Of a DNA stretch of 61,781 nucleotides, positions 1 to 61,781 are shown one piece after another; the stretch's first letter is position 1; each line of letters begins with the position of its first letter. The notes under the pieces were generated by a model that made no database searches, was not told the DNA's origin, and saw nothing but the letters and a program-made list of their open reading frames with translations. The stretch is from NCBI GenBank assembly GCA_036389795.1, contig DASVWD010000079.1, forward strand, positions 1 through 61,781, in the 5' to 3' direction. Source of the stretch: Longimicrobium sp. (GTDB taxonomy: Bacteria; Gemmatimonadota; Gemmatimonadetes; Longimicrobiales; Longimicrobiaceae). The position numbers and the translations under genes were made by a program.

Positions 1-82
1 CGCCGCGACGCAGGGGATCATCGCGGCGAGCCGCGCCGCGCGCGGGCGGGAGAGCGGCGGGGAGGGGGAGGCGCTGGTGGTC
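1..82 (-). CDS. Possible 5' end of a gene running off the left edge
   Basis: An ATG on the minus strand at 82 opens a frame with no stop to the window edge. It encodes MTTSASPSPPLSRPRAARLA and then continues AAMIPCVAA. Arg/Pro/Ser residues followed by a short hydrophobic stretch could be the start of a secreted or membrane protein, but only 27 residues are visible and no family can be named. It would lie downstream of the peptide gene at 234-416 on the same strand, separated by a terminator-like hairpin. If it is real, it is the only candidate neighbour for that peptide in view. Confidence 0.25.
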
Positions 83-161
83 ATCGCGTCGGGAGAAGTG
101 AGGGGGAACGGCGTCGCGAAGGAGGATTGGATAACAGGATACGCCTGTTCCAGGCAACAGA

Positions 162-192
162 CGAGGGGCCGGCGGGGATCGCCGGCCCCTCG
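162..192 (-). terminator. Terminator-like hairpin after the orphan peptide gene
   Basis: A perfect 12-bp stem (CGAGGGGCCGGC against its complement) encloses a 7-nt loop, about 40 nt past the peptide stop codon on the minus strand. There is no clear T-tract, so it may be an attenuator between the peptide gene and the partial gene at the edge. Confidence 0.55.
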
Positions 193-233
193 ATCGAGGC
201 CGTTGCCGGGTCGAAACGGCGGGCCGCTTCCGC

Positions 234-416
234 CTACTGCAGCGGGGGCGGCGGGCAGTAGACGGCCAGGTACGACGCTCCCGTGGTGCAGCCGCAGGAG
301 GCGTACGGGGGCGTGGGCGCCAGGTACGCCTGCACCGTGCCGGCCTCCTGCGCGCCGGCGGCGGTGGAGAACGACTCCACGGCCAGCGTCTCGACGTCGA
401 GCTTCAGCTTCTTCAT
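234..416 (-). CDS. RiPP-like precursor peptide (pinensin-type leader), 60 aa
   Basis: This short gene encodes a leader-core peptide. The leader begins MKKLKLDVETLAVESF, the LxLDxLxVESF pattern also seen in the five tandem peptides at 23290-25046. The C-terminal half is rich in Thr, Ser, Tyr and Pro with three Cys (SCGCTTG, then VYC near the end). Such leaders are known from pinensin-family lanthipeptide precursors, in which Ser/Thr are dehydrated and cyclised with Cys; that chemistry is an inference here. The start at 416 is favoured over longer in-frame starts because AGGAGAGG lies 5 nt upstream. A good promoter sits at 472-500 and a hairpin follows the stop, so it is probably a single-gene transcript. 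No modifying enzyme is visible nearby. Confidence 0.75.
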   Translation of the reverse strand: MKKLKLDVETLAVESFSTAAGAQEAGTVQAYLAPTPPYASCGCTTGASYLAVYCPPPPLQ

Positions 417-471
417 GGCGCCTCTCCTGGAATGTGCGGATTGCTCCGGTGATGTGGAAGATGGATGATCC

Positions 472-500
472 ATACTATACCGGACGCAATTCACCTGCAA
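472..500 (-). promoter_or_regulatory. Sigma70-like promoter for the orphan peptide gene
   Basis: Read on the minus strand: TTGCAG (495-500), a 17-bp spacer and TAGTAT (472-477), in an AT-richer patch. Transcription would start about 50 nt before the ATG at 416. Confidence 0.55.
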
Positions 501-565
501 GTAGGCCTGCAGGCCCCGGCGAGAGGACCACAAGGCGCCGTGGGAGTGCCCGGGGTGGAAACGCC

Positions 566-612
566 GAAGCGCGGTGGGAGAGGGGCGCGAGGCCTCCCTC
601 CCGCCGCGCTTC
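566..612. terminator. Terminator-like hairpin after the S9 peptidase gene
   Basis: A 15-bp stem with one wobble pair (GAAGCGCGGTGGGAG at 566-580 against 598-612) lies 10 nt past the peptidase stop codon. No T-run is present, so it is called on stem strength and position. Confidence 0.5.
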
Positions 613-621
613 GCGGGACGG

Positions 622-2625
622 TCAGCGGGTCGACGGGTTCGGAGCCGGCGCCGGGGCGGGGGCGGGCTGGCCGAGCAGGAACTGCCGCACGAACATCACC
701 GTGGCGTAGAACTGGTAGTCGGCGTTGTTCTTCTTGCGGAAGCCGTGGCCCTCGTCGCGCGCCATCAGGTACCACACGGGGCTGCCGTTCTGCCGCACGC
801 GCGCCACCATCTGCTCGGCCTCGGTGCGGGGCACGCGCGGGTCGTTGCCGCCCTGCACCACGAAGAGCGGCTTGCTGATCTTCTGCGCATTGTTCAGGGG
901 CGCCGTGGTCTCGAAGAAGCGCGCCATGGCCGGGTCGCGCTCGTCGCCGTACTCCACGCGGCGCAGGTCGCGGCGGTAGCTCTCGGTGTTCTTCAGGAAG
1001 GTGTTGAAGTTGGAGATCCCCACCACGTCCAGCGCGCAGCAGATGCGGTCGTTGTACTCGGTGGCCACCGCCAGCGTCATGAAGCCGCCGTAGCTGCCGC
1101 CGGTCACCATCACCTTCGACGCGTCGAGCTCCGGCTGCCGCGCGATCCAGTCCAGCAGCGAGCCGATGTCCTTGACGCTGTCGTAGCGCCGCATCCCGTT
1201 GTCGAGCTTCACGAACGTCTTCCCGTAGCCCGTGGAGCCGCGGACGTTGGGGTAGATGATGGCCACCCCCAGCTCGTTCAGGAAGTAGTTGTTGCGCCCC
1301 TGGAAGCCGGGCCGCGACTGCCCCTCGGGGCCGCCGTGGATGTTGATGATCACGGGCCGCTTCCCCGTGAAGCGCGCCGGCGGCCGGTAGTAGAAGCCGG
1401 TGATCTCGCGCCCGTCGAAGCTGTTCCAGCGGATGAGGGAGGGCTCCACCAGGTCGCTCGCCACCAGCCCGCCCAGCTCGCTCTCGGTCCAGCGGGTGAC
1501 CTGCCCCGTCTGCGCGTCCAGCGAGTACACGTCCGAGGTGGAGCGCGCCGAGCCGAGCGAGAAGCCCAGCTCGCGCGAGTTGTTGTGCCACTGCAGCCCG
1601 CCGATCGATCCCGCGGGCACCCCCTGCACCGGGCGGTGGCGGCGCGAGGCCACGTCGTACAGGTACAGCTTTCCGATCCCCGCCTCGTTGGTGACGAAGG
1701 CGATCGTCTTCCCGTCGGGCGACAGGTCGAGCCCGTCGACGTCCCAGGGGATGTCGGTCACCAGCGGCGTGACGCGCTTCGTGGCCAGGTCCAGGTAGGC
1801 CAGGCGCGCGAACTCGGAGCCCTCGTCGGTGGTGATGAAGAGCCCGCGCCCGTCGGCGCTGAACTCGGCGCCGCCGTAGGCCACGCTGTCGGCCGGGTCG
1901 TTAAGCGGGGTGCGCTGCCCCGTGGCCGCGTCCACCAGGAAGAGGTTGACCTTGTTGACCGAGAGGTACTCCGCCACCGCCAGCTTCGAGTCGTCGGGAC
2001 TCCAGTCGGCCACGCCCCAGCCGCCGCCCGACACCTGCATCAGCAGGCGGTCGCTCTTCGGGTCGGCGGGGTTCATCACGTAGAGGTCGCGGTCGGCGCC
2101 GTTGCGCCGGGTGGAGCCGTAGGCGATGCGGTCGCCGCGGGTGCTCCACTCCCAGCCGCCGTTCTGCGAGCGCCCGCCATCGGTGAGCAGCGTCGCGCGC
2201 CCGTCGGCCAGGTCGTAGCGGTAGATCTGGCCGAACTCGTTGCCGCCCACGTCGCGGGTGAAGATGAAGTAGCGCCCCTCGGTGGGCTCGTAGCTCGCGC
2301 CGCCCACCGGCTCGTCGAAGAAGGTGAGCTGCGTGCGCGCGCCCAGCGGCATCTTCACGTGGTGGACCTGGCTGGTGTTGCCGAAGCGGGTGCCGATCAG
2401 GATCTCGCGCCGCGTGGGGTGCCAGTCGGCGAGCCCGGCGCTGCGCGACTCGGTGTAGCGGCGCACCTCGGCCACCAGCGATGCGGGGATGGGGGGGATG
2501 CCTTCCACCACCAGGTTGTCGGTGGGCGCCAGGACCTGCGGCTGCTGCGGCTGCTGCGCGGCCAGCGGCGCCGGGAGCGCCAGCGCCGCGGCCAGGACCG
2601 CCAGTGTGGGACGACGGGTGAACAT
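622..2625 (-). CDS. Secreted S9 family peptidase (prolyl oligopeptidase / DPP-IV type)
   Basis: A 667-residue serine peptidase with a signal peptide (MFTRRP start, Leu/Ala-rich core, cleavage near LAAQQ). Residues ~40-410 look like the WD40-type beta-propeller of S9 enzymes, with repeats such as WSPDDSKLAVAEY and LSPDGKTIAFV. The C-terminal alpha/beta-hydrolase domain has NIHGGPEGQ, the nucleophile motif GGSYGG (Ser511), Asp595 in GGNDPRVP and His627 in EGHGFRKK, so the triad is complete. It probably cleaves oligopeptides in the periplasm or outside the cell. The start at 2625 was chosen because GGAGG lies about 10 nt upstream and the signal peptide follows directly; longer in-frame starts lack this. 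It has its own promoter and a terminator-like hairpin. Which S9 subfamily it belongs to cannot be settled by eye. Confidence 0.93.
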   Translation of the reverse strand: MFTRRPTLAVLAAALALPAPLAAQQPQQPQVLAPTDNLVVEGIPPIPASLVAEVRRYTESRSAGLADWHPTRREILIGTRFGNTSQVHHVKMPLGARTQLTFFDEPVGGASYEPTEGRYFIFTRDVGGNEFGQIYRYDLADGRATLLTDGGRSQNGGWEWSTRGDRIAYGSTRRNGADRDLYVMNPADPKSDRLLMQVSGGGWGVADWSPDDSKLAVAEYLSVNKVNLFLVDAATGQRTPLNDPADSVAYGGAEFSADGRGLFITTDEGSEFARLAYLDLATKRVTPLVTDIPWDVDGLDLSPDGKTIAFVTNEAGIGKLYLYDVASRRHRPVQGVPAGSIGGLQWHNNSRELGFSLGSARSTSDVYSLDAQTGQVTRWTESELGGLVASDLVEPSLIRWNSFDGREITGFYYRPPARFTGKRPVIINIHGGPEGQSRPGFQGRNNYFLNELGVAIIYPNVRGSTGYGKTFVKLDNGMRRYDSVKDIGSLLDWIARQPELDASKVMVTGGSYGGFMTLAVATEYNDRICCALDVVGISNFNTFLKNTESYRRDLRRVEYGDERDPAMARFFETTAPLNNAQKISKPLFVVQGGNDPRVPRTEAEQMVARVRQNGSPVWYLMARDEGHGFRKKNNADYQFYATVMFVRQFLLGQPAPAPAPAPNPSTR

Positions 2626-2742
2626 GCGTGCCTCCGGGGACGGTGAACCAGAATGCGAAGAAACCGCCTGCAGGCGAGCCGCGCGGGCCGGTCGGTCGCT
2701 GCCGATGCCGGTCCGCGTCGCCGTGTATTCCGTATACCGGGG

Positions 2743-2771
2743 ATGATATTCCCGCCGGGGAGGCGGCACAA
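2743..2771 (-). promoter_or_regulatory. Candidate promoter of the S9 peptidase gene
   Basis: On the minus strand TTGTGC (2766-2771), a 17-bp spacer and TATCAT (2743-2748) lie about 118 nt before the start codon. The region is AT-richer than its surroundings. This leaves a long 5' UTR. Confidence 0.4.
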
Positions 2772-2828
2772 GCAGTGGATTCTGATTCTACGACAAAAGG
2801 CATTCGTTTTGGAGACGCACTCCGCGGG

Positions 2829-5663
2829 TCAGCTCGCCGGCGGGAGGACGGAGCCCGTGGTGGCCGCGGCCGGGGGATCGACGAAGAAGATGTACATCAC
2901 CAGGAAGAGCAGCACCCCCGTCACCAGCCCCACCAGGAACACGTTGTACGCGGCGCGCAGGTAGCGGAACTTGCGGTCCAGCACCGTCCCCAGCCCGTAG
3001 ATGTCGCGCGCCATGCTGCGGTACAGGCGCCCCGGGTCCTGCATCAGCTCCTCGACGCCCTCCTCGTACTCCTGGGGGTTGAGCGACACGAAGCTGCCGA
3101 AGAAGAGCAGGTTGGGCTTGGGGCGCTCGCCCGTGGCCGCGGGCACGTTGGTGCTCACGCGCGGCCGCGCCGCCAGCACCGCGAACGACAGCGACACCAC
3201 GCCGCTCAGCAGCACCACCGACAGCGGGATCAGCAGCATCCGGTCGACCGCGACCTTCCCGGAGCTGGCCGCCAGGAAGATCGAGATCATCAGCCCGTTG
3301 ATGCTGATCATGATGTTGGCCTTGCTGTCGGCGAGCGAGGCCAGGTCGGTGTGCATCCGGTACGAGGTGCGGAACATCGTCTCCACGCCCCGCTCGGCCT
3401 GCTTGGCCTTGTCCTTCTGCAGCTCCTTCTCGCGCTCCCTCTCCTTCTCCCTGTCTTTCTTCCCCTTCTTCCTCTCCTCCTCGGCCGGGCCGGCCAGCGC
3501 GGCGGTGAGGGTGGGCGTCTCGTCGGACATGGGCTGGTTCCTGGGCTGGGGGGTGGTCGCCGCGCGCGGGGTCCGCGCCTGGATCGTGTCCGATACGGCC
3601 GCCGCCGCCGGGGCGGGGGCGGGGAGCGCCTGCAGCAGGCGGTAGGTCTCGAGCTGGGCGCGCACGGCGGGCTCGCCGCGGGGGACGTACTCGTTGCGCA
3701 GCCCCGGGTCGAGGATGCGCGCCTTGCGGTTGTCGGCGAGCTGCAGGTCGAGCAGCGCGAAGACCTCGCGGCGCACCTCGGGGTCGTACAGCGGGAACGC
3801 CACCTCCACGCGGCGGCTCAGGTTGCGCGTCATCCAGTCGGCCGAGGCCAGGTAGCAGTGGTCGCGCCCGCCGTCGTGGAAGACGAAGACGCGCGCGTGC
3901 TCCAGGAAGCGGTCCACCAGGCTGCGCGCGCGGATGTTCTCGCTCACCCCCGGCACCCCCGGCGCCAGGCAGCAGATGCCGCGGATCACCAGGCCCACCT
4001 CCACCCCCGCGGCGCTCGCGCGGCAGAGGGCGTCGATCATCTCCGGGTCTTCCAGGGAGTTGACCTTGACGGTGATGCGCGCCGGGCGGCCGGCGCGGGC
4101 GTGCTCGATCTCGCGCTCGATCAGGCGGTGCAGCCCGGGACGGAGCATCGTGGGCGCCACCAGCAGGTGGTCGAGCGCGGGGAGCGGCGCCTCGCCGGCC
4201 AGGTGGCGGAAGACCAGGTGCGCCTCGCGCGCGATCTCGGAGTGCGCGGTCATCAGCGCGTGGTCGGCGTAGATCTTCGCCGTGCGCTCGTTGAAGTTGC
4301 CGGTGGAGAGCAGCGCGTAGCGCCGGAGCCCCTCTCCCTCGCGGCGGACGACCAGGACGAGCTTGGCGTGCACCTTGAGCCCGGGGAGCCCGTGGATCAC
4401 CCGCACGCCGGCGGCCTCCAGGCGGGCGGCCCACTCCAGGTTGGCGGCCTCGTCGAAGCGCGCCTGCACCTCGACGACGGCCGTGACCCGCTTGCCGCGC
4501 CCGGCGGCCTCCACCAGCGACTGCACCACGGCGGAGTTCGGCGCGGCGCGGTAGAGGGTGATCCACATCTCCTCCACCGCCGGGTCGGCGGCGGCCTCGG
4601 CCAGGAAGCGCAGGACCGGCTCGTACGACTGGTAGGGGAAGTGGAGGACGCGGTCGCGCTCGGCCACGGCGGCCAGGATCGACGGCGCGCCTTCCAGCGC
4701 GGGGTGCGGCAGCGGCGGGAGCGGCTCGGCCGCCAGGTCGTCGCGCCCGAAGCGGGGGAAGGCGTGCAGGTCGTGCAGGTTGTGGTATCTGCCGCCCACC
4801 ACCAGCTCGTCTTCCGAGAGCCCGAAGCGCCGCTGCAGGAAGGCGAGCGCGGCGGGCGGGGCGGCGGGATCGTACAGCAGGCGGCAGGGGAGCCCGGTCT
4901 CGCGCCGCCCCAGGCTGTGCCGCACGGCGTCGGCGATGGAGCGCGCCGGGCCCTCGTGCACGTACAGCTCGGCGTCGCGCGAGAGCTTGACGGCCCAGGC
5001 GCGCCCCGGGCGGCGGCCGGGGAAGAGGTCGCCCAGGTGCAGGCGGACGGCGTCGTCCAGGAACATCACGCACTGCGACCCGTCTTCCGCGGGCGGGAGG
5101 GTGACGAAGCGCTCGCCCCCGCCCGGGACCTCCACCATCCCGTATCCGGCCGCCCCGCCCTTCCCGTCGGCGGACGCGGGGAAGAGCTCGGCCACCAGGT
5201 AGACGGCGCGGTCGCGCAGGAAGGGCGCCTCGCCGGCCTCGTCCAGCACGGCGGGCGAGAGCTTAGGCGCCACCTCGGAGCGGAACCAGCCGGCGAGCCA
5301 CTCGCGCTGGGCAGGGCCCGCGCCGGTCTCGTCCACCAGGCGGATGCCGTGGCGGCGCAGCTCGGGGAGCACCTCTTCGCGCAGCGTTCGGCCGAACTCG
5401 GTCTGGTAGCGCACCGAGGCCCGGCGGATGCGGCGCAGCAGGGCGGCGGGGCCGCGCTCCTCGGGGTGGCGGCGCACGTGCTCGCGCAGCGCGGCCACGC
5501 GCACGCGGAAGAACTCGTCCAGGTTCGACGAGAAGATCGCCAGGAAGCTCAGCCGGTCGAAGACGGGGACGGCGGGGTCCTTGGCCTCCTGCAGCACCCG
5601 GTGGTTGAAGGCGAGCCAGCTCAGGTCGCGGTTCAGGCGGGGCGTGGCCTGCTTGGGTCGCAT
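2829..5663 (-). CDS. ppk1: Polyphosphate kinase 1 fused to a Pycsar-effector (DUF5706-like) membrane domain
   Basis: The first ~690 of 944 residues are a full PPK1, which transfers the gamma phosphate of ATP to growing polyphosphate. The N-terminal domain (LNRDLSWLAFNHRVL, FSSNLDEFF) is followed by two PLD-like catalytic domains, with the phospho-His in KVHAKL (His432) and the second motif YLASADWMTRN. PPK1 normally ends near residue 690-720. Here the frame runs on without a stop through a Pro/Ala linker, a Lys/Glu-rich helix and then ADSKANIMISINGLMISI (Asp779) with several membrane segments. That is the pattern of Pycsar effector PycTM/DUF5706 domains. An internal ATG at 3530 (residue 712, CAGGAA upstream) could also give a separate 232-aa effector. 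The start at 5663 has GGAG upstream; an upstream ATG at 5774 has none. Confidence 0.9.
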   Translation of the reverse strand: MRPKQATPRLNRDLSWLAFNHRVLQEAKDPAVPVFDRLSFLAIFSSNLDEFFRVRVAALREHVRRHPEERGPAALLRRIRRASVRYQTEFGRTLREEVLPELRRHGIRLVDETGAGPAQREWLAGWFRSEVAPKLSPAVLDEAGEAPFLRDRAVYLVAELFPASADGKGGAAGYGMVEVPGGGERFVTLPPAEDGSQCVMFLDDAVRLHLGDLFPGRRPGRAWAVKLSRDAELYVHEGPARSIADAVRHSLGRRETGLPCRLLYDPAAPPAALAFLQRRFGLSEDELVVGGRYHNLHDLHAFPRFGRDDLAAEPLPPLPHPALEGAPSILAAVAERDRVLHFPYQSYEPVLRFLAEAAADPAVEEMWITLYRAAPNSAVVQSLVEAAGRGKRVTAVVEVQARFDEAANLEWAARLEAAGVRVIHGLPGLKVHAKLVLVVRREGEGLRRYALLSTGNFNERTAKIYADHALMTAHSEIAREAHLVFRHLAGEAPLPALDHLLVAPTMLRPGLHRLIEREIEHARAGRPARITVKVNSLEDPEMIDALCRASAAGVEVGLVIRGICCLAPGVPGVSENIRARSLVDRFLEHARVFVFHDGGRDHCYLASADWMTRNLSRRVEVAFPLYDPEVRREVFALLDLQLADNRKARILDPGLRNEYVPRGEPAVRAQLETYRLLQALPAPAPAAAAVSDTIQARTPRAATTPQPRNQPMSDETPTLTAALAGPAEEERKKGKKDREKEREREKELQKDKAKQAERGVETMFRTSYRMHTDLASLADSKANIMISINGLMISIFLAASSGKVAVDRMLLIPLSVVLLSGVVSLSFAVLAARPRVSTNVPAATGERPKPNLLFFGSFVSLNPQEYEEGVEELMQDPGRLYRSMARDIYGLGTVLDRKFRYLRAAYNVFLVGLVTGVLLFLVMYIFFVDPPAAATTGSVLPPAS

Positions 5664-5908
5664 GCGGCTGGCTCCGGGTGGGTTCGTCGGTGCGGCGGAG
5701 GGACGGTCGCGACGCCTGGACAACGTGAGCTGCGCCCGACGGGCCGGGAGGGGGGAGCGCTCGTCTGTCGTCATGGGGAAGTGCGCGGCGCGCGGGAAGG
5801 ACCGCGGCGGACGGCTGGGAGGCCGGGCGCAGGGGCGGCCCGGATCGTCCTCCTCGCCATCGGTTTCCACTATATCCGCCGCCACCGCTCCGGGCAAGTC
5901 GGCGGGCC

Positions 5909-6793
5909 TCACGCACTTGGCGCGGTTCGCCCGCGTCCCCGAGGGCGTCTGCGAGCCCGCGTCCCGGTCCCGTCGCCCCGCAGCGCCGCCGCGCGGAGCC
6001 GTCGAGGCGGCGTCCCGCCGGGCGAGGCGCCGAAGCGGCGGGCGCCCGCGGGCTCGGGGTCGATGTTCCGGATGCGGTCGTACCCGACCTCGTGGCGCAC
6101 GAACCTCAGCAGCGCATTCGCCGGGTAGCGGCGGGCCAGCTCCGGGTGACGCCGGGCCCAGGCGAGGAGCGGCTCGAACGCCCTCGCGGCGGAAGCCTCG
6201 AGTTCCTCCTCGGTGGGGAGGAGGTCCAGCAGCGCGAAGTACTCGTCGATGCCGAGCAGCAGCGGATCGGCGCCGTCCTCCGAGTAGCGTTTGGCCTCGG
6301 CGCGCTGCGGGTACGGCCCCGAATAGGGATTGAAGACGTCGAAGGTGGGGAGGCCGTCCACCCAGTGCGCCGGGTCGCGCAGCATGGCGGTGAAGAGGCC
6401 GCGCGTGCCGGGCTCCGCCCAGTGGGGGTTTCCGACCCAGGGCTCGGTCCGGCAGTCCGCTCCGTAGCCCCAGGGGACGAGCACCGCGCGCGAGACTCGC
6501 CCGCCCAAGCGGGCCGCGGCGAGCCCGCCGAGGCGCTCCACCTCCACGACCTGCCCGCGGATTATGGGCCTGGGGAGAGGGTTTGGCACTCCGGGCCGCT
6601 GCTCCCACCGGTACGTCACCGCGCCCGCCCCGGCCTCGAGCGTCTCGGCCGTGGCGGTGGCGATCAAGTGCGCCCCGCGCGGATGGCGCACGATGGGGAA
6701 GTCGGACAGCGAGCAGGCGCGCGCGGGCTCGGCGGCCAGCAGCAGCGCGGCCGCGACGGCGGCGGGAAGCGGCGGGCGAAAGAGGTTCTGCAT
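5909..6793 (-). CDS. Secreted protein of unknown function
   Basis: A 294-residue protein beginning MQNLFRPPLPAAVAAALLLA, a signal peptide that ends near ARACS. The mature part has no motif I recognise. It contains YRWEQRPGVPNPLPRP, a section with GYGADCRTEPWVGNPHW, and a helical region rich in Glu/Ala/Leu (EEELEASAARAFEPLLAWAR). The last ~45 residues are Arg/Gly/Pro-rich low complexity. Ordered third-position GC through residue ~250 supports coding. The start at 6793 is chosen for the signal peptide; the Shine-Dalgarno is weak. It lies 245 nt upstream of the ppk1 fusion on the same strand, with no sign of coupling. Confidence 0.65.
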   Translation of the reverse strand: MQNLFRPPLPAAVAAALLLAAEPARACSLSDFPIVRHPRGAHLIATATAETLEAGAGAVTYRWEQRPGVPNPLPRPIIRGQVVEVERLGGLAAARLGGRVSRAVLVPWGYGADCRTEPWVGNPHWAEPGTRGLFTAMLRDPAHWVDGLPTFDVFNPYSGPYPQRAEAKRYSEDGADPLLLGIDEYFALLDLLPTEEELEASAARAFEPLLAWARRHPELARRYPANALLRFVRHEVGYDRIRNIDPEPAGARRFGASPGGTPPRRLRAAALRGDGTGTRARRRPRGRGRTAPSA

Positions 6794-7101
6794 GATCGTG
6801 GGGGAGCTGAAGGGGGACGAGCTCGGCCGACCGAAAGCTCGCGCGCGCGGGGACGGAGCGCCAGTGCCACGTTGACGCCGCGCGCCGGACCTGCTACCGT
6901 CGTAGGCATGGACTCGCGTCTCTCCCACCGCCCACTCCGCGCCCCGCGCGTGTCGTGTTGTCCCGCGCCCTTTCCGCGGCGGCGGGTGCCCCGGCGATGT
7001 AGGTAAGCGCGCTCCCTGTGTTCGTGCGACTCCGCCCGCGGCCCCGGCCTCGCGGGCGTTTTTCGTCGATCCACTGCGCTTCACCTCGACTCGTCCCGAC
7101 C

Positions 7102-8049
7102 ATGCCGCACACCGCGTCCATCACGACCGGCCCGCGCGCCCGCCGCGCCGCTCATCTCGCCCTCTGCCTCCTCGCCGCCGCCGGCTGCCGACCCGCGGAG
7201 CCGCCGCCCCTGCCGGTCGACGAGGCCGCCTACCGTGCGGCGATCGACAGCTTCAAGGCAGGCCGCATCGAGAACGTGAACGGGCCCGACGGCTGGAACA
7301 CGCTCGTGGGCCTCTTCTGGCTCCGCCCGGGGGCGAACCGCGTGGGGAGCGACCCGGCGGCCGAGGTGCGGCTCCCCGCCGACCGCGCGCCGGGCGAGCT
7401 GGGCACGCTGTTCGTCGAGGGGGGCTCGGCGCGCTTCGTGGCCGCCCCCGGCGCGGAGGTCGCCAGCGACGGCAGGCCGGTGCGCGAGCTCGCCCTGCGC
7501 TCCGATGCGGACGGCGCGCCCACCGTCCTCGCGCACGGATCGCTCACCCTGCGCGTGATCCGGCGCGGCGGCTGGCTGGCGCTGCGGGTGAAGGACAGCG
7601 AGCACCCCGCGCGCGCGACGTTCGCGGGCCTGCGCTACTTCCCGCTCGACACGGCGTGGCGCATCCGCGGTCGCTTCCGCCGCGCCGCCGCGATGGACTC
7701 GGTGGAGATCGTCAACATCCTGGGGATGGTGGAGAAGCAGCCGACGCCGGGCGTGATCGAGTTCGAGGTCGGCGGCCGCCGCCACACCCTGCGCCCCGTG
7801 CTGGAGGGCGACGACCCGACGCTGTTCGTCATGTTCAAGGACGCGACGAACCGCTCGGAGACGTACGGCGCCGGGCGCTACGTCTACGTGGAGCCGCCCG
7901 ACTCGCTGGGGCGCGTGCTGCTGGACTTCAACCGGGCGTACAACCCGCCGTGCGCTTTCACGGCGTTCGCCACCTGCCCGCTGCCGCCGCCCGAAAACCA
8001 CCTGCCGCTGCGCGTGGCCGCGGGCGAGCTGCGTCCGTCCGCGCACTGA
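7102..8049 (+). CDS. DUF1684 lipoprotein
   Basis: A 315-residue protein with a lipoprotein-type signal (LALCLLAAAGC), so probably lipid-anchored. The body matches DUF1684 in order: NTLVGLFWLRPGANRVGSDP near residue 60, GLRYFPLDTAWRIRGRF in the middle, then a C-terminal run with AGRYVYVEPP and LDFNRAYNPPCAFTAFATCP, the most conserved part of the family. The biochemical role of DUF1684 is unknown to me. The start at 7102 is chosen because it places the hydrophobic stretch near the N-terminus; the Shine-Dalgarno is weak. The gene is read away from the minus-strand gene at 5909-6793, with a shared GC-rich divergent region between them. Confidence 0.88.
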   Translation: MPHTASITTGPRARRAAHLALCLLAAAGCRPAEPPPLPVDEAAYRAAIDSFKAGRIENVNGPDGWNTLVGLFWLRPGANRVGSDPAAEVRLPADRAPGELGTLFVEGGSARFVAAPGAEVASDGRPVRELALRSDADGAPTVLAHGSLTLRVIRRGGWLALRVKDSEHPARATFAGLRYFPLDTAWRIRGRFRRAAAMDSVEIVNILGMVEKQPTPGVIEFEVGGRRHTLRPVLEGDDPTLFVMFKDATNRSETYGAGRYVYVEPPDSLGRVLLDFNRAYNPPCAFTAFATCPLPPPENHLPLRVAAGELRPSAH

Positions 8050-8067
8050 CCGATCGCGATCAGTGCT

Positions 8068-8182
8068 GTCATTCTGAGGCCCGGGCACACCGAACCAGCC
8101 TCCGGACGGATCGTCGCAGGGCCGAAGAATCTTCTCACCCTGCCAGGTAGGTCGGGCGCGGCAGCGGCACGGATGCCCGCCA
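8068..8182. repeat. Dispersed intergenic repeat, copy 1
   Basis: About 115 bp beginning GTCATTCTGAGGCCC and containing CAGGGCCGAAG. The same order recurs at 46216-46335: GTCATCCTGAGGCCC, a CCGGAACCAGC-like block, CAGGGCCGAAGGATCTAC, then GTAGCGGCACGGATGCC. Non-coding in all frames. It looks like a genome-wide intergenic repeat rather than a site serving one gene. Confidence 0.65.
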
Positions 8183-8247
8183 GGAACGATTTTCTTGATT
8201 GCCTGTTGCTTGACCGGAATCAGGATCAGCGCGCGCTTCCGATCTGC

Positions 8248-8276
8248 TTGAGGAGGTCCGTGAATCCGATTATCTT
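8248..8276 (+). promoter_or_regulatory. Promoter of the tRNA-Lys gene
   Basis: TTGAGG (8248-8253), a 17-bp spacer and TATCTT (8271-8276) end 11 nt before the mature 5' end of the tRNA, the expected geometry for a stable-RNA promoter. Confidence 0.55.
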
Positions 8277-8287
8277 CAACGGCTTGC

Positions 8288-8360
8288 GCGCCGGTAGCTC
8301 AGTCGGTAGAGCAGCGGACTTTTAATCCGTTGGCCGTGGGTTCGAGTCCCACCCGGCGCA
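8288..8360 (+). tRNA. tRNA-Lys(TTT)
   Basis: A 73-nt cloverleaf. The acceptor arm GCGCCGG pairs with CCGGCGC, with discriminator A at 8360. The D arm is GCTC/GAGC, the anticodon stem GCGGA/TCCGT encloses loop CTTTTAA with anticodon TTT, and the T arm is GTGGG TTCGAGT CCCAC. No CCA is encoded. The 3' half of this gene is imperfectly repeated at 9490-9523. Confidence 0.95.
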
Positions 8361-8487
8361 TTCTCGTAAGCCACACCAAGCACTTGGCTGCTGGACTCTG
8401 TTGTCGTTCCCTCGATGAATGCGTCTCAACCCTGGCCTGCTGATCATCTCCTTTTCCTACTATCATGCGTCGTCATAACAAGGAATA

Positions 8488-9489
8488 ATGACTCTCGTCT
8501 GTGATAAATGCGGTGCGGGCATCCCCGAGGGTGCGCGCTTCTGTCCGTCGTGCGCCGATCCCGTGACGCAGGCGGATTACGTGTCGGCGCGGCCTGTTCT
8601 CGCGACGGAGAGGGTGCAGCTGGTCTGTCCAAGATGCCGGACGCAGGCGGTGTACGTGGTCGGCGGAGACGGGTCAGCGGCTCTGACGTGCTCAGGCTGC
8701 GGCCAGCCGTTCGCCACGCGCGTGGTGCGGATCCGCTCGAAGAACTCGCGAGGGAACAAGAAGGCCAGCACTCGTGACTTCACCGTACGCGCACTCGACC
8801 TGGCGGGGCGGGACGAGTTGTTCCAGTTCCAGTCGTATGGATGGAACGACTTCGAGCTGAAGTCCAAGGACCTGGCTGCGTTCAATTATGCGGACGGCAG
8901 GTTGCGCGGTGTTCAGAATCTCACTCTCGGCCGCTTCCTCGACCTCACCCCACCCAAATCGTACCTGGGCGTAGGATGCCTCATCGTGGGACTCATCCTG
9001 CTGGGGCTGTTCATGGCCCTCTGCTCCGCGATCGAATCCGTCTCGGATGCCGGGTCACGAACGGAAGCCGGAAGTCCGGTCTACCCGGCGGCTGATCTTC
9101 CGCAAACCGCTCCCCCCACGGCGGAAACGTTCTACATCCACGGCGAATTGAACGTGCGTACCGCTCCGAACCGGAACGCCGCTCTCGTTCGGACTCTTGG
9201 CTACGGCGAGCAGGTGCGGCTCGGGCCCAAGGACTCCAACGGATGGGCTCCGGCTTACGATGTGAGCGGCGCGCAGGAGGGATACGTCTACCGTGCGAGT
9301 GAGCTGGTGCGCTCAACTCCTCCTTCGCAGCGTCGGCGGTCGGTGTCCGGCGGCTCCGGTTCGTCCAGCACCAGTTCGCGCCGGAGCAGCGCTGAGTCGC
9401 GAGGCTACTACACAGGTCCGCGGGGTGGTTGCTACACGTATTCGGCGAGCGGGCGGAAGCGGTACGTGGACCGGTCCTACTGTAACTGA
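8488..9489 (+). CDS. Zinc-ribbon / SH3-domain membrane protein
   Basis: A 333-residue protein. The N-terminus has a zinc ribbon (CDKCG and CPSC, residues ~5-22) and a second four-Cys ribbon (CPRC and CSGCG, residues ~48-72). A hydrophobic segment (YLGVGCLIVGLILLGLFMAL) is near residues 156-175. An SH3-like domain follows (NVRTAPNRNAALVRTLGYG, then GYVYRASELV), then a Ser/Arg linker and a C-terminal box GPRGGCYTYSASGRKRYVD, a motif that recurs at the ends of diverse bacterial proteins. The role is unknown. AAGGA lies 6 nt before the ATG. Base composition is less GC-rich than its neighbours, and the gene is bracketed by tRNA-Lys and a tRNA 3' fragment, which suggests a small acquired segment. 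Confidence 0.8.
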   Translation: MTLVCDKCGAGIPEGARFCPSCADPVTQADYVSARPVLATERVQLVCPRCRTQAVYVVGGDGSAALTCSGCGQPFATRVVRIRSKNSRGNKKASTRDFTVRALDLAGRDELFQFQSYGWNDFELKSKDLAAFNYADGRLRGVQNLTLGRFLDLTPPKSYLGVGCLIVGLILLGLFMALCSAIESVSDAGSRTEAGSPVYPAADLPQTAPPTAETFYIHGELNVRTAPNRNAALVRTLGYGEQVRLGPKDSNGWAPAYDVSGAQEGYVYRASELVRSTPPSQRRRSVSGGSGSSSTSSRRSSAESRGYYTGPRGGCYTYSASGRKRYVDRSYCN

Positions 9490-9523
9490 TCCGTTGGCTG
9501 TGGGTTCGAGTCCACACGGCCCG
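9490..9523 (+). repeat. tRNA-Lys 3'-end-like fragment (candidate attachment-site remnant)
   Basis: The sequence starting TCCGTTGGCTGTGGGTTCGA and ending CACGGCCCG matches the 3' half of the tRNA-Lys gene (8326-8360) with a few substitutions and one deletion in the T stem. It begins immediately after the stop codon at 9489. It cannot fold as a tRNA. Direct repeats of a tRNA 3' end are the usual footprint of site-specific integration. Confidence 0.6.
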
Positions 9524-9525
9524 TG

Positions 9526-9564
9526 ATCCCCAGGCTGCGCGAAACGCGCGGCCTGGGGATTTTT
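9526..9564 (+). terminator. Rho-independent terminator
   Basis: ATCCCCAGGC pairs with GCCTGGGGAT around a GC-rich loop that also self-pairs (GCGC/GCGC), followed directly by five T. It ends the zinc-ribbon/SH3 gene. A close relative of the stem recurs at 27982-28019. Confidence 0.85.
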
Positions 9565-9610
9565 CGCCCGGTTGCGGGTGATGACGCGGCGTGTCGTTCA
9601 TTTGCCCTCC

Positions 9611-9627
9611 ATAACGCAGTGCGTTAT
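9611..9627. promoter_or_regulatory. Palindromic operator candidate upstream of the ArsA-type ATPase
   Basis: ATAACGCA-G-TGCGTTAT is a perfect 8-bp palindrome with a single central base, 108 nt before the ATPase start. A 14/17 match lies at 27655-27671, 39 nt before phaR. Two such sites suggest a shared dimeric repressor; its identity is unknown. Confidence 0.45.
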
Positions 9628-9734
9628 TTTACGGAGCACTCAGGGCCGCGCGGCCACGCTGCCGCGGGGGTTCTTCCCCTGGATGGGCACGAAGCGCGGA
9701 CCGGCGTTCGCCGGCGCCCGAAAGGAAGATCGAG

Positions 9735-10907
9735 ATGGCCACACGGATCCTGCTGTTCACCGGCAAGGGCGGAGTGGGGAAGACCACCTGCGCGGCCGCG
9801 ACCGCCCTGCGCGCGGCGGAGATGGGGTACCGCACGCTGGTGCTCTCGGCCGACCCGGCGCACTCCCTGGCCGACGCGCTCGACCGCAGGCTGGGGCCCG
9901 AGCCCGAGCCGGTTGTCCCCAACCTGTGGGCCCAGGAGGTCGATCTCTACTACTCGATGAAGAAGTACTGGGGGAACATGCGCGAGCTGATGCTCACCGT
10001 GTTCCGCTGGCAGGGGGTCGACGCCGTCGCCGCCGAGGAGATGGCGGCGCTGCCGGGGATGAACGAGGGCTCGGTGCTGCTGTGGCTGGAGCAGTTCCAC
10101 CGCTCGGGCGACTACGACGTGATCGTGGTCGACAGCGCGCCCACCGGCGAGACGCTCACCCTGCTCACCCTCCCCCAGGCCACGCAGTGGTGGATGCAGA
10201 AGGCCTTCCCCTTCCAGAAGGCGGCGATCAAGACCGCCGGCTTCGCGCTGCGCAAGACCACCGGCATCCCGCTCGACAGGGGCTACGAGGAGCTGAACCG
10301 GCTCTTCGACAGGCTGCGCTCGATCCAGGACGTGCTGGGCAACAGCGACGTCAGTTCGGTGCGCCTGGTCTGCAACCCCGAGAAGATGGTGATCGAGGAG
10401 GCCAGGCGCGCCTACACCTACCTCCAGCTCTACGGCTACGGCGTCGACGCGGTCATCGTGAACCGCGTGCTCCCCGAGGAGGGGACCGGCCGCGTGCTGG
10501 CGCCGTACGTGAAGGCGCAGACGAAGTACCTGGACGAGATCGAGCGCTCCTTCGCGCCGCTGCCGATCCTGCGCGTGCCCCACGGCGGGCGGGAGGTGTT
10601 CGGCCTCGACCTGCTGCGCGAGATCGGCCGGACGCTGTACGGCGACGGCGATCCGACCGCGCTGATGTACAGCGGCCAGACCTACCGCGTGAGCGCCGAG
10701 GGCGAGGAGTACGTGCTGGAGCTCAGGCTCCCCTTCGCGCACGAGGGCGAGGTCTCGGCCCGCCACGCGGGCGACCAGCTCGTGATCCAGCTCGCCAACC
10801 AGCGCCGCAACTACCTGTTGCCCCGCTTCCTCGCCTACTATACTCTGGGGGACGCCCGCGTACGGAACGGCTGGCTGCGCGCGAGGTTCGCGCAGGCCCC
10901 GGCCTGA
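9735..10907 (+). CDS. ArsA/GET3-family ATPase with C-terminal HSP20-like domain
   Basis: A 390-residue P-loop ATPase. The deviant Walker A GKGGVGKTTC is at residues ~10-19, SADPAHSLADAL follows as in the family, and the switch motif DSAPTGET lies near residue 133. The last ~70 residues (EYVLELRLPFAHEGEVSARH onward) form a beta-rich domain like the alpha-crystallin domain appended to many bacterial ArsA proteins. Despite the name, most such bacterial ATPases are not shown to pump arsenite, and no ars genes are nearby; membrane-protein or client handling is another possibility. AAGGA lies 9 nt upstream of the ATG. A palindrome at 9611-9627 may regulate it, and two strong hairpins follow the stop. 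Confidence 0.9.
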   Translation: MATRILLFTGKGGVGKTTCAAATALRAAEMGYRTLVLSADPAHSLADALDRRLGPEPEPVVPNLWAQEVDLYYSMKKYWGNMRELMLTVFRWQGVDAVAAEEMAALPGMNEGSVLLWLEQFHRSGDYDVIVVDSAPTGETLTLLTLPQATQWWMQKAFPFQKAAIKTAGFALRKTTGIPLDRGYEELNRLFDRLRSIQDVLGNSDVSSVRLVCNPEKMVIEEARRAYTYLQLYGYGVDAVIVNRVLPEEGTGRVLAPYVKAQTKYLDEIERSFAPLPILRVPHGGREVFGLDLLREIGRTLYGDGDPTALMYSGQTYRVSAEGEEYVLELRLPFAHEGEVSARHAGDQLVIQLANQRRNYLLPRFLAYYTLGDARVRNGWLRARFAQAPA

Positions 10908-10914
10908 TCGCGGC

Positions 10915-11000
10915 GGGTCCCCGGCGCGCGCCCGGGGACCCGATCGCGATGCAGCCGCGGAAAGCGAAGCGGCCGTGCCTCCCCGGGCACGGCCGCCTTT
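10915..11000. terminator. Two hairpins between the ATPase and HMG-CoA reductase genes
   Basis: GGGTCCCCGG/CCGGGGACCC (10915-10941) and GCGGCCGTGCC/GGCACGGCCGC (10969-10996), the second followed by CTTTCC. They probably terminate ATPase transcription and separate it from the reductase gene at 11049. Confidence 0.6.
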
Positions 11001-11048
11001 CCGCCCCTTCGCTCCACCTCTGCCCCAATCCGCCCCGGAGGCCCGCCG

Positions 11049-12587
11049 ATGTTCGTCCCGAGCCTGTTGCTCAAGCAGCTCTACACGTTCGGCTCCCTGA
11101 AGAACTCCGAAGAAGGGGTGCAGTTCTCCATCAAGAACCGCCTGAGCGACGCCACGGTCACGGGCTTACGGGGGATCCGCATCAACGGCCAGGAGGTCCC
11201 GCTGCACGACGTGGAGGTGCGCCTCGACGACACCGTGCTGCAGTCGCACCAGATCACCCCGGGGCAGCCGCTCGCCTTTCCGCTCCGCCGCACGCTGCAG
11301 ATCGTGGCGAAGCGCCCCGCGCTTCCGCTGGGCAAGCACGACATCGAGCTGGCCTTCGAGGCGAAGCCGTTCGGCAGGCTCAGGCTGCAGGTGCAGGACG
11401 CCATCGCCGAGGCCGCGCCCGACCGCAGGAAGATCCCGCGCGACGAGAGCGACGACTACGCCGACGGGGCCATCCGCCGCCGCCAGGCTTTCGTGGAGGA
11501 GTTCACGGGGGCGAAGCTGCACCACGGCACGCAGTACTCGTTCGACGCCCACCTGCTCAAGGGCAACTGCGAGCACTTCACCGGCGTGGCGCAGATCCCG
11601 GTGGGCTTCGCGGGGCCGCTCACCATCCACGGCGAGCACGCGCAGGGCGAGTTCCTGATCCCCCTGGCGACGACCGAAGGAACGCTCGTCGCGAGCTACA
11701 ACCGCGGCATCCAGGTGCTGAACGCGTGCGGCGGGGTGAAGGTCACCGTCGTCGGCGACGCCATGCAGCGCGCGCCGGTGTTCGTGTTCGACGACGCGCG
11801 GCAGGGGAGGGACTTCGTGGAGTGGGTGCAGACGAACCACGCCAAGATCGCGGCCGAGGCCGAGGCCACTTCCAGCGTGGCGAAGCTGAAGTACATCGAC
11901 CACTACCTGGCCAACAAGTTCGTCTACCTGCGCTTCAACTACCACACGGGCGACGCGGCGGGGCAGAACATGGTGGGCCGCGCCACCTTCGCCGCCTGCT
12001 CGTGGATCCTGGACCAGTACCCGGGCGTGAAGCACTTCTACCTGGAATCGAACTTCGCCACCGACAAGAAGGCGTCGCAGATCAACATCATGCGCACGCG
12101 CGGCAAGCGGGTGACGGCCGAGGCGGTGGTCAAGCGCGACGTGCTGGTGCAGCGGATGCGCGTGGAGCCCGAGAGCCTGGCGTACCACTACGGCGTCGCC
12201 AACATCGGCGCCATCCTCTCCGGCGCCAACAACAACGGCCTGCACTCGGCCAACGCCATCACCGCCATGTTCATCGCCACCGGGCAGGACGTGGCGAACG
12301 TGGCCGAGTCGAGCGCCGGCGTGATGTACTGCGAGCTGACCCCGGAGCGCGACCTGTACCTCTCCATCACCATCCCCTCGCTGATCGTGGCCACCTACGG
12401 CGGCGGTACGGGGCTCCCCACGCAGCGCGAGTACCTGGAGGTGCTGGGGTGCTGGGGGAAGGGGAAGGTGAACCGGCTGGCCGAGATCGTGGCCGGCGTG
12501 GTCCTGGCGGGCGAGCTCTCCCTCGCCTCGGCGATCTCGTCGTCGGACTGGGTCTCGAGCCACGAGCAGTACGGACGGAACAGATAG
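11049..12587 (+). CDS. Hydroxymethylglutaryl-CoA reductase with extra N-terminal domain
   Basis: A 512-residue HMG-CoA reductase, which makes or consumes mevalonate with NAD(P)H. The catalytic part has LATTEGTLVASYNRG (Glu210), TGDAAGQNM near residue 300, SNFATDKKAS (Asp339, Lys340, Lys341), GANNNGLHSANAITAMFIAT with HSAN, and a GGGTGLPTQ box. These motifs are closer to the class I (biosynthetic) type than to short class II enzymes. The first ~110 residues (LLKQLYTFGSLKN, then beta-strand-like sequence) are not part of the usual catalytic core. A GGAGG-containing leader precedes the ATG by about 8 nt. No other mevalonate-pathway gene is visible nearby, so isoprenoid supply is inferred from the family only. 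Confidence 0.93.
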   Translation: MFVPSLLLKQLYTFGSLKNSEEGVQFSIKNRLSDATVTGLRGIRINGQEVPLHDVEVRLDDTVLQSHQITPGQPLAFPLRRTLQIVAKRPALPLGKHDIELAFEAKPFGRLRLQVQDAIAEAAPDRRKIPRDESDDYADGAIRRRQAFVEEFTGAKLHHGTQYSFDAHLLKGNCEHFTGVAQIPVGFAGPLTIHGEHAQGEFLIPLATTEGTLVASYNRGIQVLNACGGVKVTVVGDAMQRAPVFVFDDARQGRDFVEWVQTNHAKIAAEAEATSSVAKLKYIDHYLANKFVYLRFNYHTGDAAGQNMVGRATFAACSWILDQYPGVKHFYLESNFATDKKASQINIMRTRGKRVTAEAVVKRDVLVQRMRVEPESLAYHYGVANIGAILSGANNNGLHSANAITAMFIATGQDVANVAESSAGVMYCELTPERDLYLSITIPSLIVATYGGGTGLPTQREYLEVLGCWGKGKVNRLAEIVAGVVLAGELSLASAISSSDWVSSHEQYGRNR

Positions 12588-12724
12588 TCCTGAGTCCTGA
12601 GTGCTTAGTGTTTTAATCCTTAGTCCTTCAGCGCTTCGGAGCGGCTTCAGGATGGACGCACTAAAGCACTAAGGACTAAGCACTAAGGACTTCGCACTTC
12701 GCACCTCGCACTTCGCACTCGCCC
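12588..12724. repeat. Low-complexity intergenic tract of short tandem units
   Basis: The left part has units such as AGTCCTGAGTCCTGAGTGC and the right part CACTAAGGACTAAGCACTAA, which are largely complementary and can fold into a long hairpin past the reductase stop. It ends in a CACTTCGCAC-type heptamer tract that touches the next start codon. The same heptamers recur in several other gaps of this window. Confidence 0.7.
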
Positions 12725-14500
12725 ATGAATCCCACCACCATCCTCGCCCTGGTCGAGCAGGGCCTGCCGAAGAACACCACCGGCACCACAATCGCCACGA
12801 AGCGGGAGGGGCGGTGGATCGAGACGCCGCGCGCGGAGTTCAAGCGGCAGGTGGAGCTCTTCGCGTACGGGCTGCGCGACCTGGGCGTCGGCCGCGGCGA
12901 CCGCGTGGCGCTGCACGCCGAGAACAGCGCCGAGTGGCTGATCGCCGACCAGGCCGTCCTGTCGCTCGGCGCCGTCGTCGTCCCGATCTACACCACCCAG
13001 CCGGCCGACCAGATCCAGTACATCGTCGAGAACTCCGGGGCGGCGGTCTACATCGTCTCGTCCGAGAAGCTCCACAACGCCGTGGCGGGGGTCCTCGCCA
13101 GCTCGCCGTCGCTCCGGGCGGTGGTCGGCATCCGCGGCGCGTTCTCGGTGGGGATGCTCCCGTGGCAGGAGGTGCTGGCGCGCGGCGAGCGGCGAAAGGC
13201 GGAGGAGCCGGGCTTCTTCCAGGCCTCGCGCGCCGGGGTCACGCCCGGCGACCTGGCCACGCTCATCTACACGTCGGGGACCACGGGGACGCCCAAGGGG
13301 GTGATGCTCTCGCACTGGAACCTGGCGTCCAACGTCCTCTCGTCACTCGAGCGGATGCCGTGGGACATCGAGGGCGAGCGCGGGCAGAAGATCCTCTCCT
13401 ACCTCCCGCTCTCGCACGTCTTCGAGCGGATGCTGGCGTATCTGTACCTCTACATCGGCTACCCCGTCTGGTTCGTGGAGCACTTCGAGCAGATCCTGGA
13501 AGACATGCAGACCGTCCGCCCGGTGCACTTCTCCTCGGTGCCGCGGCTCTTGGAGAAGGTGCACGCGGGGATCCACAACAAGGCCGGCCAGCTCTCGGGC
13601 GCGCAGAAGAAGATCTTCCAGTGGGGGATGGCGCTCGCCGACCGCTACGACGTGGAGAAGCCGCTCGGGCTGGCCGACCGCGTGCAGTACGCGCTGGCCG
13701 ACGCGCTGGTCTACCGGAAGGTGCGCGCGCTCTTCGGCGGGAACCTGCAGGCCATCACCAGCGGCGGCGCGGCGCTGTCGAAGGAGGTGATGAACTTCAT
13801 CAACGCCATCGGCGTCTTCTGCGGGCAGGGGTACGGGCTCAGCGAGACGTCGCCGGTGATCGCCGTCTACACGAAGGGGAAGCTGCGCGCGGGCTCGGTC
13901 GGCAGCCCGATCTCGGGGGTGGAGGTGAAGATCGCCGAAGACGGGGAGATCCTGGTGCGCGGGCCCAACGTGATGCAGGGCTACTTCAGGCTCCCCGAGG
14001 CCACGGCCGAGGTGATGACGGAGGACGGCTGGTTCCGCACCGGCGACATCGGCCACCTGGACGCCGACGGGCAGCTCTTCATCACCGACCGCAAGAAGGA
14101 GCTGATGAAGCTCTCCACGGGGAAGTACATCGCCCCGCAGCCGATCGAGCGGCGGCTGGCGGCGTCGCGCTTCATCGAGCAGGCGGTGGTGATCGGCAAC
14201 AGCCGCCAGTTCTGCACCGCGCTGGTGGTGATCGACGTGGCGGCCATCACCAGCTGGTTCGGCGAGACGGGGACTCCCGCGCCCGAGGACGTGGCGAGCC
14301 ACCCGGGCGTGAAGGAGCTGATCCAGCGCGAGATCGACGCCGTGAACGAAGACCTGCCGCCCTGGGAGCAGGTGAAGAAGTTCGCGCTGGTCAGGCGCCC
14401 GTGGAGCATCGAGACCGGCGAGCTGACGCCCACGCTCAAGATCAAGCGCCGCGTGGTGCACGAGCGGCACGCGGACGAGATCCACGCGCTGTACAAGTAG
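12725..14500 (+). CDS. Long-chain acyl-CoA synthetase (AMP-forming)
   Basis: A 591-residue ANL-superfamily enzyme that activates a carboxylic acid with ATP and couples it to CoA. The P-loop TLIYTSGTTGTPKGVMLSH is near residues 178-197, the A5 motif GYGLSETSP near 370, and the adenylate-binding GWFRTGDIGHLDADG near 435 is followed by ITDRKKELMKLSTGKYIAP. Length and the LSTGKYIAP signature fit long-chain FadD15-like ligases. The start codon directly abuts the heptamer-repeat tract and has no clear Shine-Dalgarno, so the true start could differ slightly. It is read in the same direction as the UbiB-like kinase and acyltransferase genes, a plausible lipid-metabolism neighbourhood. Confidence 0.92.
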   Translation: MNPTTILALVEQGLPKNTTGTTIATKREGRWIETPRAEFKRQVELFAYGLRDLGVGRGDRVALHAENSAEWLIADQAVLSLGAVVVPIYTTQPADQIQYIVENSGAAVYIVSSEKLHNAVAGVLASSPSLRAVVGIRGAFSVGMLPWQEVLARGERRKAEEPGFFQASRAGVTPGDLATLIYTSGTTGTPKGVMLSHWNLASNVLSSLERMPWDIEGERGQKILSYLPLSHVFERMLAYLYLYIGYPVWFVEHFEQILEDMQTVRPVHFSSVPRLLEKVHAGIHNKAGQLSGAQKKIFQWGMALADRYDVEKPLGLADRVQYALADALVYRKVRALFGGNLQAITSGGAALSKEVMNFINAIGVFCGQGYGLSETSPVIAVYTKGKLRAGSVGSPISGVEVKIAEDGEILVRGPNVMQGYFRLPEATAEVMTEDGWFRTGDIGHLDADGQLFITDRKKELMKLSTGKYIAPQPIERRLAASRFIEQAVVIGNSRQFCTALVVIDVAAITSWFGETGTPAPEDVASHPGVKELIQREIDAVNEDLPPWEQVKKFALVRRPWSIETGELTPTLKIKRRVVHERHADEIHALYK

Positions 14501-14531
14501 TGCGAAGTGCGAGGTGCGAAGTGCGAAGTGA
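14501..14531. repeat. GTGCGAA-type heptamer tract
   Basis: Four near-tandem units of (A)GTGCGA(A/G) immediately after the acyl-CoA synthetase stop codon. Non-coding, same family as tracts at 12690-12722, 41269-41302 and 43278-43305. Confidence 0.7.
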
Positions 14532-14650
14532 TTTCGTAGGGGCGAGGCATGCCTCGACCGGCGGATGTCGGCCCGTGTGCGGCAGGCAGCCACTTGCGCA
14601 GATGCTGACTATGCTCGGACTCGCATGCTCGCCCCTACGGAACACATCGC
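14532..14650 (-). repeat. Palindromic dispersed element, copy A (inverted)
   Basis: A ~119-bp element whose ends are inverted repeats built on CGTAGGGGCGAGGCATGC and GCATGCTCGCCCCTACG. Its reverse complement aligns along its whole length with 39301-39419 and 52604-52720: GCGATGTGTTxCGTAGGGGC at one end, CCGCCGGTCGAGGCA near the other. Non-coding and strongly structured. It fills most of the gap before the UbiB-like gene. Confidence 0.8.
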
Positions 14651-14723
14651 CGGGTCAGGCGCGAAGCGCGCGGACGCATCCTCAGTGATGAGGTCGTCCT
14701 CTCTTCACCACCTGTAGAGGCAA

Positions 14724-16727
14724 GTGCGGCGCAAGGAGGTCCCCATCCGCCCCGCTCCCGCGCACGAGGAGCCGCCCGACGACGGTCCCGCCCGGCGCGA
14801 CGACGAGCTGCGCCTGGAGCTCGGGGACGACGCGGCGGACGAGGCCCCGGCGGACTCGCCGTCGCGCGACGAAGGGCCCCGCCTTGCCGCGTCCGACGAC
14901 GGCGAGGCGGCGACGGCCGACGCGCCGGGAGGCGGGCGGCCGATCGTCGACCCGGAAGCGACCCTCCTGGAGCCGCGCGCCGCCGTCCCCGTCCGCGAGA
15001 CGTCCACCGACGAAGCCGGGGAGGGACCTTCCCGCGCGCCCGGGCCTCCGCCCTCCGCCGCGCCGCCCCCGCCCGCGCCGCGAGCGGTGCCGTTCGTGTT
15101 CGACCCGCTGCGGCCGTACCGGGGGGTGGTGCGGCGCTTCTTCATCGTCTACCGCCACGTCCTGGGGCTGCTCGCGGGCGGCGCGGCGGCCTACGTGCGC
15201 GCGCTCCCGCGCGAGCGGCGGCACGGGCTCAAGTCGTGGTTCCCGCGGCTCACGGCGTCGGTCGTCTGGCCGTTCCTGGACCGCGACATCCGCCGCCTCC
15301 CCTTCCCGCAGCAGCTCCGGCGCCGGCTCGAGATCCTGGGGCCCACGTACATCAAGCTCGGCCAGATCATGGCCATCCGCGAGGACCTCCTCCCGCGGAG
15401 CATCACCACCGAGCTGCAGAACCTCTTCGACCGCCTCCCCGCCATCCCCTTCGCCCAGGTGCGCGAGATCATCGAGCGCAGCCTGGGGCGCCCGCTCGCG
15501 CTCAGCTTCCGCCACGTCGAAGAGCAGCCGCTGGGGTCGGCCTCCATCGCGCAGGCGCACCTGGCCGAGACGCTGGACGGCGAGCAGGTGGTGGTGAAGG
15601 TGATCAAGCCGGGCGTGCGGGAGATGATCGAGTCGGACCTGACGCTGCTGGGGATGGTGGGCGGCTTCCTCCAGTGGGTGCTCCCCCGCTACCAGCCGCG
15701 CCAGATCATCCGCGAGTTCAGCGCCTACACGCGCAAGGAGGTGGACTACACCTTCGAGGCCGACAACGCCGAGACCTTCGCCGCCAACTTCGGCGACATG
15801 CCCGACGTCGCCTTCCCGCGCATCCACCGCGCCTCGAGCGCGGCCGACGTGCTGACGATGGAGTTCATGCGCGGCTTCAAGCCCGGCTCGCCGCCCACGG
15901 AGGAGCTGACGGAGGAGGAGCGGCAGCGGGTGATCGACCTGGGGGCGGCGTCCATCATCCGCATGCTCTACCGCGACGGCTTCTTCCACGCCGACCTGCA
16001 CGCCGGCAACCTGATGATCCTGCCGGGCAAGCGGGTGCGCGTGGCCTTCATCGACCTGGGGATGGTCGGCCGCTTCGAGGAGCGCACGCGCCGGCAGATG
16101 CTGTACTACTTCCACGCGCTGGTCACCGGCGACGTGGAGGGCGCCACCCGCTACCTGGCCGACATGGCCACGGTGGGGAAGGGCGGCGACCCGCAGGGCT
16201 TCCGCCGCGCCGTGGCCGACCTGGGGCGCCGCTTCGTGAACCACGCGGCGCGCGGCGACATCTCCATCGCGCAGCTGATCCTCGAGTCCGTGGGGCTCGG
16301 CGGGCGCTACCGCGTCTTCTTCCCCGTGGAGATGACGCTGATGGTGAAGGCGCTGGTGACGTTCGAGGGGGTCGGCCGCATGCTCGACCCGCAGCTGGAC
16401 GTGGCCGCCGTCTCGCGCAAGCACGTCTCGAAGATCTTCCAGCAGCAGTTCGACCCTCGCCTCCTGCTGCGGCAGGTGCTGCGCGGCTCCCCCGAGCTGG
16501 TGGACATGGCGGTGCGGCTGCCGCAGCTGCTGTCGGCGGGGTTCAGGTTCGCCGACGAGACGCTCAACAACCGCTCTCCGCAGAACCCGCTGGCCGGGGT
16601 GCGCGGGAGCATCCTGGCCGCGGCCTGCATCGTGGGCGGGGTGCTGGCCGTCATCCAGGGGGCGTCGCCGCTGCTGTGGGGCGGGCTGTTCCTGGTGGCC
16701 GTCCTCCTCTCGCTCTTCGGCAGATGA
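14724..16727 (+). CDS. AarF/UbiB-like atypical kinase, membrane-anchored
   Basis: A 667-residue ABC1/UbiB-family protein. The first ~120 residues are Pro/Ala/acidic and probably disordered. The UbiB core then shows the family motif YIKLGQIMAIREDLLP, the PLGSASIAQAHLAE loop with VVVKVIKPG (ATP-site Lys), the catalytic HADLHAGNLMIL and IDLGMVGRF in the place of DFG. Two hydrophobic segments end the protein (ILAAACIVGGVLAVI and LLWGGLFLVAVLLSLF). Family members support ubiquinone or other isoprenoid-lipid metabolism through ATPase rather than protein-kinase activity. The start is a GTG at 14724 with AGAGG upstream. Its stop overlaps the next start (ATGA), so the two genes are translationally coupled. 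Confidence 0.9.
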   Translation: MRRKEVPIRPAPAHEEPPDDGPARRDDELRLELGDDAADEAPADSPSRDEGPRLAASDDGEAATADAPGGGRPIVDPEATLLEPRAAVPVRETSTDEAGEGPSRAPGPPPSAAPPPPAPRAVPFVFDPLRPYRGVVRRFFIVYRHVLGLLAGGAAAYVRALPRERRHGLKSWFPRLTASVVWPFLDRDIRRLPFPQQLRRRLEILGPTYIKLGQIMAIREDLLPRSITTELQNLFDRLPAIPFAQVREIIERSLGRPLALSFRHVEEQPLGSASIAQAHLAETLDGEQVVVKVIKPGVREMIESDLTLLGMVGGFLQWVLPRYQPRQIIREFSAYTRKEVDYTFEADNAETFAANFGDMPDVAFPRIHRASSAADVLTMEFMRGFKPGSPPTEELTEEERQRVIDLGAASIIRMLYRDGFFHADLHAGNLMILPGKRVRVAFIDLGMVGRFEERTRRQMLYYFHALVTGDVEGATRYLADMATVGKGGDPQGFRRAVADLGRRFVNHAARGDISIAQLILESVGLGGRYRVFFPVEMTLMVKALVTFEGVGRMLDPQLDVAAVSRKHVSKIFQQQFDPRLLLRQVLRGSPELVDMAVRLPQLLSAGFRFADETLNNRSPQNPLAGVRGSILAAACIVGGVLAVIQGASPLLWGGLFLVAVLLSLFGR

Positions 16728-18139
16728 CGCCGCCGAAGCCCGCCCCGGCCGAGCCGCCGTTCCGCATCGACATCACGCTCGGCCCCGAGGACCTGGAGCA
16801 GCTCTGGGAGCGCTTCGACACCGAGCAGGACGAGATCCCCGCCGTCCACGCCGTCCCCGAGCTTCCGCCCGACCCCGTTCCGCACGACCCGATCGACTGG
16901 GAGTACATCCGGCAGATGGGCGCGGGGCTCGTGGGCGAGGTGGTGGACCACTACTTCCGCGCCCGGCTGATCGGCGCCGGGAAGATCCCGGAGCGCGGGC
17001 CCCTGATCGTGGCCCCCAACCACAGCGGCAACGCGTTCCCGCACGACGCGGTGGTGCTGGACCTCCTGCTCTGGCGGCACGCGGGCGGCACCCGCGCGGG
17101 GAAGTTCCGCTCGGTGTACACGCCGCAGCTCGCGGCGGTGTGGTGGATGCGCCCCTACGGGCTCGACAACTGGTGGCGGCGCGGCGGCGGGGTGGACATG
17201 ACCTTCGCCAACTTCGACCGCCTGCTGGAGCGCGGCGACCGGGTGATCTACTATCCCGAAGGGGTGCCGGGGATCGGGAAGGGGTTCCTGAAGCGCTACC
17301 AGCTGCAGCACTTCCACTCCAGCTTCGTCGCCCTCGCGGCGAAGCACCGGGCGCCCGTGTGCCTGGTCTCCGTCGTCAACGCCGAGTGGGTGAACCCCAC
17401 CAGCGTCACCTTCAACTGGCTGAACACCTTCTTCCGCAAGGTGGCGGGGCTGCCGTTCTTCCCCGTGCCCACGGTGTTCCTGGCGGCGCTCTTCCCCGTG
17501 GTCTTCTACCTGGCCTTTCCCTGCCGCATGGTGTTCGTGGTGGGCGACATGGTCGACGTGCGGAAGCTGCTGGAGGAGGAGGGGGAGACCGATCTCGAAC
17601 ATCCCCAGCGTGAGGCGGTGCTGCGCGTGGCCGAGCGGGTGCGCCGGATCGCGCAGGAGCGGCTGGACGCGGCCGTGGCCGAGCACGGGAAGAAGCCGTG
17701 GGATCTGCGGGGGTGGTGGAAGGCGATGCGGAAGCTCAAAGGCCGCTTCTGGAGCCGCACGCCGCTGGGGTGGCCGTACGCCTACATCCGCCACGACCGC
17801 GACCGGCACCGCCCGCCGGCCCGGAACGCGCTGCACGCCTTCCTCCGCGACTGGGACATCCTGTTCTACTACCTCCCGCTCGGCTGGCTGGGGATCGCGC
17901 TGGCCCGCGCGCTGCGCAGGCCCCCCTGCGGCTACCGCGGGATGACGAGGCAGGCGCGCATCGAGCGCGAGGGCTCCTTCCGCTGGACGCTCGACACCCG
18001 CCCGCTCCCGCCGCGTACAGTGCTGGAGCAAGCTTCCGCGCCTACTTACCTTCAGATGGCCGAAGACGAAGCCCGGGAGGCCGAGGCCGGCGAGTGGACG
18101 AACGCCCTGCTACGCGATGCAGCGGATGAAGGACGGTGA
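16724..18139 (+). CDS. PlsC-type lysophospholipid acyltransferase
   Basis: A 471-residue acyltransferase. The conserved block VAPNHSGNAFPHDAVV near residue 100 stands in for the NHxxxxD motif in a longer-spaced form, and IYYPEGVPGIGKGFLKRYQ near residue 180 is the substrate-phosphate-binding EG box. A hydrophobic stretch (VFLAALFPVVFYLAF) follows and could anchor it to the inner membrane. It probably acylates a lysophospholipid or related lipid; the variant spacing leaves the acceptor uncertain. It overlaps the UbiB-like kinase by 4 nt (ATGA), so the two should be produced together. The C-terminal ~150 residues are an extension beyond the acyltransferase core. Confidence 0.85.
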   Translation: MTPPKPAPAEPPFRIDITLGPEDLEQLWERFDTEQDEIPAVHAVPELPPDPVPHDPIDWEYIRQMGAGLVGEVVDHYFRARLIGAGKIPERGPLIVAPNHSGNAFPHDAVVLDLLLWRHAGGTRAGKFRSVYTPQLAAVWWMRPYGLDNWWRRGGGVDMTFANFDRLLERGDRVIYYPEGVPGIGKGFLKRYQLQHFHSSFVALAAKHRAPVCLVSVVNAEWVNPTSVTFNWLNTFFRKVAGLPFFPVPTVFLAALFPVVFYLAFPCRMVFVVGDMVDVRKLLEEEGETDLEHPQREAVLRVAERVRRIAQERLDAAVAEHGKKPWDLRGWWKAMRKLKGRFWSRTPLGWPYAYIRHDRDRHRPPARNALHAFLRDWDILFYYLPLGWLGIALARALRRPPCGYRGMTRQARIEREGSFRWTLDTRPLPPRTVLEQASAPTYLQMAEDEAREAEAGEWTNALLRDAADEGR

Positions 18140-18182
18140 GTTCTGATGGTGCAGCCTCGGTATTCCACGAATCGGGGTTTTC

Positions 18183-18407
18183 ATGAGTGACACCAGCCCG
18201 GCGGCGGCGGCGGTCCAGGCGAGCGTCCTCCGGAGGCTTACGGGGGTGGAGCGCCTGGACCTGGCCTTCGAGATGAGCCTGTTCGCGCGCGAGCTGGCGC
18301 TGACGCGGCTCCGGGCCCAGCACCCGGAGTGGTCGGAGGCCGAGCTCAAGCGCGAGCTGCTGCGTTACGCGTTCGGCTCCGACCCTCTGCCTCCGCCGCT
18401 GCGTTGA
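18183..18407 (+). CDS. Small protein of unknown function (74 aa)
   Basis: A helical 74-residue protein (RRLTGVERLDLAFEMSLFAR, then a WSEAELKRELLRYAFG segment). I do not recognise a function; small proteins of this layout are common in high-GC bacteria. Its last 11 codons (GSDPLPPPLR and stop) are nearly identical in DNA to the end of the unrelated gene at 20751-21479, which points to recombination at this spot. It lies 43 nt after the acyltransferase stop with a GGGG-rich leader. Confidence 0.6.
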   Translation: MSDTSPAAAAVQASVLRRLTGVERLDLAFEMSLFARELALTRLRAQHPEWSEAELKRELLRYAFGSDPLPPPLR

Positions 18408-18424
18408 CAGCCAGGAGCATGTGT

Positions 18425-18702
18425 CCTCCCGTCCCTGACGCTACCAGCGTGACGGTCGCAGGCTAAGCTCTCATCGTCGAACTGGTTGATGGGCGCGTTT
18501 TATCGGTGCCGCTGGTCTGGAAGCCCACCTCGCGCATGCGAGCACCGAGGAGCGCAATCGCTGGCGTGTCATCAGTCGCGGCGAAGAGATTCACTGGGCC
18601 GGACCTGGATGAGGACATCAGCGTTGCTAACCTGCTGGCGGGGAAACCTTCGGGCGACAGCCATCGTTCTCTCGAGCGATGGCTGGAACTTCGCTGCACA
18701 AT
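18425..18702 (+). pseudogene. Decayed DUF2442 gene copy
   Basis: The DNA aligns throughout with the intact DUF2442 gene at 21713-22018: CTACCAGCGTGACGGT, GATGGGCGCGTTTTATCGG, CGGACCTGGATGAGGACATC and AACCTGCTGGCGGGGAAACC all have near-identical partners there. Small deletions and an in-frame TAA destroy the reading frame. The DUF4160 partner, present before the intact copy, is missing here. The copy ends where the low-GC segment carrying the DUF262 gene begins. Confidence 0.75.
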
Positions 18703-18767
18703 CCCGTATCTTCGGACCTAAAAGTTGGATCAATCCTGGGCCCCCTCCCGCTTACCTAAGGAAAATC

Positions 18768-20648
18768 ATGAAAGCCAACGCTGCGCCTTTGTTAGCAATT
18801 TTTGAGAAGAAGATGCGGCTTGAAGTTCCCCTTTTTCAGCGTCAATATGTATGGAGCAAGGAACAACAGTGGGAGCCTCTCTGGGAGGATATTTCTCGAA
18901 AATTTGAGGAGTTTCTGGAGGGTAGAAAAGATGCACCGGTCCATTTCCTAGGCGCGCTCGTTCTCGATCAACGGCAGACGCCCACAACGCATGTGGAAAA
19001 GCGCCAGGTAATCGACGGGCAGCAACGACTAACAACACTGCAAATATTCCTCGCCGCCTTCCGAGACTTTGCTCGTGAGGAAAATTGTGAGGATTTGGCC
19101 GACGAGTGTGAATCATTCCTCCTGAACAGAGGCATGATGGCTGAACCAGAGGTAGACAGGTTCAAAGTCTGGCCTACTCAACTTGATCGATCTCAGTTCG
19201 CTGACGTAATCGTTTCAGAGTCGCGTTCCGCATTAGAGAAGAAGCATCCGCTTTATTGGAGAAAGTACGCACGTCGTCCTGAGCCACGGCCGCGAATGAT
19301 CGAAGCATACTTATTTTTCCACGATCAGCTGAAGCAATTTTTCCTTGGTAGCACGACCGAACCTCCTATTGCAGGAGAAGTTGAGCTTTCATCCCGTCTC
19401 GAGGAGTGCTTTCAGGCGCTTAGAAGTGCCTTGCAGGTCGTAGTAATCGATTTGGATTATGATGATGATGCACAAGTGATATTTGAAACCCTGAATGCTC
19501 GCGGGGAACCACTTCTGCCTGCGGATCTTCTGCGCAACTTTATTTTCCTGCGAGCTGCCCGAACCGGTGAATCGCAGGAAGCGCTGTACAAGCAGTATTG
19601 GCAGCGGTTCGATGACCCATTCTGGCGGACCGAAATAAAGCAAGGGCGCTTGAGTCGTCCACGAAGCGACCTGTTCTTGCAGCACTTTTTGGCTAGCCGC
19701 CAAACGGTCGATATTCCAGTGAAACACCTCTTTGTTGAGTACAAGCACTGGATTAACAAGTACCGACCGTTCGCAAGTGTTCGTGATGAGCTTGAGACGC
19801 TTTCAAGGCAAGGTGATGATTTCCGGCGTATCGTTCAACCAGGGAAAGACGATACTCTATCCCCTCTCGTCTCTTTCTTGGATTCATTCGATATTCGTAC
19901 CGTATACCCGCTTTTGCTTTATCTCCTAGATCTGGGACTGGGTGAAGAGGAACTGAAGGGAATTGGAAGAACACTTGAGTCGTATCTTCTTCGAAGAGCT
20001 GTTTGTGGTCTCACAACGAAAAACTATAACCGAGTTTTCCTGTCACTTACCCGGGCGCTACGAACCGAGGGTACATCATATGAACGCATCCAAATACATC
20101 TGAGTGGTCTAACCGGCGAATCTGCCGAGTGGCCAACAGATGCCACATTCCACACCGCTTGGATGACAAACCACGCTTACAATGTAATGCAAAATCCCAA
20201 GATCGTTCACATCCTCAAGCGTCTCAATTCTACCTATCTCTCGCCCAAAAACGAGAGCATTGTCGAAGGGCACTTGACTGTAGAGCATATCATGCCCCAA
20301 GCGTGGCTTGAGCATTGGCCTCTGATGGATGGCATGAAGGGGATGAGCGGTCCTGAGTTGTGGACGGCACCTGTGGATGATCCACGTGCCGTAGCGTCAA
20401 GGCGTCGGAACTCGTTTCTTCAGACGCTGGGAAATCTCACAATTCTTACTCAGCCTCTTAACTCCTCAGTATCCAACTCTTCTTGGGAGGTGAAAAAGCC
20501 GGCATTGTTGGCATCCTCGCTTCTGCCAATCAACCAACAGCTCCATGCCTATCTCGTATGGGACGAAGCCGCCATCGTCCATCGAGGTGAAGAATTATTC
20601 CAGCGCGCCTTACAACTTTGGCCGGGACCAAGCATCAATTCACTTTGA
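18768..20648 (+). CDS. DUF262-DUF1524 protein (GmrSD-like type IV restriction enzyme candidate)
   Basis: A 626-residue single-chain protein. The N-terminal DUF262 domain shows FQRQYVWSKEQQW near residue 20, HFLGALVLDQ and the key motif VIDGQQRLTT (Asp83), then IFETLNARGEPLLPADLLRN. The C-terminal DUF1524 domain is HNH-like: LTVEHIMPQAW (His507) and RRNSFLQTLGNLTIL. In GmrSD the NTP-binding DUF262 and nuclease DUF1524 parts cleave glucosylated-hydroxymethyl phage DNA; defence against modified phage DNA is inferred. AAGGAAA precedes the ATG at 18768. Composition is near 50 percent GC, far below its neighbours, and it sits between duplicated flanking sequences, so recent transfer is likely. No methylase or other restriction gene is beside it. 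Confidence 0.9.
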   Translation: MKANAAPLLAIFEKKMRLEVPLFQRQYVWSKEQQWEPLWEDISRKFEEFLEGRKDAPVHFLGALVLDQRQTPTTHVEKRQVIDGQQRLTTLQIFLAAFRDFAREENCEDLADECESFLLNRGMMAEPEVDRFKVWPTQLDRSQFADVIVSESRSALEKKHPLYWRKYARRPEPRPRMIEAYLFFHDQLKQFFLGSTTEPPIAGEVELSSRLEECFQALRSALQVVVIDLDYDDDAQVIFETLNARGEPLLPADLLRNFIFLRAARTGESQEALYKQYWQRFDDPFWRTEIKQGRLSRPRSDLFLQHFLASRQTVDIPVKHLFVEYKHWINKYRPFASVRDELETLSRQGDDFRRIVQPGKDDTLSPLVSFLDSFDIRTVYPLLLYLLDLGLGEEELKGIGRTLESYLLRRAVCGLTTKNYNRVFLSLTRALRTEGTSYERIQIHLSGLTGESAEWPTDATFHTAWMTNHAYNVMQNPKIVHILKRLNSTYLSPKNESIVEGHLTVEHIMPQAWLEHWPLMDGMKGMSGPELWTAPVDDPRAVASRRRNSFLQTLGNLTILTQPLNSSVSNSSWEVKKPALLASSLLPINQQLHAYLVWDEAAIVHRGEELFQRALQLWPGPSINSL

Positions 20649-20750
20649 TGCTTGTACAAAGCATTTGTCATTTGACGGCACTGGGGTTTGACAGCCCCGG
20701 CCCCGAGCTTCGATAATTGAGCAGCCGATCCACTTACCCGAGGGTGAGCG

Positions 20751-21479
20751 ATGACGGACGAACGCCGGTACGGAGAAGAAGAGGTCGCCGCGATCTTCGA
20801 GGCCGCCGCGAGCCCCCGCGGCTCCGGCGGGCGCGCCCTCTCCCCCGAGGGCGGGCTCTCCCTGGGCGAACTGCAGGCGATCGGCGCGGAGGTGGGGATC
20901 GCGCCGGAGCGGATCGCCGACGCGGCGGCGGCCCTCGACGTGCGCGGGGGAGCCGCTCCCCGCCGGAAGTTCCTGGGAATGCCGATCTCCGTCGGCCGGA
21001 CCGTCGACCTGCCGCGCGCGCCCACGGACCGCGAATGGGAGCTGCTCGTCGCCGAGCTGCGGGAGACGTTCGGCGCGCACGGAAGGGACAAGTCGAGCGG
21101 CGGCCTGCGCGCCTGGACCAACGGCAACCTCCGCGCGTACGTGGAGCCGACGGAGGCCGGCCACCGCCTCCGCCTGGGGACGCTGAAGGGCGACGGCGTC
21201 GCGCTCGCCCGGCTGGGAGTCGGCGGGCTGCTGGCGGCGCTGGTCATGTTCGTCGTCCTCCTCCTCACCGGCGCGCAGACCGACGACCTCGAGATGGCGG
21301 CGCTCGTAGCCGCGATGGGCGCTTTCGTCCTCGCGGTCAACGCGCTCCGCCTCCCCCGCTGGGCCCACGAGCGGGAGGAGCAGATGGAGTACATCGCGGC
21401 CCGGGCCCGTACCCTGATCCGCGCGGAGCCGGAGCCGGGCGCGAGCGGCTCCGACCCTCTGCCGCCGCCTCTGCGTTGA
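20751..21479 (+). CDS. Membrane protein of unknown function
   Basis: A 242-residue protein. Residues 1-65 look like a regulatory helical domain (RRYGEEEVAAIFEAAA, then LSLGELQAIGAEVGI). The middle is soluble, and two membrane segments near residues 158-205 (LLAALVMFVVLLLTG and ALVAAMGAFVLAVNALRL) are followed by a charged tail. I know the layout as a recurrent uncharacterised family but no function. The tail DNA for GSDPLPPPLR matches the end of the small gene at 18183-18407. A GAGGGTGAG leader precedes the ATG. It is followed closely by the DUF4160/DUF2442 genes. Confidence 0.7.
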   Translation: MTDERRYGEEEVAAIFEAAASPRGSGGRALSPEGGLSLGELQAIGAEVGIAPERIADAAAALDVRGGAAPRRKFLGMPISVGRTVDLPRAPTDREWELLVAELRETFGAHGRDKSSGGLRAWTNGNLRAYVEPTEAGHRLRLGTLKGDGVALARLGVGGLLAALVMFVVLLLTGAQTDDLEMAALVAAMGAFVLAVNALRLPRWAHEREEQMEYIAARARTLIRAEPEPGASGSDPLPPPLR

Positions 21480-21495
21480 GACCGTCAGGAGGGCG

Positions 21496-21732
21496 ATGCC
21501 GACCGTATTGCGTAGCGGCCCCTACAGGTTTTTCTTTTACGCAGGTGATCGTGAGGAGCCGCCGCACGTACACGTTGAGCGCGAGAAGAACCGGGCGAAG
21601 TTCTGGCTCGATCCCGTGCGGATGCAGGACAGCGGCGGCTTCAGCGGAATCGAGCTGAATCGAATCTCCGCCCTGGTGGAAGCTCATCGGGACCAGTTGC
21701 TTAGAGCCTGGAATGACTACTTCAACGAGTGA
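21496..21732 (+). CDS. DUF4160 protein (toxin-antitoxin-like)
   Basis: A 78-residue protein that matches DUF4160: GPYRFFFYAGDREEPPHVHV near the start, then AKFWLDPV and the helical end RISALVEAHRDQLLRAWNDY. DUF4160 genes are typically paired with DUF2442 genes, as here, and the pair is usually regarded as a toxin-antitoxin-like module; which partner is harmful is not established for this pair. AGGAGGG lies 5 nt before the ATG. It overlaps the DUF2442 gene by 20 nt. Confidence 0.85.
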   Translation: MPTVLRSGPYRFFFYAGDREEPPHVHVEREKNRAKFWLDPVRMQDSGGFSGIELNRISALVEAHRDQLLRAWNDYFNE

Positions 21733-22018
21733 GCTTCGTGTCCCCGAAGCTACCGGCGTGACGGTAACGGACGAAGCTCTCACCGTCGAATTGGTCGACG
21801 GGCGCGTTCTATCGGTGCCGCTGGTGTGGTATCCGCGCCTCGCGCACGGGAGTCCCGATGAGCGTAACCGCTGGCGGCTCATCGGTCGGGGTGAAGGAAT
21901 TCATTGGCCCGACCTGGATGAGGACATCAGCGTCGCGAACCTTCTGGCGGGGAAGCCTTCGGGCGAGAGCCAGCGTTCTCTCAAGCGTTGGTTGGAGCTC
22001 CGCCGCGGTGCCGCCTGA
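21713..22018 (+). CDS. DUF2442 protein, partner of DUF4160
   Basis: A 101-residue protein with the DUF2442 features VELVDGRVLSVPLVWYPRL and RWRLIGRGEGIHWPDLDEDI, ending ISVANLLAGKPSGES. It begins inside the DUF4160 gene, a translationally coupled arrangement usual for these pairs. A decayed copy of this gene lies about 3.3 kb upstream (18425-18702), showing that the module was once duplicated or rearranged around the DUF262 gene. Confidence 0.85.
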   Translation: MTTSTSELRVPEATGVTVTDEALTVELVDGRVLSVPLVWYPRLAHGSPDERNRWRLIGRGEGIHWPDLDEDISVANLLAGKPSGESQRSLKRWLELRRGAA

Positions 22019-22031
22019 TAGATAAGAACAA

Positions 22032-22064
22032 CGAAGCCCCGGCCGCGCATCGGCCGGGGCTTCG
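22032..22064 (+). terminator. Terminator hairpin, family GAAGCCCCGGCC (copy 1)
   Basis: CGAAGCCCCGGCCG and its complement with a short CGCAT loop, 14 nt after the DUF2442 stop. Near-identical hairpins recur at 22828-22860, 23517-23550 and 25063-25095, all in this accessory stretch. Confidence 0.75.
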
Positions 22065-22146
22065 CTCGTCAACCCGGCCAAGGATACCCCAATCTGGACG
22101 AGCGCCGCGGCTTGTGCCTGCACGGCTCTTTGCTTACATTCTGGAC

Positions 22147-22413
22147 ATGGTGAAACTCCGCTATACTGCCGAAGAGCTTGCCCGCCTGGGCGACGCGCTG
22201 TTCGAGCGCGAGGTGGCCCCGTACATTTCCACCGAGGACGCCGGCTGCTTCGTTGCAATCGACGTCGAGAGCGGCGCGTACGAGATCGACCATCACGAAT
22301 TGACGGCCATCCATCGGCTGTTCGCGCGGAAGCCGGATGCGCAGATCTGGCTCCGGCGTGTCGACAAGCTCTACACGCACCGTTTCGGACCCCGAGCGAA
22401 CCCGGCCGCGTGA
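22147..22413 (+). CDS. Small partner protein of a retropepsin-like protease (88 aa)
   Basis: An 88-residue acidic/basic protein (MVKLRYTAEELARLGDALFE, a FVAIDVESGAYEID strand, HELTAIHRLFARKPDAQIWL). I know the type as a small gene regularly placed directly before clan AA aspartic protease genes; its function is not known. Its stop overlaps the GTG start of the protease (GTGA), indicating coupling. The start at 22147 was chosen because upstream in-frame residues are encoded by the preceding terminator hairpin. Confidence 0.7.
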   Translation: MVKLRYTAEELARLGDALFEREVAPYISTEDAGCFVAIDVESGAYEIDHHELTAIHRLFARKPDAQIWLRRVDKLYTHRFGPRANPAA

Positions 22414-22805
22414 TCGAGGGCGCCGTCAACGCAAAACGCGAAGCCGTCGTTGATCTCACCGTGAGCGGGCCGGCAGGTCTTGCGGAACGGCTTGCTTTTG
22501 TAGTCGATACCGGCTTCGATTCCGACGTCACTCTTCCCGCTGCAACAGTCGCGGCCATGGGGCTCCGCTTGGTAGCCGCGGGACGAGCGGTCCTGGGCGA
22601 CGGAAGCCTGACGTACTACGATATTTGCGAGGCCGAGGTGGTGTGGGGGAATGCCTCCCGCCAGGTGCTCGTCGACGTCGCTGAGACCGAGTCGTTGCTC
22701 GGGATGGGCCTACTGGAAGGCCACGAACTGCGCATCGAAGCAGTCCGCGGCGGCCGAGTCCGCATCACCCCGCTTCTTGTGAGCGAATCGCAGCCGGCGA
22801 CCTGA
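22410..22805 (+). CDS. Clan AA (retropepsin-like) aspartic protease
   Basis: A 131-residue protein with the single-subunit retropepsin pattern. The catalytic motif FVVDTGFDSDVTLP (DTG) is near residues 30-43, a flap-like GDGSLTYYDICEAEVVWG follows, and SLLGMGLLEGHELRIE is the second-half motif. Such small proteases act as dimers; bacterial substrates are mostly unknown. The GTG start overlaps the stop of the small partner gene. The pair is bounded by two copies of the same terminator hairpin and so forms a self-contained module in an accessory region. Confidence 0.82.
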   Translation: MIEGAVNAKREAVVDLTVSGPAGLAERLAFVVDTGFDSDVTLPAATVAAMGLRLVAAGRAVLGDGSLTYYDICEAEVVWGNASRQVLVDVAETESLLGMGLLEGHELRIEAVRGGRVRITPLLVSESQPAT

Positions 22806-22827
22806 AGCGTGCACACGCGGGAACGAC

Positions 22828-22860
22828 GAAGCCCCGGCCGCGCATCGGCCGGGGCTTCTT
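22828..22860 (+). terminator. Terminator hairpin, copy 2
   Basis: GAAGCCCCGGCCG with its complement around CGCAT, followed by TTT, 22 nt after the protease stop. It also forms the left end of the duplicated block that carries the tandem peptides. Confidence 0.8.
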
Positions 22861-22861
22861 T

Positions 22862-23289
22862 GTCCAGAGATAGGACGATTCAGGCAGCGGATCGGTCGAT
22901 GCGGTCCAGCACGGCACCCAGGCGGTCGAGCGGAGACGGCTAGCGCCGGCGCGCCTGTGTCGCGTGGCGAGGTGTCCGCGGGACCGGGGCGGATCGCGGC
23001 GTCGGTGTCCCGGTGAGACCGGCGCGCCTCACGCTCCGGAACCCTCGCGTCCCGTCAAGAATTTGCTTCAACCCTTTCAGGAATCGTGCGTTATCGCGGC
23101 GGAGCGCGTCCGCCGGGGTCGCGGTCCGCCCGTTGCGAGCCCGCCCCCGCGCGAGTGGCGGGCGGCTACGACGCCGGCGGTCCGCACCAGGCCGCGGGTG
23201 GTTGACCGTGCGGGTGAATGCCGCCCGGGCCCCGCTCGCCGGCTGGATCATACGTCGGAACATTTTCATCCTGCAACGGGGAGGTACCG
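22862..23289 (+). repeat. Duplicated block 1: patatin 3' scrap plus peptide upstream region
   Basis: This gap holds no gene. Its first ~75 nt (GGTCGATGCGGTCCAGCACG and flanks, to ~22937) match the 3' end of the patatin gene (25120-25170). The rest aligns with 23630-23971 at high identity, including CGCGGGACCGG, CGGCGTCGGTGTCCC, GCCGGGGTCGCGGTCCGCCC and a shared CATCCTGCAACG just before the peptide start. The alignment shows a ~680-bp tandem segmental duplication (22828-23508 and 23517-24187). Confidence 0.8.
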
Positions 23290-23508
23290 ATGGCGAAGCT
23301 CAGGCTGGATCTGGACGCGCTGGAGGTGGAGTCGTTCGAGGCCCTGTGCGAAGGCCTGCACGTTCCCGGCACCGTAAAGGCCAACCAGGACGCAGGCGAC
23401 CGTGCCGGAGATGCCGCGGACGACGCCAGGGATGCCGCCACGTACACCCCCTCGTGCGGGAAAACGGCCTGTGCCACCTGCTACACGTGTTTCGGACCCA
23501 ACTGCTGA
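23290..23508 (+). CDS. Tandem Cys-rich RiPP-like precursor, peptide 1 (72 aa)
   Basis: Leader MAKLRLDLDALEVESFEALC carries the LxLDxLxVESF pattern of pinensin-type lanthipeptide leaders. It is followed by GLHVPGTV, an Ala/Asp-rich helical spacer (AGDRAGDAADDARDAAT) and a Cys-rich core with Cys at 56, 61, 64, 67 and 72, giving C-x4-C-x2-C-x2-C-x4-C. The core also has Thr and Ser, so thioether crosslinking is possible, but the spacing could equally bind metal; function is inferred. The start at 23290 is set by GGGGAGG 8 nt upstream and by identical starts in all five copies. A terminator follows the stop. No modifying enzyme or transporter is in the window. Confidence 0.8.
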   Translation: MAKLRLDLDALEVESFEALCEGLHVPGTVKANQDAGDRAGDAADDARDAATYTPSCGKTACATCYTCFGPNC

Positions 23509-23516
23509 ACGAACAA

Positions 23517-23550
23517 CGAAGCCCGCAGCCGCGCATCGGCCGGGGCTTCG
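23517..23550 (+). terminator. Terminator hairpin, copy 3
   Basis: GAAGCCCGCAGCCG/CGGCCGGGGCTTC with one mismatch, followed by TCGTTTT, 8 nt after peptide 1. It separates peptide 1 from the other four. Confidence 0.75.
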
Positions 23551-23551
23551 T

Positions 23552-23971
23552 CGTTTTCCAGAGGCAGGACTATCTACGCGGCGGATCCGTCGATGCGTCC
23601 AGCACGGCGCCAGGCTGTCGAGCGGAGACGGCGGCTGGTGTCGGCGCGCCGACACCAGCGTGGCGAGGTCGTCCGCGGGACCGGTCGGATCGCGGCGTCG
23701 GTGTCCCGCTGAGACCGGCACGTCTCACGTTCCAGAACTTCCGCGTTTCGTCAAGGAATTCGCTTCAAATCTTTCAGGAACAGTGCATTATGGGCGGCGG
23801 AGCCTGCCCGCCGGGGTCGCGGTCCGCCCGTTGCGAGCCCGCCCCCGCGCGAGTGGCGGGCGGCTATGATGCCGGCGGTCGAGGCCGGTTCCGACCGTAC
23901 GGGTGAATGCCGTCCGGGCCCCTCGCAGGCTGGGTAATGAGAGCGTTTCATCCTGCAACGAAGAGGTACCG
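23552..23971 (+). repeat. Duplicated block 2: patatin 3' scrap plus peptide upstream region
   Basis: Second copy of the block at 22862-23289. It begins with TACGCGGCGGATCCGTCGAT, matching the patatin 3' end, and ends in CATCCTGCAACG before peptide 2. No intact gene is seen. It differs from block 1 by scattered substitutions and small indels, so the duplication is not brand new. Confidence 0.8.
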
Positions 23972-24187
23972 ATGGCGAAGCTCAAGCTGAACCTGGAGGC
24001 GCTGGAGGTGGAGTCGTTCGAGATCGTGTCCGCAGGTCCTCACCCGCCTGGCACCGTCAGGGCCAACCAGGACGCAGACGACCGCGCCAAAGATGCCGCG
24101 GACAACGCCAGGTCCGCCGCCACGTGCTTCGGCCGCTCCTGCCAGCCCTCGCACTGTGACTCCTGCGACACGTGTGAGGACTGCTGA
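23972..24187 (+). CDS. Tandem Cys-rich RiPP-like precursor, peptide 2 (71 aa)
   Basis: Leader type B (MAKLKLNLEALEVESFEIVS, then GPHPPGTV and ANQDADDRAKDAADNARS). The core has Cys at 52, 57, 62, 65, 68 and 71 (CFGRSCQPSHC, then DSCDTCEDC). It shares the C-x2-C-x2-C heart of peptide 1 but adds an upstream Cys and shortens the tail. AAGAGG precedes the ATG by 7 nt. It lies 68 nt upstream of peptide 3 with no terminator between, so peptides 2-5 may be one transcript. Confidence 0.8.
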   Translation: MAKLKLNLEALEVESFEIVSAGPHPPGTVRANQDADDRAKDAADNARSAATCFGRSCQPSHCDSCDTCEDC

Positions 24188-24254
24188 GGTCCGGTGGCTC
24201 GTGCCGGCTGGATCATGCGCCGGAGCATTTTCATCCTGCAACGGGAGGCATCCG

Positions 24255-24470
24255 ATGGCGAAGCTCAGGCTGAACCTGGAGGCGCTGGAGGTGGAGTCGT
24301 TCGAGATCGTGTCCGCAGGTCCTCACCCGCCCGGCACCGTCAGGGCCAACCAGGACGCAGACGATCGCGCCAAAGATGCCGCGGACAACGCCAGGACCGC
24401 CGCCACGTGCTTCGGCCGCTCCTGCCAGCCCTCGCACTGTGACTCCTGCGACACGTGTAAGGACTGCTGA
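24255..24470 (+). CDS. Tandem Cys-rich RiPP-like precursor, peptide 3 (71 aa)
   Basis: Nearly identical to peptide 2: the leader differs at Arg5 (Lys in peptide 2), the spacer at Thr49 (Ser in peptide 2), and the core ends in CDTCKDC instead of CDTCEDC. The upstream 45 nt (GGCTGGATCATGCGCCGGAG, CATTTTCATCCTGCAACGGG) are shared with the other copies. This is the most recent-looking duplicate in the array. Confidence 0.8.
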   Translation: MAKLRLNLEALEVESFEIVSAGPHPPGTVRANQDADDRAKDAADNARTAATCFGRSCQPSHCDSCDTCKDC

Positions 24471-24537
24471 GGTCCGGTGGCCCGCGCCGGCTGGATCGTG
24501 CGCCGGAGCATTTTCATCCTGCAACGGGGAGGTACCG

Positions 24538-24753
24538 ATGGCGAAGCTCAGGCTGGACCTGGACGCGCTGAAGGTGGAATCGTTCGAAGCCCTGTGCGAA
24601 GGCCCGCACGTCCTCGGCACCGTGAGGGCCAACCAGGACGCAGGCGACCGTGCCGGAGATGCCGCGGATGCCGCCAGGGATGCCGCCACGTGCTTCGGCA
24701 TCTCCTGCCAGCCCTCGTACTGTGAATCCTGCGACACGTGTGAGGACTGCTGA
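24538..24753 (+). CDS. Tandem Cys-rich RiPP-like precursor, peptide 4 (71 aa), mosaic
   Basis: The leader and spacer are of type A (LRLDLDALKVESFEALC, AGDRAGDAADAARDAAT), as in peptides 1 and 5, but the core is of the peptide 2/3 type (CFGISCQPSYC, then ESCDTCEDC). It is therefore a chimera with a switch near residue 50, at the leader-core boundary. GGGGAGG precedes the ATG by 8 nt. Intergenic spacing to peptide 3 is 67 nt and to peptide 5 is 68 nt. Confidence 0.8.
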   Translation: MAKLRLDLDALKVESFEALCEGPHVLGTVRANQDAGDRAGDAADAARDAATCFGISCQPSYCESCDTCEDC

Positions 24754-24821
24754 GGTCCGGTGGCTCGTGGGCCGGCCGGTTCATGCGCCGGAGCATTCAT
24801 CCTGCAACGGGAGAGGTACCG

Positions 24822-25046
24822 ATGGCGAAGCTCAGGCTGGACCTGGACGCGCTGAAGGTGGAATCGTTCGAAGCCCTGTGCGAAGGCCTGCACGTCCCCG
24901 GCACCGTGAGGGCCAACCAGGACGCGGGCGACCGTGCCGGAGACGCCGCGGATGCCGCCAGGGACGCCGCCACGAACGCCGGCCCCACCTGCGCGCCCTC
25001 GAACTGTTCCGCCTGCGGCACCTGCTACGAACGCAACTGTGCGTGA
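24822..25046 (+). CDS. Tandem Cys-rich RiPP-like precursor, peptide 5 (74 aa)
   Basis: Type A leader nearly identical to peptide 4. The core has Cys at 57, 62, 65, 68 and 73 (TCAPSNC, SACGTC, YERNCA), the same C-x4-C-x2-C-x2-C-x4-C spacing as peptide 1, with different residues between. The start at 24822 follows GAGAGG. It is the last of the array and ends just before a terminator and the convergent patatin gene. Confidence 0.8.
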   Translation: MAKLRLDLDALKVESFEALCEGLHVPGTVRANQDAGDRAGDAADAARDAATNAGPTCAPSNCSACGTCYERNCA

Positions 25047-25062
25047 TCGTCCGGGCGAACAA

Positions 25063-25095
25063 CGAAGCCCCGGCCGCGCATCGGCCGGGGCTTCG
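25063..25095. terminator. Terminator hairpin, copy 4 (bidirectional)
   Basis: CGAAGCCCCGGCCG with its complement around CGCAT, then TCGTCGTT. It lies between the convergent peptide 5 and patatin genes and could serve both. With the adjoining patatin 3' end it is the apparent source of the duplicated block borders at 22828 and 23517. Confidence 0.8.
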
Positions 25096-25119
25096 TCGTT
25101 CGTCCAGAGGCAGGACAGT

Positions 25120-26361
25120 CTACGCGGCGGACCCGTCGATGCGGTCCAGGACGGCGCCCAGGCGGTCGAGCACGCCCCGGATCTCGCCGGCGACGCCGCG
25201 CACGGTGCGGGGCCCGGGGGCGTCCTCCTCGAACAGCACGCGGTGCCCGTCGTCCAGCACCTCGGGGCGCAGGCGCATCCCTCGCTTCGCCAGCTTCTCC
25301 CCGATCTCCTCGCGGCGCTCGCGCAGGTGCGCCAGGGTGCGGGCGTAGGCGTGCTCGCACACCTCGCGGCGGTTGGCCGAGGAGAAGATGTTGGAGAAGA
25401 ACATCCGGTGGTCGGCCAGGTCCGGCTCCACCAGGATCACGTCGGCGTCCGGGTAGGTGTGGCGGTAGCTGCGGAAGCCCGTCCCCATCCGCGAGTGGAT
25501 GGCGGTGCGGAAGGTCTGCGAGAGCACCGCCGGCAGCCCGTAGTCCACCAGGTGCCTCGGCGCGCGGCCGCTGCCGTTCTTCCCGTGCCCGTTCACGTCG
25601 ACGGGGACGATAGGGTTCACGCAGAAGAGCAGGTCGGCGCCCTCGTCCAGCGCCACGCTGGCGTTCAGCGTGCGCCGCGCCACCCCGTCGATGTAGTGCT
25701 CGCCGCCGATCTCCACCGGGCAGTAGAGGCCGGGGAGCGAGATCGACGCCTGTACCGCCCTGCTGATCGGGACGTGGTCGTGCCCCGCCGCGCCGAAGGT
25801 CACCAGCTCGGACGAGTCGAGCTTCACCGCCACCACGCGCAGCTCCGCCCGCAGCTTGCGGAAGTCGTTGGTCCGCCCGCGGGTGGAGAAGACGCGCGCC
25901 AGGTAGCGCTCGATCGGCGCGCTGTCGAAGACGCCCACGGGGGTGAGCGCCGCCAGCTCCACCAGCCAGCCGGCCAGCGACAGCTCCAGCGGCCGCTCGA
26001 TGCGCCGCCGGATCCAGCGGCCCACCAGGCGCGGCGCCGCGGCCACGCGCCGCACGTACTCGCGCACGGCGGGGGTGAAGAGGAGGTTCGGGTCGAGGTT
26101 GAGGAGCTCTTCGTCGGCGCGGGAGAGGATGGCGCGGGAGAGGGCGCGGGGGCCGACGCCGTTGGCCAGCAGCGAGGTGAGCACCGCGCCGGAGCTGACG
26201 CCCACGTACACGTCGGCGCGGGTGAAGTCGAGCCCCTCCACGGCGTCTTCCAGCGCGCAGAGGACGCCGATCTCGTAGAACCCGCCTTCCAGCACCCCGC
26301 CCGCCAGGGCCAGGCCGATCTTGCCGCGCGGGGCGGCCCCCGCGCCGTCGCCGTTGCTCAT
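25120..26361 (-). CDS. Patatin-like phospholipase
   Basis: A 413-residue lipid acyl hydrolase. The oxyanion loop LALAGGVLEGGFYEIG is near residues 17-32, the nucleophile elbow GVSSG gives Ser56, and the catalytic Asp is in YIDGVARRT (Asp225), completing a Ser-Asp dyad. There is no signal peptide, so it is probably cytoplasmic or membrane-peripheral. The C-terminal ~90 residues are charged and helical and end with DRLGAVLDRIDGSAA, the segment copied into the peptide array. The start at 26361 places the GG-rich loop near the N-terminus as in the family. It follows the phasin gene on the same strand with a 95-nt gap, suggesting but not proving a link to storage-granule lipid turnover. Confidence 0.9.
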   Translation of the reverse strand: MSNGDGAGAAPRGKIGLALAGGVLEGGFYEIGVLCALEDAVEGLDFTRADVYVGVSSGAVLTSLLANGVGPRALSRAILSRADEELLNLDPNLLFTPAVREYVRRVAAAPRLVGRWIRRRIERPLELSLAGWLVELAALTPVGVFDSAPIERYLARVFSTRGRTNDFRKLRAELRVVAVKLDSSELVTFGAAGHDHVPISRAVQASISLPGLYCPVEIGGEHYIDGVARRTLNASVALDEGADLLFCVNPIVPVDVNGHGKNGSGRAPRHLVDYGLPAVLSQTFRTAIHSRMGTGFRSYRHTYPDADVILVEPDLADHRMFFSNIFSSANRREVCEHAYARTLAHLRERREEIGEKLAKRGMRLRPEVLDDGHRVLFEEDAPGPRTVRGVAGEIRGVLDRLGAVLDRIDGSAA

Positions 26362-26456
26362 GGAACCGTTTACACCTCGGGCGAAAAAAGGGTGCGGATG
26401 CATGCGAGGGCTACCTCGCGCACCCGCACCCCGGCTCCCTTCCGCACGGAGCGTGC

Positions 26457-27113
26457 TTACGCCTCGTACACGAAGGTGTCCTGCACCGAGCCGTCCTTGC
26501 GGTGGACCACCAGCTCGCTGGGCCTGTGCTCGGCGGCGAGGGCGCGGGCGCGCTCCAGCGCCTCGTCCTTGGTGGGGTGCACGCTCACCGCGCGCTCGGC
26601 GCCCTGCTTCTCCACCGCCCAGCCGTCCTCGCGGGCCGTGACCGAGTACACCGACACCTGCGCGCGCTCCAGCCGGGCGATGAGCAGGTTCACGCGCTCG
26701 GTGAGCGACTCCACCTGCGCGGAGAGCCGGCCCACCTCGGCGCGGGTGGGCACGCCCAGCCTGCCGAGCGCGTCGACCATGGGGTCGTAGACGGTCGTCT
26801 CCACCTTCTCCACCGCCTCCTCGCGCCGGGCCTCCACCTCGTCCTTGAGCGCGTCGAAGCGCTCGCGGCCGCGCTTCTCCATCGTCTCGCCGCGCCGGAC
26901 CAGCGTCTCGCCCTGCTTCACCAGGCGGTCGTAGAGCGCGGTGCCCTCCTGCTCGGCGGTGGCCAGCGCGCCCAGCCCGGCCAGCCACACGTCGCGGCCG
27001 CGGGTGGTGACGCCGTCCGCGATCTCCTTCGGGAGCTTCACCACCCGGCCCGCCACGTTCTTCGGCAGGTCGCCCAGGCGGAAGATGGTGCTGTTCCTCG
27101 TCTGCGTGCTCAT
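26457..27113 (-). CDS. Phasin family protein with C-terminal DUF2188-like domain
   Basis: A 218-residue PHA-granule-associated protein. Residues ~30-150 are long amphipathic helices typical of phasins (DVWLAGLGALATAEQEGTAL, RGETMEKRGRERFDALKDEV, a coiled coil LSAQVESLTERVNLLIARLE). The last ~60 residues resemble DUF2188: DGWAVEKQGAERAVSVHPTK, DEALERARALA, then VVHRKDGSVQDTF. Phasins coat polyhydroxyalkanoate granules. The start overlaps the phaR stop by an ATGA, so the two genes are co-translated. PHA synthase genes are not in the window. Confidence 0.88.
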   Translation of the reverse strand: MSTQTRNSTIFRLGDLPKNVAGRVVKLPKEIADGVTTRGRDVWLAGLGALATAEQEGTALYDRLVKQGETLVRRGETMEKRGRERFDALKDEVEARREEAVEKVETTVYDPMVDALGRLGVPTRAEVGRLSAQVESLTERVNLLIARLERAQVSVYSVTAREDGWAVEKQGAERAVSVHPTKDEALERARALAAEHRPSELVVHRKDGSVQDTFVYEA

Positions 27114-27616
27114 TTCTGTCTCCGTCGCCGTGAGTTGGTCGCCGTCGCGCTCGTCGTTCCGGTATCGTCCGCGGCGGGGCCGCGCCGCTTCTCGCTCTCC
27201 TGCTGGTCCAGGATGCGCGCGAGCGTGGCCTCCAGCTCGGCCAGCTGCCCGCGCAGCTGCTGCAGCTCCTGGGTCTGCGGGCTCTGCAGGACGCGGGTGA
27301 TGCGGCCCAGGGAGCCGTGCACCAGCTCGTCCACCCCGCTCCGGATCTGCCCCACGCCGGCGTCGATCACCCGCCCGCCGCGGCGCAGGAGCTCGTGCAG
27401 CAGCTCCGTGGGGAGGATGCCGCGCCCGCGCTTGCCCTCCTCGAGCACCACCTGGGTGAGGGTCTGCGCGGTGATGTCGTCGCCCGTGACGTTGTCGAGC
27501 ACCTCGACGGTCTCGCCGCCGCGGATGAGCGCGGCGATGTCTTCCAGCGAGACGTACGCGCTGGCCTCGACGTCGTAGAGCTTCCGGTTCCCGTACCGCT
27601 TGATCACCCTGGGCAT
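27110..27616 (-). CDS. phaR: PHA synthesis repressor PhaR
   Basis: A 168-residue regulator. Residues 1-60 are the PHB/PHA accumulation DNA-binding domain (VIKRYGNRKLYDVEASAYVS, LEDIAALIRGGETVEVLDN, GDDITAQTLTQVVLEE), followed by a second helical domain and a Lys/Arg-rich tail. PhaR binds DNA and nascent PHA and represses phasin expression until polymer appears; its coupling to the phasin gene fits that logic. A palindrome at 27655-27671, 39 nt upstream of the start, could be an operator. Confidence 0.93.
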   Translation of the reverse strand: MPRVIKRYGNRKLYDVEASAYVSLEDIAALIRGGETVEVLDNVTGDDITAQTLTQVVLEEGKRGRGILPTELLHELLRRGGRVIDAGVGQIRSGVDELVHGSLGRITRVLQSPQTQELQQLRGQLAELEATLARILDQQESEKRRGPAADDTGTTSATATNSRRRRQK

Positions 27617-27654
27617 CGCTTTTCCTCCGACTGCGGTGTGGCCACGGCTCGATG

Positions 27655-27671
27655 ATAACGCGTTGCGTCAT
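27655..27671. promoter_or_regulatory. Palindromic operator candidate upstream of phaR
   Basis: ATAACGCGTTGCGTCAT is an imperfect palindrome that matches 14 of 17 positions of the perfect palindrome at 9611-9627. A further half-site GTAACGCA lies about 20 nt beyond. The position before phaR suggests autoregulation or control by a shared repressor; this is inference. Confidence 0.45.
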
Positions 27672-27851
27672 GACAGTCAAGATTTCGTAACGCACCGTGT
27701 CGAGACGGGTTTCGGTGCGGCCACGGGGCGGCCCCCGCCCTGGCGCCTGGCGCGCCTGTCCCTCCCCCGAACTTCAGGGGAGGGACTTCGGCGCTTCGCG
27801 CGACGGGAGCGGTGGTGAGATCGGGTCTGTTGAATCCAGAAAAAAAACAGC

Positions 27852-27916
27852 CTCACGCAGAGTCAGCAGAGTCAGCAGAGAAACCCTCTGCTTGCCCTCT
27901 GCTGACTCTGCGTGAG
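27852..27916. repeat. Perfect 20-bp inverted repeat
   Basis: CTCACGCAGAGTCAGCAGAG (27852-27871) and its exact complement (27897-27916) enclose 25 nt, preceded by an A8 run. On the minus strand the A-run reads as a T-run after the hairpin, so it could terminate transcription read on that strand. The 27617-28045 gap otherwise holds no gene. Confidence 0.7.
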
Positions 27917-27981
27917 ACAGATCCTTTACCGGACTCTGCGCGAGAGCGGCAGCCGTGGAATGGATTCTCGTCTGCCCAGCA

Positions 27982-28019
27982 GAATCCCCAGGCTGCACCG
28001 GAGCGCGGCCTGGGGATTC
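27982..28019 (-). terminator. Hairpin after the epimerase gene
   Basis: GAATCCCCAGGC pairs with GCCTGGGGATTC, 27 nt past the epimerase stop on the minus strand. The stem is a relative of the terminator at 9526-9564. Confidence 0.6.
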
Positions 28020-28045
28020 GGCGTTCGAAGCCAGGTAGATCGGAG

Positions 28046-29095
28046 TTACGCCGTGCGGGCGAGGGCTTCGGGGCGGCCGTAGCGGCCCTCGTACCACGCC
28101 ACCAGCACGTCGAGCGAGGCGGTGAAGTCGCCGGCGGGCGCGTAGCCCAGGGTGGCCTGGATGCGGGAGATGTTGGCTTGGCTGTGGCGGATGTCGCCGG
28201 CGCGGAAGTCGTCGTAGACGCACGGTACGGGCGGCAGGTCGGGGCGCAGGCGCCGCACGGCCGAGGCGAGCGCGTCGTGCAGCTCGTTCAGCGAGGTGCG
28301 CCGGCCCCCGCCCACGTTGAAGAGGTGCGCGCCGGGGGGGAGCTCGGCGGCGGCGGCCAGCAGGTTGGCCTGCACCACGTCGCCCACCCACACGAAGTCG
28401 CGGGTGGTCTCGCCGTCGCCGTGGATGCGGCAGGGTTCGCCCTCCAGCAGCGAGCGCGTCCACTGCGGCACCACGGCGGCGTAGGCGCCGCGCGGGTCCT
28501 GCCGCGGGCCGAAGACGTTGAAGTAGCGCAGCCCCACCGTGTCCACCCCGTGCGTGCGCGCGAACAGGGCGGCGTACTCCTCGGCCACGCGCTTGGTGAG
28601 CGCGTAGGGGGACAGCAGCGCGCCGCTGTCGCCCACGGAGAGCGGGAGCCGCGCGCAGTCGCCGTAGACGGCGCAGGAGGAGGCGTACACGACGCGCCGC
28701 ACCCCGGTCTCGCGCGCGGCCAGCAGGAGGTTGACGGTGCCGTCGACGTTCACCTCGTTGGCGCGCACCGGGTCTTCGAGCGAGCGGGGGACCGAGGCGA
28801 GGGCGGCCTGGTGGAGGACGTAGTCGGCGCCCAGGCACACCGCGCGGCACGTCTCGAAGCTGCGCACGTCGCCCTCGTGCAGGTGGAAGGTGCCGCCGGT
28901 GCGGGGGCGGCCGCGCAGCACTTCCTCCAGGTTGCGCCGGTAGCCGGTGGCGAAGTTGTCGAGCCCCACCACCACCTGCCCCAGGTCGAGCAGCGTCTCC
29001 AGCAGGCTCGACCCGATGAACCCCGCCACGCCCGTCACTACCCAGGTGCGCGGCCGGCGGCGCAGCTCCTCACGCAGCTGTTCGTAGCGGCCCAT
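28046..29095 (-). CDS. UDP-N-acetylglucosamine 4-epimerase-like SDR enzyme
   Basis: A 349-residue extended SDR. The NAD-binding Rossmann motif TGVAGFIGSSLLE is near residues 21-33, DNFATGYRRNL follows, and the catalytic YALTK sits in LLSPYALTKRVAEEY with ASSCAVYGD upstream. The ATGYRxNL and FNVFGPRQDPRGAYAAVVP signatures fit WbpP/TviC-type enzymes that epimerise UDP-GlcNAc or the uronic acid form. The sugar product would feed the polysaccharide genes downstream. The start at 29095 matches the N-terminus of the family. It is divergent from the phosphatase gene with a 789-nt gap between. Confidence 0.88.
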   Translation of the reverse strand: MGRYEQLREELRRRPRTWVVTGVAGFIGSSLLETLLDLGQVVVGLDNFATGYRRNLEEVLRGRPRTGGTFHLHEGDVRSFETCRAVCLGADYVLHQAALASVPRSLEDPVRANEVNVDGTVNLLLAARETGVRRVVYASSCAVYGDCARLPLSVGDSGALLSPYALTKRVAEEYAALFARTHGVDTVGLRYFNVFGPRQDPRGAYAAVVPQWTRSLLEGEPCRIHGDGETTRDFVWVGDVVQANLLAAAAELPPGAHLFNVGGGRRTSLNELHDALASAVRRLRPDLPPVPCVYDDFRAGDIRHSQANISRIQATLGYAPAGDFTASLDVLVAWYEGRYGRPEALARTA

Positions 29096-29364
29096 GGTTC
29101 TTCCCGATCCGAATCTGTGGGTGGGTCCTGCATTGTCCTGCGGGCCCACCGGCGGCCGGGGAACGGGGTGCCGCGGCGGGTGCCGGGCGGGTGGTCCCGG
29201 CACGGCGGAGCCGGGGAACTTCCATGCCCCGTGCGCCTCGACCGTAAGTCGTTGCCGCGCCCCGCCTTCCTGCTCCGGCGCGGCGCCCGGGGCGATGCGC
29301 GGCGCCGCGTCGTGTGGTGCGGGCGCGACAGAATTGGACGCGGGTTCGGCGCTCCCGGGCGCAC

Positions 29365-29395
29365 GAAGGCCCCTCCCGGTGGGGGAGGGGCCTTC
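29365..29395. other. Hairpin within a 789-nt gene-poor gap (29096-29884)
   Basis: GAAGGCCCCTCCC pairs perfectly with GGGAGGGGCCTTC around GGTGG. The rest of the gap is GC-rich with long open frames on both strands that show no family resemblance or coding bias I trust. It probably holds divergent promoters for the epimerase and the polysaccharide operon. Confidence 0.5.
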
Positions 29396-29884
29396 CGCGC
29401 GTCGGCGGGGCGGAGCGGGACGCTGCGTGGACCGTGGAACCCGTGGCGGCGCCGGAGCCTGAACCCGTCCACAGCGCAAGCAGGGTCGCTGCGAGCCGAG
29501 CCATCCCCATGCGGCTCCGACGCCGCTTACGGGAAGCCCGTGCAGCGCTCGGTTTCGGGGGACGAGAGGTTGGGCGGTGCTGGCGCGGATGCGCCGGAGG
29601 CACGGAGTCCGCCCGCTGACGGGCGGCGGGGTGAAGCACGCGACGTACCCGGTCGGGGCGCGCGGCCGCGGACGGCCGGGAAGCCGCGCCGCTGCTGGGG
29701 ATGCGGGCCGGAGCGGGAGGCGCGGCCAGATGCCACTGCGTTGCGGGGCCGCAACAAGTGTCGGCGCGCGCGGCGGGGAAGCGTCGCTCGCGCAACACGA
29801 TCCGGCGGTTTTCCGCGCGTTCCCGCGGGCACGGGGCTTCCGATGTCCGCCGGCGACCGCGCCGCCCGCCCCTTAGCCCGGACC

Positions 29885-30511
29885 ATGGAATCCGCGACCA
29901 CCGCGCTCCCCGCCCAGCCCCGCTTCCCGGCCGCCCTGGCGGCGCTCGCCCGCCGCGCCGCGCGCCGGGCCCGCCACGCCCCCGACCGGCTGCTGCACCC
30001 CTGGCGGCGCGCGGCGGCGCTCGCGCGGGTGCGGGCGGAGCCGCTGCCCGAGTCGGTGCTCTTCGTCTGCACGGGGAACATCTACCGCAGCCCGTACGCG
30101 GCCGCCGCGCTCGAGCGGTGCCTGCCGGGCGCGCTGCGGGCGGCGGTGCGGGTGTCGTCCGCCGGCTTCGTGGGCCCGGGGCGGCCGCCGCCGGAGCCCG
30201 CCGTGCGGGTGGCGGCGCGGCGGAGCGTCGACCTCTCGGCGCACCGCTCGTCGCTGATCACGGCCGAACGGGTGCGGGCGGCGGCGCTGGTGGTGGTGAT
30301 GGATCCACGCCACGCCTCCGCGCTCCGCGCCCGCTTCGGTCCCGCCGCCCTCCGGGTGGAGCTGCTGGGCGACTTCGACCCGCAGCCGATCGACACGCGC
30401 GCCGTCCGCGATCCCTGGGGCGCGGGCGACGACGTGCTGGAGGCCAGCTACGGCCGGGTGGAGCGGTGCGTGGGGGCGCTCGCGCGGGCGATGGTGGGGG
30501 GAAGTGCGTGA
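29885..30511 (+). CDS. Low-molecular-weight protein tyrosine phosphatase
   Basis: A 208-residue phosphatase. After ~55 Ala/Arg-rich residues comes the P-loop VLFVCTGNIYRSPYAAA (Cys62, Arg68 of C-x5-R) and, near the C-terminus, DPWGAGDDVLEASY with the general-acid Asp. Enzymes of this type (Wzb/Etp-like) dephosphorylate tyrosine kinases that control polysaccharide export; the genomic position supports that role. No BY-kinase or Wza/Wzc gene is seen in the window. The start at 29885 is the first reasonable ATG; the extra N-terminus is unusual, and a later start is possible. Confidence 0.85.
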   Translation: MESATTALPAQPRFPAALAALARRAARRARHAPDRLLHPWRRAAALARVRAEPLPESVLFVCTGNIYRSPYAAAALERCLPGALRAAVRVSSAGFVGPGRPPPEPAVRVAARRSVDLSAHRSSLITAERVRAAALVVVMDPRHASALRARFGPAALRVELLGDFDPQPIDTRAVRDPWGAGDDVLEASYGRVERCVGALARAMVGGSA

Positions 30512-30556
30512 GTGCGGAAGTGCGTGAGTGCGAAAGTGCGGAAGTGCGAAAGTGGG
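30501..30556. repeat. GTGCGNA heptamer tract
   Basis: About seven units of AGTGCG(T/A/G)(G/A)A overlapping the phosphatase stop codon, so the units encode its last residues (GSA). Same family as the tracts elsewhere in the window. Confidence 0.65.
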
Positions 30557-30639
30557 CGTGGGAGATTCGCTGATTCGAGGCCGAGCAGCCGGTGTTGCGC
30601 ACCTGCATCACGGCGCCCGACGGCGATCCGGCGCCATGG

Positions 30640-31593
30640 ATGAACCCGATCGAGATCCGCTCCGTGTCCCTCCTTCCTCCGACCGCTCTTCCGAACCTCT
30701 CCGTCCGGCGTGCGACGGGGCGGCCGGCGCACCTGTTCACGGTGGACGTGGAGGAGTACTTCCACGCGGCGGCGCTGGAGCGGGTGGTGGGGGAGGGGCG
30801 CTGGGGGGTGATGGAGAGCCGCGTCGAAGCCTCGGTCGACCTGCTGCTGGAGGCGCTGGAGCTCCACGAGGCGCGCGGCACCTTCTTCACGCTCGGCTGG
30901 CTGGCCGCGCGGCGCCCGGGGCTGGTGCGGCGGATCGCCGAGGCGGGGCACGAGGTGGCCTCGCACGGGTGGTCGCACCGGCGCGTGACCGCGATGTGGC
31001 CGAACGACTTCCGCGGCGAGGCGCGCCGCTCGAAGGCCGCCCTGGAAGACGCCTGCGGCGGGCCGGTGCTGGGTTTCCGCGCGCCGAACTTCTCGCTGGT
31101 GCGCGGCTGGGAGTGGGCCTTCGACATCCTGCTGGCCGAAGGCTACGCCTACGACTCCAGCGTCTTCTCCGGCCGCGCCGGGCACCCGGCCGACGCGCCC
31201 ACCGCTCCGTACGCGGTCGAGCGCACGCCGGGGACGCTGTGGGAGGTGCCGCTCGCCCGCGCGCGCTTCGGCCCGGCGCGGGTGCCGGCGGCGGGCGGGG
31301 CGTACTTCCGCCTCTTTCCCTACGCCCTCACCCGCCGCGCGCTCCGCCAGGCCGAGGCGCGGGGAGAGCCGGCCGTCTTCTACCTCCATCCCTGGGAGGT
31401 GGACACCGGCCAGCCGCGCCTGCCGGTGGGGCCGCTCACCCGCGTGCGGCACTACGGCGGGCTGCGCTCCACGGCCGCGAGGCTGGAGCGGCTCCTGGCA
31501 GAGTTCCGCTTCACCTCCGTGGCCGCCGCGCTGGGGCTGGAGGCGGAGCCGGAGGTGGAGGCGCCGGCGCTCGCCGCCGCGGAGGGCGCGTGA
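30640..31593 (+). CDS. XrtA-system type polysaccharide deacetylase (NodB fold, DUF3473)
   Basis: A 317-residue deacetylase. The metal-site motif FTVDVEEYFHA is near residue 35, the ExxSHGWSH motif (HEVASHGWSHRRV) near 110 and GFRAPNFSL near 150; the C-terminal PAVFYLHPWEVD is typical of the DUF3473 tail. The family removes acetyl groups from exopolysaccharide and is often encoded with PEP-CTERM/exosortase XrtA systems. The start is uncertain: the ATG at 30640 is used, though a TTG at 30592 is in frame. Its stop overlaps the FemAB gene start (GTGA). Confidence 0.88.
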   Translation: MNPIEIRSVSLLPPTALPNLSVRRATGRPAHLFTVDVEEYFHAAALERVVGEGRWGVMESRVEASVDLLLEALELHEARGTFFTLGWLAARRPGLVRRIAEAGHEVASHGWSHRRVTAMWPNDFRGEARRSKAALEDACGGPVLGFRAPNFSLVRGWEWAFDILLAEGYAYDSSVFSGRAGHPADAPTAPYAVERTPGTLWEVPLARARFGPARVPAAGGAYFRLFPYALTRRALRQAEARGEPAVFYLHPWEVDTGQPRLPVGPLTRVRHYGGLRSTAARLERLLAEFRFTSVAAALGLEAEPEVEAPALAAAEGA

Positions 31594-32621
31594 GCGTCGC
31601 GGTCGAGCGCTTCGCCGGCCCCGCGGCCGAGTGGGACGCCTTCGTGGCGGCGCGTCCCGAGGCCACGCACTGCCACCTCCACGCCTGGAAGCGGGTGATC
31701 GAGGGCGTCTACGGCCACGACTGCCCCTACCTCTCGGCCCGCGACGGCGAGGGGCGGCTCACCGGCGTCCTCCCCCTGGCCGACGTGCGCGCGCTGGGGT
31801 TCGGGCGCTTCTTCGTCTCCCTGCCGTACCTGAACTACGGCGGGCCGCTGGGCGACGCGGAGTCCGTCCGCGCCCTCGCCGCGCGCGCGGCGGCGATGGC
31901 GTCGGAGGCCAGGGCGGACCTGCTGGAGCTGCGCTGCGCCGCGCCGGTCGACGCGGGGCTCGCGCGGGTGGACGAGAAGGTGACGTGCGTCCTCGACCTC
32001 CCCGCGGGGGGCGCGGACGCGCTCTGGGCCGCCTTCCCCGCCAAGCTGCGCAGCCAGGTGCGCCGTCCCGAGAAGGAGGGGGCGGAGATCCGCTTCGGCC
32101 CGGGCGAGCTGGACGCCTTCTTCGCCGTCTTCGCGCGCAACATGCGCGACCTGGGGACGCCCACGCACCCGCGGGCGTTCTTCGCCGCGCTGCTGGGCGA
32201 GCTGGGCGAGCGGGCGTGGATCGGGTGCGTGCACCTGGGCGGGCGCCCCGTGGCGGGCGGCTGCGCGGTGCGGCACGGCTCGACGGTCGAGATGGTGTGG
32301 GCGTCGTCGCTGCGCGAGGCGAGCGCGGCCGCGCCCAACATGCTGCTCTACTGGGCGTTCCTGCGCCGGGCGGCGGAGGAGGGGCTCGCGACGTTCGACT
32401 TCGGCCGGTGCACGCCCGGGGGCGGGACGCACCGCTTCAAGCGGCAGTGGGGCGCGCGCGACGTGCCGCTGCCGTGGTACCGCGCGCTCCGCCGGCCGGG
32501 CGCCGCCGCCCCCGCGGCGGACCGCGGCGCCTATGCGCTGGGCGCGCGCGTGTGGCGGCGCCTCCCGCTGGCCGTGGCCAACCTGCTGGGCCCCTCCATC
32601 CGCGGCGCCATCCCGTCGTGA
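31590..32621 (+). CDS. FemAB-like GNAT protein (XrtA/PEP-CTERM associated)
   Basis: A 343-residue acyltransferase-fold protein with two GNAT-like domains. Characteristic segments are THCHLHAWKRVIEGVYGH near residue 30, FFVSLPYLNYGGPL near 75, AFPAKLRSQVRRPEKEG near 150 and TFDFGRCTPGGGTHRFKRQW near 270. The family is the FemAB-related group regularly found with XrtA-type exopolysaccharide loci, perhaps transferring an aminoacyl group to a glycan. GTG start, coupled to the deacetylase upstream and to the aminotransferase-like gene downstream by 4-nt overlaps. Confidence 0.88.
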   Translation: MSVAVERFAGPAAEWDAFVAARPEATHCHLHAWKRVIEGVYGHDCPYLSARDGEGRLTGVLPLADVRALGFGRFFVSLPYLNYGGPLGDAESVRALAARAAAMASEARADLLELRCAAPVDAGLARVDEKVTCVLDLPAGGADALWAAFPAKLRSQVRRPEKEGAEIRFGPGELDAFFAVFARNMRDLGTPTHPRAFFAALLGELGERAWIGCVHLGGRPVAGGCAVRHGSTVEMVWASSLREASAAAPNMLLYWAFLRRAAEEGLATFDFGRCTPGGGTHRFKRQWGARDVPLPWYRALRRPGAAAPAADRGAYALGARVWRRLPLAVANLLGPSIRGAIPS

Positions 32622-33847
32622 CTCCCTTCCGCCACGTCCCCCCCGCGCACTCGCCGCTCCCGGCCCGCGCGCTCGCCGCCGGCCTGCGCGCGGCGCTGGG
32701 CGCGCACGACGCGTCGCTGCGCGCCGCCGAGCTGGTGGAGCGCGACTGGGGCGCGCGCGACGTGCTCCTGGCCGGCAGCGGCACCGCGGCGCTCGCGCTG
32801 GCCCTGCGCGCCGCGGCCGCCTCGCGCCCCGGCGCGCCCGCCGCCCTTCCCGCCTACGGCTGCTACGACCTGGCGACGGCGGCCGACGGCGCGGACCTCC
32901 CCGTCGTCCTCTACGACGTCGATCCGGAGACGCTGGCGCCCGACCCGGCTTCGTTCGACCGCGCGCTGGCGGCCGACCCGTGCGCGGTGGTCGTCGTGCA
33001 CCACTGCGGCGTGCCCGTGGACGTGGAACGCCTCGCCGGGCGCGTGGCGGACGCGGGGGCGCTGCTGGTGGAGGACGCGGCGCAGGCGGTGGGCGCGCGG
33101 ATCGGTGAGCGGGCGGCGGGGTCGCTCGGCCCGGTGGCGGTGCTCAGCTTCGGGCGGGGGAAGGGGCTCACCGGCGGGGCGGGCGGCGCGCTGCTGGCGC
33201 ACGACGGCGCGGGCGAGGCGGTGGTGCGGCGCGCGCGGCTGCACGTCTCCGGCACGCGCTCCGGCTGGCGCGAGCTGGCGGGGGCGGCGGCGCAGTGGGC
33301 GCTCGCCCGGCCGTCGCTGTACGCGCTCCCCGCCGCGCTCCCCTTCCTGCGCCTGGGGGATACGGTCTACCGCGCGCCGGAGCCGCCGGAGCCGCTCTCC
33401 CGCGCCGCGGCGGCGATCCTCGCCGCCGGATGGGAGGAGTCGCTCCACGAGGCCGCCGTCCGCCGCCGCAACGCCGGCCGGCTGCAGTGGGCCCTCGCCG
33501 CCGCCGGCGCGCGCGTCCCGCGGCCGCCGGCGAACGCCACGGCGGGCTTCCTCCGCCTGCCGGTCCTGGCCGACGGGGAAGCAGGCCGCGCCCGCGCCGC
33601 CTCGCCCGGCGCGCGGCGGCTGGGGATCATGCCCGGCTATCCGCGCGCCCTCTGCGACCTGGAGGGCTTCCGCGCGCGCGTCGCCAACGCGGACGACGGC
33701 TTCCCCGGCGCGCGGCGGCTGGCGGAGGCGCTCTTCACCCTTCCCACCCACTCGCACCTCGCCGAGGCGGACCTGCGGCGGCTGGAGGCGTGGATCGCCG
33801 GGGAGCGCGCGGCGCCACTGGTCGCGGGGAGATCCGCGCCGGCCTGA
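32618..33847 (+). CDS. DegT/DnrJ/EryC1/StrS-type PLP-dependent protein
   Basis: A 409-residue fold-type I PLP enzyme. LLAGSGTAALALALRA is near residue 50, LLVEDAAQAVGA near 150 and SFGRGKGLTGGAGGAL near 180, the last carrying the expected Schiff-base Lys. Relatives transaminate keto-sugar nucleotides to amino sugars, which suits a polysaccharide locus; sequence is more divergent than usual in the C-terminal half, so another PLP reaction is possible. GTG start overlapping the FemAB-like stop. It is the last gene of a four-gene run starting with the phosphatase. Confidence 0.82.
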   Translation: MTPFRHVPPAHSPLPARALAAGLRAALGAHDASLRAAELVERDWGARDVLLAGSGTAALALALRAAAASRPGAPAALPAYGCYDLATAADGADLPVVLYDVDPETLAPDPASFDRALAADPCAVVVVHHCGVPVDVERLAGRVADAGALLVEDAAQAVGARIGERAAGSLGPVAVLSFGRGKGLTGGAGGALLAHDGAGEAVVRRARLHVSGTRSGWRELAGAAAQWALARPSLYALPAALPFLRLGDTVYRAPEPPEPLSRAAAAILAAGWEESLHEAAVRRRNAGRLQWALAAAGARVPRPPANATAGFLRLPVLADGEAGRARAASPGARRLGIMPGYPRALCDLEGFRARVANADDGFPGARRLAEALFTLPTHSHLAEADLRRLEAWIAGERAAPLVAGRSAPA

Positions 33848-33991
33848 TCCGGGGAAGGCGGACCGGGCGCGAGCGAGATCCGCGTCGAAGCCGCGGCCTC
33901 GGCACCGGAGGGGCGGGGCAGGGATGCGAGGAGCCTGGGAAAGCCCTCCAGCCCACGTTCCGGCAGCGGCCGAACGGAGCCTGGCGACGGC

Positions 33992-34291
33992 TTACCGGAG
34001 GTCGGGGTCGTCGGGCCGAAGTTCCTGTGCCGCATGTCTGACGGTGAGCACGATCAGGTAGTCGGGATCGAGCCGGTAGATCACGCGGTAGCGTCCATGG
34101 ATGATTTCACGCAGGTCGGACCGCGTCGACTCCGGTACGGACCGCCCGCTCAGGGGGAAGCGCTCCAGGTGCCGTACGGACGCGAAGATCGAATCGACCC
34201 AGTCCGCGGCCGCCTGGGGGCGGTCACGCGCGATGTACTCCCCGATTTCGACAACCCGCTCCAGGGCGAGGGGAGACCAGATGAGCTTCAC
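33992..34291 (-). CDS. RelE/ParE-family toxin
   Basis: A 99-residue toxin candidate with the ParE pattern: WSPLALERVVEIGEYIARDR, FASVRHLERFPLSGRSVPE, then LREIIHGRYRVIYRLD and a strand IVLTVRHAAQEL. ParE members inhibit gyrase and RelE members cleave mRNA; the residues visible favour ParE. It starts inside the antitoxin gene (4-nt ATGA overlap), the usual coupling. Convergent with the DegT-like gene. Confidence 0.88.
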   Translation of the reverse strand: MKLIWSPLALERVVEIGEYIARDRPQAAADWVDSIFASVRHLERFPLSGRSVPESTRSDLREIIHGRYRVIYRLDPDYLIVLTVRHAAQELRPDDPDLR

Positions 34292-34569
34292 CGGCGGAGG
34301 CGGGCGAGAACTCGCTGCCTGGCTTCGTCGTGTTCGATGCCCTCGCCGCGCGCGATCTGTTCCTCGGCGACGCGGACGTCCTCCAGGAGCTCGGCGCGCT
34401 CGACCAGCCGCTCGTACTCCGCGACGCCCAGGAGCACGGCCGCGCTCCGGCCGTGCTGGGTCAGCACGATGGGCCGGTGAGTGGCCTGCACCTGCTCGAC
34501 GAACGAAGCGGCGTTCGCTCGGAACTCGGACAGCGGGCGGACGTCTTCACTGAATCGGATGCTCGCCAT
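34288..34569 (-). CDS. Phd/YefM-family antitoxin
   Basis: A 93-residue antitoxin. The DNA-binding N-terminal part has RPLSEFRANAASFVEQVQAT, RPIVLTQHGRSAAVLL and GVAEYERLVERAELLED; the C-terminal Arg/Glu-rich tail would bind the toxin. It should neutralise the ParE-like protein and repress its own promoter; an inverted repeat at 34597-34618, 28 nt before the start, is a good operator candidate. Confidence 0.9.
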   Translation of the reverse strand: MASIRFSEDVRPLSEFRANAASFVEQVQATHRPIVLTQHGRSAAVLLGVAEYERLVERAELLEDVRVAEEQIARGEGIEHDEARQRVLARLRR

Positions 34570-34596
34570 GGATTATCCCCCTGATAAGTACGCTTT

Positions 34597-34618
34597 GACG
34601 TACCATTCAAGGTACGTC
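34597..34618. promoter_or_regulatory. Operator candidate of the toxin-antitoxin module
   Basis: GACGTACC-ATTCAA-GGTACGTC, a perfect 8-bp inverted repeat with a 6-nt spacer, immediately upstream of the antitoxin gene in an AT-richer patch. Phd-type antitoxins commonly bind such palindromes. Confidence 0.55.
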
Positions 34619-34688
34619 CCCGACGTGCTGCAGGCAAGCGCGCCAGGCTCCTTCCTGGAAACGACCGCCACGGACTCGCTGATAGGCG

Positions 34689-35264
34689 CTACTCGCCTCC
34701 GGCGTAGGCCGCCGCACGCGCTTCACCGACCCTGACCTGCTCTGGACTGAGGCGAGGCCGCAGCTTCCACAGGTCCGCGCGGGCGTCCTTCGCGATCTCC
34801 CCCTCGGTCGCGTCGCTCGACCTGCCGGCGATCAGGATCGCGGCCCGGAAGCGCGCGTACGCCTCCACGGGGTCGGGCGCGCGGAGCTTTCCATCCCGCG
34901 CGACCTGGCCGAGATGCCAGTGCGCCTCGGACTGCCCACCGGTGGCGGCCTCCCGCCAGAGCGCGACCGCTTCCGCGGGCGCTGCGGGCATCCCGTACCC
35001 GTGGTAGAGCAGGAATCCCAGGTTGTTCTTCGCGCTCAGGTCGCCCTGCGCCGCGGCCTGGCGCCAGAGCGCGCCCGCCTTCGCGTAGTCCCGCGGCACC
35101 TTCTCGCCGCGGTAGAACTGCACCGCCAGGTTGTACCGGGCCTGCCGGTCGCCGAGCGCGGCGTCGATGGCGAGGGCCTGCAGCTCGGCGTCGCACGCCG
35201 CCTTGCGCTGGCATCCCGCCGTCGCGAGGAGCAGGACGAGGATTGCACGGGAGAGGGGTCGCAT
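34689..35264 (-). CDS. Sel1-repeat lipoprotein
   Basis: A 191-residue protein with a lipobox-type signal (LLLATAGC, Cys18) and Sel1-like repeats: DRQARYNLAVQFYRGEKVPR, DYAKAGALWRQAAAQGD, NNLGFLLYHGYGMPAAP and AEAVALWREAATGGQ. Sel1 proteins are TPR-like scaffolds for protein-protein contact; no partner can be named. It is lipid-anchored by inference. Confidence 0.82.
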   Translation of the reverse strand: MRPLSRAILVLLLATAGCQRKAACDAELQALAIDAALGDRQARYNLAVQFYRGEKVPRDYAKAGALWRQAAAQGDLSAKNNLGFLLYHGYGMPAAPAEAVALWREAATGGQSEAHWHLGQVARDGKLRAPDPVEAYARFRAAILIAGRSSDATEGEIAKDARADLWKLRPRLSPEQVRVGEARAAAYAGGE

Positions 35265-35331
35265 CGGTGTCGGGAGTCGTTCTGGCGAAATCCGCGCGGG
35301 GGAGCTCCGGCGGCGCGGCGGACGTCGGTAA

Positions 35332-35796
35332 TCAGGGCCTGTGCGGAAATCCGCAAGCCCTCCGCATGAATCTGGAAAAGCGCAGGAGCGTGATGGCGAG
35401 GTTCCCGCCTACCAGCCAGAGCCACATGACGACGAAGATCAGCACCGGAGGCCGGGACATCCCGGCCATGGTGGTGAGCCAGACTGCCAGGAGCAGGACC
35501 GCGACGGTGCTGCCCACCACCATTCCGGTGAACCGGAGCCGGTAGCACACCAGCGGTCCCGCGGGCGTCTCTTCGACCGTGAACGAGCCCGTGCTGATGG
35601 AGACGAGCAGGTTCCAGTTCGTCACCCAGCGGAAGGAGCCGCCGCGGAAGTGGATCGTCGCTCCCTCCCGGCGGATCCACCTGGGCTTGTGGGGTGCGAG
35701 GGCCCTCTCCAGCCGTCGCAGGAGCGCCTCGCGCTCGTCCGGCTGCTCCGGGTCGCGGGGGACCTGGAGGCAGCCGTGCCAGTCGAAGGGAAGCAC
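35332..35796 (-). CDS. Membrane protein of unknown function (154 aa)
   Basis: The N-terminal ~85 residues are soluble, with FRGGSFRWVTNWNLLVSIST and a beta-rich segment (FTVEETPAGPLVCYRLRFTG). Two membrane segments follow (VVGSTVAVLLLAVWLTTMAG and LIFVVMWLWLVGGNLAITLL). No family recognised. It follows the Sel1 gene on the same strand in the upstream direction. Confidence 0.6.
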   Translation of the reverse strand: MLPFDWHGCLQVPRDPEQPDEREALLRRLERALAPHKPRWIRREGATIHFRGGSFRWVTNWNLLVSISTGSFTVEETPAGPLVCYRLRFTGMVVGSTVAVLLLAVWLTTMAGMSRPPVLIFVVMWLWLVGGNLAITLLRFSRFMRRACGFPHRP

Positions 35797-35999
35797 GGAT
35801 CGGTAGCTCGGGGGTGGGGTAGGCTGCCGCCGTCGCGTAACATACTCTGCCTGGCGCTCCGGCGCGCGTCGACGGGTGGGAGGCGCTCTTCACGCTCTCG
35901 CGCACTCGCAACGCGCCGACGCAGACCCGCGGCGGCGCCTGCGTTTCCACCAGGTGGCGCTTGCCCGGTTCGTCTCCCCGAAATCTCCCCGATACCGCA

Positions 36000-36854
36000 A
36001 TGGAGCTTCACCGATTCGCCCGGGCGGCCGCGCTGTGTTGCGCGGTGGCGTCGTGCCTTCCCCCGCCGCTGCCGGCGCAGCGGTACGGCGCGGGGGACGA
36101 GGTGGCCGTCGCCGCGGTCAACGCGGCGCTGGGCGGCCTCACGACGGGAGTCTGGCGCGTGGTGCACGGCAGGCGGTTCACCGACGGGATGCTGACGGGG
36201 ATGGCCGGGGGCGCGCTGGGATACGCGGGGAAGCGGGTGGCGGTGGAGCGCTTCTTCGGGGCGGGGCTGCTGGGGCGCGAAGTCGGCGCGGTGGGCGCCT
36301 CCCTGGTCCGCAACTCCGCGGATGGACGCCCGGCGCTGGAGCGCGTCATGCTCCCGCTGGGCCCGGTGCGCTTCTACGTCACCCCCCGCGAGCCGGCGCC
36401 CGTGCGGGTGCGGCTCGACGCGACGGCGACCGCGTACGCCGTCTACCAGGCCTTCCGGGCGAACCATGCGCTGGACCTGGAACAGAGCCTCTCCGCGGGG
36501 GCGGTCGTCTTCCGCGTCTACGGCGGCGGGGACGGCGTCTACGCGGGGCAGGAGGACGCGTACACGATCCTCCTCTTCTATCCCGCCGAGCGGCGGCCGC
36601 TCACCCCCGAGGAGAGGAGAGCGGTCGGGATCACCGCGGGCCACGAGCGCGTCCACGTCCTGCAGGACGACCAGATGTTCCTGTACGTCGCGTCTCCGCT
36701 CGAAGACCGCCTGCTCCCCGCGCGGAAAGGGCTCCTGCGGCACGTCGACGTGGGCCTGGCCACTCCGCTCCTGTGGCGGGGGCTCAGCAACCTGATCGAG
36801 TACGAAGACCGGCCGTGGGAAGACGAGGCGGAGATCCTCAGCCTCCGCCGTTGA
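36000..36854 (+). CDS. Secreted or membrane-associated protein of unknown function
   Basis: A 284-residue protein with a signal-peptide-like N-terminus (FARAAALCCAVASCL). A glycine-rich hydrophobic middle (MLTGMAGGALGYAGKRVAVE) is followed by a domain containing ITAGHERVHVLQDDQMFLYV; the spaced His residues (HERVH) could bind metal but do not match a family I know. The start at 36000 gives the signal peptide. The last 17 nt overlap the convergent deacetylase gene. Confidence 0.6.
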   Translation: MELHRFARAAALCCAVASCLPPPLPAQRYGAGDEVAVAAVNAALGGLTTGVWRVVHGRRFTDGMLTGMAGGALGYAGKRVAVERFFGAGLLGREVGAVGASLVRNSADGRPALERVMLPLGPVRFYVTPREPAPVRVRLDATATAYAVYQAFRANHALDLEQSLSAGAVVFRVYGGGDGVYAGQEDAYTILLFYPAERRPLTPEERRAVGITAGHERVHVLQDDQMFLYVASPLEDRLLPARKGLLRHVDVGLATPLLWRGLSNLIEYEDRPWEDEAEILSLRR

Positions 36855-37704
36855 GCCCGGGCGAGGCGGCCGCTTCCGTCGGTGGCCGGAACAGCAGCTC
36901 GAAGCCCAGGTGGGCGGGGGAGAGGTGCCAGGGCGAGACCGGCGCGCGGCGCAGGCGGAAGGGGTCGTCGCCGGGGGCCACGGTGCCGCCGTACGCGGAG
37001 AGGCAGCAGCGGAAGCCGGCCCGCGCCACCCGCGCGCGGTTCTCCTCCGTCATCCGGTGCGCGGCGCCGTAGGGGAAGCTGAAGAGGGTGACCGGGGCGC
37101 CCAGCTCGCGCTCCAGCCGCGCCCTGCACCCCGCGATCTCGCGCTCCGCCGCCTCGCCGTGCGTCCGCCCCAGGTCCGCGTGCGAGAGGGTGTGGGCGCC
37201 GATCTCGAAGCCCTCGGCGTGCAGGGCGCGCACCTGGTCCCAGGTCATCCACTCGGCGCGCGCGCCGTACTCCGCGTCCCACCAGGGCTGCGTGCGCGAG
37301 CCGATCAGCTCCGCCGCCACGAAGAAGCACGCCGGCAGCCCCCGCGCCCGCAGCAGCGGCGCCGCCACCTCGTAGTTGTCGCGGTAGCCGTCGTCGAAGG
37401 TGATGGCGAGCCTCCCGCCCGCGCTCCCGCCCGCCTCCAGCCGCGCCAGCAACTCCGAGAGCGGCACCACGCGGAAATGGCGGGCGAAGAAGTCCAGGTA
37501 GCGCGCGAACTCGTCCCGCGAGCAGCCGATCGGGTTCCCCCGCACCCGGTCGTCCACGCGGTGGAAGGCCACGATCACCCCGCGCCGCCCGAAGAGCACC
37601 CGGTGCGCCCCCGACGCGAAGAGCGGCGCCGCCAGCCAGTGCTTGAGCCGGAGCCGGCGCCACTGCGCGCTCCCCGGCACCGGCGCGCACGCCGCCGCGC
37701 TCAC
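36838..37704 (-). CDS. Polysaccharide deacetylase (NodB fold)
   Basis: A 288-residue carbohydrate esterase 4 family protein. VIVAFHRVDDRV is near residue 45, the catalytic TFDDGYRDNYE near 100, and the metal HxxxH motif in IGAHTLSHADLG near 160; FSFPYGAAHRMTE follows. It probably N-deacetylates a glycan or peptidoglycan-like substrate. GTG start at 37704, coupled by a 4-nt overlap to the ATP-grasp gene upstream. The same deacetylase/ATP-grasp pairing recurs at 59687-61710. Confidence 0.9.
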   Translation of the reverse strand: MSAAACAPVPGSAQWRRLRLKHWLAAPLFASGAHRVLFGRRGVIVAFHRVDDRVRGNPIGCSRDEFARYLDFFARHFRVVPLSELLARLEAGGSAGGRLAITFDDGYRDNYEVAAPLLRARGLPACFFVAAELIGSRTQPWWDAEYGARAEWMTWDQVRALHAEGFEIGAHTLSHADLGRTHGEAAEREIAGCRARLERELGAPVTLFSFPYGAAHRMTEENRARVARAGFRCCLSAYGGTVAPGDDPFRLRRAPVSPWHLSPAHLGFELLFRPPTEAAASPGLNGGG

Positions 37705-38987
37705 GCGCCCTCCGCCGCCGGACCCGGAGCCAGCGCCGCCCGCCGCTCGGCCTCCGCCCGCTGCACCGCGGGCGCGGCGGAGCGGCGGCGCCCTGGGACC
37801 AGCCGCCTGCCGGCCGCGCGCACCCCGCGCAGCGCCGTCGCCCCCGCCACGCGCAGGAAGGGGCGCAGGTCGTCGCGGGCGAACCAGGCCGCCTCCTCCA
37901 CCCCGCGCAGCGAGCGCAGGTAGCCGCCGAGGCCCAGCGAGCCCTCGCGGAAGTAGTCGAGCACCGACTCCAGGTCGCGCTCCTCCACCATCCACCGGCG
38001 TCCCGCGTACTCCGCCGCGGCCGGGAGCGGCTGGCCGGTGAGGTCCAGGTACAGCCAGCGGGCCACGTCCATCCCCGCGCGGTCCACGAACAGGCGGAAG
38101 GTGGAGCCGATGCGCGGGTTGGGGTCCAGCAGCTTGTAGCCGCCGTCGCGCGCGTCGTAGCGCCAGCCGATGTCGAGGATGCCGCGATAGCTGACCTTGC
38201 GCATGAAGTCGGCGGTGAGGCGATACACCTCCGGGTTCTCCAGGCAGATCCCCAGGCTGGTGGAGCCGGTGTGCACCGGGTGCTGCCGCAGCTTCTTCCC
38301 CGTGAACCCGGCCACGCACCCCGAGTCCGCGCCGAAGTAGCCGTTGAACATCCAGATGGTGTCGTCGCCGCCGGGGATGTACTCCTGCAGCATCAGGTTG
38401 GGCTCCCGCGGGTCCTCCAGCGCCTTGTACCGCTCGCGCAGCTCCGCCGCGTCGCGGACGATCGCCATCTTCACCCCCGTGCGCGCCTGCAGCCGGAGTC
38501 CGTCGATCCCCTTGAGCATCACGGGGAACGCCGCCGAGGCCGCGAACGCCTCCACGTCCGCCGCGCACTGGGGGAAGACGGTCTCGGGGGTGGGGACGTC
38601 GAGCCGGCGGCAGAGGTGGTAGAGCGCGCGCTTGTCGCAGAGCGCCCGCACCAGTTCCGGCGGGTTGCGCTGGAAGAGGTAGCGCCCGGAGAGCTCGTCC
38701 GCGTGCTCGGCCACCAGGAGCGCCGCGTCGTCGGAGGTGGGGACCAGGATCGAGCGCTCCGCCGGTGCGGAGCGCAGCAGGAAGTCGACGGTGGCGCGCG
38801 GGTCGGAGCGGGCGACGCTCCACACCGCGCGGCCGCGGCAGTAGCGCGAGGCGAACGCCGGCGCGCGCGGGTCGCCGTCGATCCCGTGCACGGCCACGCC
38901 CCAGCGCCCCAGGCTCCGCGCGATCCCCAGCCCGCCGTGGTGGAACCCCAGCACCACCACCGGCACCGACGCATCGACTCCCTTCAT
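37701..38987 (-). CDS. ATP-grasp ligase of a polysaccharide locus
   Basis: A 428-residue ATP-grasp protein of the carbamoyl-phosphate-synthase-like type. VVVLGFHHGGLGIARSLG begins the pre-ATP-grasp domain, CDKRALYHLCRRLDVPTP marks the fold entry, FPVMLKG and LMLQEYIPGGDD bind nucleotide, and LLDPNPRIGSTFRLF carries the Mg site Asn/Arg. Members ligate a carboxylate to an amine or thiol; the substrate is unknown. It is followed by a coupled NodB deacetylase. The start at 38987 has a GAGCGG leader. Confidence 0.85.
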   Translation of the reverse strand: MKGVDASVPVVVLGFHHGGLGIARSLGRWGVAVHGIDGDPRAPAFASRYCRGRAVWSVARSDPRATVDFLLRSAPAERSILVPTSDDAALLVAEHADELSGRYLFQRNPPELVRALCDKRALYHLCRRLDVPTPETVFPQCAADVEAFAASAAFPVMLKGIDGLRLQARTGVKMAIVRDAAELRERYKALEDPREPNLMLQEYIPGGDDTIWMFNGYFGADSGCVAGFTGKKLRQHPVHTGSTSLGICLENPEVYRLTADFMRKVSYRGILDIGWRYDARDGGYKLLDPNPRIGSTFRLFVDRAGMDVARWLYLDLTGQPLPAAAEYAGRRWMVEERDLESVLDYFREGSLGLGGYLRSLRGVEEAAWFARDDLRPFLRVAGATALRGVRAAGRRLVPGRRRSAAPAVQRAEAERRAALAPGPAAEGA

Positions 38988-39221
38988 CCGCTCGATCCGT
39001 TCGAGAGAAGAAATCTGCCGAGCTTGAACGGCGAAACTGCAAACGGCAACTACAGGGTTTGGGCGTGTCCCCCGTGCCGGGTGCCGGGCTGCGCGCGCGG
39101 TAATGCAGCAAACAACGCTGCCTAACCGCGCCGGGCCCCGGTCGTGCCAAACCCCGGCACGCCCGTGTCCCGGCCCTCCGGGCGCGCATCCCTCACGCGG
39201 GTCTCTGGCGGACCTCGAACC

Positions 39222-39419
39222 CACCGTAGGGGCGAGGCATGCCTCGCCCGCGCCAGCCCACGCCCGCGTTAACGGCCCCCGGCGATCCGAGGCCTGCCTC
39301 CGCGATGTGTTTCGTAGGGGCGAGCATGCGAGTCCGTGCGGAGGCGGCCCGTGCACAGGCCCCGCCTCTCGCGCATGGACTGGCGTCCGCCGGTCGAGGC
39401 ATGCCTCGCCCCTACGAAT
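39222..39419 (+). repeat. Palindromic dispersed element, partial copy plus copy B
   Basis: A truncated element (CGTAGGGGCGAGGCATGCCT, from 39224) is followed by a full ~119-bp copy (39301-39419) that starts CGCGATGTGTTTCGTAGGGG and ends CATGCCTCGCCCCTACG. The full copy aligns end to end with 52604-52720 and with the complement of 14532-14650. The whole gap 38988-39597 contains no gene. Confidence 0.8.
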
Positions 39420-39445
39420 GGGTTCGATCTCGCCCCGTCATGTCC

Positions 39446-39471
39446 ACCCTCTCCCGAAGTTGGGAGAGGGT
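39446..39471. terminator. Hairpin past the comB-like gene
   Basis: ACCCTCTCCC pairs with GGGAGAGGGT around GAAGTT, 127 nt beyond the comB stop codon on the minus strand. Strong stem, no T-run. Confidence 0.45.
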
Positions 39472-39597
39472 TGCCGCTCTAAGGCGGCGGGTGAGGGCCC
39501 CCCGCGCGGCGCCGAAGCTCGCCCCGCACGGACAAACCTCGCCCGGCAACCGCCCACGGAACGGGGGAGGTGGCGAGCCTTAGCGAGCCGGAGGGGG

Positions 39598-40371
39598 CTA
39601 CGCCGCCGCCTCCTCCCGCTCCGTCACCGCCTCGACCCCGAACACGCGCTCGCCGGTGATCGCCCGGCGCACCACCACCTCGCCGTCCTCCACCGCGAAG
39701 ACGTGGTGCAGGTCGTTGACGTGCGCCAGGACGAAGTCCAGGTCGCGCAGCTGTCCGCTCCGGCGCAGGTAGTCCACGCTGCGGCTCTCGTCCTTCCAGC
39801 CGTCCACCGGCGCGCCGCGCCAGCGCGCCAGCAGGTGCCGCGTGAAGTCGTTCTCCGGCGCGAAGCCGGCGCGCACCAGCCCCTCGGCCACCAGGGCGCA
39901 GCAGCGCTGGTCCTCCTCGCGGAACTCGCCGCGCGTGCCGGCGCCCACCACGGCCACGCGCGGGTAGCGGGCGGCCAGGTGCGCCACCAGCGCCCCGTAG
40001 TTGCGCAAGGACCCCAGGTAGAGCACGTCGCCGCCCGCCGCGTTGTGCACCAGCTGCGTCCCCGACGACGACAGCAGCACCAGCGGCCGCTCGGGCTCGC
40101 CCAGCACGGCCACCTGGGCCGGGCTGTTGGTGAGGTCGAAGCCGAACGGCATGTTCCCCCCCAGCTCGCCGCAGAGGAGCGGCCGCTCCAGCAGCGCCGC
40201 CACCGCGGCGGCCGCGTCCAGCGTCGGCACCGGGAAGCAGCGCCGCCCGGCGGCCGCGGCGGTCACCGCCGTGGTGGTGGCGCGGATCACGTCGACCGCC
40301 ACCACCGCCCAGCCGCGGCCGTAGCGGAGCGCGCTCTCGGGGAGGAAGTCCACCACCACCGTGCGGCTCAT
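39598..40371 (-). CDS. comB: 2-phosphosulfolactate phosphatase (ComB)
   Basis: A 257-residue protein matching ComB, which hydrolyses 2-phospho-3-sulfolactate to 3-sulfolactate. Family segments are VVAVDVIRATTTAVTAAAAG near residue 25, LCGELGGNMPFGFDLTNSP near 65, LLSSSGTQLVHNAAGG near 100 and VGAGTRGEFREEDQRCCALV near 145. In methanogens the product goes to coenzyme M; in some bacteria sulfolactate is an end product. Its start overlaps the comA stop by 4 nt, so it is the last gene of a coupled four-gene operon read toward lower coordinates. Confidence 0.92.
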   Translation of the reverse strand: MSRTVVVDFLPESALRYGRGWAVVAVDVIRATTTAVTAAAAGRRCFPVPTLDAAAAVAALLERPLLCGELGGNMPFGFDLTNSPAQVAVLGEPERPLVLLSSSGTQLVHNAAGGDVLYLGSLRNYGALVAHLAARYPRVAVVGAGTRGEFREEDQRCCALVAEGLVRAGFAPENDFTRHLLARWRGAPVDGWKDESRSVDYLRRSGQLRDLDFVLAHVNDLHHVFAVEDGEVVVRRAITGERVFGVEAVTEREEAAA

Positions 40372-41225
40372 ACCGCCACCTCCTCGCGGATCCCGGCGAA
40401 GGGCACCACCGGCGAGGGCGGGCGGAGGTTCGGCTTCTGGAAGGCGTCGGAGTGCAGCCCGCGGCGGTAGATCTCCACCCGCAGCACCTCCTCCAGCCGC
40501 ACGTTGCACAGGTGCACCCGCGGGCCGAAGTGGTCCAGCAGCGCGAACTGGCTGGGCTTGTTGGGCGCCTCGAAGACCAGCTGGTCCAGCCCGAAGGCGT
40601 CGGCGAAGCGGTCCGCGAACGCCGGGTTGAAGGCGCCCTCGTCGTCGAAGAGCCCCACCCCGCGCGCGCTCTCCCGCGCCTCCACCACCAGGAAGAGCGC
40701 GCCCGCGTCCAGCCAGCTCCGCCCCTGCTCGATCAGCCCGTCCACCACGTCGTCGGTGAAGGCGCCGCCGTGCTTCTTCCCCAGCTCGAACTGCGCGCGC
40801 ATCCCCCGCTCCTCGATCATCCGCGTCACGGCGCGCGGGGCCAGCGGGAGGTCGGTGAAGCCCTCGCCGCACTCGATGCGGTCGAAGCCCAGGTCGGCGC
40901 AGAGGTCCAGGTACTCGGCGAGCGCGCCCTGCTGCACCGCGATCTCGAACGGGCCGCCGCCGGTGACGGTGGGCACCCCGAAGCGCCGGGCCGCGGCGAT
41001 CTTTCGCCGCGTGGCGTCCTCGTCGGCGATCAGCCAGCACGCCATCGACACCTTGAGCTGCGACATCAGGTGGTGGCTCTGCGCCAGGTGCTGCTCGGTG
41101 GTGCCGGGGTCGTAGCCGGGGTCGAAGGGCGAGAGCGCGGGCGGCAGCCGGCGCACGCCGATCCGGGCCAGGTAGTCGGCGGTGTGCAGCCGTCCGGCGG
41201 ACGGCGCGTCGTCACGGAAGGGCAT
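40368..41225 (-). CDS. comA: Phosphosulfolactate synthase (ComA)
   Basis: A 285-residue TIM-barrel enzyme that adds sulfite to phosphoenolpyruvate to form phosphosulfolactate. Family stretches include VSMACWLIADEDATRRKIAA, FGVPTVTGGGPFEIAVQQG, LGFDRIECGEGFTDLPL and FELGKKHGGAFTDDV. The ATG at 41225 is preferred over one three codons earlier because AAAGG sits 9 nt before it but directly abuts the earlier ATG. The 5' end overlaps the upstream ATP-grasp gene by 14 nt. ComA plus ComB give a complete two-step route to 3-sulfolactate. Confidence 0.92.
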   Translation of the reverse strand: MPFRDDAPSAGRLHTADYLARIGVRRLPPALSPFDPGYDPGTTEQHLAQSHHLMSQLKVSMACWLIADEDATRRKIAAARRFGVPTVTGGGPFEIAVQQGALAEYLDLCADLGFDRIECGEGFTDLPLAPRAVTRMIEERGMRAQFELGKKHGGAFTDDVVDGLIEQGRSWLDAGALFLVVEARESARGVGLFDDEGAFNPAFADRFADAFGLDQLVFEAPNKPSQFALLDHFGPRVHLCNVRLEEVLRVEIYRRGLHSDAFQKPNLRPPSPVVPFAGIREEVAV

Positions 41226-42405
41226 GGCCTGCATCCTTTCGGCGAGGCGGACACGGGCGCTGAACTGCGGTGCGAAGTGCGAGGTGCGAAGTGCGAAGTG
41301 CGTAGCCGCTGGCCTCCGGCGTCACGGCGTGCGACGGAGGCGGCAGGTCGTCGGCGTCCAGCAGGCGGCGCAGGACGCGCACGGCGACGGGGTGCGTCCG
41401 CCGCTCGTCGTCGGTGTGGTAGTGGTGGTGGATCCCCGGCGTGGTGTTGATCTCGATGAGCGCCCCGCCGCTCTCCTCCAGCGAGCGGCCCGGGTCGAGC
41501 GTGACCACGTCCACCCCCGCGAAGCGGCTCCCCAGGCGACGGACGACGTCGGCCAGCGAGCGTGCCAGGGCCGGGTGGACGAGCGAGGTGATCGTCTCGT
41601 CGTAGACGGTGCGCAGCTCGCGCGCGGAGCCGGCGACGGCGGGGATGCCGCGCACCACCACCTCGCGCCCGGCGGCGGGGACGGCGTCGGCCGAGAGCCC
41701 CTGCGCGGTGAGCGCGGCGTCCGACGCGGGATCGGCGAGGACGCGGGCGAGCCCCGCGCGCCCGGCCAGGGTGCGGATCGTGGACGCACCGTCACCCGTC
41801 ACCCGCGCGCCGCGGCGGCGGACGGCGTGGACCAGCTCGCCGTCCAGGTACAGCAGCCGGCAGCTCTCGCCGGGGACCATCCGCTCCAGCAGGATGTCGG
41901 GGCAGAAGAGCGAGGCGAGCACGGCCGCGTCCTCCACCTGCCGCGCGGTGCGGACGCCGGTCGTCACCCCCAGGCCGGACGAGGAGCCGCGCGCGGGCTT
42001 CACCACCCACAGCCCGCCGGCGCGCTCGACGTGCGCCCGCGCCTCGCGCACGCTCGCCAGGCGGAAGACGCGGTGCTCGGGGACGGGGACGCCGGCGCCC
42101 TCGGCCAGCCCCAGGCAGAGCGCCTTGTCGCCCGCCACGCGCAGGGTGACCGGGTCGTCGGCCTCCACCACGTAGTTGGCGATGCGGGTGCGGCGGCCGT
42201 CCAGGCGCGCCTCCCACAGCCCCGGCGCCAGCTCGCCGAAGTCGGCGCCGATGAGGCGCGCCGCCGCCTCCCAGTAGCCGCGGTACTCGTCGACGCGCCG
42301 GTCGACGTAGACGGTGCGGGCCGGCCCCAGCAGGCCGCGCCCCTCCCGCGCCAGGCGCGCGGCGATGCGCTTCGCGCGCAGGCGGGGGCTCAGGCGCTCG
42401 CCCAT
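41212..42405 (-). CDS. Cyanophycin-synthetase-like ATP-grasp ligase
   Basis: A 397-residue ATP-grasp protein. GDKALCLGLAEGAGVPVPEH opens the ATP-grasp, WVVKPARGSSSGLGVTTGV binds ATP, ILLERMVPGESCRLLYLDGE and GDGASTIRTL resemble the central part of cyanophycin synthetase, and ALIEINTTPGIHHHY carries metal ligands. It should ligate a carboxylate to an amine. Its place between a methyltransferase and comA suggests sulfolactate or a sulfolactate-containing compound as substrate (inference). The last ~30 residues, containing ALRTSHLALRT, are encoded by a GTGCGAA-type repeat tract and may be dispensable. It overlaps comA by 14 nt and the methyltransferase by 16 nt. Confidence 0.85.
   Translation of the reverse strand: MGERLSPRLRAKRIAARLAREGRGLLGPARTVYVDRRVDEYRGYWEAAARLIGADFGELAPGLWEARLDGRRTRIANYVVEADDPVTLRVAGDKALCLGLAEGAGVPVPEHRVFRLASVREARAHVERAGGLWVVKPARGSSSGLGVTTGVRTARQVEDAAVLASLFCPDILLERMVPGESCRLLYLDGELVHAVRRRGARVTGDGASTIRTLAGRAGLARVLADPASDAALTAQGLSADAVPAAGREVVVRGIPAVAGSARELRTVYDETITSLVHPALARSLADVVRRLGSRFAGVDVVTLDPGRSLEESGGALIEINTTPGIHHHYHTDDERRTHPVAVRVLRRLLDADDLPPPSHAVTPEASGYALRTSHLALRTAVQRPCPPRRKDAGHALP
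41269..41302. repeat. GTGCGAA heptamer tract inside the ATP-grasp 3' end
   Basis: Units GTGCGAAGTGCGAGGTGCGA and following, within the coding region, read on the minus strand as repeated ALRTSHL-like residues. The same units are non-coding at 14501-14531 and 43278-43305. Confidence 0.7.
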
Positions 42406-43268
42406 CGCGCCCCTCCCGCCGGCTCGGCGAAGACGAAGTAGAGGGTGTTCCCCCCCACCTTCCGCGCGCCCTCCCACCTGCGGTGGACCACCCGGCCGCC
42501 CGCGCGCTCCACCATCGCGTCCAGGTTGTGGATCAGCGACCGGTCGCTCTCGCGGGGGACGGAAGCCGGGAGCCGCGCGTTGTCGGCCTCCGGGTGCGCC
42601 AGGCCGGCCAGGGCGAGCAGGCCGCCCGTGCGCTCCAGCATCGCGCGGACGACCTCGGCCGCCTCGGGCTCGCGCAGGTACATCAGCACGCCGGCGCAGA
42701 GGACCACGTCGTAGCGGCGGTCGCCCACCAGGCGCGGCAGGTCGGCCATGTCGCCGCGCAGCAGCCGCGCGCGCGAGCCCTCGCGGGAGAGCACCTCGGC
42801 ACCGCGCGCCACGGCGTAGCCGTCGATGTCGATCCCCTCCAGCACCTCGGCCGCGGGGAAGAGCTCCAGCTCCAGGTACCGCAGCAGGTAGCCCATCGAG
42901 CAGCCGACCTCGAGCACCGAGCGCACGTCCTGCCCGGGGTCCGCGCCGCGCTCCCGCAGCGCGCGGGCGAGGTCGTCGAAGAGGAGGAGGCGGGACAGCT
43001 GGACGCGCTCCGCCCCGAAGCGCTGGCCGGGCTCGTAGGTCTCGGCGTAGCCCAGGTGGTTCGCCCAGAGGAAGCGGTGGTAGCCGCTCACGTCGCGCTC
43101 GGCCAGGTCGCGCACCATCTCCACGCTCCACCAGTGGCGCTGGGCCAGCCAGTGCTGCCGCCCGATCCACGCCGCCAGCCGCTTGCGCGCGGAGAGCGGC
43201 ACCACGGCGCGCAGCAGGTGCTTGGCGTCGCGGCGCAGGCGCGAGGGGGCCGGGGTGGGCGCGGGCAT
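42390..43268 (-). CDS. Class I SAM-dependent methyltransferase
   Basis: A 292-residue protein. The SAM-binding motif I is SVLEVGCSMGYLLRYLELEL near residue 120, EGIDIDGYAVARGAEVLSRE gives motif II, and YDVVLCAGVLMYLREPE is the post-motif. No substrate can be assigned. It is the first gene of the coupled run methyltransferase, ATP-grasp, comA, comB, so it may methylate a sulfolactate-derived compound (inference). The start at 43268 follows GAACGG. Confidence 0.85.
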   Translation of the reverse strand: MPAPTPAPSRLRRDAKHLLRAVVPLSARKRLAAWIGRQHWLAQRHWWSVEMVRDLAERDVSGYHRFLWANHLGYAETYEPGQRFGAERVQLSRLLLFDDLARALRERGADPGQDVRSVLEVGCSMGYLLRYLELELFPAAEVLEGIDIDGYAVARGAEVLSREGSRARLLRGDMADLPRLVGDRRYDVVLCAGVLMYLREPEAAEVVRAMLERTGGLLALAGLAHPEADNARLPASVPRESDRSLIHNLDAMVERAGGRVVHRRWEGARKVGGNTLYFVFAEPAGGARWASA

Positions 43269-43277
43269 CCGTTCGAG

Positions 43278-43305
43278 AGTGCGAAGTGCGAGGTGCGAAG
43301 TGCGG
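43278..43305. repeat. GTGCGAA heptamer tract in a divergent promoter region
   Basis: AGTGCGAAGTGCGAGGTGCG and a further partial unit, 10 nt upstream of the methyltransferase start. The remaining gap (43306-43739) between the divergent methyltransferase and glycosyltransferase genes shows no gene and should hold both promoters. Confidence 0.65.
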
Positions 43306-43739
43306 GTCCGGGTGGAGCGCCCGGCGCGCCGCGGCGCACCCTCATCCGGCACGCGCGCCGGGCGGCTCGGCGGGGGGAAAGGCAAGGGGGGGACCGGATG
43401 GCGATGATCCGCAGACCCCGCGGAAACACGCGGCCTGGCGCGCTCTACGTCGTTCCCTGGCCGATCGCGGGGGCCGCGTCCCGGCGTGTCGCCCGCCGAC
43501 AGGTGTTGCGCCCGTTCCACACGCCGTCGCGCGTTCTCCGCGGTGGCACGGAGGCGCGCGCGGCGGGCGGAATCCCTGTCCCCCGGCGGGGAATCGCGGG
43601 GTCGCGCGTAGGCAGGCGGGACGGGGGCTGCGCGGAGGAGGGGAGGGTGGGGGAGGGTGTGGAGCTTGCCGAAACGGGCGTCGGCTTCCGGTGGCGCGCA
43701 TCCCCGTCCGCGCCCGATCCCGCCCGATCACCCGACCCG

Positions 43740-45038
43740 ATGCGGCAGACCGTCCGTTCGCTCCTCCAGGCCGCCGCGCTCGCCGCGCTCCTCCCGTTCC
43801 TCGCGCTGCACGGGATGGTGGGCGTCGCGCGCGCCGTCTTCAGCGGACGGCGGCGGGTGGAGGACACGGGCGAGCTGTACCTGGTCGTCCCCTATCCGCC
43901 GGGGGAGAAGAGCGGGGGGAGCACGGCGATCAAGGGGCTGGTGGAGACGCTGGGGCGCGGCTGGCAGCTGCATCTCGTCCCGCTCTACGAGCTGAAGCCC
44001 AGCGGCGGCCGCGTCCGCGGGCTGCTGAGCGACTGGCTGACGTTCGCGCTGCCGATGCCGGTGCACTGCCGGCCGTTCATCGTCTCGCCGTCCACGGTGC
44101 GGGAGCGGATCGGCGGGCCGCACCCGGTGGTGGTCGAGTTCCTCTCCGGCTCGCTCTTCCTCGTCTTCGGGGGGCGGCCGCGGAACGCGCTGGTGCTGCG
44201 CGAGCACGAGCCGCTCTGCCGCCGCCTGGCGATGGAGACGCGCGCGGCGCGCGGGCTGGGGCGCGCCGTGCCGGCGCTCAAGACGGCGGCGGCCTGGCTG
44301 GTGATGTTCGGCGTCTACCTGAAGGTGGACCGCGTCGTCGCGCTGACGCCCGAGGACGCGGCGTACGTCCGGCGCGCCTTCCCCTGGTTCGCGCGCAAGA
44401 TCACCGACATCCCCGTCTCCTTCGACCTTCCCGAGGCCGCTCCCGGTCCTGCGTCGGAAGGGACGGCGCGGGAGATGCTGTTCGTCGGCAACTTCTACCA
44501 CCGTCCCAACGTGGACGCGCTGCGCTGGTTCCTGGCCGAGTGCGCGCGCCACCTGGACCGCAGCTGGACGCTGCACGTCTGCGGGCTGGACGAGCCGCTG
44601 TCCGGAGTCGTGCTCCCCGCGTCTCCCGTCCAGGTGGTGCGCCACGGCTTCGTCGTGGACGTGGAGGACCGGTTCGCGCACGTCCGCATCGCCGTGGCGC
44701 CGGTGGTCTCGGGCGGGGGCGTGCGGATGAAGAACCTCTTCCTGGCCTCGCGCGGGAGGGCGGTGGTCACCACCCCGCTCGGCAACGAGGGGATCGGCTT
44801 CGTCCCCGGCGCCGAGGCCGTGGTCACGGAGGACGGGCGGGAGATGGCGCGCGAGATCGCCCGACTGGCCGCCGACCCCGACGCCGCGGCCGTGATGGGC
44901 CGCCGCGCCCGCGAGCGCGTGCGCTCCGGCTTCGGCCACGACGCCGTCCTGGCCCGCTACCGCGCCGAGGTCTTCAGGAGACGGGAGACGCCGCCCGCCG
45001 CTGCGCCCGTCTCCGATCCCGTCCCCGCCGCGCACTAA
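43740..45038 (+). CDS. Glycosyltransferase family 4-like protein
   Basis: A 432-residue GT-B fold transferase. The N-terminal ~30 residues are hydrophobic (LLQAAALAALLPFLALHGMV) and may anchor it to the membrane. YLVVPYPPGEKSGGSTAIKG starts the acceptor domain; the donor domain shows MLFVGNFYHRPNVDALRWF near residue 245, IAVAPVVSGGGVRMKNLFLA and LGNEGIGFVPGAEAVV. It would add a sugar from a nucleotide donor to a surface glycan; specificity is unknown. The start at 43740 is the first ATG before the hydrophobic stretch. Confidence 0.85.
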   Translation: MRQTVRSLLQAAALAALLPFLALHGMVGVARAVFSGRRRVEDTGELYLVVPYPPGEKSGGSTAIKGLVETLGRGWQLHLVPLYELKPSGGRVRGLLSDWLTFALPMPVHCRPFIVSPSTVRERIGGPHPVVVEFLSGSLFLVFGGRPRNALVLREHEPLCRRLAMETRAARGLGRAVPALKTAAAWLVMFGVYLKVDRVVALTPEDAAYVRRAFPWFARKITDIPVSFDLPEAAPGPASEGTAREMLFVGNFYHRPNVDALRWFLAECARHLDRSWTLHVCGLDEPLSGVVLPASPVQVVRHGFVVDVEDRFAHVRIAVAPVVSGGGVRMKNLFLASRGRAVVTTPLGNEGIGFVPGAEAVVTEDGREMAREIARLAADPDAAAVMGRRARERVRSGFGHDAVLARYRAEVFRRRETPPAAAPVSDPVPAAH

Positions 45039-45078
45039 CGCACCAACGCACTAACGCACTAACGCACTCACGCACTCA
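45031..45078. repeat. CGCACTAA repeat tract
   Basis: Six units of the form ACGCACTA or ACGCACTC fill the gap between the glycosyltransferase stop and the next start. A relative of the heptamer tracts; non-coding. Confidence 0.65.
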
Positions 45079-45642
45079 ATGCCTGCCCTCCAGCGCCTCA
45101 CCAGCCCGGCGATCCTCTTCTACTCGGCGCGCCTGCCGGACCACCCGGGGGAAGTGGCGCGTGGTCGACGCGCTGCTGCGCACCTCGCGGCTCGACGAGC
45201 TGCACCGCGGGCGCGAGTACGTGGCGCGCCGCCGCGGCCTGGCCTGGAAGCTCGACACCGGCTGCTGGGTGCAGCGCACCGTGTCTACCGCGGCGAGTGG
45301 GACGACGACGAGGTGCGGCTGGTGCTCTCGCGCCTGCCGGAGGGCGGCGTCTTCCTGGACGTGGGCGCCTACTTCGGCTGGTACTCGCTGGTGGTGGCGC
45401 GGGAGCGCAGGAACACGCGCGTGCTGGCCTTCGAGCCGGTGCCGGCGAGCTGGGCGCGGCTGGAGGAGAACCGGCGGCGGAACGGCCTCGAGAACGTCCG
45501 CGCCGTCCGCGCCGCGCTGGGCGCGGAGGAGATGGAGCTTCCCCCCGCGGCGAACGGCGGCTCCGCGCACCTGGCGCGGCCCGAGCTGGAGCGCGGCTAC
45601 GTCAACCTCTTCTGCCGCGCCCGCGGCCGGGCGGCGGCATGA
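45079..45642 (+). pseudogene. FkbM-type methyltransferase, frameshifted and truncated
   Basis: The open frame encodes 187 residues. From residue ~70 it reads as an FkbM methyltransferase: LPEGGVFLDVGAYFGWYSLV and FEPVPASWARLEENRRRNG. Residues ~25-68 are Arg/Ala nonsense, while the +1 frame over the same bases reads sensibly (GKWRVVDALLRTSRLDELH, then GLAWKLDTGCWVQR). A gain in the G-run near 45145 and a loss near 45283 would restore one protein. The C-terminal half of the FkbM fold, including the usual DVEGxE motif, is absent because the frame ends into the next gene (ATGA overlap). Either decay or sequence errors plus a true truncation. Confidence 0.7.
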
Positions 45643-46184
45643 GCGATCCGACGGCCGGGGTCCGGGAAGGTGAGGAGCCGGACCCGCTGGCGCTCGAGGA
45701 CTACAAGCTGAAGCTCGGCTACCTCACGGCGGAGTTCGACCGGCTGTGGACGCGCTTCAACTTCCTGCTGTCGCTGGAGACGGCGCTGTTCGGCTTCCTG
45801 GGCGTGGCCGTGCTCGAGCACGCCTGGTGGCACGCCGCGCTGATCCCCATCCTGCTGGGGGTGGCCGTTTCCGGCCTCTGGTACGTGGTGGGGGCCCAGG
45901 ACCGGGCGCTGGTGGAGGAGTACCGGACGCGCGCCGACCGAGCCGCCGACCGCGTCGCCCGGGCTCCGGGGCGGGGCTGGTTCGCCGAGGAGCACCCCGC
46001 CCGGGGGGTGGGAGACGTCACGCACGACCGCTTCTCCTGGTACCGCCAGGCGACGAGCGTCACGCGGCTCCCCGCGCTGGTGGGCTTCGCGCTCCTGTGC
46101 CTGTGGGCCCTGCTGCTGGCCGCCTGGATCGTCGCCCTGGCGGCCGGCCTGATGCCCGGGCCCGCGCCGCCCGCGGCCCCCTGA
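45639..46184 (+). CDS. Small integral membrane protein of unknown function
   Basis: A 181-residue protein: an acidic N-terminus, then LTAEFDRLWTRFNFLLSLET, two close membrane segments (TALFGFLGVAVLEHAWW and ALIPILLGVAVSGLWYVVGA), a soluble charged stretch, and a third hydrophobic segment (LVGFALLCLWALLLAAWIVA). I know similar RFNFxLSxE proteins as uncharacterised. Coupled to the broken FkbM gene by ATGA. No function is proposed. Confidence 0.7.
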   Translation: MSDPTAGVREGEEPDPLALEDYKLKLGYLTAEFDRLWTRFNFLLSLETALFGFLGVAVLEHAWWHAALIPILLGVAVSGLWYVVGAQDRALVEEYRTRADRAADRVARAPGRGWFAEEHPARGVGDVTHDRFSWYRQATSVTRLPALVGFALLCLWALLLAAWIVALAAGLMPGPAPPAAP

Positions 46185-46215
46185 GAGGGTGTTTGCAAGC
46201 TCCACCACCAACGCC

Positions 46216-46335
46216 GTCATCCTGAGGCCCGATCACGCCGGAACCAGCATCCACCCCGAACGACGGCAGGGCCGAAGGATCTACTTACCCTGGCAGGTGG
46301 GCTGGGCGCGGTAGCGGCACGGATGCCGGCTCGCC
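46216..46335. repeat. Dispersed intergenic repeat, copy 2
   Basis: Aligns with 8068-8182 over its length (GTCATCCTGAGGCCC, CAGGGCCGAAGGATCTAC, GTAGCGGCACGGATGCC). It ends 38 nt before the glycosyltransferase start and includes an ATG at 46323 that should not be taken as the start. Confidence 0.65.
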
Positions 46336-46373
46336 CATCCTTCACGGTCGACCGGACCCGGTCGCAGAGGAAG

Positions 46374-47639
46374 ATGCGCATCGTCTACGTGTGGGACGCG
46401 GACTACCCCTGGGACGTCCGTACCGAGAAGGTCTGCCTGGCGCTCGCGGACGCGGGGCACGAGGTGCACATCGCCGCGCGCAACCGGCAGTGGCGGCCGC
46501 TGCGCGAGCGACTGCCCGAGGGCGAGGTGCACCGCATGCCGCCCTGGCGCTGGGCCGGGCGGCGGCTGGACGGCGCGCTCTCCTTCCCCGCCTTCCTCAG
46601 CCCGCGCTGGATCGCCCACCTGGACCGCGTGGTGCGCGAGGCGCGCCCCGACGTGGTGATCGCGCGCGACCTGCCGCTCTGCCCCACGGCCATCCGGGCG
46701 GCGCGAAAGGCGGGCGCGGCGGTGGTCTTCGACATGGCCGAGAACTACCCCGAGCGGCTGCGCGACATCCGGGCGATCGGGCGGCAGCGCGGGTGGGACT
46801 TCCTGGTGCGCAACCCGGCGGCGGCCGAGGCGGTCGAGCGCTGGTGCCTGCCCAGGGTGGACCGCGTGCTGGCGGTGGTGGAGGAGTCGGCCGGGCGGGT
46901 GGTGCGGATGGGGGTGCCCGCCGCGCGCGTGGCGGTGGTCTCCAACACGCCGCCGGCCGCGCGCGCCCGCGAGACCCCGCCGCGCGAGCCGCGCGGCGCG
47001 GGCGAGCCGCTCGGCCTGGTCTACCTGGGGCTGATGGAGGTCCCCCGCGGCCTCGCCGACCTGCTGCGCGCCGTGGCCCTGCTGCGCGGCCGCGGGGTGG
47101 AGGTGCGGCTGCGGCTGATCGGGCGCGGGCGCGACCTCCCCGTCCTGCAGGCGCTGGCCGGCGAGCTGGGGCTCGAGCCGCCGTGGGTGGAGTTCGCCGG
47201 GTGGGTCCCCGGCCACGCCGACGCCCTGGCCCGGGTGGCGGCCGCCGACGTGGCGGTGATGCCGCACCACGCCACCGAGGCGTGGAACACCACGATCTCC
47301 AACAAGACCTTCGACTTCATGGCGGCCGGGCTCCCCGTGGTCTCCTCCGACGCGGCCCCGGCGGCGCGCATCCTCCGCGAGACGGGCGCGGGGGTGGTGG
47401 TCCCCTCGCGCGACCCCGCGGCGCTGGCCGCGGCGATCGAGCGCCTGCGCGACCCCGCGCTGCGCGAGGCGCTGGGCCAGGCCGGGCGGCGGGCGGTGCT
47501 CTCCACCTACAACTGGGAGGCCGACGCGGCGGAGCTGCTCAGGGTGGTCGAGTCGGCCGCCGCGGAGCGGGCGGACGCGGCGCGCGGCCCGCTCCCCGCC
47601 GAGCTCGAAGCCGAGGCGGCCCCCGCCCCGGCGCGCTGA
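46374..47639 (+). CDS. Glycosyltransferase family 4 protein
   Basis: A 421-residue GT-B transferase. MRIVYVWDADYPWDVRTEKV is the N-terminal strand-loop, PDVVIARDLPLCPTAIRAAR and VVFDMAENYPERLRDIR follow, then LVYLGLMEVPRGLADLLRAV starts the donor domain and TISNKTFDFMAAGLPVVSSD holds the nucleotide-sugar site. The start at 46374 is set by AGAGGAAG directly upstream; the ATG at 46323 belongs to a repeat. The 3' end overlaps the convergent flippase-like gene by 133 nt, an unusually long antisense overlap. Confidence 0.88.
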   Translation: MRIVYVWDADYPWDVRTEKVCLALADAGHEVHIAARNRQWRPLRERLPEGEVHRMPPWRWAGRRLDGALSFPAFLSPRWIAHLDRVVREARPDVVIARDLPLCPTAIRAARKAGAAVVFDMAENYPERLRDIRAIGRQRGWDFLVRNPAAAEAVERWCLPRVDRVLAVVEESAGRVVRMGVPAARVAVVSNTPPAARARETPPREPRGAGEPLGLVYLGLMEVPRGLADLLRAVALLRGRGVEVRLRLIGRGRDLPVLQALAGELGLEPPWVEFAGWVPGHADALARVAAADVAVMPHHATEAWNTTISNKTFDFMAAGLPVVSSDAAPAARILRETGAGVVVPSRDPAALAAAIERLRDPALREALGQAGRRAVLSTYNWEADAAELLRVVESAAAERADAARGPLPAELEAEAAPAPAR

Positions 47640-48601
47640 GGCCCGCCGCCCAGGCCGCCGAGCGCGAAGAGCACCCCGCCCGCCGCGCCCACCAGGAGGA
47701 AGGCCAGGAAGTAGGCCAGGCTGAACGCCACCGCGTCGGCCGCCGAGACGCCGTACGGGGCCAGCAGCAGCACCCACGCCCCCTCGCGCACGCCGATCCC
47801 CGACACCGTCACCGGCAGCATGGCCGCGATGCTGACGAAGGGGACGAAGACGAGCATCTCCTCGGGCCGCACGGGGAGCCGGAGCCCCAGCGCCAGCGCC
47901 GCCCACCCGGCCACGTACGCCCCCTGCACCAGCGCCGAGACGGCGAGCGCCGCCGCGAACGCCCCCGGCCGCGCCGCGAAGTGCGTCCACAGCGCCGCCG
48001 CCTCGCCCGCTACCCGCCGCACGCGCGGGCTGCGCCGCAGGAGCCGGATCCCGACCGCCGCCAGCGCGACGAGCGCGATCCCGCCGGCGACGAGCTGCGC
48101 GGCCGTCGGCGTCCACCCCAGGCTCGCGCGGCCGGCGGAGGCGCGGAAGACGCCCGGCGCGAGCACGCCGCCGAGGGTGAGCAGGGCGAACATCGCCACC
48201 AGCCCCAGGAACCGCTCGAAGACCACGCTGGAGACGGCCCACGCCGGCCGCCGCGCCCCGCGCGAGACCGCCACCGCGCGCACCGCGTCGCCGCCGACGG
48301 AGGTGGGGAGGAAGAGGCTGAAGAACTGGCCGACCAGGTAGAGCCGGAGCAGCCGCCCGAGCGGCGCCGCGTCGTCGGGACCCAGCACCAGCCGCCAGCG
48401 CAGCGCGCTCAGGGCCTGCGCCAGGACGACGAGCGCGAGGGTGGCGGCGGCACCGGCGGCGGCGCGCGCATCCCAGCGCACGGTGAGGGTGGCGAAGTCC
48501 ACCCGGCTGGCCACGAAGGCCAGCAGCAGGACGCCCGCGCCGATGCGCAGGAACAGGCCAGGTGTTGCGCGCGCGCCACGCCGGGCGGGGGTGTCGGTCA
48601 C
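47507..48601 (-). CDS. Lysylphosphatidylglycerol synthase TM-type flippase-like membrane protein
   Basis: A 364-residue integral membrane protein with about eight hydrophobic segments. ALRWRLVLGP, LYLVGQFFSLFLPTSVGGDA and VSGIGVREGAWVLLLAPYGV are the conserved blocks of the UPF0104/LPG-synthase-TM (AglD-like) family. In polysaccharide loci such proteins are thought to act in lipid or lipid-linked glycan translocation. The GTG at 48601 is the likely start; the Shine-Dalgarno is weak. The last ~45 residues are Ala/Ser-rich and encoded antisense to the glycosyltransferase 3' end. Confidence 0.82.
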   Translation of the reverse strand: MTDTPARRGARATPGLFLRIGAGVLLLAFVASRVDFATLTVRWDARAAAGAAATLALVVLAQALSALRWRLVLGPDDAAPLGRLLRLYLVGQFFSLFLPTSVGGDAVRAVAVSRGARRPAWAVSSVVFERFLGLVAMFALLTLGGVLAPGVFRASAGRASLGWTPTAAQLVAGGIALVALAAVGIRLLRRSPRVRRVAGEAAALWTHFAARPGAFAAALAVSALVQGAYVAGWAALALGLRLPVRPEEMLVFVPFVSIAAMLPVTVSGIGVREGAWVLLLAPYGVSAADAVAFSLAYFLAFLLVGAAGGVLFALGGLGGGPQRAGAGAASASSSAGSGPRAASARSAAADSTTLSSSAASASQL

Positions 48602-48749
48602 GGGGAGATCGGGGTGGAATGCGAGTGATGACGGGGCTCGGCGCCGGACGGCGTGGCGGCGCGGGGTTCGCACTCGTCCCGGCCGCGCCCGCGCCGAAGC
48701 AAGCTCCGCGCGTGCCAGGTGCCGTGTCTTCACGGGCGGCATCCGTCCA

Positions 48750-48952
48750 GGCGGTTGAAACCGCGGCTACGACGACAGGAAGTCCGCCTGCGCGGACTAG
48801 CGGGCTGCGCCCGCGCGCTTCGCGCCCGAGACCGGCCTGCCGGCGCCGAGGGCGGCCTCCGCGCCGAACCTCGCCTGGCGGCCGGGAGCCCGCCTCGCAG
48901 CCTCGCGCAGTTTGCGAGGCTTCCTGCGGTCGTTGCCGCGGCTTCAGCCGCC
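48750..48952. repeat. Inverted-repeat element, copy 1
   Basis: Arms of about 33 bp (GCGGTTGAAACCGCGGCTAC at the left; CTTCCTGCGGTCGTTGCCGC at the right) flank CTAGCGGGCTGCGCCCGCGC. The centre and right arm recur at 57147-57272. It occupies most of the divergent gap between the flippase-like and glycosyltransferase genes; no gene is seen in it. Confidence 0.7.
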
Positions 48953-48995
48953 CCTCGCGAGAGCCGCCGAACCCGATCCGACACGTCCCGACGCG

Positions 48996-50456
48996 ATGCA
49001 TCCACCCGAGCTGCTGACTCCGCCGCGCCGTCCGCTCCCCCCGGGGCGCCGCCTGCTGCTCATCAGCCACCACTTCCCCCCCGGGCAGGCCACGGGCGCG
49101 CTGCGCTGGCAGAAGCTCGCGAGCCACGCCGCCGAGCGCGGGTGGGGGATCGACGCTATCACGGTCCACCCCGACTCCCTCGCCTCGGCCGACTTCACCC
49201 GCCTGGCCGAGCTCCCCGAGGGCACCCGCGTCTACGGCGTCCGCGTCCCGCCGGACCGCTGGGCGCGCTGGGAAGACGCGGCGCACGCCTTCCTGCGCCG
49301 CGTCGTCCGCCGGTCCGCATCGCCGGGCCGGTCCGGGTCGTCCGGGGGATCCGCATCTCCAGCTCACCCCGCGCCCGCCGACGCGGACCTGGCGTGGCGG
49401 CGCGACCTGCGCTGGTCGGCCACGCCGGCCGGGGCGCTGCGCGCGTATCGGGCGTGGCGCTCCTTCGCGCACGAATGGGCGTGGGCGAAGGAGGCGGCGG
49501 ACGCCGCGGCGGCGGTCCTGGAGGCCGGCGTGCACGCGGCGGTGGTCACCTGCGGGCCGCCGCACATGGTGCACCTGGCGGGGCGGCAGGCGGCGGCGCG
49601 CGCGGGGCTCCCGTTCGTGATGGACCTGCGCGACCCCTGGAGCCTGGCGCCGGCCGTCACCCGCGCGCTGGGGAGCCCGCTCTGGTACCGGCTGGCCGAA
49701 CGCCACGAGCGGCGCGCGGTGGCGGACGCCGCGCTGGTGGTCTGCAACACCGGCGCGCTGGCCGACGCGATGCGCGCCGCCCATCCCGCCGCCGCGGAGC
49801 GCGTCGTGGCGGTGATGAACGGGTGCGACGAGGAGCCGCTCCCGCCGCGCCGCGAGGACGGACGCTTCACCATCGCCTACGCCGGCAACATCTACATCGA
49901 CCGCGACCCGCGCCCGCTGCTGCGCGCCGCCGCCCGCGTGGCGCGCGAGGAGGGGCTCCCGCCCGAGCGCTTCGGGCTGGAGTTCGTCGGCCACGCGGAC
50001 GCGTTCGGCGGGGTGCCGCTCGTGGCGCTGGCGGAGGCGGAAGGGGCGGGCGGCTACGTCACCGTGCACCCGCGCCGCCCCCGCGCCGAGGCGCTGGCGA
50101 TGCTCGCGAAGGCGTCCGTGCTCCTGTCGCTGCCGCAGGGGGTCGATCTCGCGATCCCCTCCAAGGTGTTCGAGTACATGCAGTTCCCCGCCTGGCTCCT
50201 GGCGCTGGCCGCGCGTGGGAGCGCCACCGAGGTGCTCCTGCGCGGCAGCGGCGCCGACGTGGTGGAGCCGGGCGACGAGGAGGCGATCGCCCGGGTGCTC
50301 GGCGACCGCTACCGCCGCTGGGCGCGCGGCGAGCGCCCCCGCCCGCTCAACGCCGACGGCCGCTTCGGCCGGCGGCGGCAGGCGGAGGTCCTCTTCGCGG
50401 AGCTGGAGCGGATCGCCGGCGAGTCGGCGGCGGTCAGGCGCGGGAGGGCCGCGTGA
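48996..50456 (+). CDS. Glycosyltransferase family 4 protein
   Basis: A 486-residue GT-B transferase. LLLISHHFPPGQATGALRWQ is the acceptor-domain start, VVTCGPPHMVHLAGRQAA and FVMDLRDPWSLAPA are typical of this group, FTIAYAGNIYIDRDPRPLL begins the donor domain, and IPSKVFEYMQFPAWLLAL holds the donor site. An insertion of Ser/Gly/Pro (residues ~110-130) is probably a loop. Its stop overlaps the next gene start (GTGA), so it is coupled to the methyltransferase. Confidence 0.88.
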   Translation: MHPPELLTPPRRPLPPGRRLLLISHHFPPGQATGALRWQKLASHAAERGWGIDAITVHPDSLASADFTRLAELPEGTRVYGVRVPPDRWARWEDAAHAFLRRVVRRSASPGRSGSSGGSASPAHPAPADADLAWRRDLRWSATPAGALRAYRAWRSFAHEWAWAKEAADAAAAVLEAGVHAAVVTCGPPHMVHLAGRQAAARAGLPFVMDLRDPWSLAPAVTRALGSPLWYRLAERHERRAVADAALVVCNTGALADAMRAAHPAAAERVVAVMNGCDEEPLPPRREDGRFTIAYAGNIYIDRDPRPLLRAAARVAREEGLPPERFGLEFVGHADAFGGVPLVALAEAEGAGGYVTVHPRRPRAEALAMLAKASVLLSLPQGVDLAIPSKVFEYMQFPAWLLALAARGSATEVLLRGSGADVVEPGDEEAIARVLGDRYRRWARGERPRPLNADGRFGRRRQAEVLFAELERIAGESAAVRRGRAA

Positions 50457-51385
50457 GCCGGGACGACCGCCGCGCGGAGGTGCGCGCCTACTTCGACCGC
50501 AACGTCGCGGAGTGGGACACGGTCCGCTACCTGGACCAGACCTACGTGGGCCGCGCCCGCCACGCGCTGCGCTGGCTGCGCTCGCTGGGGCGCGGCAGGC
50601 GCGTGCTGGACCTGGGGTGCGGCACGGGGCGGCAGACGGTCGCGGGGACCCGCGCGGGCCTCTGCGTGGTCTCGGCCGACTTCTCGTTCGAGATGGCGCG
50701 CGCCACCCGCCAGCGCGTCCTGCGCGAGTGCCCCGGCGCCGCGCCCGCGGTGGTCGTCGCCGACGCGCTGCACCCGCCCTTCCGCCCGGGCGCCTTCGAC
50801 GCGGTGATGGCGCTGGGCGTGGTCGGCTTCGTCCCCGACCGGCCGGGAATGCTGCGCGAGGCGCGAACGCTGCTCGCCCCCGGCGGCGAGCTGGTGTGCG
50901 ACGTGGGCGTCCCCGAGCGGCGCGTGCTCTTCCCCGCGCTCGGCGCGGCGCTCGACCGGCCCCTGCGCTCGCTCGCCCGGCTCTGGCGCGAGCGGATTCT
51001 CCGCCGTCCGAAGACGGAAGGAGACGACTCCGGCGCGCCCGGGTGGTACGGGCGGCACTTCGTGAAGCACGCGCCCGAGGAGATCGAGGCGATGCTCTGC
51101 GAGGCCGGCTTCCGGCCCCTGGCGCGCGGCGGCTCGGGGCTGGGCGAGCTGCGGCTGCTGGGGCGGCTGGTGCTCCCCTGGCGCGTGCAGGGGGCGCTGA
51201 CGCGCCTGGCGGTCGTGCTGAGCGCGCTCCCGGGCGGGGGGTGGCTGGCCCGGCGCTCGCTCACCTACGTGGTGCGCTCGGCGCGCGCGCCCGACCTCCC
51301 CGCGCGCGTCCCGGAGCGCGCCCCCGTCCCCCCACCGGTGGCGGCCCTGGCCGATGCACCTGCTCTTCGTCGCCAACTTCTCTAG
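50453..51385 (+). CDS. Class I SAM-dependent methyltransferase
   Basis: A 310-residue protein. The SAM-binding motif RRVLDLGCGTGRQTVAGTRA is near residue 50, SADFSFEMARATRQRV gives motif II, and FDAVMALGVVGFVPDRPGML follows as in Methyltransf_11/25 proteins; LLAPGGELVCDVG is the post-motif. The substrate is unknown; glycan or lipid-linked glycan methylation fits the context. GTG start, coupled upstream and overlapping the next glycosyltransferase by 32 nt. Confidence 0.87.
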   Translation: MSRDDRRAEVRAYFDRNVAEWDTVRYLDQTYVGRARHALRWLRSLGRGRRVLDLGCGTGRQTVAGTRAGLCVVSADFSFEMARATRQRVLRECPGAAPAVVVADALHPPFRPGAFDAVMALGVVGFVPDRPGMLREARTLLAPGGELVCDVGVPERRVLFPALGAALDRPLRSLARLWRERILRRPKTEGDDSGAPGWYGRHFVKHAPEEIEAMLCEAGFRPLARGGSGLGELRLLGRLVLPWRVQGALTRLAVVLSALPGGGWLARRSLTYVVRSARAPDLPARVPERAPVPPPVAALADAPALRRQLL

Positions 51386-52532
51386 CCGCACCGGCTACGC
51401 CTGGGAGACCATCGAGCGGGTCTTCCGGCGGGTGGGCGAGAGCCTGGTGCGCGAGGGGCACCGGGTGAGCGTGTGCTACGCCCGGCTGGAGAACGGCCCG
51501 CCGGAGCGGATGCGCGGCGCCCCCTTCGAGTTCGTGGCGTTCGACTACGGCCGCACCCGCACCCCCGGCGGCCTGCGCGACTTCATGCGCCTGCTGCGCG
51601 CGCGCGGCGTCGACGCGCTGTACCTCACCGACCGCCCCACCTGGTCGTGGCGCTACCCCTTCTTCCACCTGGCCGGGGTGCGGCGGCTGATCGTGCACGA
51701 CCGCACCTCGGGCGAGCGGACGCGCCGCGCGGCGCTCCTGCGCGGGGTGAAGCGGCTCCTGCACCACGTCCCCGGCCTGGCGGGCGACTGCTTCATCGGC
51801 GTCTCGGAGTACGTGCGCAGGCGGATGGTCGAGGTGAACGGCACGCCCCCGTCGCGGACGTGGTGCGTCTACAACGGGATCGACCTGGCCCCCTTCGCCG
51901 TCCCCGACCGCGCCGCGCTGCGCCAGGATCTGGGGCTTCCGGAGGAGACGCGGGTGGTCTTCTGCTCCGGCCGCGCGCAGCCGTACAAGGGGATCCAGCT
52001 GGTGATCGAGGCCGCCGCCCTGCTCAAGGACCAGGGCGTGCCCGACCTGGCGTTCGCCTACGCGGGAGACGGGGGATACCTGAAGGAGCTGAAGGAGCTC
52101 GCCGCGCGCCGCGGGGTGGAGAACTTCCACTTCCTGGGCAGGCGCGACGACGTCCCCCGGCTGCTGGGCGGCGCGGCGGCGGCGGTGGTCCCCTCGCTGT
52201 GGGCCGAGGCGTTCGGGCTGACGGTGGTGGAGGCGTTCGCCGCCGGGGCGCCCCTGGTCGCCGCGCGCACCGGCGGCATCCCCGAGCTGGTGCGCGACGG
52301 GGAGACGGGCGTGCTGTTCCCCCCCGGCGACGCGCGCGCCCTGGCCGCCGCCCTGCGCGCCGTCCTCGCCGACCCGCAGGCGGCCGAGGTGCGCGCCGCC
52401 CGCGCCGCCCGCGAGGTCCGGCGCCGCTTCAGCCTGGAGAAGTCGGCGGTGAGCCTCTACGCGCTGGTCTCCTCGCAGCTGCGCACCTCGCCCGTCCTCG
52501 CCGCGCCGGTGGTCGCGGCGGCGGAGGAGTAG
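51354..52532 (+). CDS. Glycosyltransferase family 4 protein
   Basis: A 392-residue GT-B transferase. HLLFVANFSSRTGYAWETIE starts the acceptor domain, VSEYVRRRMVEVNG and CVYNGIDLAPF precede the donor domain, and WAEAFGLTVVEAFAAGAPLV carries the retaining-GT4 EX7E motif. It overlaps the upstream methyltransferase by 32 nt and ends the plus-strand run 48996-52532. Confidence 0.92.
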   Translation: MHLLFVANFSSRTGYAWETIERVFRRVGESLVREGHRVSVCYARLENGPPERMRGAPFEFVAFDYGRTRTPGGLRDFMRLLRARGVDALYLTDRPTWSWRYPFFHLAGVRRLIVHDRTSGERTRRAALLRGVKRLLHHVPGLAGDCFIGVSEYVRRRMVEVNGTPPSRTWCVYNGIDLAPFAVPDRAALRQDLGLPEETRVVFCSGRAQPYKGIQLVIEAAALLKDQGVPDLAFAYAGDGGYLKELKELAARRGVENFHFLGRRDDVPRLLGGAAAAVVPSLWAEAFGLTVVEAFAAGAPLVAARTGGIPELVRDGETGVLFPPGDARALAAALRAVLADPQAAEVRAARAAREVRRRFSLEKSAVSLYALVSSQLRTSPVLAAPVVAAAEE

Positions 52533-52603
52533 CCGTCGCGCCGCGATTGGGGCGGTCGATGCCGTTCGCGGATCCGACCCGGTAACCGCGTCTGGTCCTC
52601 ACC

Positions 52604-52720
52604 GCGATGTGTTTCGTAGGGGCGAGCCTGCGAGTCCGAGCACGGGCAGCATCGGCGCAAGAGGCCGCCTGCCGCGCATGGACCGAGATCCGCCGGTCGA
52701 GGCAGGCCTCGCCCCCACGG
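52604..52720 (+). repeat. Palindromic dispersed element, copy C
   Basis: Starts GCGATGTGTTTCGTAGGGGC and ends GCAGGCCTCGCCCCCACGG. Same element as 39301-39419 and 14532-14650, with about one change in eight positions in the centre and conserved ends. It lies between the glycosyltransferase and the TPR/multicopper oxidase gene. Confidence 0.8.
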
Positions 52721-52834
52721 ATTACCCGGCCGTGTTTCCGAGGGAGGAGTCCCGGTGCGGAATCAGCGCGGAATCCATATCTTCTCCGTCCTCCATCCGT
52801 GCCCGCCGATCCCCCCTCGCCCTCCAGGGAGACC

Positions 52835-55800
52835 ATGCCCATCCTCCGCAGGCCGCTGCTCGCGGCCGCCGCCCTCGCGCTGCTCCCCGCGGCCGCCCTC
52901 CCCCAGCACTACCACTGCGGCCCGCCGCCGCCGCTCACCCAGCCCGTGGTGCCCCTGTGGCCGGGCGTCGACAGCACCGTCAGCTTCCCGATCAGCAGCG
53001 GCAACGATTCCACGAAGGCGTACTTCGACCAGGGGCTGGCGCTGATCTACGGCTTCAACCACCTGGAGTCGGTGCTGAGCTTCCGCAAGGCCGCGCAGTT
53101 CGATCCGAAGTGCGCCATCTGCTGGTGGGGGATCGCCATCGCGCTGGGGCCCAACATCAACGAGCCCATCAACCAGCAGCGCTGGGAGATGGCCCTGGCG
53201 GCCCTCGACACCGCCGGGATGCCGGAGCGCTCCGCCAGCGAGGAGGAGCGGCGGTACATCGCCGCGGCGCGGCTGCGCTACTTCAACCCGGACGGTAGCC
53301 GCCCCCGGTTCCCGATCCCCGACACCGCCACGTTCAACCGGACGCGCCGCGAGATGGACCGGCGCTACGCGGACGCGATGGGTAGCGTGTGGAGCGCCGG
53401 CGGCAGGCAGAACCCGCACCTGGGCACCATGTACGCCGAGGCGCTGATGGACCTGCACCCCTGGGACCTGTGGAACCGCGACGGGACGGCGAAGTGGCCC
53501 GAGACCCGGCAGGTGAGCGCCGTGGTCAACTCCATCCTGGCGAAGGAGCCGGAGCACGTGGGTGCGGCGCACCTGAAGATCCACGTGCACGAGGGCTCCG
53601 CACACCCCGACTCGGCCCGCCGCGAAGCCGACATCCTGGAGGGGCTGATGCCGGGCTCGGCGCACATCACCCACATGCCCTCGCACATCGACCACCGCAT
53701 GGGCGCGTACGCGGCGGGCGTCGGGCACAACCGGCGCGCCACGGCGCTGGACAGCGCCTACCTGGACTTCCGCGGCTGGATGTGGCGCTACCCGATGTAC
53801 TTCGCCCACGACAACGACTTCCTGTGGGTGTCGGCCACCTTCGCCGGCCTGCGCGCCGACGCCCTGGCCTCGGCCGACTCGCTGAACGGCATCGTGGAGC
53901 CCGAGCTGATCCGGTGCTATCCCAGCGCGGAGCACTTCCTGACCGCGCCGATCCTGGTGCGGGTGCGCTTCGGGATGTGGAGCGAGGCGCTCCGGCAGGC
54001 GCCGCCGCGGGGGTACGACTACGCGATGGGGATGTGGCACTACGCGCGCGGCTGGGCGCTGCTGCGGATGGACAGCACGCGGCAGGCCGAGGTGGCGCGC
54101 GACAGCGCCCGGGCCTACGCGGCGCGGCTCGAGGGGCGGTCGATCGCCAACAACCCGGCCGACACGCTGGTGCTGATCGCCGTCCACACGCTCACCGGCG
54201 AGATCGAGGCCGCGCGGGGCAACCAGACCGCCGCGATCGGGGAGCTCCGGCAGGCGGTGAGGATGCAGGACAGCCTGGACTACGACGAGCCGCCGCCGTT
54301 CTTCTACCCGGCGCGGCACTCGCTGGGCGCGGTGCTGGTGGAGACGCTCGACTCGACCAACGCGGAGCGCGCCCTCGAGGTGTACCGGACCGACCTGGGC
54401 GGAGTGGGCCGGAAGTACGCCGTCAACCACAACCCGCGGAACGCCTGGGCCTACGTGGGGATGGCGAGGGCGATGCAGGTGCTGCGGCGGGATCCGAAGC
54501 CGTGGCTGGACTCGGCGGCCGCGGTGTGGAAGGGCGGCGAGCTGCCGCCCGCCTCGCGGTACCCGCAGCAGCGGTGGCACGCGTACACCGCGCCCCTCAC
54601 GATCTCCGCCAACTCGGCGCGCCTCGTGAGCACGACGCTCCGGGCCGCCCCGGGGACGGTGACGCTCGACGGCGTCGCCTATCCCGTGAACCTGTACGCC
54701 GGCTCGCTCCTGCCGCCGGTCCTGAAGCTGGAGCCGGGCGACTCGCTGCGGGTGCTCCTGGTCAACGACATGGACACCACCGCCGGCGACACCACCAACC
54801 TGCACTTCCACGGCTTCGCGGTGTCGCCGCGCCCGCCGGCCGACAACGTGGTCCGGACCCACGTCCCCCGCGGCGGCCGGTACCAGTACGCCATGCGGCT
54901 TCCCCGCGACCACGCGCAGGGGCTCTTCTGGTACCACCCCCACCCCCACGGCAGCAGCTACGACCAGGTGAAGCGCGGGATGTCGGGCGCCATCAGCATC
55001 GGCGACCCGCGGCGGTACTTCCCGGAGTACGCCGGGATTCCCGAGGTCTACCTCCTCCTCAAGTTCTTCCAGCCCGACGCGCCGTCGGCCGAGATCTCCA
55101 CCGTGAACGGGGTGCCGCGGGTGGAGCTGCCCGAGATGCGGGTGGGCGACGCGCAGTTCTGGCGCATCGGCAACATCACCACCGAGCGCTACTACCGCCT
55201 GCGCCTGGTGGGCCCGGCGGGCGACTCGGTGGCGTTCCAGGTGCTGGCCCGCGACGGGAACGTGGTGGCCCAGGGGCCGCCGGTGATGGTGGACGAGGTG
55301 CTGCTGGGCGCCGGCCAGCGCGCCGAGGTGGTGGTGCGGGGCGCCCGGCCGGGGTACTACACGCTGGTGGCCACCGACTTCGTGCGCCAGGACTCGCTTC
55401 CCGACCCGCGCAACCCGCGGCTCGTGGACGGGGCGGCCGTGCTGGCGCGGGTGAAGGTGAACCCGACGCCCGGGCGCCCGAACGCGGTGGCCGCCGCCCC
55501 GCGGCCGGGCGGCCACCCCGGGGAGGCGCGCCTCATCCGGGCGCTCGTCGCGGCGCCCGCCGACGCGGTGTTCCGCGACAGCATCGAGTTCGAGATCGAC
55601 CGCAACACCAGGCCGACGCGATACATGATCGACCACGCGCTCTACGATCCCGACAACATCGCCAAAAGGCTCGTGCTGGGGCGGACGTACGCGTGGCGGA
55701 TCAAGAACGCGAGCCAGTCGTGGCACACCTTCCACATCCACCAGGGCGACTTCGTGGTGGACTCCGTCGGGGGGCGGAAGATGCCGCCGGACTACCGCCT

Positions 55801-56038
55801 GGACACGGTGAGCGTGCCTCCGTGCACGGCGTGGCTGCCCGACAAGACCTGCCGGCCGGGCGCGGAGGGCGTGTCCGTGATCCGCTTCCGGTACGATTCG
55901 CCCGCCGTGCTGGGCGAGTTCGTCTACCACTGCCACATGCTGTTCCACGAGGACAACGGCATGATGGCGAACGTCCAGCTGGTGCCCCGGCCGGGGGACG
56001 CCCCGCCGCCGGGCGGCGCGCCGGCGCACCGGCACTGA
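52835..56038 (+). CDS. TPR repeat protein fused to a multicopper oxidase
   Basis: A 1067-residue secreted protein with a signal peptide (LLAAAALALLPAAALPQ). Residues ~30-590 match a known TPR-type family: YFDQGLALIYGFNHLESVLS, CAICWWGIAIALGPNINEP and HITHMPSHIDHRMGAYAAGV. From ~600 the frame continues as a cupredoxin-type multicopper oxidase: LHFHGF (His657, His659), WYHPHPHGSS (His701, 703, 705), HTFHIHQGDF (His964, 967, 969) and YHCHMLFHEDNGMM (His1032, Cys1033, His1034, His1038). All four copper-binding boxes are present, so oxidase activity is likely, on an unknown phenol or metal substrate. AGGGAG precedes the ATG. Both halves are usually separate genes; here one unbroken frame spans them. 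Confidence 0.9.
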   Translation: MPILRRPLLAAAALALLPAAALPQHYHCGPPPPLTQPVVPLWPGVDSTVSFPISSGNDSTKAYFDQGLALIYGFNHLESVLSFRKAAQFDPKCAICWWGIAIALGPNINEPINQQRWEMALAALDTAGMPERSASEEERRYIAAARLRYFNPDGSRPRFPIPDTATFNRTRREMDRRYADAMGSVWSAGGRQNPHLGTMYAEALMDLHPWDLWNRDGTAKWPETRQVSAVVNSILAKEPEHVGAAHLKIHVHEGSAHPDSARREADILEGLMPGSAHITHMPSHIDHRMGAYAAGVGHNRRATALDSAYLDFRGWMWRYPMYFAHDNDFLWVSATFAGLRADALASADSLNGIVEPELIRCYPSAEHFLTAPILVRVRFGMWSEALRQAPPRGYDYAMGMWHYARGWALLRMDSTRQAEVARDSARAYAARLEGRSIANNPADTLVLIAVHTLTGEIEAARGNQTAAIGELRQAVRMQDSLDYDEPPPFFYPARHSLGAVLVETLDSTNAERALEVYRTDLGGVGRKYAVNHNPRNAWAYVGMARAMQVLRRDPKPWLDSAAAVWKGGELPPASRYPQQRWHAYTAPLTISANSARLVSTTLRAAPGTVTLDGVAYPVNLYAGSLLPPVLKLEPGDSLRVLLVNDMDTTAGDTTNLHFHGFAVSPRPPADNVVRTHVPRGGRYQYAMRLPRDHAQGLFWYHPHPHGSSYDQVKRGMSGAISIGDPRRYFPEYAGIPEVYLLLKFFQPDAPSAEISTVNGVPRVELPEMRVGDAQFWRIGNITTERYYRLRLVGPAGDSVAFQVLARDGNVVAQGPPVMVDEVLLGAGQRAEVVVRGARPGYYTLVATDFVRQDSLPDPRNPRLVDGAAVLARVKVNPTPGRPNAVAAAPRPGGHPGEARLIRALVAAPADAVFRDSIEFEIDRNTRPTRYMIDHALYDPDNIAKRLVLGRTYAWRIKNASQSWHTFHIHQGDFVVDSVGGRKMPPDYRLDTVSVPPCTAWLPDKTCRPGAEGVSVIRFRYDSPAVLGEFVYHCHMLFHEDNGMMANVQLVPRPGDAPPPGGAPAHRH

Positions 56039-56085
56039 GTAGTCGGGCGGTTGATGCCGATCGAGAAGCCGATCCGGCAATCGGG

Positions 56086-56200
56086 CTCGTAGGGGCGAGG
56101 CCTGCCTCGCCCGCTGCCTGTCGCAACACCAGAGCTCGTCGAAGCGGGCCGGGCATGTCGCCGCGTGATGGCCTTCGGCCATCCGGGCGAGGCAGGCCTG
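56086..56200. repeat. Palindromic dispersed element, degenerate copy D
   Basis: CTCGTAGGGGCGAGGCCTGC at the left and CGGGCGAGGCAGGCCTGG at the right, with GCCTGCCTCGCCCG and its complement forming a 14-bp inverted repeat. The centre differs from copies A-C. It abuts the truncated HxlR gene fragment. Confidence 0.6.
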
Positions 56201-56312
56201 GACGGCGGTTGCCGAACATCAGGTCGCGGATGACGATCAGGCTCCAGCGATCCCCCAGCGCCTCGAGAGTCAGATCGATCGGGCAGCCCGAGCGTGGGGC
56301 GTTCAAAACCAA
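56201..56312 (-). pseudogene. HxlR-family regulator, 5' fragment
   Basis: The minus strand encodes RSGCPIDLTLEALGDRWSLI followed by VIRDLMFGNRR, the start of the winged-helix HxlR domain. After the Arg-Arg the homology stops at the edge of repeat copy D, and the frame continues as repeat sequence. The remaining ~70 residues of the domain are absent. The fragment is divergent from the dihydrofolate reductase-like gene, a common neighbour of HxlR regulators. Confidence 0.7.
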
Positions 56313-56404
56313 TTGCGATATGAAATCAGTCTATCTAGCTTGCAACCGATGGCATAACGCAATCAGAACCGCGCGGATGTGCCGCGTAAGGAAAGGAAGT
56401 GGGT

Positions 56405-56935
<531 letters not shown>

Positions 56936-57131
56936 TCTCGCGACTCGCCGGGTGGAGGCAGCTGAGCTCGATGGGGGCGAGACACTCGATGTGACGCTCG
57001 AACTGGATGTCCAGGAACGACGCGTAGAGCCTCCGCCAGATCTCGTGGCCGCTCGGAAGCGCTCGCCAAGCACCTGGCGCTTCACGACGAACGCAGCCCG
57101 TGATCGACTAAAGCGCCTTTATCCATCTTGA
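56936..57131 (+). pseudogene. DUF1905/YdeI-type domain remnant
   Basis: In one frame the bases from about 56949 encode RVEAAELDGGETLDVTLELD and then RRVEPPPDLVAA, the core of the DUF1905/YdeI domain (elsewhere AAGDEVDVELELD, REVEVPPDLAAAL). The homology then breaks: a +1 shift near 57050 gives a further plausible stretch. No start codon or upstream half is present. It seems a residue of the gene that followed the reductase. Confidence 0.45.
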
Positions 57132-57146
57132 CTTCGGTGGCGAACT

Positions 57147-57272
57147 ACTAGCGGGCTGCGCCCGCGCGCTTCGCGCCCACAGACCCTGCTTTCCGCGCCG
57201 AAGGCATTCCCCGCGCCGAAGCAGCCTGCGAAGGCAGGCTTCTCGCCGTTGTTGCTGCAGGTTCACCTGCCC
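57147..57272. repeat. Inverted-repeat element, copy 2 (partial)
   Basis: CTAGCGGGCTGCGCCCGCGC and GCTTCGCGCCC match the centre of 48750-48952, and CAGGCTTCTCGCCGTTGTTG matches its right arm. The left arm is missing. It lies between the DUF1905 remnant and the acyltransferase gene. Confidence 0.6.
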
Positions 57273-57355
57273 GGCGCGGAGCCAGTACAACGAACCGGCG
57301 CCGGCCCTCGATCGGGGTCGGCGCCGAATCTGTCTGCGAGATACGTGGAGGAAGA

Positions 57356-58393
57356 TCACCCGCCTTCCGTCCCGATGGCCGGGCGCACGCGCGCCGGGAG
57401 CAGCGGCCCCCGCGCGCGCAGCCAGCGCTCCACGCGCGGGCGCAGCGCCAGGATCGGCTTCTCGACCACGTAATACGAGAGGCTCGCCACCGCCACGCAC
57501 ACCCCGATGCCGATCAGCAGCCGCGCGGCCGGGGGCACCACCTCCACGTGGCGCCCGGCCGTGATCGCCCAGCCGTGCCAGAGGTACATCGGGTACGAGA
57601 CCGCCCCCAGGTAGCGCATCGGCCGCCACTCCAGCCAGCTCCAGGCGCGGCTCCGGTGCAGCTGCATCACCTGCAGCATCAGCACCGCCAGCAGCAGCGA
57701 GTCGACCGTGTACCCCAGCGTGTAGGCGTACGCGGCCGGCGTCGCCAGGCGCGACCAGGCCAGCGCCGCCAGGGTGAGCGCCGGCAGCCACGGCCGCCAC
57801 GCCACGGCGCGCGCGAAGCCCAGGAACTCGCGCCGCGAGCCGAGCACGGCCATCAGGCAGCCGATGGCCAGGCTGTCGAAGCGCGTGTCGAACGCGTTGT
57901 ACACGTAGTGCGTGGGGACGCCCACCCGCAGGAAGAGGCACGAGCGCCACGCCGCCGCGGCCACCACCGCCGCCGCGAGCGCCGCGGCCAGGGCGCGCCG
58001 CCCCCGCCGCGCCAGCAGCAGGAAGGCCAGCGGCCAGAGGACGTAGAACTGCTCCTCCACCGCCAGCGACCAGGCGTGCGCGGCGGGCGTGGTGTCGTGC
58101 CCCAGGAAGGCGTTGTAGTAGTTCAGCGTGTAGGTGAGCGCCGCCGCCACCTGGCCGGGCGTCCACGGGTCGTCCAGCAGGCGGTCCGCCGCGACCGAGG
58201 CCACCACGAACACGTAGTAGGCGGGGAAGATCCTGAGCGTCCGGCGCGCGTAGAAGCCCGCCAGCGACACCGACCCCGCCGCGCGCTCCTCCTTGAGCAG
58301 GAGCCAGGTGATCAGGAAGCCGCTCAGCACGAAGAACATCGTGACCGAGAGGTTCCCCGGCGCGTTCAGCCCGAAGTGGTAGAGCATCACCAC
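57356..58393 (-). CDS. OafA/YrhL-type O-acyltransferase, 5' end frameshifted
   Basis: A 345-residue multi-spanning membrane acyltransferase (Acyl_transf_3) that acylates cell-surface sugars. VMLYHFG, FFVLSGFLITWLLLKEE, FYARRTLRIFPAYYVFV, WSLAVEEQFYVLWPLAFLLL and YPMYLWHGW are the family blocks. The normal N-terminus is encoded upstream in the same frame (GRRLPTLDGFRALAVLV), but no start codon exists there, while a GTG at 58514 in another frame overlaps the upstream glycosyltransferase stop and leads into it. One base gained or lost near 58460 would join the two. The full gene is probably 57356-58514. Confidence 0.85.
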   Translation of the reverse strand: MVMLYHFGLNAPGNLSVTMFFVLSGFLITWLLLKEERAAGSVSLAGFYARRTLRIFPAYYVFVVASVAADRLLDDPWTPGQVAAALTYTLNYYNAFLGHDTTPAAHAWSLAVEEQFYVLWPLAFLLLARRGRRALAAALAAAVVAAAAWRSCLFLRVGVPTHYVYNAFDTRFDSLAIGCLMAVLGSRREFLGFARAVAWRPWLPALTLAALAWSRLATPAAYAYTLGYTVDSLLLAVLMLQVMQLHRSRAWSWLEWRPMRYLGAVSYPMYLWHGWAITAGRHVEVVPPAARLLIGIGVCVAVASLSYYVVEKPILALRPRVERWLRARGPLLPARVRPAIGTEGG

Positions 58394-58511
58394 CAGGACG
58401 GCGAGGGCGCGGAAGCCGTCCAGCGTGGGCAGCCGCCTCCCCTCCAGCAGCCCCGCCAGGTCGGCCGGGCCGCGCTCGGCGCCGGCGCCGCGCCCTGCGT
58501 CCGGGACTCGC

Positions 58512-59690
58512 TCACGGCATCACCGCCCGGGAAAGTCCGTCCGCCCCGGCCCCGGCGAGCGCGGGCTCCGGCTCCGCGGCCGGCCGGCCGGCGTAGATGC
58601 TCTCGTAGCGCCGCACCATCGTCCGCGCCGAGAAGTGCTCCTCCACCCTCCGCCGCGCGGAGAGGGCGTCGGCCGCGCACCGCTTCCAGTCGCCCAGGGC
58701 GCGGCGCCAGGCGGCGGCCAGCGCGGCGGGCTCCCCCGGGCGCACCAGGCGGTGGCCGAGCTCCGGGCCCAGCACGGCCGCGTTGCCGCCCACGTCGGTC
58801 ACCACCGGGCAGAGGCCGGCGCTCATCGCCTCCAGCAGGCTCACCGAGGTCCCCTCGCTGTGCGACGACATCGTGAAGAGGGTGAAGGCGGCGTGCAGGT
58901 CGTGCAGGTCGTCGCGCCACCCCAGGAAGAAGACGCGGCCGCCGACGCCGAGCGACGCCGCCAGCGCTTCGAGCCGGCCCCGCTCCGAGCCGTCCCCCGC
59001 CAGCACCAGCACCGGCGCGGCGCCGCCCGTCCCCCCGTCGCCCAGGAGCGCCAGGGCGCGCACGGCCACCTCGTAGCCCTTGATCGGCTCCAGCCGGCCG
59101 ACGCTCCCCAGGACCGGGACGTCGTCCGCCAGCTCCAGCTCGCGGCGCAGCGCCCCGCTGTCCGCGCGCGGGCGGAAGGCGTCGGTGTCCACCCCGTTGG
59201 GGACGACGACGACCGCCGCGCGGCCGCGCACCACGCGCGCCTCCAGGTGGCGCGCCAGCGGATCGGAGACGGCCGCCACCACGTCGGAGCGGCGCGAGGC
59301 CCAGCCGTCGATCAGCTGGTCGTCCAGCGGGTCGGGCGCGCGGCGGCCGTGCTCGGTGTGCACCAGTAGCGGCACCCCCGCCATCCGCGCGGCGAGCGAT
59401 CCCTTCCACCACACCCCGCTGTGCGTGTGCGCCACGTCCGGCGCGATTGCCGCGATCTGCCGCGCCAGCGCGGCGGGACGCAGCATCGACCAGCGCGGCA
59501 TCGGGGGAGCGAGATGGACCCGCGCGTGCTCCTCCATCCCCTCCCCGAAGCGGCCCACGTACTGCAGCGCCAGGACGTGCGGCTCGAAGCGCTCGCGGTC
59601 GGCCAGGCGCACCAGGTCGAACACCAGCCGCTCCAGCCCCCCGTAGTTGAGGTTCTGGACCACGTGCAGCACGCGCATCGGCCGCCTCAT
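58512..59690 (-). CDS. Glycosyltransferase family 4 protein
   Basis: A 392-residue GT-B transferase. VLHVVQNLNYGGLERLVFDL starts the acceptor domain, VAHTHSGVWWKGSLAARMAG and VVVVPNGVDTDAFRP follow, VLGSVGRLEPIKGYEVAVRA begins the donor domain, and HSEGTSVSLLEAMSAGLCPV carries the EX7E motif. The GGLERLV start is common in stepwise exopolysaccharide transferases. Start ATG at 59690 overlaps the ATP-grasp stop (ATGA); the stop overlaps the presumed acyltransferase GTG. Confidence 0.92.
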   Translation of the reverse strand: MRRPMRVLHVVQNLNYGGLERLVFDLVRLADRERFEPHVLALQYVGRFGEGMEEHARVHLAPPMPRWSMLRPAALARQIAAIAPDVAHTHSGVWWKGSLAARMAGVPLLVHTEHGRRAPDPLDDQLIDGWASRRSDVVAAVSDPLARHLEARVVRGRAAVVVVPNGVDTDAFRPRADSGALRRELELADDVPVLGSVGRLEPIKGYEVAVRALALLGDGGTGGAAPVLVLAGDGSERGRLEALAASLGVGGRVFFLGWRDDLHDLHAAFTLFTMSSHSEGTSVSLLEAMSAGLCPVVTDVGGNAAVLGPELGHRLVRPGEPAALAAAWRRALGDWKRCAADALSARRRVEEHFSARTMVRRYESIYAGRPAAEPEPALAGAGADGLSRAVMP

Positions 59691-60874
59691 CGCCGCCTCA
59701 CCCAGTCGAGCGTCTCGCGCAGCGCCGGCGCGGGGTCGCCCCAGCGGAATACCTCGCCGCGCGCGCCGCGGCCGGGGAAGACGAAGTCCAGCACCGCGCG
59801 GCCGCGCCCCGGCGCGTCGGGCGGCAGGTCGAGCGCCGCCTTCGAGCGCCGCAGCCGCGCCAGCAGGTGGTCCACCTCGCCCCACTCCCAGCGGCTCCGC
59901 ACCCCGGGCGTCCACGCGGGCGGCGGGGCCGCGGGCGCGCCGAAGGCGGCGTCCAGCAGCAGGGCGGGGAAGTCCACCCCCGCGTCCACCGCCAGCTGGA
60001 GCGAGCCCCAGAAGCGCCCGTTCACCTCCATCAGGTACGGCGTCCCGGTCCGGCGCTCCACCTTCAGCTCCACCATCGCCACCCCCTGCCACCCGAAGCG
60101 CGCCAGGAGGTCGGCCGACCTGCGCACCAGCGCCGGGTCGGGCGCCACGCTCTCGCGCAGCACGCTCACGCCCCCCGCCGGCGGCTTCTCGCGCAGGCGC
60201 CGGTGCGCGAACGCCGCGCGCACCCGCCCGTCCCAGAGGAGGAGGAAGATGCCCACGCCGGGGCCCACGATCCGCTCCTGCAGCAGCACCGGGTAGGCGG
60301 ACGCCGGCAGGCTCGCGAGGCGCGCGTGCAGCTGCAGCCAGTCCGCCGCGTGCGCCACGGAGCGCTTCGCCCGCGCCGTGCCCTCCTCCGCGACGGAGCG
60401 CGACGGCTTGAGGACGACGGGGAAGGAGAGCGCACCGGGGGAGAGCGCCGCGCGGTCCTCCGGGCGCGCGAGGACGTGCTGGCGGGGGACGGCGATCCCC
60501 GCCCCGGCGGCCGCCTCCAGCACGCGGCGCTTGTCGGACACCGCGCGGAAGACGGAGAGGGGAGGGAAGGGGATGACGACCCCGGGCGGGCGCTCCGATT
60601 CCGGCAGCAGGGCCAGGAGCGAGGCCTCCGTGACCGGGAGCAGCGCCTCGACGTCGTGGCGCGCGCAGAGGTCGCGCACCGCCGCGGCGAAGGCGGCGGG
60701 CTCGCGCAGGGGATCGGGGACCACGTCGCTCCCCGCGCACCAGCGCGAGGCGCCGGCCAGGGGGCGTGCCCGCGGCGAGGCGACCCGCACCGCGTGCCCG
60801 GCGCAGCCGAGCGAGCGGACGACCGCCAGCGCGGCGCGCTCCTCGCCGTCGGTCACCAGCACGCGGCGCTTCAT
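59687..60874 (-). CDS. ATP-grasp ligase of a polysaccharide locus
   Basis: A 395-residue ATP-grasp protein. RVLVTDGEERAALAVVRSLG is the pre-ATP-grasp domain, SDKRRVLEAAAGAGIAVPRQ the fold entry, FPVVLKPSRSV the ATP site, and YLMEVNGRFWGSLQLAVDAG the metal-site Glu/Asn. It is a paralogue in layout of the gene at 37701-38987 and, like it, is coupled to a NodB deacetylase gene, here upstream (4-nt ATGA overlap). The carboxylate and amine substrates are unknown. Confidence 0.88.
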   Translation of the reverse strand: MKRRVLVTDGEERAALAVVRSLGCAGHAVRVASPRARPLAGASRWCAGSDVVPDPLREPAAFAAAVRDLCARHDVEALLPVTEASLLALLPESERPPGVVIPFPPLSVFRAVSDKRRVLEAAAGAGIAVPRQHVLARPEDRAALSPGALSFPVVLKPSRSVAEEGTARAKRSVAHAADWLQLHARLASLPASAYPVLLQERIVGPGVGIFLLLWDGRVRAAFAHRRLREKPPAGGVSVLRESVAPDPALVRRSADLLARFGWQGVAMVELKVERRTGTPYLMEVNGRFWGSLQLAVDAGVDFPALLLDAAFGAPAAPPPAWTPGVRSRWEWGEVDHLLARLRRSKAALDLPPDAPGRGRAVLDFVFPGRGARGEVFRWGDPAPALRETLDWVRRR

Positions 60875-61710
60875 CGGCCCAGCACCCCGGCCGCGCGCAG
60901 CCGGAACCCCGCGCGCGAGAGCCCCGCGGGGACGTTGAGCCGCGGCACCGCGTAGCGGTCGATCTCTCCCCCGCGCACCCATCCCCCGTCGACCCGCACC
61001 GCCCCCTGGTACCCCGCCGCCGCGGCCGCCCGCGCCGCTTCGGGAGAGGAGAGGCCGTACGGGTACGAGAGCCAGGGGACGGTGGCGAACGGGAAGCGCG
61101 CGCGCAGCCAGGCGAGCGGCGCGGCCAGCTCCCGCTCCAGCCCCTCGCCCTCCAGCCGCGCCAGGCTCGCGTGGCTCCAGCCGTGGGCGCCGAAGGAGAT
61201 GCCGGGGACAGAGGCCGCGGCGCGCAGCTCGGCCTCGCCCGCGGGGAGGGCGTGCGCGGGGACGTCCCCGTCCGCGAGCCCCAGCTCCCGCGCGAGCGCC
61301 AGCACCGCGCCCTCCTCGCCGCGCGCCTCGTCCAGCGCCCGCGCGCGGAAGGCGGGCGGGAGCGCGCCCGCGCCGTCCGCCAGCGCGTCCCACCAGAAGG
61401 GGCCGCCGCCCACGCGCCCCGCCACCACGAAGAAGGTGGCGGGGAGCCCGCGCGCGGCCAGCTCCTCCAGGCCCGCCGTCACCGCGCCGCGGTAGGCGTC
61501 GTCGAAGGTGATCGCGGCGCGGGGGCGGCGGGCGCCGGGAGAGGCGGGCGCCAGCACCTCCGCCAGGGGGACGACGTCGTGCGTGCGGGCGAGGGCGTCG
61601 AGCTGCGCGGCGAACGCGGCCCGGGGCAGGTGCAGCGAGCGCTCGCCCGAGGGCGCCTCGCCGCGCGGCACCACGTTGTGATATGCAAGGACCAGGGTGT
61701 CCTGCCGCAC
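60871..61710 (-). CDS. Polysaccharide deacetylase (NodB fold), 5' end uncertain at window edge
   Basis: At least 279 residues. LVLAYHNVVPRG is the first family motif, the catalytic AITFDDAYRGAV (FDD) is near residue 68, the metal HxxxH motif ISFGAHGWSHASL near 170, and WLSYPYGLSSPEA follows. The GTG at 61710 is the only start marked inside the window, but the frame stays open to the edge and encodes GLLAAALPPLLGRRV just upstream, which fits the N-terminus of such proteins, so the gene may begin outside. Coupled to the ATP-grasp gene. Confidence 0.85.
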   Translation of the reverse strand: MRQDTLVLAYHNVVPRGEAPSGERSLHLPRAAFAAQLDALARTHDVVPLAEVLAPASPGARRPRAAITFDDAYRGAVTAGLEELAARGLPATFFVVAGRVGGGPFWWDALADGAGALPPAFRARALDEARGEEGAVLALARELGLADGDVPAHALPAGEAELRAAASVPGISFGAHGWSHASLARLEGEGLERELAAPLAWLRARFPFATVPWLSYPYGLSSPEAARAAAAAGYQGAVRVDGGWVRGGEIDRYAVPRLNVPAGLSRAGFRLRAAGVLGR

Positions 61711-61781
61711 GCGTCGGCCCAGCAGCGGGGGGAGCGCCGCGGCCAGCAGCCCCTCGGCCGCGGCCCGGGCGCGGGGGCGCC

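Follow-up and report, generated by a model that had tools for sequence, protein, structure and literature searches.

Five tandem Cys-rich peptide genes in a Longimicrobium genome are probable pinensin-type class I lanthipeptide precursors served by a remote enzyme set

Five short genes for Cys-rich peptides lie in tandem on a Longimicrobium contig (the window: all 61,781 nt analysed, which constitute the entire contig C79 of a 7.52 Mb, 285-contig draft genome), and they raise the question of what these peptides are and which enzymes, if any, would modify them. The initial annotation had described five genes of 71–74 codons with a shared leader, an Ala/Asp spacer and a Cys-rich core, and no LanB/LanC gene in the window. 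Both observations hold: a profile search gave no match to LanB or LanC on the contig, and the five genes are present, with all five open reading frames intact and an ATG start behind a GGAGG-like site in each. The features of the region are as follows.

234–416, reverse strand: sixth leader gene of the window, 60 aa, MKKLKLDVETLAVESFSTAAGAQEAGTVQAYLAPTPPYASCGCTTGASYLAVYCPPPPLQ; leader model A2 (see below) matches it with E = 2.2e-14
22821–22863: hairpin resembling the one 3′ of precursor 5; a weaker one at 23507–23554
23264–23546: unit 1, a diverged copy of the 283-nt unit, around precursor 1
23290–23508, forward strand: precursor 1, 72 aa; leader 1–32, spacer 33–51, core YTPSCGKTACATCYTCFGPNC
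23386–23442, forward strand: Asp/Ala spacer of precursor 1, found at the equivalent position in all five array peptides
23946–25078, forward strand: four tandem duplication units of 283–284 nt, carrying precursors 2–5
23972–24187, forward strand: precursor 2, 71 aa; core CFGRSCQPSHCDSCDTCEDC
24255–24470, forward strand: precursor 3, 71 aa; core CFGRSCQPSHCDSCDTCKDC
24538–24753, forward strand: precursor 4, 71 aa; core CFGISCQPSYCESCDTCEDC
24822–25046, forward strand: precursor 5, 74 aa; core NAGPTCAPSNCSACGTCYERNCA
25050–25108, forward strand: hairpin 3′ of precursor 5, by its position a candidate transcription terminator

The five peptides align over their whole length. The leader, with the consensus MAKL[RK]L[DN]L[DE]AL[EK]VESFE, is followed by GTV[RK]AN and then by the Asp/Ala spacer, which is absent from the genome's other precursors that we read on their contigs; we agree with the earlier remark on the unusual character of so long a spacer. 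The C-x4-C-x2-C-x2-C core spacing was also described correctly, and is extended by a fifth conserved Cys (C-x4-C-x2-C-x2-C-x2/4-C), with copies 2–4 carrying an extra Cys at the N-terminal end of the core. A consensus scan of the array, in which a terminator requires a T run, detected no terminator and no sigma-70-like promoter above chance. Orthologs of the array were found in none of 20 family relatives, and its conservation can therefore be tested among paralogs alone. Three identical 31-nt GC-rich palindromes lie near the array (22033–22063, 22828–22858 and 25064–25094), without a match in the other contigs examined; the palindrome flanks at 22859–22931 and 23557–23597 are copies of the 3′ end of a patatin-like gene (25120–26988, reverse strand). 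Upstream of the array, at 21496–22018, is a DUF4160 and DUF2442 gene pair that recalls the arrangement of toxin-antitoxin pairs.

The leader had initially been likened to that of pinensins. All five peptides do match NF038180, the NCBIfam pinensin leader family, at 11.6–18.3 bits, which leaves them outside the family by its 24-bit cut-off; 18 paralogous leaders elsewhere in the genome exceed it. Leader model A2, derived from 62 of the genome's leaders and with L, F and GTV invariant, groups the window peptides and the paralogs that pass NF038180 as one leader family, and finds at least 145 matches in the genome at E ≤ 0.001, a count that rests on 150 of 363 candidates scored and may be an undercount. 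Together with the 283-nt tandem units and the lack of the leader in the 11 LanB-less members of the family, its recurrence at so many sites places the array beyond chance. Thus, beyond what had been annotated, the window holds a sixth leader gene, and the array is a minor part of a large precursor library. No match to Nif11 was found for the window peptides.

Reading the contigs directly, we located 116 ORFs that fit the leader on 59 contigs, either single or in arrays (on C206, C259, C112, C75 and C57); ATG is the start codon of 115 of the 116, and 112 are preceded by a Shine-Dalgarno-like site, almost the only feature that upstream motif analysis found enriched. A search for dedicated tailoring enzymes beside the precursors returned no recurrent neighbours except ABC transporters. 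Precursor genes often stand at contig ends (C1, C69, C75, C119, C120, C204, C259 and C260), which suggests that assembly was interrupted by the repeats of the arrays and that more precursors exist than were counted. By A2, the number of precursors per genome among leader-bearing members of the family ranges between 1 and at least 150.

That enzymes might act from elsewhere had been foreseen, and the genome-wide search then proposed for LanB/LanC and further leader genes bears this out: besides the leaders counted above, there are candidate enzyme sets on contigs C225 and C206. The genome's only LanB, on C225, is split (LanB_N, PF04738, 3.5e-46; LanB_C, PF14028, 5.5e-41) and stands in a row with a LanC (PF05147, 4.2e-49), the combination characteristic of pinensin-type class I lanthipeptides; no precursor adjoins these three genes. 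The LanC motifs W-C-H-G and C-H-G, with zinc ligands C309, C356 and H357, are invariant across seven LanCs. The C-terminal third of LanB_N (8283–11516) contains a long low-complexity stretch rich in Ala, Pro and Glu. Downstream of 12–13 precursors, C206 encodes an ABC exporter that shares 79% identity with the in-cluster exporter of a relative, then HlyD and an S8 subtilase in which the D/H/S motifs are present. Since the draft consists of 285 contigs, C225, C206 and C79 could be nearer to each other than they appear.

Leader and LanB also go together across relatives. In the 21-genome family, LanB is present in all 10 genomes with the leader and in none of the 11 others (P = 2.8e-6, shared ancestry ignored), and both are jointly absent from other genomes of the same genus. 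Among 246 genomes of the class, LanB is found in 9/9 leader genomes versus 3/237 others over the cut-off (P = 2.8e-14, again ignoring shared ancestry). Precursor-LanB/LanC linkage, by which class I systems are recognised, is not seen in the window; for the same leader, both relatives and an Acidobacteriota MAG show it, with the 10/10 co-occurrence pointing the same way. The leader gene lies beside LanB/LanC in relatives L228, L229, L230, L234 and L237 and in L065 of the MAG, and several of these clusters include exporter, HlyD and S8 subtilase genes as well; in L065 the gene order is complete (LanB_N, LanB_C, LanC, precursor, ABC, HlyD, S8). L066, a contig of a second Acidobacteriota MAG, has the precursor, ABC, HlyD and a protein recognised as S8 by its sequence. 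A want of related leaders beside modifying enzymes in relatives had been named as grounds for dropping the precursor reading, and these clusters remove that objection.

The cores themselves look like lanthionine substrates, as judged by their sequences. Cys makes up about 17% of core residues and Thr 13%, and Ser/Thr directly precedes 54.6% of Cys as compared to 20.6 ± 1.2% in shuffled cores (106 cores, 2.6-fold). In the array, changes in leader and spacer are mostly silent (dN well below dS), while between diverged copies of the core dN (0.45–0.69) exceeds dS (0.19–0.40), values that over about 20 codons are indicative only. Despite this change, Cys 57, 62, 65, 68 and 73 and Ser/Thr 51, 56, 60 and 67 are fixed columns, and four of the five copies also have Ser/Thr at column 64. 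This pattern is consistent with five Cys acceptors and four or, with column 64, five Ser/Thr donors for thioethers.

Taken on leader, enzymes and cores, the five genes are very probably precursors of class I pinensin-type lanthipeptides, matured in trans by the one promiscuous enzyme set of the genome, and the array most likely forms a minor branch, specific to this lineage, of an extensive class I lanthipeptide library whose enzymes act in trans. Counting against this reading are the leader scores below the NF038180 cut-off and a spacer peculiar to the array among the precursors read.

Could the peptides instead be unmodified, binding metal or forming disulfides while retaining a lanthipeptide-like leader? 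The cores are rich in CxxC, there is no enzyme nearby, and metal binding by Cys-rich RiPP-like peptides is known from the MNIO-type bufferins (PMC12452194). Neither metal binding nor disulfide formation needs Ser/Thr, yet the Ser/Thr columns of the array are fixed or exchange S for T only, and Ser/Thr is enriched before Cys; furthermore, within the 21-genome family the leader never occurs without LanB. We consider this option, which the initial annotation had left standing, improbable given that related leaders adjoin LanB/LanC in relatives. We likewise consider it improbable that duplication left a decaying or silent array whose cores drift free of selection. The missing orthologs, the excess of dN over dS in the cores and the failure to find a sigma-70-like promoter would be expected of such a remnant, but all frames are intact, start codons and ribosome sites are retained, leader and spacer are constrained, and the Cys and Ser/Thr positions stay fixed while the rest of the core changes.

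Crosslinking of Cys by a radical SAM enzyme, of the sactipeptide or ranthipeptide type, had likewise been entertained. While the cores are Cys-rich and the genome has one SPASM-type radical SAM gene (on C215), the SPASM enzyme that such peptides call for shows no association with the leader across the 21 genomes (7/10 leader genomes versus 9/11 leader-free ones; P = 0.64, shared ancestry ignored), and no radical SAM protein is among those identified in the leader clusters of relatives. It is LanB, and not radical SAM/SPASM, whose distribution coincides in full with that of the leader; we rejected the radical SAM link and regard this chemistry as highly improbable. Of the original interpretation, then, leader type, remote enzymes and unusual spacer stand, and the radical SAM and unmodified options fall away.

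The genome has two further sets that might conceivably modify some of the peptides, namely two LanM with an NHLP-type peptidase/ABC exporter and HlyD on C28 (L071, L072), and a class V-like row of LxmK-like kinase, HopA1-domain protein and LanC on C285 (about 109900–113600, L069), but no pinensin-type leader gene was found beside either, and relative G212 has a class V-like LanC set without such a leader, which makes their acting on the window peptides very unlikely. A short peptide ORF (L071:16661–16876) lies between the C28 LanM genes and the exporter, and in G212 (L238) there is a gene row similar to the C285 set.

If the class I reading is correct, the split dehydratase and LanC of C225 would recognise the conserved leader, the dehydratase would convert core Ser/Thr to dehydroamino acids, and LanC would couple these to core Cys, yielding (methyl)lanthionines. 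Leader removal would probably fall to the C206 S8 subtilase, with the cut expected near GTVxx, and export of the product to the C206 ABC/HlyD pair, so that, on this prediction, one machinery would handle at least 145 variable-core precursors across the genome.

How the enzymes might find substrates scattered in this way is suggested by the LanC itself. The C225 protein (12996–15041, L070) has 681 aa, about 245 of them beyond the LanC domain, and this C-terminal extension, spanning roughly residues 440–681, is conserved in the orthologs compared. Compared with the sequences of solved structures it gave no match. Its AlphaFold model has a mean pLDDT of 84, and in a Foldseek search with the extension alone the nearest structure was TglI, the partner protein of TglHI (E = 1.7e-5), with lower-confidence matches to leader-bound TbiB1, PqqD and the LanB MibB. 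On this predicted fold, like that of TglI, TbiB1 and PqqD, we infer that the extension may be a leader-binding (RRE-like) module, differing from TglI and PqqD-like RRE proteins in that it is fused here to a cyclase. The literature searched yielded no account of a LanC fused in this way, which argues only weakly that none exists.

Among known systems, the closest are the pinensins of Chitinophaga pinensis (NF038180), made with a split LanB; the LanC of precursor family I 17, which includes pinensin, is nearest to LanM cyclase domains (PMC7268733). The Longimicrobium system shares the LxLDxLxVESF leader motif, the split LanB and, with TIGR03897 as the best NCBIfam match, a LanC that most resembles LanM cyclase domains. 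It differs in that most precursors lie apart from the enzymes and number at least 145 per genome, and in its longer, very Cys-rich cores, the window copies adding the Asp/Ala spacer and a sub-cut-off leader score. In organisation it resembles the class II prochlorosins and synechococsins, in which one synthetase serves 29 (ProcM) or 79 (SyncM) precursors (PMC9872173, PMC10783134): a conserved leader, hypervariable cores, one enzyme set (predicted here), and precursor genes dispersed as singles and tandem arrays. Unlike these, it has a class I split LanB/LanC, another leader family and an S8 subtilase as the likely protease, and its leader tracks LanB rather than occurring as a Nif11-type leader with a ProcM-type LanM; the at least 145 precursors also exceed the 79 reported for the cyanobacterial SyncM system. 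We found no earlier report of such a class I library in the literature, and a Longimicrobium genome paper lists lanthipeptide clusters with no such library among them (PMC7291104). With some hesitation, we lean towards the fuller proposal that a promiscuous class I set with a TglI/RRE-like module borne by LanC matures at least 145 precursors whose cores were diversified by selection, which would make this, to our knowledge, the largest lanthipeptide library of a single genome and the first of class I.

Relatives with 1 to at least 150 precursors make the growth of the library traceable genome by genome. With prochlorosins it has long been asked why a bacterium should maintain dozens of different ring peptides for a single enzyme, and this lineage seems to offer an independent class I case with a larger library. 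If the cyclase brings its own leader-binding module, as predicted, its action in trans would be explained, and it may lend itself to the production of ring peptides from libraries.
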